Shown here piece by piece: positions 1 through 27,718 of a stretch of 27,718 bases of DNA. The DNA lies in the IMG/VR virus record IMGVR_UViG_3300021963_000529, positions 1-27,718 of that record. One strand, given 5' to 3'. The translations under genes were made by a program, and so were the position numbers. The notes beneath the pieces are model-generated. The model did not search any database. It saw nothing but the letters and a program-made list of their open reading frames with translations, and had not been told where the DNA came from. Numbering within the stretch: position 1 is the first letter of the stretch; each line of letters starts with the position of its first letter. The DNA is from a virus.

Positions 1-1571
1 AAATCCTTATTGCTGGCCCTACTTTTAGAACTTCGCGCTTCATTTTTAATAAAATCGAAGAACTCCTAGCAAAACCAGAAGCCCTTCTGGCTCGGCAGGC
101 GTTCGACATGAAGCCGCTCAAGCGTAATGACATTCATCAATTCTCTCTCTCTAACGGCTCGACAATTACCGCCATTCCGCTAAACGGAGAGAAGATTCGT
201 GGATTTAGAGCTAACAAGTTAGTCATCGACGAATACTTGTTGATGAGTAAGGAAATTATCGAGACGGTTCTCGTTCCGTTCTTAACCGCACCACAAGACA
301 TTAGTGAGAGACAAAGCGTGCGGGAACAGGAAGACGAGCTAATTAGACTTGGGGCGATGACGGAGAACGATAGGATGGAGTTTGAAGATAAAACCCAGTT
401 AGTCGCGCTTTCTTCAGCCAGCTATACGTTTGAGAACCTCTTCTTAACGTATAAGGAGTATCTTGGAAAGATTTACGCTCCACGAATGGGAGTAAAAGAC
501 GGGGAAAAAGTTAAATCCAAATACTTTGTGTCACAAATGGCTTGGGACTCTATTCCCACGCACATGATTAACACAGAGCTTATTGAGCAAGCTGCCAACG
601 GAAGAACATCAGGCCCCGTATTCGACCGCGAATATAACGCTAAGTTCTCTGACGGTAGCGAAGGCTATTTCGCGGCTGCTAAAATGAATAGCTGCACAGT
701 GCCGGATGGGCAAACTCCGACAGTGCAAATTAAAGGTAATCCAGACTCTGAATATATTTTAGCCATCGACCCATCTTTCGCGAATAATCCTCAGTCTGAC
801 GACTTCGCTATGACTTTACTAGAGCTAGACGACAAAACGGAGTCGGGTATTGTAGCTCACGTATATGGACAGCACGGTAAGGACTTAAAAGACCACATCA
901 AGTACTTTCACTATATACTTACCAATTTTAATGTTGTCGCTATTTTAATTGATAATGCGGGGTACCAATTCCTAGACTCTGCGAACGAGAGCGAGTGCTT
1001 TATACGGAGCAAGATAAACATCAAGACGATGGACGTGGACATATCTTTAGATGGGGAACCCCTTATCGCCGAGTTAAGCACCGCCAAAAAGTCCTACAAT
1101 AAGACAGTCCATAGGATAGCTTTTCGTCAAGCCTTTAGCAAAAACGAGTTCATCCGTAACTCTAATGAGTTATTGCAGGGATACATAGACTATAAAAAGA
1201 TTTGGTTCCCTGCTAAAGCTCAGGCACATGCTAGTACTTTTAACAGTTTCATCACGACGACCTTGGACGAGGACTTGTACAGGATTATCGAGGTGGAGTC
1301 TAAAGACGAATTCATTGAACATATAGGATATATGGTCGATGTAACGAAAAAAGAGTGTGCCTTGATTGAAGTGTCCAATAACGCTCGGGGTACCCAAACT
1401 TTCGACCTACCTTCTCATTTAAATAATGAAAAAGGCTCGGAAAGGGCCAGAAGAGACAATTACACGTCTTTACTATTATCTACTTGGTTGATGAAGACTT
1501 GGTATGATATGAAGAAGATACCCACAGAAAACGTAGGAACATTTACTCCGTTTTGGGTAAATTCAGTGTAA
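1..1571 (+). CDS. terL: Terminase large subunit, 5'-partial
   Basis: This is the ATPase-nuclease motor that pumps DNA through the portal and cuts the concatemer. The reading frame is open from base 3, ahead of the first ATG at 108, and the upstream codons (ILIAGPTFRTSRFIF) read as terminase, so the gene enters from the left and its Walker A motif lies outside the window. Visible motifs are a Walker B strand KLVIDEY (Asp codon at 228, then Glu) and an RNase H-like nuclease domain. That domain has acidic residues in AIDPSF (Asp at 768), ILIDNAG (Asp at 951) and RRDNYTSLLL (Asp at 1455), the three positions expected for TerL metal binding. The C-terminus is complete with TAA. The next gene starts 27 bases later. 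The TerL assignment is firm; the packaging type (cos or headful) cannot be read from it. Confidence 0.93.
   Translation, partial: ILIAGPTFRTSRFIFNKIEELLAKPEALLARQAFDMKPLKRNDIHQFSLSNGSTITAIPLNGEKIRGFRANKLVIDEYLLMSKEIIETVLVPFLTAPQDISERQSVREQEDELIRLGAMTENDRMEFEDKTQLVALSSASYTFENLFLTYKEYLGKIYAPRMGVKDGEKVKSKYFVSQMAWDSIPTHMINTELIEQAANGRTSGPVFDREYNAKFSDGSEGYFAAAKMNSCTVPDGQTPTVQIKGNPDSEYILAIDPSFANNPQSDDFAMTLLELDDKTESGIVAHVYGQHGKDLKDHIKYFHYILTNFNVVAILIDNAGYQFLDSANESECFIRSKINIKTMDVDISLDGEPLIAELSTAKKSYNKTVHRIAFRQAFSKNEFIRNSNELLQGYIDYKKIWFPAKAQAHASTFNSFITTTLDEDLYRIIEVESKDEFIEHIGYMVDVTKKECALIEVSNNARGTQTFDLPSHLNNEKGSERARRDNYTSLLLSTWLMKTWYDMKKIPTENVGTFTPFWVNSV
1565..1571 (+). promoter_or_regulatory. AGTGTAA leader motif
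   Basis: The heptamer AGTGTAA is preceded by ATTC and ends 27 bases before the fibre start at 1599. The same heptamer, or a close variant, recurs 14-42 bases ahead of several other gene starts in the window, so it may be a phage promoter element. Here it overlaps the terminase stop codon, which weakens this copy as independent evidence. Confidence 0.35.
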
Positions 1572-1598
1572 TTTTTATTATCTCTTGTATAGAGGGCT

Positions 1599-3869
1599 AT
1601 GGCCGATTATAATTTAATTCAATTGAGTCAGTTAAGACAGGCGGAACTCAGCGGGTACATTCTAAATGTATTATCTGCGTCCGGCTTACGTCCACTCTAT
1701 CATCTTTTACCGACCGAATCTGGGCAGCAGACTCTAGGTTCGCTCTCTAACCCATTCAGTGACGCTCATCTGTCGTCCGGCGTATATATCGGAGACGGAA
1801 ATTATCTTACCGCTACCGGGGGAAGCCTGTATGTAAATGGAGTTCTGATTAGCGGAGAGCCGGGAGAAAGCTTCGTCGGAATGACTGGCCCGACTGGTCC
1901 TACGGGAAAGAGTATCATAGACATCTCTGGCTCTGGAGTGCTAAATGGAGGCTACCAATATTTATACATTCTTCTTTCCGGCGAAGGAGACACTTCTTAT
2001 TCCCTAAGCTCTCCGTTCGCGATTCCTACCGGTCCATCTGGAGAGACGGGGGCTACTGGAGTTAGCGGCGCGAGTGTAACTGGATACCAGACAGTAGATG
2101 ACTCTGGTGTATATTTTCAATTTAGTGACGGTAATACAGGGCAAGTAATCTACCTGCCGTCTGGTGCCGGTGGCTTGCAAGGAGAAATCGGACCTGTCGG
2201 TGGTGCTTTATTAGATTTCGGTGCAATTACCGGCATCTATTCTGGAGAACAGGCTCCAAGGACATCTGTAGTGGGATTCTCTGGATATAATCCGACGCTG
2301 CATTTTGTTCGCGGATTAAGCTATTATTTAAAATATGATGGGCTAAACACCTATACGGCAGACGGCCCAATCTCCACCAACTACTTCGTCTCAGGTATAG
2401 AAACTGGCGGGTATTTAAAATTCACGGTTTATACGCCAGACACCCCAGCCGGTTACTACACGGGTCGCTATATTCCAGACGAAGGTTACACTTCTCTACC
2501 TACTGGCTCAGTTGTTAGCGATTCTTCAATCTACTCTACCGTTGAGGAGCCTACTGGCAGGTATAAACTAAATACCGTCATAGCATATACGGCGGGAACA
2601 GGTTACAAATGGGGATTTGAAAGGCTAGTCTTCTCCGACGGCTCCGAGCCACCAGAACAGTCTCATTTCGTTTTGGGGCAGTTACAGGTTCACGATTATG
2701 GCCCTACGGGGGCAACCGGAGCAACTGGAGTTACGGGAAGCACGGGAGCAACTGGTGGACAGGGTCTTCGAGGATACACTGGACCGACAGGAGCGACTGG
2801 TCCGACTGGAGCAACTGCTGCTACGGGCGCGACGGGTCCAGACGGCGGGATAAGTAACAGGTTCTTGGGGGAGTGGAATAGCGGCACTACATATTTAGAA
2901 GACGATATTGTAAGTCTTGACGGCAGTACTTATATCTCATTCGGAACGAACCTTAATAAAAATCCAGTAACGTATCTCGATTCTGAGTGGTTTCTCGTCG
3001 CTCAAGCTGGCACAGATGGCGTGACTGGACATACCGGGCCAGCGGGGTCGATTTCTAATAGATTTTTAGGTACTTGGCTGACTAATACGAATTACTTTTC
3101 TGATGATATTATTATTCTTAGTGGAAGTTCTTGGATTTCTTTAAGCGGTGACAATTCGCTTCCTCTTATCCCCCAAAACAGCGGCTACAATCCGTCTACA
3201 TATTCGGGCACATATTGGGAATTAATTGCTGCTCGTGGTGCTACGGGGGCAACGGGAGCCACTGGTGCTACGGGAAGTTCGGGTGTCAGCGGGGCATTAG
3301 GCACAATTACTAATAGGTTTAGAGGTCCGTGGAATAGCGCGACGTATTATGCGGAAGACGACATCGTTTCTCGACTTGGGACAACATATATATCTTCTTC
3401 TGGCGATGGAATTGTCTGCTGTTGGAGCAACGCACCGGAATCAAATACTGGAACATATTGGGAGATTTTGGCTCAAGGCGGCGCGACTGGAGCAACTGGA
3501 GCTACCGGTTCTGTCGCTTATACCGTGGGTAGTTTAAATGTTCTGTCGTCCGCGCCGAGTTCAAATATAATTGACTTTTCCACATACGACGCACAAGAAT
3601 ACTGTATAACCGGAGACAATGTATCAATTCAATTTGATTATACGAATTTCTCCACTGGCCACGTTAATTTATTAAAGATAAAAAACTCAGGAGAGTCTAT
3701 TACAGAACAGCCATTTTTATGGGGTAGCGGAATTTATTGGCCGGAAGATGCCGCGCCTGCCTTTCCTACTGTCTCTGGAAGGTCGAGTTTGTTTACATTC
3801 GTTCGTTTTACGGATGGCAGCGCCGGGACTGTTGTTTTAGGAACCTACTCACCGAATTACTATGTTTAA
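1599..3869 (+). CDS. Collagen-like tail fibre / surface protein
   Basis: A 756-residue trimeric fibre-type protein, probably exposed on the virion for host or surface adhesion. The N-terminus (LIQL-x-Q-x-R-x-AE-x-SGY) matches that of the repeat fibre at 14854, suggesting a common virion-docking segment. Gly-X-Thr collagen-like runs occur at about 1884-1910, 2702-2847, 3019-3047, 3238-3293 and 3481-3512. Three copies of a roughly 50-residue module lie between the later runs (near 2850, 3050 and 3305), each with the pattern NRF-x-G-x-W...Y..DDI...G..YIS, which resembles the aromatic pattern of CBM5/12-type chitin-binding modules. The C-terminal 120 residues look like a beta-rich fibre tip. An AGAGGG sequence lies just upstream of the chosen ATG. 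Its position between terminase and portal is unusual for a fibre. The fibre-class call is strong; the ligand is unknown. Confidence 0.85.
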
Positions 3870-3875
3870 AAAATA

Positions 3876-5783
3876 ATGAAGACTACGACAAAGAAAAAAG
3901 CGAGCGCTATTAAAATAAAAGCGGACGCGCCCAAGAAAAGTCTCGCCGTGGCCGTAGCTAGCACGACTGAACCGGCGCTTATCGACGGAATGACAGAGTC
4001 TCTAGCCACCACGCGCAGAAACGTCGCGGGTTCAATAGAACGAACCGACCGATTCACGAATATCGAAGACGGACTGACTCCTTTTAACACGGGAGGCCGG
4101 TATGGAGAAAAGTCTTCCGGCCCTGACGCGAGAGACGCGATTGAGCTTTGTCAGAAAGCTTATTACAATTTCAGTATTTTCAGGAATATTATCGACCTAA
4201 TGACAGAATTTTCAATCTCGAAGCTGTCTTTTAAAAATGGTAGCGCTAAATCCCGAGAGTTTTTCGCCGCATACTACAAAAAGATTAATATTTGGGACTT
4301 GCAGGACAAGTTCTATCGCGAGTATTACCGTGGTGGAAACGTCTTCTTATATAGATACTCCTCTCGACTAAATGATGCCGATGTTAAAAAGATAACTCAG
4401 GTCTTCGGTGGCGTTTGTGCTAAAGCCTCCAAAGTCTCTTTGCCGGTAAGATATGTAGTTTTGAACCCCGTGGATATACGCATTGAATCGACGGTTAACT
4501 TCGGTACGCCATGTTACTATAAGACATTAAATAATTACGAAATAGAAAGACTAAGGCACCCGATAACTGACGAAGACAAAGAGCTGCTAGAAGCGCTCCC
4601 TAAGACAGTCCAAGAGCAGATAGCAAAAAGCGGCCCATTAAATATTCTTCTGCCTTTGCTGCCAGAAAACGCTATCGCCATCTTCTATAAAAAACAAGAC
4701 TATGAACCGTTTGCTATTCCAATGGGTTTCCCGGCTTTAGAGGATATCAACGCGAAGTGCGAAATGAAGCGCATAGACATGGCCATCGCGAGAACGATGC
4801 AGCAGGCTCTGCTAGTTATCACCTCTGGAAATGAACCGGACAAGCACGGTATTAACCCAAACAATCTTACCGCTCTACAGAGACTATTTGAAAATCAGTC
4901 TGTCAGCAGAGTCCTTGTAGCCGATTATACGACTAAGGCCGAATTCGTCATTCCGCAGATAGCAGACCTTCTGGACCCGAAGAAGTACGAAGTGCTGGAG
5001 AGAGACATTAATATCGGTCTCAATAACATCTTCGCTGGCGGAGAGAAGTTCGCCAATCAAACGGCCAAGATGGAAGTTTTTATCGCGAGACTAAAGCAAG
5101 GAAGAGAATCCTTCATTAACAACTTTTTATATCCAGAAGTCAAGAAAATCTCTAAAGAATTGGGCTTTAAGGTATACCCAGACCCAGTATTTGAAGAAAT
5201 CGACCTCAAAGACGATGGCGTGTATGCCAAAATCTACTCACACTTGGCGGAAATCGGCGTGCTTACTCCAGAAGAGACAATTAAAGCTATCGAGACGAAC
5301 ACTCTTCCCGACGCAGAATCCTCAATTGAATCTCAGAAGACATTAAAATCTCTGCGCGAAAATGGTCTTTATGCGCCGATTAATACCGGGTCGCCAGCGG
5401 GAACAGACCCAGCGGGCCGACCGGTGGGAACACCTGCTCCAAAAACCGTGTCTCCTATCGCTGGAAGTATGGAGGCTTATAGCTGCTCTAAACTACGGGG
5501 AAATGTCGTGCTGGCTCAAGAGGTAGAAAACGGAGTGGCCTGTGCTTACAAGGCAAAAATGGGAGTTACCGAACTTGGCACTAAAGAGCTGGCTGTCGCA
5601 GACCAGATATTTAAAACTATCATCGCAAATGAAGCCCCTGAAGAATGGATTTCGTCCATAGCCTTCTACCTAGATAACCCAAAAGACAGAAACAAATCTC
5701 GCGTCAACGCCGTACTTGAAATATCAGCGAAGCATGACGTGGATTTTTATATGGCGAGCTTGCTTGCGGCGAGTATTAAATAG
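3876..5783 (+). CDS. Portal protein
   Basis: A 635-residue protein that by family and position forms the dodecameric portal at the capsid vertex, through which DNA is packaged and released. The N-terminus is a basic, Ala/Lys-rich leader (about residues 1-30). A portal-like core follows, with FRNIIDLMTEFSISKLSF, then YYRGGNVFLYRYSSR, and a stretch around residues 290-400 in which a helix (MAIARTMQQALLVI) precedes a segment ending in LNNIFAGGEKFANQT, as in portal stem and wing regions. The last 100 residues, after a Pro/Gly-rich linker (near 5385-5455), form a separate small domain (SIAFYLDNPKDRNKSR) that I do not recognise. It starts six bases after the fibre stop with no clear ribosome binding site. 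Confidence rests on length, architecture and adjacency to terminase. Confidence 0.82.
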   Translation: MKTTTKKKASAIKIKADAPKKSLAVAVASTTEPALIDGMTESLATTRRNVAGSIERTDRFTNIEDGLTPFNTGGRYGEKSSGPDARDAIELCQKAYYNFSIFRNIIDLMTEFSISKLSFKNGSAKSREFFAAYYKKINIWDLQDKFYREYYRGGNVFLYRYSSRLNDADVKKITQVFGGVCAKASKVSLPVRYVVLNPVDIRIESTVNFGTPCYYKTLNNYEIERLRHPITDEDKELLEALPKTVQEQIAKSGPLNILLPLLPENAIAIFYKKQDYEPFAIPMGFPALEDINAKCEMKRIDMAIARTMQQALLVITSGNEPDKHGINPNNLTALQRLFENQSVSRVLVADYTTKAEFVIPQIADLLDPKKYEVLERDINIGLNNIFAGGEKFANQTAKMEVFIARLKQGRESFINNFLYPEVKKISKELGFKVYPDPVFEEIDLKDDGVYAKIYSHLAEIGVLTPEETIKAIETNTLPDAESSIESQKTLKSLRENGLYAPINTGSPAGTDPAGRPVGTPAPKTVSPIAGSMEAYSCSKLRGNVVLAQEVENGVACAYKAKMGVTELGTKELAVADQIFKTIIANEAPEEWISSIAFYLDNPKDRNKSRVNAVLEISAKHDVDFYMASLLAASIK

Positions 5784-5797
5784 AACTCGTATGACGT

Positions 5798-6409
5798 ATG
5801 GGTTCACCCGTAAATCAACTCCAGACCCTAAGATATAACTATTCCGGTAGGCACATCGGCGTCGAACTCTACAAACCTTTCACTGTCGCCAACGAGAAGG
5901 TATCCTCAAGTATCAGCGTGGACGGCGCTCAATTAGGCGCTGTAAGAGAGTCTGGTTATTTAAAAGCTACAGTATCAAGCGGCGAGCAGGTATCCGCACC
6001 GTTAGACAGGGGACTCCTCGGAATATCAATTGCTGGTTTAGCATCTAACGCTGGTGGGGGTACTTCTACGTACGGGATAGCAACAAGCGGCTCTCTCGAC
6101 TCTACAGTCCGCGACACATCAAACCTGTCTAACAGTTTCAAATCGGGAGACTTTTCCGACCCTCTTTCCGATAGGTTTAGCAACACCTTTTCAATTACTC
6201 AAGAGTTCGTCGAAGAGTTTAGAGAGCAGTGCTCCTACTCATTAAGAGGCCATCGAGGGACTTTTTCGTCCTTCTCAAATGACGCCGCAGAGTTTGATTT
6301 TTTATTTTTTACCGGGAACTCCTTTGCTGGAAGAGTGGCTCAGTTGATAAGCGGAGATGATGGTGCTGAGTTGGATTTGGTTTTCTTCACGGGTTCCTAT
6401 CAAGGCTAG
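5798..6409 (+). CDS. Hypothetical virion-associated protein
   Basis: A 203-residue protein I do not recognise. It is rich in Ser, Gly, Thr and Asn, has no obvious membrane segment or signal peptide, and looks like a beta-rich structural protein. The C-terminus contains two copies of a short motif, DAAEFDFLFFTG and DGAELDLVFFTG, about 26 residues apart, with the second at the very end. It follows the portal by 14 bases and precedes the HNH gene by three, so it is transcribed with the head genes. The chosen ATG at 5798 gives the long frame; an ATG at 5791 in another frame is only a 16-codon ORF. A minor head or fibre-associated protein is the most likely role, by context alone. Confidence 0.6.
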   Translation: MGSPVNQLQTLRYNYSGRHIGVELYKPFTVANEKVSSSISVDGAQLGAVRESGYLKATVSSGEQVSAPLDRGLLGISIAGLASNAGGGTSTYGIATSGSLDSTVRDTSNLSNSFKSGDFSDPLSDRFSNTFSITQEFVEEFREQCSYSLRGHRGTFSSFSNDAAEFDFLFFTGNSFAGRVAQLISGDDGAELDLVFFTGSYQG

Positions 6410-6412
6410 ATT

Positions 6413-7015
6413 ATGACTGCTATTTGTACGCTATGCAAAACAGAGAAGGACGAGGCGGATTTCGTCAAATCTAAAAAGAGTAAAAATGGACTATATTCAT
6501 GGTGCAAATCCTGCTCCTATAAGAAAAAGAGAATATGGATAGCGAATAATCCAGAGAAACACAACTCCTACCAGTCTGCCTATGATAAGAAACATTATAT
6601 ATTGAATCAAGACAAGATAAAACAAAACGTAAAGAATTGGGCGCAAAAGAATCCAGAACGGGTATCGCAACTCGCCGCTAAATCGAAGCAAAGAAGAAAA
6701 CAACGACTTTCTTCCGTAGAGAATGAAAGGCTTTCCTCCAAGGACCATAAGGAGCTTTTAAGCAAATTAGGGTTATTCGACGGACAGTATTTTTATTGTT
6801 ACGTCACGGGCTTAAAGCTGGATAAAAAAGACCTATCGTTCGACCACGTTGTCCCGTTATCTAAAGGCGGACCCAACAAAAGGGAAAACCTTTTGCCGAT
6901 GAATTTAAAACTGAATCTGTCGAAACAGGACAAATTACTATCCGAATGGGAATTTAGTGGAAAAAAGATGTCCGATTTGGTAATTGCTGATTTAAAACCT
7001 ACTCTTTCAGTGTAA
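6413..7015 (+). CDS. HNH homing endonuclease
   Basis: A 200-residue free-standing HNH nuclease. The N-terminus has a zinc-binding-type CTLC pair (Cys5, Cys8) and CKSC pair (Cys31, Cys34), followed by a long basic helical region with NPEK/NPER repeats typical of phage HNH DNA-binding arms. The nuclease motif is near residues 140-171: FDHVVPLSKGG gives the Asp-His (144-145), RENLLPMN gives Asn159, and NLSK gives Asn168 and Lys171. The usual CxxC pair flanking the HNH core is absent; the equivalent site reads YCYVTG. It sits exactly between two virion genes (stop three bases upstream, next start 24 bases downstream), is more A/T- and Lys-rich than its neighbours, and is likely a homing gene that spreads between related phages. 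The nuclease family is clear; homing is inferred. Confidence 0.87.
   Translation: MTAICTLCKTEKDEADFVKSKKSKNGLYSWCKSCSYKKKRIWIANNPEKHNSYQSAYDKKHYILNQDKIKQNVKNWAQKNPERVSQLAAKSKQRRKQRLSSVENERLSSKDHKELLSKLGLFDGQYFYCYVTGLKLDKKDLSFDHVVPLSKGGPNKRENLLPMNLKLNLSKQDKLLSEWEFSGKKMSDLVIADLKPTLSV
7009..7015 (+). promoter_or_regulatory. AGTGTAA leader motif
   Basis: AGTGTAA preceded by TTTC, ending 23 bases before the start at 7039. It overlaps the HNH stop codon. The leader that follows contains TAGGAACTGG (7027-7036), a decamer also found in the tape measure leader at 25341-25350. Confidence 0.35.
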
Positions 7016-7038
7016 CAAATGTATTATAGGAACTGGAT

Positions 7039-9648
7039 ATGCTTGAAACAGAAACACTTTACGGCTTGCAGGGTCAATTTAAAGTCGATATCTTCGACGA
7101 AAATGGCCAGTTAACCAATTCGACAGACTACTTCAGCAACTTCATCACCCAAAGCGGGCTAAAGTATCCATCCATCTATTCTTTTCCAGACTGTTTTCGG
7201 TTCTTGAGCCTCGGGCAAGGAACTATAGCCAATAGCGCGACAGGAAACGCCGCCGCGCTTAGATACGAGACGACTGGCATCCAAGACTTAGTCAATTCAA
7301 ATGGTCAAATAACCATTTTAGGCGGCGGTTTTCAGTCGGTATCCTACATGGGCAGAGACTCTTACTACGGAGGAACCGATGGTGGATGCGGTACTCTTGT
7401 CACTAAGGCTGGGCCGATTTATTACAGAGCGTGGAATGTTCCTAGCGGTGGAAGTCTGACCAGCACCGCCGTAAACATAAATGAGTTTATGGTTAGTCCG
7501 AACTCGGGAAATGCGACAACGGGAAGACACGCCTTCAGTAGAGTAGTGCGGTCTGTAGTCATTCCTGCTAATTCTAGGTCGATTATTAGTTACCAGTTGC
7601 AGATTAGAATGGCCAACACTGGCATAAAGACTTTAGATTCTGGTTCTTTTTCTACCGGGCAAGGAAATGTTGAAAACGACGCATCCCTACTTGCGGAATG
7701 GCGCTATCAGTCTGGATATTATAGGCAAGTGCATCATGGCTTGAGACTGGTTGACATCTATGGCTCTACATACGTCCCTAAATGGGGTGACGGAATGGAA
7801 CCTTCGAGGAGAGATGTCACTAAATTTAGAGGGTACTTTTCTCCAGACAATTCGAGATTTGACGTTTGCGTGACAGGAGGGAAAGCTATCTCTGAGTCCG
7901 CTGCATACTCTGCCGACGGATTGTCTAAAGTATATTTCGGCCAAGACCTAGCTGTCGATGCTAACCGTGTAAGCGATGACAACGCGACATACTACCGAAT
8001 GGGAGACTTGACCGCTACGGCTCTTCCCGAGAACGGCACGACAAATGACCTCCCGCCTAATATTCGCTATAAAGAAGTAAAACTTCCAAGTCTGGCGAAC
8101 TACGCAGAAAATGCCGATACAGTCAATTACAACACTCCAGTTAATAATTATTTGTATAAATCGCCGCCAATCTCTATTGCTACTCCGGGAGCTACGGGAT
8201 ATAACACAGAATTAATGGATATCGGCGATAAGGCTGTTTTTTCGGCCTTGACCATTAATCTCCCATATACTTACAGCGGTGCTAGACGCCAATCGCTAAC
8301 TAGGAAATTGTTTTTCGCCCCGGTCAACTCCTTGGGACACAATTCGCGCTTTGGCTCATTCAACTTAGCCTTCCAAAACGGTACAGACTTCTATCCATAC
8401 GTCGATACTCTACTTTACGATAACTCAGGCCGAGCATTAATGCAGCATTATCGCAATATAACGGGAGTATCCTTAACTAATAATGGGACGGGATTCTCTA
8501 ATGGAGTTCTCGTGCCGAGTGTGGGTCCAGACTTCAGAATTAATGTTTATCCAAACAGCGCCGGTTCTGTTACTGGCATGTCAGTTCCCGCCGATACCAC
8601 AGGGTTCGGCATAGTGGACCATAGTTTATCAGCAAATACCGTGCCTAGCACTACAGGAAACGTCTATTGGCCAACAACTCGTGGCCAAGTCATTACAACG
8701 ATTGTCACAGGAACAGAGTATAGCCTTTCTGGGTTTTCTGTTGCCGACCCTGATAGGTATTTCCCTAGCGGACAGATGGTATGTAATCTTATAGCTCAAA
8801 CAATGAGCGCTAGTTCTGGTTTGTTAAATTACTCTTGGGCGTCTCTATATCCTGAACAGGCTCCACAATACAGCGGGGACGGGTTCACGTATTGGAATGG
8901 GTTTTACCTTACGACAGAAAGGTTCACTGGCGCGGCTGTCTTTGACCAAGACGCTGGTATAGAGACGGGATATGGCGGACAGGTTGGATTAGCTACTTCT
9001 CGATATAATAATTTGAGAATCACTGGGTATATTGGCACTCCCGCACAAATCCTACCTCATTCGCAGGGGACACTCCTCACGTCTTTGCCATCGACATACA
9101 TTTCAACGTTTACTCCTGACGCACAGGTCGTCAATATACAGTACCGTAGCGGCGGAGCCAATGAAATAACGCAAGGATTTAGAGTACAAAGCATGTTCTC
9201 TGGCGGGCTTACGCAAAGGCTTTCTGGCCAAGGATATCCATACTCTAGTGGTGCCAATATGGCATACGCTATAACTGGACTTATTTATGATACCCTAGAC
9301 GCTGCTGACAAGACAGTGTACGTCACGGTAATGACAGGAAATTATCTCGAATCCCCGGCGTTCCAATGGAGTGCTCATTCATATTTAAGTGGTACGGTAT
9401 TAATGACGAGATTCTCTCCTCCTACTGGTCGATTTATTCATAACGAGTCATTTAGACTGCTTCCTAATCATGGGTCTGCTCAGTCTCCAGTTAGCGGCGA
9501 CCTATACGTGACAGATACAAAAAATACATACTTTGGCGGCACATATCCGGCGCTAAGTTTCGATAATACGTTGGAGCTGTCTGTTGATTTAATCTGGACT
9601 TCTGCGTGTGGCTCTGCGCTGGATTGTACCGAGCCTGCGGCTCTATGA
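7039..9648 (+). CDS. Large surface/fibre protein A
   Basis: An 869-residue, Ser/Thr/Gly/Tyr-rich, beta-type protein, probably on the virion surface. Its first 170 residues are paralogous to the next gene: both have a GQF near the start, NFIT-x2-GL-x-(Y/F)P, then a (D/E)CF segment with S-L-G-x-G, a RAW-x-VP motif, and an FSRV motif preceding a TYQ/TYS-like strand. The middle and C-terminal parts contain PVNSLGHNSRF and many aromatic-Ser-Gly repeats and match nothing I recognise. No collagen run or coiled coil is visible. The start at 7039 is supported by an AGGA-containing leader. Its last codons overlap the next gene as ATGA, indicating translational coupling. The specific role (baseplate, fibre or head decoration) is unknown. 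Confidence 0.65.
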   Translation: MLETETLYGLQGQFKVDIFDENGQLTNSTDYFSNFITQSGLKYPSIYSFPDCFRFLSLGQGTIANSATGNAAALRYETTGIQDLVNSNGQITILGGGFQSVSYMGRDSYYGGTDGGCGTLVTKAGPIYYRAWNVPSGGSLTSTAVNINEFMVSPNSGNATTGRHAFSRVVRSVVIPANSRSIISYQLQIRMANTGIKTLDSGSFSTGQGNVENDASLLAEWRYQSGYYRQVHHGLRLVDIYGSTYVPKWGDGMEPSRRDVTKFRGYFSPDNSRFDVCVTGGKAISESAAYSADGLSKVYFGQDLAVDANRVSDDNATYYRMGDLTATALPENGTTNDLPPNIRYKEVKLPSLANYAENADTVNYNTPVNNYLYKSPPISIATPGATGYNTELMDIGDKAVFSALTINLPYTYSGARRQSLTRKLFFAPVNSLGHNSRFGSFNLAFQNGTDFYPYVDTLLYDNSGRALMQHYRNITGVSLTNNGTGFSNGVLVPSVGPDFRINVYPNSAGSVTGMSVPADTTGFGIVDHSLSANTVPSTTGNVYWPTTRGQVITTIVTGTEYSLSGFSVADPDRYFPSGQMVCNLIAQTMSASSGLLNYSWASLYPEQAPQYSGDGFTYWNGFYLTTERFTGAAVFDQDAGIETGYGGQVGLATSRYNNLRITGYIGTPAQILPHSQGTLLTSLPSTYISTFTPDAQVVNIQYRSGGANEITQGFRVQSMFSGGLTQRLSGQGYPYSSGANMAYAITGLIYDTLDAADKTVYVTVMTGNYLESPAFQWSAHSYLSGTVLMTRFSPPTGRFIHNESFRLLPNHGSAQSPVSGDLYVTDTKNTYFGGTYPALSFDNTLELSVDLIWTSACGSALDCTEPAAL

Positions 9649-10958
9649 GTGCTCTTAATTTAAAAGGACAGTTTACAATTCAAACATACGGGCCTGATGG
9701 ACTTGAGAAATCTAGGGAGATAATTCCGAATTTCATCACTTCTACCGGGCTTTCTTTTCCGTACTCTATATGTATTGGGGAGTGCTTTAAGCAACTTACT
9801 ATCGGCTCTGGCTCTGCCATTAATACTGTTCTGACGACAGGAATGGACTCTGGAAACAGTGACTACTCGAACCTCACTAATTACGTTTCAGATGCGTGTG
9901 GAAAGATTAACACTGATTCTGGTGTAAAGCTTTTCAGGGCATGGAGAGTTCCGCTTGGAGAGGATGTTGTAACTGATTACCCGCTGTCCATCGCCGAATT
10001 GGGGGTGCATCCTACAGCCTTGGGTTCAAGTTCTAGTGGATACTTGTTTTCAAGAGTGCTCCCCAATACCATAATTGACACTGGTGACTATTCCGTTATT
10101 ACATACAGTCTTAACGTCGCGCTTCCGACGGGAATAAAGTCGTTCTACGGCATAATAAACTCTTCTTTAGTTAATACTACAGACTCTCCCGTTTGTAGGT
10201 ATTGGAATAGAATATCTGGCCGATACTCAGTCATACATCATGGGCTTAATACAATTAGTGTGGATGGGATTCTCAATGAGGAGACATTTAAGTATCCGCT
10301 AGAGCCTTCTAATAGGCAGACCTCCGCACTAAAAGCTTACTTATCTACAGATAATCAACAATTTATAGTAAATGGTTATTCTGGAGGGGCTATCGACACC
10401 ACCTCTTTTCAACCCTATATCCCAGAAGGACTTCCGTTCGGAACAGGATTATGCTCATATCATAGAGAAATCGCAGGAGGACTAGAGACGCGGCTCGTTG
10501 ACATAAGAAAAGATACATTTAAAATCCCATACGATACCGATTTTAGAACAGAGCGAGACTCTACTTCAGAAGTTAAAGTTAATAGTTTAACGACAATTAC
10601 TCCAGACTCTTATATAGCTACGGGCAGAACGCGCTCTTTAGTGAGATTATTTAGCTGGCCGAATGCACAAAATCTATTTGAAGATATAAGCGGAAATCCG
10701 AACAGCATAAAGTCTCTAGTATTAGCTCACTCATTGGGCGGCAGTTATTATCCATATTGCGATGTCATATTTTCTACCTCGGGAGCCTCCGAGTTGAACT
10801 ATAGCGTCAATACAAATAGCCATACGTATAACTCTAGTAGCCTAACTGGTAACTACGCTTTTATTGACCCATACGACAACTTAAGTTTGTCTTTCCGGCT
10901 TTCTTGGGGTTCTGACTGTCCAGATTCCGTTTCTGGATGCCCCGGATACGTGCCATAA
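9645..10958 (+). CDS. Surface/fibre protein B, paralogue of A
   Basis: A 437-residue protein. I place the start at the ATG at 9645, which overlaps the preceding TGA as ATGA, rather than at an in-frame ATG at 9606 that would add 13 residues unlike the paralogue's N-terminus. From Met at 9645 the sequence runs ALNLKGQFTIQTYGPDG, aligning with the start of protein A. Shared motifs are NFIT-x2-GL-x-FP, GECF against PDCF, RAWRVP against RAWNVP, FSRV, HHGL, and an EPS(N/R)R region followed by a y-S-x-DN strand. It is about half the length of A and lacks A's extra C-terminal half. The two probably arose by tandem duplication and may form a heteromeric structure. No catalytic motif is seen. Confidence 0.65.
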   Translation: MSALNLKGQFTIQTYGPDGLEKSREIIPNFITSTGLSFPYSICIGECFKQLTIGSGSAINTVLTTGMDSGNSDYSNLTNYVSDACGKINTDSGVKLFRAWRVPLGEDVVTDYPLSIAELGVHPTALGSSSSGYLFSRVLPNTIIDTGDYSVITYSLNVALPTGIKSFYGIINSSLVNTTDSPVCRYWNRISGRYSVIHHGLNTISVDGILNEETFKYPLEPSNRQTSALKAYLSTDNQQFIVNGYSGGAIDTTSFQPYIPEGLPFGTGLCSYHREIAGGLETRLVDIRKDTFKIPYDTDFRTERDSTSEVKVNSLTTITPDSYIATGRTRSLVRLFSWPNAQNLFEDISGNPNSIKSLVLAHSLGGSYYPYCDVIFSTSGASELNYSVNTNSHTYNSSSLTGNYAFIDPYDNLSLSFRLSWGSDCPDSVSGCPGYVP

Positions 10959-11001
10959 CGAATAATATTCACGAATCATCGCTTTAGATGTAAATAGTTC
11001 T

Positions 11002-12582
11002 ATGGACCTAGATAAAATGCTAAAAATGTCGTTCTGTTCCGTAGTTAAGCCGCTCGTATCGGCAGAAAAAGACAAATATTTAGCACTGGCTTCAAGTGCC
11101 ACGCTAGCCGAGTTTCTCCCAAAGGTTGACTCTGTTGACCTTCTCCCGATTGCTTTCAATGCGTGCGTAGTAGGCAGAGGGAATAAGAATGGAGATATCC
11201 TTGGCTCAGAACAAGCAATCGCATCCTATAAGAATTTCCTGAACAAGCCCATTAATTTTGAACACGATAGAGAAAAAATCGTGGGGGTTCTTCTTACTTC
11301 TGGCTTTACTAAATTTGGAACCAATGAATCCTTGGACGAAGCTCAGGCGGCGGAAATGAAGTCGCCGTATAACATCGTCTTGGGAGGAGTGTTCTGGAGA
11401 ATAGCCGACCCAAAACTCGCTAACATAATCGAAGACTCAAGTGACCCCGAGTCTCTTAACTTTAATTCCGTATCTGCAAGTTGGGAACTAGGTTTTATTA
11501 ATTATAAAATCGCGAAATTGCCACTTGGAGATAAAAATCTAGAAGACGCAGAAGTCATTGATAATGCCGACATGGTGGCGTCTCTTGCGAATGTGCTGAA
11601 AGGCCTCGGAGGAACAGGCTCAGACGGAGAATTCGATTATTACAGAATGCCGATTGGCACTGTCGTTCCCTTGGGTATCGGATTAACAGCTTCTCCTGCG
11701 GCAGAAGTTCGCGGAATTACTACTATGAAAACAAATCAACCAAAAGAAACTATTGCAGAATTCAAGCCATTCGTAAAGAAAGACTCTGGTAGTCCCGACA
11801 ATAAGGGAAACACACCAGATGGGCCTGAAGAAGACGAATCTAAAGAAAAAAAATCTGCTGACGAACCAAAAAAAGAAGCGGATGAAAGTGGCGATGAATC
11901 ATGCCCCGATTGTAAAGAAGGAAAAATGAAAAGCATGAGTGGTAAGAAAGTATGTGCGAAATGTGGAAAGCATGGAGCAACTGAAACTTTAACTTCCCAA
12001 AGCGTAAAATCGTCTGTAATAAAAACTGACACCATGAAAATTACTAAGATTTCCGACATCACCGAAGACAGTCTTAAGCAGCTTACCGCATCTACCATCA
12101 CGGAGTTTATGACTGAGACTGACAAGGCTTGGCAGGCGGCAAAAACCAAGGACGAAGATGCCCTTAAGGCTTTACGGGATGAGGTCGCTACCCTAAAGGC
12201 TTCGGCAGAAACGATTAAGGCGCAACTTGACGCGGTTAACAAAGAGAAAGCTGATGCTGTCGCGCTTGCTTCTTTCAATAAGCACATGACCATGCTGGAC
12301 GAGAAGTTTAGTCTCACTGATGGTGCTCGCAAAGTATTTCTCGAAGACATCAAGGCCGCGAACACCGACGAACTCTTCGCGGCGTGGATGACAAAGATGC
12401 ACGATGTTCTCGTTCCTTTCGCTATCGTCGCAAATGCTCCCGCTACTGGTAAGCAAGTAGTTGTTGATAACGCTCTTGACGCCGCAACTAAAATTACGGC
12501 AGGTATTCCTAACGCAGCCGAGGCCGGTAAAAAAAATAAATGGTCAGAAGTTCTCAAAGCCGGTACTTTTAGTGTAAAATAA
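11002..12582 (+). CDS. Prohead protease fused to scaffold protein
   Basis: A 526-residue protein with three parts. Residues 1-240 resemble prohead maturation serine proteases: NFEHD supplies a candidate catalytic His88, and a VSASWE segment (residues 157-162) supplies the candidate serine. Residues 255-325 are an acidic Lys/Glu/Ser linker with a zinc ribbon of four cysteines (Cys301, Cys304, Cys318, Cys321). Residues 345-526 are Ala/Lys/Glu-rich with a coiled-coil segment (about residues 365-420), typical of scaffolding proteins. Its place just before decoration and major capsid genes fits head assembly, where the scaffold is degraded after assembly. Glycine codons shift from GGA/GGC to GGT near residue 345, suggesting a separately translated scaffold. 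The zinc ribbon is atypical for the family. Confidence 0.78.
   Translation: MDLDKMLKMSFCSVVKPLVSAEKDKYLALASSATLAEFLPKVDSVDLLPIAFNACVVGRGNKNGDILGSEQAIASYKNFLNKPINFEHDREKIVGVLLTSGFTKFGTNESLDEAQAAEMKSPYNIVLGGVFWRIADPKLANIIEDSSDPESLNFNSVSASWELGFINYKIAKLPLGDKNLEDAEVIDNADMVASLANVLKGLGGTGSDGEFDYYRMPIGTVVPLGIGLTASPAAEVRGITTMKTNQPKETIAEFKPFVKKDSGSPDNKGNTPDGPEEDESKEKKSADEPKKEADESGDESCPDCKEGKMKSMSGKKVCAKCGKHGATETLTSQSVKSSVIKTDTMKITKISDITEDSLKQLTASTITEFMTETDKAWQAAKTKDEDALKALRDEVATLKASAETIKAQLDAVNKEKADAVALASFNKHMTMLDEKFSLTDGARKVFLEDIKAANTDELFAAWMTKMHDVLVPFAIVANAPATGKQVVVDNALDAATKITAGIPNAAEAGKKNKWSEVLKAGTFSVK
12034..12582 (+). other. Possible internal translation start for free scaffold
   Basis: An in-frame ATG at 12034 (Met345 of the fusion) begins MKITKISDITEDSLKQL, which reads like a natural N-terminus, and would yield a 182-residue scaffold without the protease. 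All five glycines downstream use GGT, like the major capsid protein, while GGA and GGC dominate upstream. Nested scaffolds made from internal starts are known in other phages (lambda C/Nu3). No strong Shine-Dalgarno sequence precedes it, but most starts here lack one. Confidence 0.35.
12571..12577 (+). promoter_or_regulatory. AGTGTAA leader motif
   Basis: AGTGTAA preceded by TTTT, 41 bases before the decoration protein start at 12619. It lies within the last codons of the protease/scaffold gene. It would be suitably placed to drive the two highly expressed capsid genes. Confidence 0.35.
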
Positions 12583-12618
12583 ATAAACCGACAAATAAAG
12601 ATTTAAAAACATAAATAT

Positions 12619-13161
12619 ATGCCTACCCTAAACCCATATCGTAACTACAACGAAAAAGACGTTATTAATCTTTACGCGTTTTCTGGAGCGCTCCCTGTAA
12701 ACAAGGGGACGTTGGTCCAAATTCAAGGTTCGGGATTCGTTCCGTCACAGGATGTGTTAGAAATGGTCGGCTCTCCCGGCGCATCGTATGCTAATACTGT
12801 TTCGCAGCGTTATGGCGTTACTCCTAAAGTTTCGATTTGCGGTACTGGAAGCGCGACCCCGCTCGGCATTACGCTCCTTGACATTAAGGAGACGGACGAA
12901 AATGGCGAACTATTGAAATTCAATCCTCGCAAAGCCGCCGAACTCGAAGCAGTAATCTCTGGACAAGCCGTTCCGATTGTTCGTAAGGGCGTCTTCCACT
13001 ACTCCGGTATCACCGGGACTCCTACTGCTGGAGGCAAGCTATATGTCGGAGTCAACGGAACGATTGACTGTCTCGCTCAAATCGCGTCGGCTCAGGTTGG
13101 TATCGCCCTCGGTGCGAAAGACGCTTCTGGCTTTACGGTTGTCCTTATTGACATCGCCTAA
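12619..13161 (+). CDS. Capsid decoration (head-stabilising) protein
   Basis: A 180-residue small beta-rich protein directly upstream of the major capsid gene. The pattern of NKGTLVQIQGSG near the N-terminus, and TAGGKLYVGVNGTID followed by a Val-Gly-Ile-Ala-Leu strand (residues 140-165), resembles capsid cement proteins of the DUF2190 type, which trimerise on the outside of the head. Codon use is strongly biased: its arginines are CGT or CGC, as in the major capsid protein, consistent with high expression. The leader is A/T-rich with an A-rich stretch and no Shine-Dalgarno sequence. Position and codon bias make a major virion component nearly certain; decoration is the best specific role. Confidence 0.75.
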   Translation: MPTLNPYRNYNEKDVINLYAFSGALPVNKGTLVQIQGSGFVPSQDVLEMVGSPGASYANTVSQRYGVTPKVSICGTGSATPLGITLLDIKETDENGELLKFNPRKAAELEAVISGQAVPIVRKGVFHYSGITGTPTAGGKLYVGVNGTIDCLAQIASAQVGIALGAKDASGFTVVLIDIA

Positions 13162-13203
13162 ACTAACAACATCAATTTAAGAAAAATTTAAAAAACCAAT
13201 AAC

Positions 13204-14376
13204 ATGAAAACACGTTTCACACTTGACGGGACCGCAGAACAGAACGAACTTGTTCGCGCAATTGGCTCGAAGAACGTTCAGGTTTCGATTGAAGCCCAGC
13301 AGGCGTTAGCCGCTGCCGCAGGTCCGGTAATCCAAAAACTCCTTTTAACCAAAGGTACGGTTTCCGCGATTTATACCGATATGCCATACAACGAAGACGA
13401 CGCGCCATCGTTTCCGCTCGATTTGTACTACGGTACTGCCGATGGACTCATTACGGTTTACTCGCAGAGCAGCAACGGCGGTCTGGCGTCTAGTCAGATT
13501 ACTGGTAACAGTGAGATGAAGTTTATGACTTATACGCTCGATAGCGCGGTGTCGTTCAATAAGCGTTATGCCCGTAAGTCTCGTCTTGACGTTATTGGTG
13601 GAGCGATTGAGCACATCATCAACGAAGTTCTTATCCTTCAGGAAAAGATGGGATGGAGCGTTATCCTTAAGGCTGGTGCGGAAGCGTCTACGACCCCGAA
13701 GGGTGGTTCGGCACTTAAACACATTATTCGCGCTGCGACTGCTGGTGTGTTCGGCGTAGACGACTTGAGCAGCTTGATTACTCGTCACGTCCGTTTGAAT
13801 GAGTCTTACTCCGGTAACACGCCTGAAGGTGTTTACTCGAACGGCCCTACTGACCTTTATGTCTCGCCGGAAATTAAGGCACAGATTCGTGCGTTTGCCT
13901 ACAATCCGATGAATACCCGCGCTGGCGTTCTAAGCGGAACGAGTGGTTCTGGTTATACGTCGTCCGTAGTTGCTCTTCCTGAAGCGATGCGTGAAGAAAT
14001 TTATCGCAACGCAGGTATGCAGAATATCTTCGGTGTTAATATCGTCCAGTTGGTTGAATTTGGTATCGGTAAGAAATATAATACCCTGTTCGACTACTAC
14101 GCAAACCTCGGTTCCTACACCTACACGACGGGTGCGGGTACTGGCAGCGCGGCGTTCGCTGGTGCGACGACCGAAATCGCCTTGGCGATTGACAATAGTC
14201 GCGGTGCATATCTTCGCCCTATCGCTCGCGGAACAGAGAATGGTGGTTCGACCTTCACTCTCCTTCCTGACGACCAGTGGAACTTGGCCCGTTTGGACAA
14301 GGCTGGATTCTTTGGCAGTCTTGAAGAAGGCCGCGTCTGTCTCGACTCTCGCAGCACGTCGGGACTCATAGTCTAA
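13204..14376 (+). CDS. Major capsid protein, HK97-fold type
   Basis: A 390-residue protein that builds the icosahedral shell. The order (protease/scaffold, decoration, this gene, terminator) is the standard head module. Features consistent with the HK97 fold are an N-terminal helical arm (residues 10-50), a mixed core with a long spine-like helix around SRLDVIGGAIEHIINEVL, a segment PTDLYVSPEIKAQIRAFAY typical of the A-domain region, and a late GVNIVQL strand. All 18 arginine codons I count are CGT or CGC with no AGA/AGG, and glycine is mainly GGT. This is the strongest codon bias in the window and marks the most highly expressed gene. The start at 13204 follows an A/T-rich leader without a Shine-Dalgarno sequence. 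The TAA stop lies 25 bases before a strong terminator. Confidence 0.88.
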   Translation: MKTRFTLDGTAEQNELVRAIGSKNVQVSIEAQQALAAAAGPVIQKLLLTKGTVSAIYTDMPYNEDDAPSFPLDLYYGTADGLITVYSQSSNGGLASSQITGNSEMKFMTYTLDSAVSFNKRYARKSRLDVIGGAIEHIINEVLILQEKMGWSVILKAGAEASTTPKGGSALKHIIRAATAGVFGVDDLSSLITRHVRLNESYSGNTPEGVYSNGPTDLYVSPEIKAQIRAFAYNPMNTRAGVLSGTSGSGYTSSVVALPEAMREEIYRNAGMQNIFGVNIVQLVEFGIGKKYNTLFDYYANLGSYTYTTGAGTGSAAFAGATTEIALAIDNSRGAYLRPIARGTENGGSTFTLLPDDQWNLARLDKAGFFGSLEEGRVCLDSRSTSGLIV

Positions 14377-14401
14377 GACCCCTGTCATTTCCGGTTTCAA
14401 C

Positions 14402-14425
14402 AAGCCCGCATACGCGGGCTTTTTT
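14402..14425 (+). terminator. Rho-independent terminator after major capsid gene
   Basis: A perfect 8-bp stem (AAGCCCGC paired with GCGGGCTT) with an ATAC tetraloop, followed by a T tract (14420-14425). It ends the head transcript just after the major capsid stop codon. Confidence 0.93.
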
Positions 14426-14434
14426 GTGTTTAAG

Positions 14435-14440
14435 TATAAT
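14435..14440 (+). promoter_or_regulatory. Possible promoter -10 element (TATAAT)
   Basis: A TATAAT hexamer sits ten bases after the terminator and 39 bases before the ATG at 14480. A new promoter is expected here if the small gene is not served by readthrough. No convincing -35 box is visible because the terminator occupies that position. Confidence 0.3.
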
Positions 14441-14479
14441 AAGTATCAAATCTATTCCCGCATCTCGTATTATAGTAAT

Positions 14480-14824
14480 ATGGCCAAAAAACTAAAACCC
14501 GCGCTAATTGAAATTAACGGCAGAGCAGATACAAAAACGGTCTTTACTACGCTAGACCAAGTTTGGGGAAAGGACATCTCGGAAAGATACGGTACCCTAG
14601 ATGAATCTGTATATAGAACCAAGCTAGACGAAATGGGACGCACAGAACTATGGCAGCACTGCACAAAGATAGGTCTTCCCCCTCACGACAATATCGGCGG
14701 ATTAAAGAAAAAACTTCTTGCTACTTTTCGGCAGTATCTTTCTGAGCACTCTGCTGGACAGGTTAAGCAGCAGACTCCAGATTCAGATATCCCTGACCAT
14801 ATAAGAAAGATTATCCAGAACTAG
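14480..14824 (+). CDS. Small SAP-like helical protein
   Basis: A 114-residue protein. The open frame extends upstream to a GTG at 14426 at the foot of the terminator, but the ATG at 14480 (MAKKLKPALIEINGR) gives a natural N-terminus after a leader. Residues about 55-85 (MGRTELWQHCTKIGL followed by GGLKKKLLATFRQYL) have the spacing of a SAP-type helix-extension-helix motif, usually used to bind DNA. The C-terminal 25 residues look disordered (Gln/Asp/Pro-rich). It lies between the capsid terminator and a fibre gene, so a minor head or DNA-associated role is possible. The SAP resemblance is moderate and the function is otherwise unknown. Confidence 0.6.
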   Translation: MAKKLKPALIEINGRADTKTVFTTLDQVWGKDISERYGTLDESVYRTKLDEMGRTELWQHCTKIGLPPHDNIGGLKKKLLATFRQYLSEHSAGQVKQQTPDSDIPDHIRKIIQN

Positions 14825-14830
14825 GTGTAA
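14824..14830 (+). promoter_or_regulatory. GGTGTAA leader motif variant
   Basis: GGTGTAA preceded by ACTA, 23 bases before the fibre start at 14854. It is a one-base variant of the AGTGTAA motif and partly overlaps the preceding TAG stop. It is followed at once by the hairpin at 14835-14852. Confidence 0.3.
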
Positions 14831-14834
14831 TAAG

Positions 14835-14852
14835 AGTTACCTTTTGGTAACT
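14835..14852 (+). promoter_or_regulatory. Hairpin abutting the fibre start codon
   Basis: AGTTACC and GGTAACT form a perfect 7-bp stem with a TTTT loop, and one base separates the stem from the ATG at 14854. It occupies the place of the ribosome binding site, so it could limit or regulate translation of the repeat fibre. It could also be a protein-binding operator, being an exact inverted repeat. There is no following T tract, so it is not a standard terminator. Confidence 0.45.
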
Positions 14853-14853
14853 T

Positions 14854-16788
14854 ATGACGAGCAAAAGCCTAATACAGCTTCCTCAAGTACGTAGAGCTGA
14901 ATTTTCTGGCTACGTTCTTGAAATTGTTGAGCCGTTATTGGCTCTCGCCACTGGTAGCGGTCTGGCGGTTAATGGCTCAAATGGCCAATTACAACTAAAG
15001 TCTGGCTCGTCTTTATATGGCTCCAGCCTTGGTGATTATGGGGGAAAAATAGGATACGGCACGTCCGTCCCAACTTATGATTTTCACATCTCAGGCAAAA
15101 ACCTAGGAGTAAATGGGACTGGTTTCTTTAATTCGTTATATATAGCAGATTCTTACGTAGCTACAGAATACGTTTTGGGCGTTACTGGGGAGTATTTAAG
15201 TAGTTTAATCTCTACACAGAGCGGTTACTCTTCCTCAACTTATTATCCACGGACAAACCCTTCTGGATATGTACAGTCCTCTGCTACCGGAGGCTTAGTC
15301 TCTTCTTTTCAGACAGGAGTGTTCGCTACAACTGGTTACGTAGAAAACTTATATTACCCACGAACCAACCCTAGTGGATACATCACAGGAGTTGATGCTG
15401 GAAATTTTATCACTACAGGTCAGACCGGGGTTTTCGCTTCGACTGGTTGGATTAATTCTTTTTATTACCCGCGCACGAATCCAAGTGGATATATTGACGC
15501 CACCCGAACAGGCTCGTTTCAGCCAAGCGGAAACTATGTCCTTTCTAGTCAAACTGGCAATTTTGCAACAGTGAGTTACACGGATAGTACTTATTATCCA
15601 CTGGCTAACCCTAGTGGATATATTACAGGGGTTAATACTGGGAATTTCGTAACAACTGGACAAACTGGAACTTTCGCATCAACAGGGTGGACTGATTCCT
15701 TCTACTATCCTAGGACAAACCCAAGCGGGTATTTACTAAGTTCAAATACTGGAGATTTTATCACTTCCAGTATGACGGGCCAATTTGTCAATGACGCGGA
15801 ATTGGCGGTCGTCGTTTTGGCCGTGGGAGACTTGTATGACTCAAGGGTCGCCCATTCAGAAACGGGAGTTCTTCTGAACCGGTCAGAAACCGGCGTATTC
15901 TACCCAGTTTTAAACCCTAGCGGCTATATTTCCACCGGAAATGCCGATGCACGATACGCGCTTCAGAGCGCGACAGGCGTTCTTCTGAACCGCAGTGAGA
16001 CGGGAGTTTTCTACCCGCTCACGAACCCTAGCGGCTATATTTCCACAGGAGATGCCGATGCACGATACGCGCTTCAGAGCGCGACAGGAGTTCTTCTGAA
16101 CCGGTCAGAAACCGGCGTGTTCTACCCGGTTCTAAACCCTAGCGGCTATATTTCCACAGGAGATGCCGATGCACGATACGCGCTTCAGAGCGCGACAGGA
16201 GTTCTTCTGAACCGGTCAGAAACCGGCGTGTTCTACCCGGTTCTAAACCCTGGCGGCTATATTTCCACCGGAAATGCCGATGCACGATACGCGCTTCAGA
16301 GCGCGACAGGAGTTCTTCTGAACCGGTCAGAAACCGGCGTGTTCTACCCGGTTCTAAACCCTAGCGGCTATATTTCCACCGGAAATGCCGATGCACGATA
16401 CGCGCTTCAGAGCGCGACAGGAGTTCTTCTGAACCGGTCAGAAACCGGCGTGTTCTACCCGGTTCTAAACCCTAGCGGCTATATTTCCACCGGAAATGCC
16501 GATGCACGATACGCGCTTCAGAGCGCGACAGGAGTTCTTTTGAACCGGTCAGAAACCGGCGTGTTCGTAAATTACTGGAGTCTGTCAAGCTCAGTAGTCT
16601 CACCTGTCTCTGGCAATGCTATATCTGGAAACACGGGGTATTTTCAGATACCAGTATTCCGCCCGACGGGAGTACCAACTACGACCGGAAGCTACGGCCT
16701 TTCTGGACAGCTTGCATGGGACAGTAATTATTTATACTTGTGTGTATCTGATAGTATGTGGAAGAGGACAGTTTTGAGTGATTTTTAA
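14854..16788 (+). CDS. Repeat-containing tail fibre
   Basis: A 644-residue fibre. The N-terminus (SLIQLPQVRRAEFSGYVL) matches that of the collagen-like fibre at 1599, implying the same docking partner. The next part resembles fibre head regions (DFHISGKNLGVNGTGFFN). Residues about 125-320 hold degenerate repeats centred on YPRTNPSGYI with TGQTGVFASTG spacers. Residues about 336-571 hold seven 37-residue repeats with the core LLNRSETGVFYP, NPSGYISTG and DARYALQSATG. The C-terminus (residues 590-644) has the fibre-end pattern GQLAWDSNYLYLCVSDSMW. The repeats likely form an elongated trimeric beta shaft. It starts just after a hairpin and ends two bases before the next fibre gene, implying co-translation. 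The fibre call is strong; the receptor is unknown. Confidence 0.85.
   Translation: MTSKSLIQLPQVRRAEFSGYVLEIVEPLLALATGSGLAVNGSNGQLQLKSGSSLYGSSLGDYGGKIGYGTSVPTYDFHISGKNLGVNGTGFFNSLYIADSYVATEYVLGVTGEYLSSLISTQSGYSSSTYYPRTNPSGYVQSSATGGLVSSFQTGVFATTGYVENLYYPRTNPSGYITGVDAGNFITTGQTGVFASTGWINSFYYPRTNPSGYIDATRTGSFQPSGNYVLSSQTGNFATVSYTDSTYYPLANPSGYITGVNTGNFVTTGQTGTFASTGWTDSFYYPRTNPSGYLLSSNTGDFITSSMTGQFVNDAELAVVVLAVGDLYDSRVAHSETGVLLNRSETGVFYPVLNPSGYISTGNADARYALQSATGVLLNRSETGVFYPLTNPSGYISTGDADARYALQSATGVLLNRSETGVFYPVLNPSGYISTGDADARYALQSATGVLLNRSETGVFYPVLNPGGYISTGNADARYALQSATGVLLNRSETGVFYPVLNPSGYISTGNADARYALQSATGVLLNRSETGVFYPVLNPSGYISTGNADARYALQSATGVLLNRSETGVFVNYWSLSSSVVSPVSGNAISGNTGYFQIPVFRPTGVPTTTGSYGLSGQLAWDSNYLYLCVSDSMWKRTVLSDF
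15859..16566 (+). repeat. Seven tandem 111-bp coding repeats
   Basis: Units begin near 15859 and then at 15970, 16081, 16192, 16303, 16414 and 16525 (the last one truncated), a constant 111-bp period encoding 37 residues. The units from 16081 onward are almost identical at the DNA level, including synonymous positions. The first two units differ more (CGCAGTGAGACGGGAG replaces CGGTCAGAAACCGGCG in the second). This points to recent expansion or homogenisation and makes copy number likely to vary. Confidence 0.95.
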
Positions 16789-16790
16789 CT

Positions 16791-17690
16791 ATGCCTACGG
16801 CAAATGACATTTATGTAAGTAGATATACCGGAACTAAATGGGCTGAAAGCTTAGGCTTTTTGTCTATTAGCTCTACTGGTCTTATAGGTATTAATAGCAC
16901 ATCCCCCGCCGCTCAATTACAAATCACCGCCAACGCCGCAGGCACCATCGGCTGTATTATTAAAGCGGCGGCTTCTCAGACCGCTGACTTAACTCAATGG
17001 CAGAATAGTTCAGGAACAGTGTTGAGTGTAGTAACTGCTGCTGGCAACGTCGGCATTGGGACGACAAACCCATCGCAGAAACTTTCGGTAAGCGGCGGTT
17101 CAATCATAGTCACAGGAGGTGGAAGTATGTTGGTGGATACTAATGGAACAAGTCTGATGGTTGGGACAGGTTCAAACACTTCTGCATCTATTGGTGTCTC
17201 AGGCTCAAGGGCGTTTTTCGGTTATGACGGCGTAAACGCAGTAGTACAAGGTGTAGCAGCTAAAGGAATTAAGTTTAATGTTAATAACGGCGCTTTTGGT
17301 TCAGGGACGGCGATGACTATTGATACTGCTGGCAACGTCGGCATCGGGACGACGGCACCGGGCAAAGTTTTAGAAGTAAACCTCGGCACTTCATCAGCAC
17401 TTAGACTTACTTACAACGATGCAGACGGTAGTGCGGCAACATATATGGATACCACCGTATCTTCTGTTGGACTTATCACTTTAACTGCGGTAGGTTCAGC
17501 TCCTGCATTTGCCTTTAATTCGACTGTCCGTCTAAAAGGCTACACAGTCGCAACACTTCCGGCAGGAACAGTAGGTGATACGGCGTATGTTACCAATGCT
17601 CTTTCTCCGACATTTCTAACTGTATTGGTGGGAGGAGGAACAGTAACAACAACTTGTTTTTTCAATGGAACAAACTGGGTGGCCCAGTGA
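16791..17690 (+). CDS. Tail fibre with GIGT-type repeats
   Basis: A 299-residue protein beginning two bases after the repeat fibre stops. It has three head-region repeats of the type (I/V)GI-x-(T/S)T-x-P: GINSTSPAAQLQITANA (near residue 35), VGIGTTNPSQKLSVSGG (near 85) and VGIGTTAPGKVLEVNLG (near 180). These recur in phage and bacterial fibre or surface proteins. The C-terminus LPAGTVGDTAYVTNALSP, followed by a Gly-rich segment and CFFNGTNWVAQ, is a common fibre-tip ending. It may be the distal partner of the preceding fibre, as in two-part fibres. No catalytic or chaperone domain is visible. The class is confident; the partnership is inferred from adjacency. Confidence 0.8.
   Translation: MPTANDIYVSRYTGTKWAESLGFLSISSTGLIGINSTSPAAQLQITANAAGTIGCIIKAAASQTADLTQWQNSSGTVLSVVTAAGNVGIGTTNPSQKLSVSGGSIIVTGGGSMLVDTNGTSLMVGTGSNTSASIGVSGSRAFFGYDGVNAVVQGVAAKGIKFNVNNGAFGSGTAMTIDTAGNVGIGTTAPGKVLEVNLGTSSALRLTYNDADGSAATYMDTTVSSVGLITLTAVGSAPAFAFNSTVRLKGYTVATLPAGTVGDTAYVTNALSPTFLTVLVGGGTVTTTCFFNGTNWVAQ
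17038..17353 (+). repeat. Direct repeat of 28 bases within fibre gene
   Basis: Copies at 17038-17065 and 17326-17353 differ at one base and encode the AGNVGIGTT motif. They are far more alike in DNA than needed for the protein motif, suggesting recent internal duplication or recombination between fibre segments. Confidence 0.85.
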
Positions 17691-17744
17691 TGGACAACGA
17701 CTTAATTTATTTGTCTTTTGTTTGAAATTTATTAATATTAGTAT

Positions 17745-18098
17745 ATGAAAACAACATACGCAACAGTAATAAAACTAGAAAATAGCCTCAAGCAAATCCC
17801 ATTTAAGGGTCTCGCAGTCATAGACGCAGCAGTTAATCTCGTTATATTAGCAAAACCCCTTAAGGTGGTTGATGAAACGAAGGCACAGCTTTTAAAGAAA
17901 CATAACGGCGGCAAAAATACTTTCGATAACACAGAGGCTCCAGAGTTTAAGGCTTTTTTAAATGAATTTGAGGAGCTTCTCTTGGCTGAAGTGGAAATTT
18001 CTGGTGTAAGAACTGTCAAGACTGACTGTATTGACACAGCGCGACAAGCTAGCCAAGAAGCTATCGCCGAATTACTGAAAGCCGGAATCCTTGAATAG
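17745..18098 (+). CDS. Small conserved-type phage protein, unknown role
   Basis: A 117-residue mostly helical, Lys/Glu/Ala-rich protein. The layout (a first helix ending LKQIPFKGLAVIDAAVNL, a second with ETKAQLLKKHNGG, then EFKAFLNEFEELLLAEVEI and ISGVRT) is reminiscent of the small DUF1617-type phage proteins, but I cannot confirm this by eye. The leader is A/T-rich (17700-17744) and could hold a promoter (TTTGTTTGAAATTTATTAAT) but shows no ribosome binding site. It begins the block of small genes leading into the connector region and ends two bases before the next start, so it is probably co-expressed with head-tail joining genes. Confidence 0.6.
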   Translation: MKTTYATVIKLENSLKQIPFKGLAVIDAAVNLVILAKPLKVVDETKAQLLKKHNGGKNTFDNTEAPEFKAFLNEFEELLLAEVEISGVRTVKTDCIDTARQASQEAIAELLKAGILE

Positions 18099-18100
18099 TT

Positions 18101-18499
18101 ATGATTGTTGTACCTGAAATACGCATGGGGCCGTTGGTTAATGGGTATATTAGTGACGAAATACACATAACCAACAAAGCGAAAAAAGCGCCAATAGCAG
18201 TGCTTTCTTTCGTTGCCGTTGATAGCGCTGGAGCTGTTGTGGAAGGGGCTTCTGTACTCACTGTTTCTTTATCTGGACCCTCTTTTGACCGGTGGTATAA
18301 GTCTTGGGATGGGGAAGAAGCTCTTTATTCTGAAATCCTACTCCTTTTACAAAACGAAGACGCAGGAACAAAAGCTTCGGGGTTAGACGAACTTCGCTCT
18401 GAACCAGAAAATTTTACTACGTCTGAAGCCGCTCAAGAAGTTCTTAATGAAGCTGCTCAAGAAGTTCTTCACGAACCCATCGCTAACGCTGACCAATAA
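18101..18499 (+). CDS. Small hypothetical protein with C-terminal repeat
   Basis: A 132-residue protein I do not recognise. Residues 1-70 look beta-rich (PEIRMGPLVNGYISDEIHI, APIAVLSFVAVD, ASVLTVSLSGP). The rest is acidic and helical. The C-terminus contains a duplicated octapeptide, EAAQEVLN/EAAQEVLH. It starts two bases after the preceding stop and is followed by a 25-base leader. It may be a minor virion or connector-associated protein, by context only. Confidence 0.55.
   Translation: MIVVPEIRMGPLVNGYISDEIHITNKAKKAPIAVLSFVAVDSAGAVVEGASVLTVSLSGPSFDRWYKSWDGEEALYSEILLLLQNEDAGTKASGLDELRSEPENFTTSEAAQEVLNEAAQEVLHEPIANADQ
18425..18472 (+). repeat. Tandem 24-bp duplication
   Basis: Two adjacent 24-bp units (18425-18448 and 18449-18472) differ at three bases and encode EAAQEVLN and EAAQEVLH, consistent with a recent in-frame duplication. 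Confidence 0.85.
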
Positions 18500-18524
18500 G
18501 TCTATACATAGTGTATAACTCTAC

Positions 18525-19013
18525 ATGACAACTTCAGGACTAGCGCTAGAAATCTATACAAATATCGGTTCGCCTACAGACTTATCCGAGGCGGCGGTCC
18601 AGTATTGGGTGAAAACGAACATCGTCGGGCTAAACGCCAAGACGTTTTCTAATTTTTCACTGGTTAGCGGTGCTGCGAACGGAGAGCAAATTGTTGATGA
18701 GAGTAGCGTCCCTGTGGAAAGTGGTTGTCAATGGGCCGTCTATAAAAAGATGTATGAAGTTTACCGTTGGGACACTGTTATTAGGCAAAAACTTACGGCG
18801 CTGGATTCGGACTCATTACTTGAAGTCACTGATAATGGCAGCACAATCGTCCGCGTCAATAAAAACGAAGTAATCAAAGTCCTCAGAGACATGAAGTCGC
18901 AAGATATAGCTGAACTTAACTTCTTAATCGAAGATTGCAATAGCGGTCGTGGTGGACCGGGGGCTGTTCACGGAGATGACACTGTCGTCGGATACTACTC
19001 AATCAACACCTAA
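18525..19013 (+). CDS. Head-tail connector (adaptor) protein, probable
   Basis: A 162-residue protein. The early motif SEAAVQYWVKTNIVGLNAKT, a central helical region (QWAVYKKMYEVYRWDTVIRQKL) and a late helix (VIKVLRDMKSQDIAELNFLI) suit the small all-helical adaptor proteins that extend the portal. It is the first of three overlapping genes (this stop overlaps the next start as TAATG) that match the usual adaptor, stopper, tail-completion order. A GTGTAT element lies just upstream at 18511-18516. The family is inferred mainly from context and helical character. Confidence 0.55.
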   Translation: MTTSGLALEIYTNIGSPTDLSEAAVQYWVKTNIVGLNAKTFSNFSLVSGAANGEQIVDESSVPVESGCQWAVYKKMYEVYRWDTVIRQKLTALDSDSLLEVTDNGSTIVRVNKNEVIKVLRDMKSQDIAELNFLIEDCNSGRGGPGAVHGDDTVVGYYSINT

Positions 19014-19456
19014 TGAGCCTACTTCTTTCAAGTACAGAAATAGCAGGATGTACCGGCATAATGAGAAGCATGTTTGATACTTTTTGCTTACCTATCACGG
19101 TGCATAAAACGCCGCTCAAATTAGCGTGTTCCATTGCTTCTGGCGACGTGACTTTCGGATACTCCAATAGCTATCCGATAGACAACTTCACTTATACCCC
19201 CGTAAACAGCGTCTTCTCTGGAAGGTTTTACTCTCCAAAACTTGGTGACAATCCGCTAGAAAAGAACATTGATGTCCATCACGCTAGTTCTAGCACGCAA
19301 GTTAAGGTCCACGGTGATTGCTACGACTATATTACAAACGGAACAACAGAAAAGATATCAATAGCAGGGTCTGACTGGAAAATAAAAGGCCAAGGAACAA
19401 AAAAATATTTTCTTACGGACGAGTATTATGTCTTTGACCTAGAACAGGTGCAATAA
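19013..19456 (+). CDS. Head closure (stopper) protein, probable
   Basis: A 147-residue beta-rich protein: FCLPITVHKTPLK, then FGYSNSYPIDNFTYTPV, then GDCYDYIT and SDWKIKGQGTKKYFLTDEYY. The TDEYYVFDLEQV ending after a beta-barrel-like body fits small stopper proteins that close the connector after packaging. Both ends overlap neighbours as TAATG, so translation of the three connector genes is coupled. No catalytic motif is present. The role comes from gene order and fold type, not from a recognised signature. Confidence 0.5.
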   Translation: MSLLLSSTEIAGCTGIMRSMFDTFCLPITVHKTPLKLACSIASGDVTFGYSNSYPIDNFTYTPVNSVFSGRFYSPKLGDNPLEKNIDVHHASSSTQVKVHGDCYDYITNGTTEKISIAGSDWKIKGQGTKKYFLTDEYYVFDLEQVQ

Positions 19457-20049
19457 TGGGCGCTGTAATAGATTTCGACTCTATTGACGAGACGGTCTTT
19501 GCCAGTAGAGATTACAAATTGAAAAGTCTTGAGCTTTCTCAGAAGTACGTTAAACAGGTTCTGTCGCATGAGAAAAATCAATTATTGGAAAAGTTCGAGA
19601 CTCATCCAGTAACTCGCGAATTGGAGGCTGGGCCGGGTTCTAAGAACATCTCTGGCACGTTAGGTGGCTATGGAGATTTATATTCCTTTATCGGTTTCCA
19701 TCAGGGGACTAATCCTACTGAAAAATTAAGAGAACTTCTGGAGTCCATTAACGTCCTTGAGCCGAAATACGTAAATAATAAATGGGTCTTCGTTATTCCG
19801 GTGCCAGACAGGAAAGCTATTATTCTAGCTACTCCTTTCCCGTGGCAACAGGGGGCCGGGTGGGCGATAGAAATAGAAAAAGGGATGTCTGGTTTTGGGC
19901 ATTTCTTATCTATTAACCAGTTGGGGCGTTCTGAGGGCGGTATTGAGATAAAAGGGGTAGTCAGGGCGACTTCAGAATCAGTAAGAACGCGATATATAAC
20001 TCACATGCTTGAGCATTTTCGTGTTAATTTCGAGAGGACAAGGCTGTAG
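19456..20049 (+). CDS. Tail-completion / head-tail joining protein, probable
   Basis: A 197-residue protein. The N-terminal 60 residues are helical and charged (YVKQVLSHEKNQLLEKFETH). Then GGYGDLYSFIGFHQG is followed by a beta segment with ATPFPWQQGAGWAIEIEKG and a C-terminal helix TRYITHMLEHFRVNF. This arrangement resembles HK97 gp10-like tail completion proteins. It overlaps the preceding gene by one base and is the last of the coupled set. The TnpB gene begins 14 bases after its stop, with the reading frame intact, so the insertion did not disrupt it. Confidence 0.5.
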   Translation: MGAVIDFDSIDETVFASRDYKLKSLELSQKYVKQVLSHEKNQLLEKFETHPVTRELEAGPGSKNISGTLGGYGDLYSFIGFHQGTNPTEKLRELLESINVLEPKYVNNKWVFVIPVPDRKAIILATPFPWQQGAGWAIEIEKGMSGFGHFLSINQLGRSEGGIEIKGVVRATSESVRTRYITHMLEHFRVNFERTRL

Positions 20050-20063
20050 ATGATTGCTATCCG

Positions 20064-21323
20064 ATGATTCGTTCTTCTAAAATCCATTTCAGAGAGGTTG
20101 TTAATGCCGAGAAGGCGGCTAAATTAGACTCTTTTCTGGCCGAATACCGCAGGGTTGCTAAGTTCTACCTAGATGAACTTTGGGACAATGGAGTTGAATA
20201 TAATGGAAAAGTCTTTTCAATTAAAGACGATAGGCTAAATGTGCCTCAGTTTTTATCTAAAACAGCAACGCCATTTATTGCAACAAGCCTTTCTGCTAGA
20301 GCCTTAAAATGTTGTCTCACACAAATACTTGGAGTTATAAGCTCAGTTACGCAGAAAAGGAGAACCGCCTTATGGATTAAGGATAAAAGAGAAGCAAACG
20401 GACAGTTTCTATATCCGTCTTTACTAGCCACTCTTGAATTAAAAATTACTAAACCTTATATCACTGACTTAAAGCCAGAGCTAAATTCAATATGCACAGA
20501 TTTTAAAGAAGTGTCAGGAAAATTCGACGGTTTTTTATCTCTGAAATCCATTGGCAAATCTTTTGGCAAAATTAAAATCCCCATTAGATATCACCGTCAG
20601 CTTTTGAAGTGGAAAAGCGGAAAACTTAAAAACTCATTCCTTATTTCCGAAACATACGTAGTATTTCGCTATGAACTTATTCGTCCTCTGAAGACAAAAG
20701 GAACCATTGTAGGAGCAGACACGGGATTGAAATCCGTCGTGACTTTAAGTGACGGTTCTTTTACTCCGAAACAAGATTTACATGGTCATTCGCTAGAGTC
20801 AATTATAAACAAGCTCTCTCGAAAGAAAAGGGGCAGTGCGGCCTTCAGAAGAGTACAAGAGCACCGTAAGAATTTTATTCATTGGTCGATTAACCAACTT
20901 AATCTACGAGATATAAAACAGATTAATTTAGAGAACGTGGTAAACATTAATTTTGGCAAGCGAGCGTCTCGTAAGATGCAGGCTTGGACGAATACGGTCA
21001 TCCGAGACAAGGTGATAAGTTTAGCAGAAGAACGAGAGGTTCTCGTGGTTCTGAAAGATTCCGCCTATAAAAGTCAAAGATGCTCGGAGTGCGGACTAGT
21101 AAAGAAATCGAATAGGAAAGGAGAGACTTATACCTGCAAACATTGTGGAAGCATTATGAATGCAGATTTAAATGCGGCGAGAAATCACGCAGTAGAACTC
21201 CCCGAAATCCCACTCGATGTATTTAAAAGTAAGAAAAATCTGAAGGGTTTCTTTTGGAACTTGTCTGGTTTTGAAGACTTTGGGACGGAATTCACAGTTC
21301 CGGCTTCTGAAAAGAAAGGGTAG
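20064..21323 (+). CDS. tnpB: TnpB-like RNA-guided nuclease (IS605 OrfB family)
   Basis: A 419-residue protein of the TnpB/Cas12-ancestor family, whose active members cut DNA guided by an omega RNA. The RuvC-type catalytic residues look complete: Asp219 in GADTGLKS, Glu290 in INLENV, and Asp368 in NADLNAARN. A zinc finger precedes the last (Cys340, Cys343, Cys358, Cys361, in CSECG and CKHCG). The N-terminal 200 residues fit the helical and wedge-like part, with weaker similarity. About 45 residues follow the final aspartate. There is no adjacent TnpA transposase and no clear element ends, and only 14 and 51 bases separate it from intact flanking genes. It therefore looks like a stabilised or homing-type gene rather than a fresh insertion sequence. 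A weak hairpin lies near its 3' end (21286-21302). Confidence 0.9.
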   Translation: MIRSSKIHFREVVNAEKAAKLDSFLAEYRRVAKFYLDELWDNGVEYNGKVFSIKDDRLNVPQFLSKTATPFIATSLSARALKCCLTQILGVISSVTQKRRTALWIKDKREANGQFLYPSLLATLELKITKPYITDLKPELNSICTDFKEVSGKFDGFLSLKSIGKSFGKIKIPIRYHRQLLKWKSGKLKNSFLISETYVVFRYELIRPLKTKGTIVGADTGLKSVVTLSDGSFTPKQDLHGHSLESIINKLSRKKRGSAAFRRVQEHRKNFIHWSINQLNLRDIKQINLENVVNINFGKRASRKMQAWTNTVIRDKVISLAEEREVLVVLKDSAYKSQRCSECGLVKKSNRKGETYTCKHCGSIMNADLNAARNHAVELPEIPLDVFKSKKNLKGFFWNLSGFEDFGTEFTVPASEKKG

Positions 21324-21347
21324 ATATTCACATATCGAACTTCTAAC

Positions 21348-21352
21348 TGTAA
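21348..21352 (+). promoter_or_regulatory. TGTAA leader motif variant
   Basis: TGTAA within TTCTAACTGTAAACT, 22 bases before the start at 21375. It is a weaker match to the AGTGTAA motif. It could restart transcription after the TnpB gene. Confidence 0.25.
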
Positions 21353-21374
21353 ACTTTGAGAGAGTCCACATATA

Positions 21375-22217
21375 ATGAAACGTCAACATGACCATCAAGT
21401 ACTGTCGAGTCTGGCTTTATTCCTAGATAATAGGATACTAACCAGCGGAGAGGCCTTTTTTAATCATCAGTCTCGTTTTTATCCGGCTACCAGTCAATAT
21501 TCTGGTCGCCGCACGTATTCCTTGCCGTTTAAGCAATTGGTTAATGATTCGTCTGTGTCCGGCGCGACAGTGATGACCTCTGTCCAGATTTCGGGTGTTC
21601 CCGTAACTGTTGGGTCAAGCGGCCTTCTGTCGATAAATCACTATCAGGGGACTGTAGATTTCGATACGTCGTATCCCAACTATCCAGCTTCGTCTATGAG
21701 TGGCTCGTTTGCCGTAAAAGAAATCAACATCTATACAACCGCAGACAATGACGAAAAACTGCTCTTTTATACCAAGTTCCAAAGAAACCCACAAACTCCC
21801 CAGAGCGTAACTGGGCTGGGAACTAGCGTATATACATTACCGGCAATTTTTCTAAAGAAGCGAGGCGGCGAAAATAAACCGTTTTCCTTGGGTTCTGTTG
21901 ATGAGTCTGTTATTGATATTCGAGCCTTTGTTATTACTGATAACGATTACCTGAGAGACGGCGTAGTTTCTATATTAAAAGACACTCATTATCGACGGTT
22001 TTCATTCATATCGCCTCCATTTGACGCCGAGCAAGCGTATGTCGGGGTAGATTACAACTATTCTGGATTGTCATCGGCGGCGTCCGGCACCTATTTTGGC
22101 CCACTAATCCAAGGAGTCCTAGAGTCTCGCCTTTCTAGGAACTCCAGCGACGGGAGCTTAGACGACTTAAAGATAACGGTGGTGGATTTTGAGATTTCCC
22201 AAGTTAGGTCTCACTAA
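21375..22217 (+). CDS. Virion protein of unknown role
   Basis: A 280-residue beta-rich protein, Ser/Tyr/Gly/Val-rich. It has a stretch LSINHYQGTVDFDTSYPNYP (about residues 80-105), FLKKRGGENKPFSLGSVDES, and an ending VDFEISQV after a SLDDLKITV strand. No signal peptide, membrane segment or nuclease motif is seen. It lies between the tail-completion protein (before the TnpB insertion) and the tail tube, so it is probably part of the neck, tail terminator or distal tail. Similar length and placement occur for tail terminator or neck proteins, but I cannot assign it to one. Confidence 0.55.
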   Translation: MKRQHDHQVLSSLALFLDNRILTSGEAFFNHQSRFYPATSQYSGRRTYSLPFKQLVNDSSVSGATVMTSVQISGVPVTVGSSGLLSINHYQGTVDFDTSYPNYPASSMSGSFAVKEINIYTTADNDEKLLFYTKFQRNPQTPQSVTGLGTSVYTLPAIFLKKRGGENKPFSLGSVDESVIDIRAFVITDNDYLRDGVVSILKDTHYRRFSFISPPFDAEQAYVGVDYNYSGLSSAASGTYFGPLIQGVLESRLSRNSSDGSLDDLKITVVDFEISQVRSH

Positions 22218-22278
22218 ATAGTTCCCATTATCTGTCTTTATCTGTATATCTTTTCAGACAAGATAACCCTTTAAAAAT

Positions 22279-23172
22279 ATGCCAGCACGAACACTATACG
22301 CATCACAACTTTGCACGATTAAGAATAACGCCGGGACCACGAAGAGTTTTCCAGTCCAGAGCGCCAACTGCGAGACCTCTATTCCCATTGAAGACATCTC
22401 GATTCTAGGAAAACTCGGCTCTGCCGGACGATTCCAGAAGGAGGTCGCTACTTGCAAATCCGATGTTAAGATTTACCTAGGAAACGACGCCGGAGACAGC
22501 AATTCTGTATTAGGGAGCTTTCTGAGTCTTTTGACGGGAGAGGCTCTGGCTGGTGGCATCAGCACTATCAAGGTTACTCCAAACGGCTACACGATGAGTG
22601 GAATCGTATCGAAAATCGGCATTGATATGTCCAAGGGTAACTTCGCGATGCTTGACTTGAGTTTCGCTGGCGTCGGTGAGCCTGATTACGATGCTCAGTT
22701 GTCTTCTATTGGCGGGGCCGGAACCGAACCGGGTGCCGCCATTGCCGTATCTCCCATTACGACTGGGGTAAAACTCTATAGTCTTGAAGACTATCAAAGT
22801 TTGGGTGGATATCTTTCGAGTGGAACGAGTGGACTGGACGTATTTAACAATAAGTGTCCGAATTCTGTTAAGTTTAATATGGACATACCAAATGAGGTTA
22901 TTAGTTGTTTGGGTGGAGTTATTAGCGGTTCGCAGGTCGCTGTGGCTAGCGCTAACGTCCAAGTAGGCAAACCTCCATTTAAGGGTACCATTGTTGTCGA
23001 AGGAACATCGGCTCAGAGTTGCAGTAAGGTGGTTTTTGGAGAGGCCAATGACGTTATTACTATCGTGTTTAATGACGGCAAAGTTACCTCTAAGTCTTTC
23101 AATCAGGCCGCTGGAAATGTCGGCGCGACTTATAACTTCACGGTCGAAGGTACGGATATCGTTCTTAGCTAA
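22279..23172 (+). CDS. Tail tube (major tail) protein, probable
   Basis: A 297-residue beta-rich protein. The first part (VQSANCETSIPIEDISILGKL) and FQKEVATCKSDVKIYLG, the strand pattern TIKVTPNGYTMSGIVSKIGI, and a C-terminal Ig-like portion (VTSKSFNQAAGNVGATYNFT) fit phage tube subunits carrying an extra domain. Support comes from position: it precedes tail-assembly proteins and the tape measure, and ends at a strong terminator 24 bases after the stop, as expected for an abundant protein. The leader is A/T-rich with CTTTAAAAAT immediately before the ATG. Confidence 0.72.
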   Translation: MPARTLYASQLCTIKNNAGTTKSFPVQSANCETSIPIEDISILGKLGSAGRFQKEVATCKSDVKIYLGNDAGDSNSVLGSFLSLLTGEALAGGISTIKVTPNGYTMSGIVSKIGIDMSKGNFAMLDLSFAGVGEPDYDAQLSSIGGAGTEPGAAIAVSPITTGVKLYSLEDYQSLGGYLSSGTSGLDVFNNKCPNSVKFNMDIPNEVISCLGGVISGSQVAVASANVQVGKPPFKGTIVVEGTSAQSCSKVVFGEANDVITIVFNDGKVTSKSFNQAAGNVGATYNFTVEGTDIVLS

Positions 23173-23195
23173 TTGTAGTTCCAGACATAGACGCT

Positions 23196-23224
23196 AACCC
23201 GTGATTCACGTCACGGGTTTTTTT
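23196..23224 (+). terminator. Rho-independent terminator after tail tube gene
   Basis: A perfect 9-bp stem (AACCCGTGA paired with TCACGGGTT) with a six-base loop TTCACG, followed by a run of seven T (23218-23224). It marks the end of the tail tube transcript. Confidence 0.93.
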
Positions 23225-23264
23225 GTTGTCTACATCCAAAAATATATAGAATACAAGAAATTTA

Positions 23265-23271
23265 AGTGTAA
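23265..23271 (+). promoter_or_regulatory. AGTGTAA leader motif
   Basis: AGTGTAA preceded by TTTA, 14 bases before the start at 23286, in the only clearly non-coding leader that follows a terminator with room for a promoter. This copy does not overlap any stop codon. The A/T-rich upstream stretch (AAAATATATAGAATACAAG) may act as an upstream promoter element. Confidence 0.45.
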
Positions 23272-23285
23272 GCTCTTGCAGGAAT

Positions 23286-23603
23286 ATGGATAACGTCTCT
23301 TTGGAATCTCAGGGCATCAACAATCGCGACTTAGTTAATCAACTAATTCAATCGCACGTCACTCGTCTTTTCAAAACGGAACTCGCCCTCTTCGAGTCCT
23401 TCCAAGGCAAAACTATCACCCCGCACGACTTGGAGCAAATCCGTAAACAGACCCTAGACACCGGCAACGACACAATCAGGGAAATTCAGGCGCTAATTGA
23501 CGTGTTCGATTTTTATCTAAACCCAACCAGACTAGCCGCTATCAAGCAAGCAAGAAAAACAGTAAAAAAGGTTATAATTAGCGGTGTCACTTCAGTAGCA
23601 TAA
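23286..23603 (+). CDS. Small tail-associated protein
   Basis: A 105-residue helical protein (NRDLVNQLIQSHVTRLFKTE, HDLEQIRKQ, ALIDVFDFYLNPTRL). A basic ending AIKQARKTVKKVI precedes the C-terminus. It lies between the terminator and two larger proteins before the tape measure, where tail-assembly proteins are normally found. An AGGA sequence sits at 23280-23283, just before the ATG, giving it one of the better ribosome binding sites here. No recognised domain. An assembly or tail-adaptor role is inferred from position. Confidence 0.5.
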   Translation: MDNVSLESQGINNRDLVNQLIQSHVTRLFKTELALFESFQGKTITPHDLEQIRKQTLDTGNDTIREIQALIDVFDFYLNPTRLAAIKQARKTVKKVIISGVTSVA

Positions 23604-23610
23604 CGTATAT

Positions 23611-24456
23611 ATGGAAACTTTATTTGATATTTCTGTTCTAAAAGAGGTCGAGGAAGACGTTTCTTCTCAAAAAGAAATTGAAGGTAAGACCTTAACGGTC
23701 ATTGAGAAGGTTAAGAAACTCAAGCCCATTAAGTTGGGTCTTTTGAAGCCCGGTCGTCGCGTGACAGAGGGTGCGGAAATTTTCTACGCGAAGACTATCG
23801 CTGGATACATGAAGGAAGGTCTTCTCAGCCTGCACATGCTTGCAAAGCGATACGATAACGATGGCGGGCCATTCAACGACACCGAATCTAAAGTAATCGC
23901 CAGTCTCAACGAACAAAAAAACGCCGCTGTCAGAAAATACTGGGAAACTTCAAGCAAGACCGTCAAGACCGACGAAGACACCGCTTCTGAAAACGACGCT
24001 CTCCGAGTTATTACTCGTGTTCAAAGAGACATTGACGCCATACAAAATCCGTATATAAACATCTACAATCAAACCGCCGAATTTAAGGCGCGAAATAAGG
24101 CTGTAAATTGGTGGCTTATTCACCTTTCTCTAATTGAAGATTCGACCGGCAAAATGGTCAGGCTTTTCCCCGGAAAAGACATTTTCAAAGACGAAGAACT
24201 CGAAGTACAGCTTGACAAGTCTGCTGAAATTAGCGAGGGCAAAGACCTAGCCATGAGGGAGACAATTCGTAAGTTGACTTATTTTGTAAGCTGTTGGGCT
24301 GGAGGAGCCGTCTTCAAGGCCGTCGATGATAAACCCGAGTCTGTGGCTGCGGCAGAAAAGGTTATGAAGTCCGCACTAGAGAACTACGACCTCGAATTTC
24401 CAGATTATCCATTTAGGGACTCTGTAGCGAAAAATGAAAGTTCTCCAGCAGTATGA
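23611..24456 (+). CDS. Tail assembly chaperone-like protein 1
   Basis: A 281-residue protein rich in Lys, Glu and Asp: EEVEEDVSSQ-type acidic N-terminus, a helical core (KRYDNDGGPFNDTESKVIAS; SENDALRVITRVQRDIDAI), a Trp-rich segment (NKAVNWWLIHLSLIED) and a late helix (IRKLTYFVSCWAGGAVF). It directly precedes a frame-shifted overlapping gene and the tape measure, the position of tail assembly chaperones that coat the tape measure in many phages. Its 3' end overlaps the next gene by 23 bases, where an A-run allows a possible ribosomal slip. The chaperone assignment comes from gene order only; sequence similarity is not recognisable by eye. Confidence 0.5.
   Translation: METLFDISVLKEVEEDVSSQKEIEGKTLTVIEKVKKLKPIKLGLLKPGRRVTEGAEIFYAKTIAGYMKEGLLSLHMLAKRYDNDGGPFNDTESKVIASLNEQKNAAVRKYWETSSKTVKTDEDTASENDALRVITRVQRDIDAIQNPYINIYNQTAEFKARNKAVNWWLIHLSLIEDSTGKMVRLFPGKDIFKDEELEVQLDKSAEISEGKDLAMRETIRKLTYFVSCWAGGAVFKAVDDKPESVAAAEKVMKSALENYDLEFPDYPFRDSVAKNESSPAV
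24427..24436 (+). other. Possible +1 ribosomal frameshift site
   Basis: GCG-AAA-AAT-GAA in the upstream gene's frame contains five consecutive A (24430-24434). A one-base forward slip on AAA would place ATG (24434-24436) next in the downstream frame. That frame is open from 24428, after a TAG at 24425. Fused chaperone pairs made by frameshifting are common before tape measure genes, but ordinary initiation at the ATG explains the overlap equally well. Confidence 0.25.
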
Positions 24457-25327
24457 GTTCCTAAAGACAATATATGCTGACGTAATTACTGGGCGTTCTT
24501 GGTGCGAAAAGTATTCGTGCTTTGTCAAGCATCTGACTGAGCTAGACTACGCAGAGCTAATCCGCTCCAAGCGTAGATACATCCAAGAATTAAAAAAGCA
24601 AGGCGTCCCGTCTGAGGCAGAAAGGCTCTTGTCTTTAAAAGAACAGGGTCTATGGACGGATAAAGACGAAGATGACCTGCTCACCCTTCGGCTTGTCATT
24701 AGCGACAACACTAAATTAGTTGAGCGCATAATGGTCCCAAGTCAACGCGCCCCAATAGAATCCATCATCTCTCAAAAACGCTTGGAGCTATCCACTATGA
24801 GCGAGAAGAGGGCGGAACTCATCCAATCGACAGTAGAGCAGCACGGGACAAGACACTACGCAGCACTTTTTCCGAAAATGTCGATGTTTAGGGACGCAGT
24901 CCTATCTATACCGAGATTTAGCGCGGAAGAGTATGACGAAATGGACGATTCGGACCTCGTAGAGATACATTCCGAATACTCTTTAGTAACGCAAGACTAT
25001 AGCGAATACAATTTTCGCGCCTTGGCTTGTATGCCTTTTGTTTTAAATCAGATATCCTCCTGTAAAAAGAACTTATACAACTACTTGGGGAAACCCGTAG
25101 TAAACTTCACGATTTATCAACAAGATGTGCTTAATAAAACCCTTCGTAATTTAAGCGTCATAGAGAACTCTGAGTCGGAGCCTGTTGAAATAGAGGAAGA
25201 GACTATCTTGCAAGATGTTATAGACTGGTATGATTTAAATTTCTCGATTCTTATGACGAAGAGACAATCCAAGTCTCAAGACACAGGAGTAAAAACAAGT
25301 AAAAATTATGTAAATAATAAAAACTAG
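24434..25327 (+). CDS. Tail assembly chaperone-like protein 2
   Basis: A 297-residue, highly charged helical protein (LIRSKRRYIQELKKQGV; RLLSLKEQGLWTDKDEDDL; QRAPIESIISQKRLELSTM). A middle segment with cysteines (FRALACMPFVLNQISSCKKN) is followed by a Ser/Thr/Lys/Asn tail that ends in KNYVNNKN. It overlaps the preceding gene by 23 bases in another frame and ends 29 bases before the tape measure. Gene order makes an assembly chaperone role likely. It could be expressed alone or as a frameshift extension of the previous protein. Confidence 0.5.
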   Translation: MKVLQQYEFLKTIYADVITGRSWCEKYSCFVKHLTELDYAELIRSKRRYIQELKKQGVPSEAERLLSLKEQGLWTDKDEDDLLTLRLVISDNTKLVERIMVPSQRAPIESIISQKRLELSTMSEKRAELIQSTVEQHGTRHYAALFPKMSMFRDAVLSIPRFSAEEYDEMDDSDLVEIHSEYSLVTQDYSEYNFRALACMPFVLNQISSCKKNLYNYLGKPVVNFTIYQQDVLNKTLRNLSVIENSESEPVEIEEETILQDVIDWYDLNFSILMTKRQSKSQDTGVKTSKNYVNNKN

Positions 25328-25332
25328 TGTAA
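25326..25332 (+). promoter_or_regulatory. AGTGTAA leader motif and tape measure leader
   Basis: AGTGTAA preceded by AACT, 24 bases before the tape measure ATG at 25357. It overlaps the last bases of the preceding stop codon. Downstream, TAGGAACTGG (25341-25350) is identical to the decamer in the leader of the gene at 7039 and contains an AGGA that may bind ribosomes. Confidence 0.35.
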
Positions 25333-25356
25333 ATACTCGGTAGGAACTGGTCACTT

Positions 25357-27718
25357 ATGTCTCAAATCGTATTAACAGTTGGCGGGAATACGGCAGCGTT
25401 ATCACAGTCTATTAACGCGGCTGTTAATCGACCGTGGAATATTGGGCAACTTAACACTCGCGGCTTCTCTCAACCTCTGGGCAAAATTACCGGACAGGCG
25501 TCCGAATTCTCTAAATCCCTCGAAGCCGCTAATGCCCGTGTTATCGCGTTCGGAGCGTCTGCCTTGGCGATTGCTCTTGTAAAGACGGCTCTTGATGGAG
25601 TCATTGGCTCGACTGTCCAAGTAGAGGCTAGCATGGCTAGCATTAATAGCGTTTTAGGCCTAACTAATAGCCAATTAGGCAAATTCTCTAGCGACCTTTT
25701 CCTAGCTGCCTCACAGGCTGGCGTTTCCTTCAAAGACGCCGCTCTAGCAGCAATGGAGTTCTCGCGTCAGGGTTTATCTGCCGAGGAGACGATTAAAAGA
25801 ACTTCTTCAGCCTTAATCCTCGCTCGCCTGTCTGGAATGAGCTTTACCGCCGCAGTAACGGATATTACCGCCGCGCTTAACTCGTTTAATAAAGAGGCCC
25901 TGACATCGGAAGACATCGTTGGGAGGATGGCTGCTGTTGATGCCCGTTTCGCCGTTTCTTCTACCGATTTGGCAGAGGGTATTAAACGTGTCGGCGCTAG
26001 CGCTTCCGACGCTAATGTCACGTTTAATCAAATGTTGGCGCTTATTACGAGCGTTCAGCAGAGTACTGCACGAGGCGGAGCTGTTATTGGTAACGCGTTC
26101 AAAACGATTTTCACAAGGATGGGTCGCCCCGAAGTTCTCCAGCAGCTAGAGAGCCTTGGAATCCAGACAAGAACCGCTACTGGAGAAATTCGCCCATTAG
26201 TTGATATCTTAAAGAATCTCGCTCAAAAATATGACCACCTCGGCCCCGCCCAAAGGTCAATGACGGCAGAGCTGTTAGGCGGTGTTTATCAGATTAACAT
26301 TTTAAAAGCAGCAATGCGCGATTTGGGCCAAGGTACTTCCGTCTTTGACGGGGCGCTTAAAGCCGCTGGTCAGAGTTCTGGAGAAGCAAATCGTCGTATA
26401 GAAGAGCTAAACAACACGGTTTCTGGCAAATTGACTCAAACGATGAACTCCTTTATAGGAATGTCATCAAAATTCGGCAGTCTGACAATCGCTCCAGTGA
26501 TGAAATCGGGTCTGGATTTCGGAAAATGGGCGGCGGAAAATCTATCGGAAAAAGTTGACGGAGATGGAATCGGTGCTAAAATCGGAGAGGGCCTACTAAG
26601 AGGAATCGGAAATATCCTTAGCGGACCCGGCGTACAAATCGCGACGTTTGCTATCTTGAAATTGTTCGGAAGATTGGTTCAATTCGGAACTGTAGCTACT
26701 AGAGAGTTTTTCCAAATAACTACTGAAGCTAGCAGGTTACAAGCTATCGAACAGTCCACTGCCGCCTTTTTGTCTAAACAGCCAGAGCTATTAGAAGAAA
26801 TCAGGTCGGGAAGACTGACCATCATAGACGCGGCGCGTAGATACACTCACGAGCTAGCAAGTCAAAACGAGGCGACCCTAGTCCTAAAGAGAAACTCATT
26901 AGATTTGGCCAAAGTACTTCAGACTCCACCAAGGGGTATCGGCGGACAGCCGATATTCCCACAAGTCAGGGCGACTATGACGACTGTTGCTCATGGATGG
27001 GTTCCTAATTTCAATATAATGAAGCACGAAGAAGCCGAGGCTCGCTCTCTGGGGGCTTCTAGTGGGGTTCGCGCCCATACTTCTCGTGGCACGATTGGTG
27101 GCCAGCGTTTCGTGATGAACAATCAAGAAACAGAGATTCCTAATTTTGGAAGGAATGGAGACTCTGCGGTGATTCCGCATTATGCTGGAGGTAATCTTCC
27201 CGATAACAAATACCGGTACCATGTTTTAGATAGGGACTTCTTAACGATGCACGGAAACCGTAATGATTTCAATAAAATCATCAAACACGTAACAGACAGC
27301 AAACTAGTTGAAGAACTAGTGACCGGCGCTGCTGGTGTGGGAAAAACGACGTATATTAAAAGCAAATATCCTAATGCTTCATTTATAGAAAGTGTGACAG
27401 AGGCATTGAGATTTAATAAAGACCACGATAAAGTCATCGTTACGCGAGCCTTAGCAAATCCATTCGAGCAGCATAATGAAAAAGAATTCAATGTAGCTCG
27501 CGCTATTACTCACATTACCGCCTCTTCGGACGTAATTAAGCAATTCCGAACGAAAAGAGCAGAAGACGAAAACTCTCCTACGGCTTTTGGTCGCAAGGGC
27601 TACACCCACGGACCTACCAGCGGCGTTTTCCTCGAAGCGGCTTTAAATAAATACTGGAAAGACAAGGCAACCATAAAAGTAATAGAGCGGTCTGGTAACA
27701 GTTTCTCCATGAGAGACA
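25357..27718 (+). CDS. Tape measure protein with P-loop domain, 3'-partial
   Basis: Open to the right edge, 787 complete codons from ATG at 25357. Residues about 20-330 resemble the TP901-type tape measure core, including helices with FSRQGLSAEETIKRTSSALI, GRMAAVDARFAVSSTDLAEG and AFKTIFTRMGRPEVLQQL, and a coiled-coil-like region follows. A predicted hydrophobic segment is near residue 430 (IATFAILKLFGRLV). Residues 547-615 form a PNF-type linker: GWVPNF at 547-552, EIPNFG at 593-598, AVIPHYAGG at 604-612. Next comes a P-loop domain with GAAGVGKT (Walker A, residues 657-664; 27325-27348) and a later TAFGRKG segment, like nucleotide kinases or zeta-toxin-type proteins. Tape measures set tail length and, in some phages, are ejected into the cell with DNA. 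The cargo idea is inference; the P-loop is clear. Confidence 0.85.
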   Translation, partial: MSQIVLTVGGNTAALSQSINAAVNRPWNIGQLNTRGFSQPLGKITGQASEFSKSLEAANARVIAFGASALAIALVKTALDGVIGSTVQVEASMASINSVLGLTNSQLGKFSSDLFLAASQAGVSFKDAALAAMEFSRQGLSAEETIKRTSSALILARLSGMSFTAAVTDITAALNSFNKEALTSEDIVGRMAAVDARFAVSSTDLAEGIKRVGASASDANVTFNQMLALITSVQQSTARGGAVIGNAFKTIFTRMGRPEVLQQLESLGIQTRTATGEIRPLVDILKNLAQKYDHLGPAQRSMTAELLGGVYQINILKAAMRDLGQGTSVFDGALKAAGQSSGEANRRIEELNNTVSGKLTQTMNSFIGMSSKFGSLTIAPVMKSGLDFGKWAAENLSEKVDGDGIGAKIGEGLLRGIGNILSGPGVQIATFAILKLFGRLVQFGTVATREFFQITTEASRLQAIEQSTAAFLSKQPELLEEIRSGRLTIIDAARRYTHELASQNEATLVLKRNSLDLAKVLQTPPRGIGGQPIFPQVRATMTTVAHGWVPNFNIMKHEEAEARSLGASSGVRAHTSRGTIGGQRFVMNNQETEIPNFGRNGDSAVIPHYAGGNLPDNKYRYHVLDRDFLTMHGNRNDFNKIIKHVTDSKLVEELVTGAAGVGKTTYIKSKYPNASFIESVTEALRFNKDHDKVIVTRALANPFEQHNEKEFNVARAITHITASSDVIKQFRTKRAEDENSPTAFGRKGYTHGPTSGVFLEAALNKYWKDKATIKVIERSGNSFSMRD
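27187..27718 (+). other. P-loop kinase-like cargo domain within tape measure
   Basis: From the end of the PNF linker (near residue 611) onwards the sequence changes from helical tape-measure character to a mixed alpha/beta domain. VLDRDFLTM comes first, then Walker A GAAGVGKTT, followed by a beta strand KVIVTRALANP. A segment HITASSDVIKQFRTKRAE with two arginines in an R-T-K-R arrangement, and TAFGRKG, resemble the lid and substrate region of small-molecule or peptidoglycan-precursor kinases. The domain is unfinished at the window edge. A toxin or metabolite kinase activity is a hypothesis, not shown. Confidence 0.6.

What the first reader, a model, noticed from the sequence alone, without database searches (positions are those of the whole stretch)
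20064..21323. Complete TnpB without TnpA between tail genes
The protein keeps the Asp219/Glu290/Asp368 catalytic set and the four-cysteine zinc finger, yet there is no TnpA and no recognisable element ends, and both neighbours are intact with gaps of 14 and 51 bases. This looks like a phage-adapted RNA-guided nuclease, perhaps acting as a homing endonuclease, on rival phages, or to keep its own locus. The guide RNA, if present, would have to overlap the gene's 3' end or the next gene's start.
Basis: partly seen in the sequence, partly recalled or inferred. Interest (0 to 1): 0.62.

Follow-up and report, generated by a model that had tools for sequence, protein, structure and literature searches.

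The report
Phage TnpB with recoded gene end
A phage carries an RNA-guided DNA-cutting gene, descended from a known type of jumping gene, inserted exactly inside the end of a neighbouring phage gene; the insert supplies a rewritten copy of that gene end, so it looks like a natural self-copying element that spares its host gene and escapes its own cut.

Summary
In detail: an intact TnpB (20064-21323) with D219/E290/D368 and a four-cysteine zinc finger, and no TnpA. The claim of "no recognisable ends" is wrong. Thirteen relatives (12 in viral contigs) show this is an IS607-lineage TnpB; its sister (L002, 51% identical) still has the serine recombinase TnpA. The right end is kept at 21350. It overlaps an omega-RNA whose hairpin and guide-adjacent pseudoknot covary across nine loci. 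Syntenic relative L003 has an empty site: the insert (20025-21350) sits inside the last codons of the upstream gene. The window therefore holds that gene end twice. Left is a rewritten copy (VNFERTRL*) that completes the gene; right is the native end, 15/15 bases identical to L003, which is also the predicted guide. The guide matches L003 at 14/16 bases (first 13 exact) beside the family's GTST flank; the rewritten copy matches only 9/16, with mismatches at 1, 4 and 7. TnpA and the left end are gone. Best reading: an RNA-guided homing element that cuts TnpB-free relatives and is copied in by recombination, carrying a rescue gene end. Closest parallels: fungal mitochondrial homing elements and synthetic home-and-rescue drives. 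Cutting and homing are inferred, not shown.

The parts
19456..20049 (+). upstream (target) gene, 197 aa, function unknown, in the tail-gene cluster; its last 9 codons (20023-20049) lie across/inside the insert
   Evidence: ORF; 72% aa identity to L003:5411-6001; no Pfam/PHROG match; AlphaFold model of low confidence, not used
20021..20024 (+). left junction / inferred TAM and recombination core GTGT
   Evidence: same position holds GTGT in empty site L003; GTGT or GTCT precedes the left end in L002, L008, L012, L013, L015, L016
20023..20049 (+). recoded replacement 3' end of the upstream gene: GTT AAT TTC GAG AGG ACA AGG CTG TAG (VNFERTRL*)
   Evidence: L003 has GTA AAC TTT GAG AGA ATA CGC TTA TAA; 1 of 7 identical residues uses the same codon (gene-wide 0.52, neighbouring genes 0.52-0.56; P about 0.045)
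20064..21323 (+). tnpB, 419 aa, RuvC triad D219/E290/D368, zinc finger C340/C343/C358/C361
21236..21275 (+). omega-RNA stem-loop (P_a) inside the tnpB 3' coding end
   Evidence: single-sequence folds of 10 loci give a hairpin at GGUUUCUWUUGGAA; approximate bounds
21282..21306 (+). omega-RNA hairpin P_b with 11-nt loop
   Evidence: 52 of 54 pairs kept in 9 loci, up to 5 pair types per pair, none of 50000 shuffles as good
21294..21298 (+). pseudoknot 5' strand ACAGT in the P_b loop, pairs with 21346-21350
   Evidence: 44 of 45 pairs; variable pair is C-G, G-C or U-A; permutation p = 0.0014
21323..21336 (+). omega-RNA hairpin P_c (GATAT-TCAC-ATATC), variable in sequence among relatives
   Evidence: by eye in the sequence; hairpin at this place in the relatives; RNAfold alone does not choose it for the window
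21345..21350 (+). element right end AACTGT = pseudoknot 3' strand and last scaffold bases
   Evidence: similarity between unrelated insertion sites stops here
21349..21375 (+). displaced native 3' end of the upstream gene, still overlapping the next start codon (TAATG)
   Evidence: 15/15 bases then TAATG identical to L003; overlapping stop/start in L003, L004, L005
21351..21370 (+). predicted guide AAACTTTGAGAGAGTCCACA
   Evidence: position after the right end as in known TnpB systems; 14/16 match to L003 empty site, 9/16 to recoded left copy
21375..22217 (+). downstream gene, 280 aa, function unknown, in the tail-gene cluster
   Evidence: 90% aa identity to L003:6001-6843

Best explanation
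An IS607-family transposon-derived TnpB has become a site-specific, RNA-guided homing element of a phage. TnpB and its omega-RNA (overlapping the tnpB 3' end) carry a guide copied from the insertion site. In a mixed infection the complex would cut a related phage lacking the insert at GTGT|AAACTTTGAGAGA, in the last codons of the upstream gene. Recombination repair from the TnpB-bearing genome would then copy in the whole cassette, including a codon-changed gene end that keeps the upstream gene whole and no longer matches the guide. Shown by sequence: IS607 ancestry, loss of TnpA and left end, kept right end and omega-RNA fold, intact catalytic residues, exact insertion point, rebuilt gene end, and guide match to the empty allele but not to the own left copy. 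Inferred: expression, cutting, TAM, and spread by homing.
For: Empty site in syntenic relative L003, also in more distant L004/L005. Gene end present twice, the left copy recoded and the right copy native. Sister TnpB L002 in an IS607 element with TnpA (tree support 0.983). Right end and pseudoknotted omega-RNA conserved by covariation, matching the published IS607/ISDra2 pattern (PMC10711439). Catalytic residues invariant. Guide 14/16 to L003 with GTGT beside it; own left copy 9/16 with mismatches at 1, 4, 7, 13-16. Same architecture in fungal mitochondrial homing elements (PMC3630166). TnpB shown elsewhere to act as a gene drive in plasmids (PMC11870625).
Against: Only one insertion of this kind and only one close empty relative are known, so spread by homing is not seen. 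The recoding argument rests on 7 codons (P about 0.045 alone). Target conservation beyond L003 is not shown: no other homologous target in IMG/VR, and L004/L005 lack the site. The window's own omega-RNA region is not unusually stable by folding energy (z = -0.88). The TAM is inferred from flanks, not measured.
Confidence: 0.6

Rival explanations
1. A non-autonomous IS607 remnant: the element once transposed with TnpA, later lost it and the left end, and now simply persists. The rebuilt gene end arose by a chance duplication or recombination that repaired the interrupted gene, with no homing function.
For: Lone or broken TnpBs occur in the same family: L012 without TnpA, L019 frameshifted. TnpA pseudogenes are common in IS607 loci (PMC11061315).
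Against: TnpB reading frame, catalytic residues, omega-RNA pairs, right end and guide are all intact while TnpA is gone without trace. The left copy is changed in nearly every codon but hardly in protein.
Confidence: 0.22
2. A weapon between co-infecting phages: TnpB cuts related phages lacking the insert and so lowers their yield, without being copied into them (superinfection exclusion).
For: Same nuclease, guide and target evidence as for homing.
Against: The compact insert with its own replacement gene end is what a copied cassette needs; exclusion alone needs neither that nor insertion at the target.
Confidence: 0.12
3. Assembly chimera in a metagenomic contig.
For: The window is a 27.7-kb viral contig seen once; raw reads could not be examined.
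Against: The right junction falls exactly at the family's right end, and the left junction at GTGT with an intact, in-frame rebuilt gene end; flanks on both sides match one relative in order.
Confidence: 0.03
4. An RNA-guided regulator (TldR-like), binding without cutting, that controls the neighbouring late genes.
For: TldRs are phage-encoded TnpB derivatives (PMC13418256, listed).
Against: The full RuvC triad and zinc finger are kept, and the guide template lies within its own locus next to CTGT rather than GTGT.
Confidence: 0.03

Closest known systems
IS607 family elements with TnpB (ISXfa1, IS607, ISFba1)
   Same: TnpB of the IS607 lineage by its sister with a serine recombinase; right end, guide-adjacent pseudoknot with the apical loop of a stem-loop, core bases in the scaffold (PMC10711439, PMC6188088)
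   Different: no TnpA, no left end; core GT/CT rather than GG; scaffold overlaps the tnpB 3' coding end and does not match RAGATH-18 or any Rfam family
Fungal mitochondrial mobile ORF elements (atp6 in Allomyces; atp6, atp9, cox2, nad3 in Glomus; PMC3630166)
   Same: insert carries a DNA-divergent, protein-conserved C-terminal end that completes the host gene, then an endonuclease gene, then the displaced native end
   Different: protein-only LAGLIDADG or GIY-YIG nucleases in mitochondria; here an RNA-guided TnpB in a phage
Free-standing phage homing endonucleases (T4 seg and mob genes; PMC2988022)
   Same: endonuclease gene between phage genes in a gene cluster; intronless homing
   Different: those insert between genes, with cut sites set by protein recognition and apart from the insertion point; here the insertion point, guide and target are the same site and a gene end is rebuilt
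Synthetic home-and-rescue gene drives (HomeR; PMC7968924)
   Same: RNA-guided cut in the 3' coding end of a gene and a recoded rescue carried by the drive
   Different: engineered Cas9 drive in flies
TnpB gene drive of IS elements in plasmids (PMC11870625)
   Same: TnpB cuts copies lacking the element and favours its spread
   Different: elements with TnpA, plasmid targets, no rescue of a gene

Membership tests
TnpB RNA-guided nuclease | RuvC D/E/D residues and four-cysteine zinc finger | tested here: met
   invariant in 8 members; PF07282 above cut-off; fold matches Cas12f/TnpB structures
TnpB RNA-guided nuclease | omega-RNA overlapping the right end with guide-adjacent pseudoknot | tested here: met
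   P_b 52/54 and pseudoknot 44/45 pairs in 9 loci
TnpB RNA-guided nuclease | RNA-guided DNA cleavage | not testable with these tools
   needs biochemistry
IS607 transposon | serine recombinase TnpA | tested here: not met
   no match in the window; present in L002, L008, L013, L015, L016
IS607 transposon | recognisable right end | tested here: met
   AACTNT end at 21350 shared with relatives
IS607 transposon | recognisable left end | tested here: not met
   ACATTT-type left end of relatives replaced by coding sequence
IS607 transposon | precise insertion at a short core present at both junctions | tested here: met
   TGT at both junctions and in the L003 empty site
Homing element | empty allele in a relative containing the nuclease target at the insertion point | tested here: met
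   L003, 14/16 guide match
Homing element | own allele is not a target | tested here: met
   left copy 9/16 with seed mismatches; right copy lacks the G of GTGT; sequence prediction only
Homing element | biased inheritance in mixed infection | not testable with these tools
   needs co-infection
TldR (nuclease-dead TnpB regulator) | degenerate RuvC site | tested here: not met
   triad intact
RAGATH-18 reRNA-guided IS607 TnpB | RAGATH-18 RNA next to tnpB | tested here: not met
   no Rfam match in the window or within 1.5 kb of the gene at E up to 1

The most novel reading that the evidence does not exclude
A natural RNA-guided home-and-rescue drive: a TnpB element that gave up its transposase and left end, kept nuclease, guide RNA and right end, and replaced the left end with a recoded copy of the target gene's end, so that it spreads among phages by guided cutting and recombination alone.
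Probability: 0.5. Interest if true: 0.78.

Novelty: new variant of a known kind. Interest (0 to 1): 0.64.

Why it matters
Why TnpB persists without a transposase is an open question. This locus gives a concrete answer that can be tested: guide, target, protected own allele and an empty relative are all defined to the base. It would link TnpB to phage homing endonucleases and would be a natural counterpart of synthetic rescue drives. In the papers searched here no RNA-guided element of this design was found; that is not proof of absence.

Tried and rejected
Rfam search of the window at gathering level and of eight loci at E up to 1: no omega-RNA family. MAFFT alignment of whole 3' regions misaligned the variable P_c loop, so pairs were counted on anchored segments (in one search L012 was anchored wrongly and was corrected). 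Single-sequence folding energy is not significant for the window itself. Search for further targets in IMG/VR with two patterns gave only L003 plus two chance hits, L025 and L027. Scan with the upstream gene alone found nothing; a scan with the downstream protein alignment returned only the same three relatives. INPHARED has no relative of three phage proteins of the window and only distant TnpBs, at most 32% identical over at least a third of the protein. AlphaFold model of the upstream protein was too poor to use (pLDDT 49). L010's right end does not fit the pseudoknot and was left out of the counts. L008 shows an 11-base repeat at both ends (TCTATTAAACA), but no empty allele was sought.

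Full report
The gene. The ORF at 20064-21323 codes for 419 aa. It passes the Pfam cut-off for the TnpB/Cas12f zinc-finger domain, matches Cas12f and TnpB chains in the PDB by sequence, and an AlphaFold model of fair confidence (pLDDT 79) matches Cas12f, ISDra2 TnpB and ISFba1 TnpB structures. D219, E290, D368 and the four cysteines are invariant in eight family members. The window is the whole record, a linear viral contig of 27718 bases, with phage structural genes and a tape measure gene at 25357.

The family. Scans of IMG/VR and GTDB genomes gave 13 related loci: twelve in viral contigs of about 7 to 370 kb and one in a Bacteroidales MAG. Several are identical copies in different contigs. 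Five distinct elements carry an IS607-type serine recombinase TnpA directly upstream of or overlapping tnpB (L002, L008, L013, L015, L016). The window TnpB is sister to L002 (support 0.983), which has TnpA. The window has no trace of TnpA, so it was most simply lost.

Right end and guide RNA. Window and L002 sit in unrelated sequence, yet DNA similarity runs past the tnpB stop and ends abruptly after TTCTAACTGT. The same AACTNT-type end occurs in nine loci. Upstream of it, inside the tnpB coding end, lies a hairpin (P_b) with loop AGYTTANAGTC. Its stem keeps 52 of 54 pairs with up to five pair types per position, and none of 50000 shuffles did as well. The loop bases ANAGT pair with the terminal ACTNT (44 of 45; the variable pair is C-G, G-C or U-A; permutation p 0.0014). 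This is the published plan of ISXfa1 and ISDra2 guide RNAs, where five bases next to the guide pair with the apical loop of a stem-loop (PMC10711439). Shuffles do not correct for relatedness, so the p-values are guides only; the repeated C-G/G-C/U-A exchange is the stronger point. The predicted guide is 21351-21370.

The insertion site. L003, a 108-kb contig collinear with the window at 72-98% aa identity for most shared genes, has no detectable TnpB relative anywhere in the contig. In L003 the upstream gene's stop overlaps the next start (TAATG), as in L004 and L005. The L003 site reads CCGTGT|AAACTTTGAGAGAATACGCTTATAATG. The window reads TCGTGT|TAATTTCGAGAGGACAAGGCTGTAG...tnpB...TTCTAACTGT|AAACTTTGAGAGAGTCCACATATAATG. 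So 20025-21350 is an insert inside the last codons of the upstream gene. The native end is displaced to the right and still abuts the next gene; the insert brings its own end, coding VNFERTRL where L003 has VNFERIRL.

The recoding. In the left copy only 1 of 7 identical residues uses the L003 codon, against 52-56% in the surrounding genes (P about 0.045), while the displaced right copy is identical to L003 for 15 bases. The left ends of relatives read GTCT or GTGT followed by an ACATTT-type sequence; the window keeps GTGT but has gene-end sequence in place of the left end. The same pattern, with a foreign DNA-divergent but protein-conserved C-terminus, then an endonuclease, then the native end, is described for fungal mitochondrial homing elements (PMC3630166). 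Published synthetic home-and-rescue drives also target the 3' coding end and carry a recoded rescue (PMC7968924).

Targeting. Guide against the L003 empty site: positions 1-13 and 15 match (14/16), with GTGT beside it. Guide against the recoded left copy: 9/16, mismatches at 1, 4, 7 and 13-16. The guide's own template is preceded by CTGT, not GTGT. No other good match lies in the window or in about 38 kb of the L003 contig. Flanks of six other insertions give GTST as the likely TAM, with left and right core bases equal (GT with GT, CT with CT) except L013, whose right core is CG, in line with IS607 recombination over two identical bases (PMC6188088). The left end of L015 was placed with the help of its right core and is less certain than the others; the decayed L019 does not fit (left ATCT, right ACTGT).

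Mechanism. Shown by sequence: ancestry, exact insertion, loss of TnpA and left end, conserved nuclease residues, conserved guide RNA fold, rebuilt gene end, and a guide that fits the empty allele and not the rebuilt one. Inferred: expression with the late genes, cutting, repair from the filled genome, spread. Confidence in an IS607-derived insertion with a rebuilt gene end is about 0.93; in homing as its main role about 0.6.

Limits. One filled locus and one close empty relative are known; TAM and guide start are not measured; reads were not available; the window's own RNA region is not unusually stable by energy alone (z = -0.88).

Noticed in passing
window 6413-7015: Gene similar to endonuclease VII/HNH nucleases (PHROG 1035, 9e-27), the lowest GC of the window's genes (0.385, next to tnpB 0.390); possibly a second selfish endonuclease. 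The L003 contig ends before its syntenic place.
   Followed up: no
L012:2674-4320: Relative in a 332-kb viral contig keeps both IS607-type ends but has a 73-aa ORF that looks like a ribbon-helix-helix protein (2774-2995) in place of TnpA.
   Followed up: partly
L019:1863-6794: Frame-broken TnpB inserted at the very 3' end of a gene that looks like thymidylate synthase (the left end appears to supply its stop codon), just upstream of a ribonucleotide-reductase-like gene that looks intein-containing.
   Followed up: partly
L008 and L015 (same 368-kb contig): Two different members of this TnpB/TnpA family occur in one jumbo phage contig, and each is found identically in a second contig from another metagenome.
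   Followed up: no
L008:2363-2373 and 4271-4281: An 11-base repeat TCTATTAAACA at both element ends, unexpected for IS607, which makes no target duplication; part of it may be the left end itself.
   Followed up: no
window, upstream of most ORFs: Few clear Shine-Dalgarno motifs before start codons; with one relative in a Bacteroidales MAG this hints at a Bacteroidota host, not tested.
   Followed up: no
window 20050-20067: A five-codon mini-ORF (MIAIR) whose stop overlaps the tnpB start (ATGA), possibly for translational coupling.
   Followed up: no
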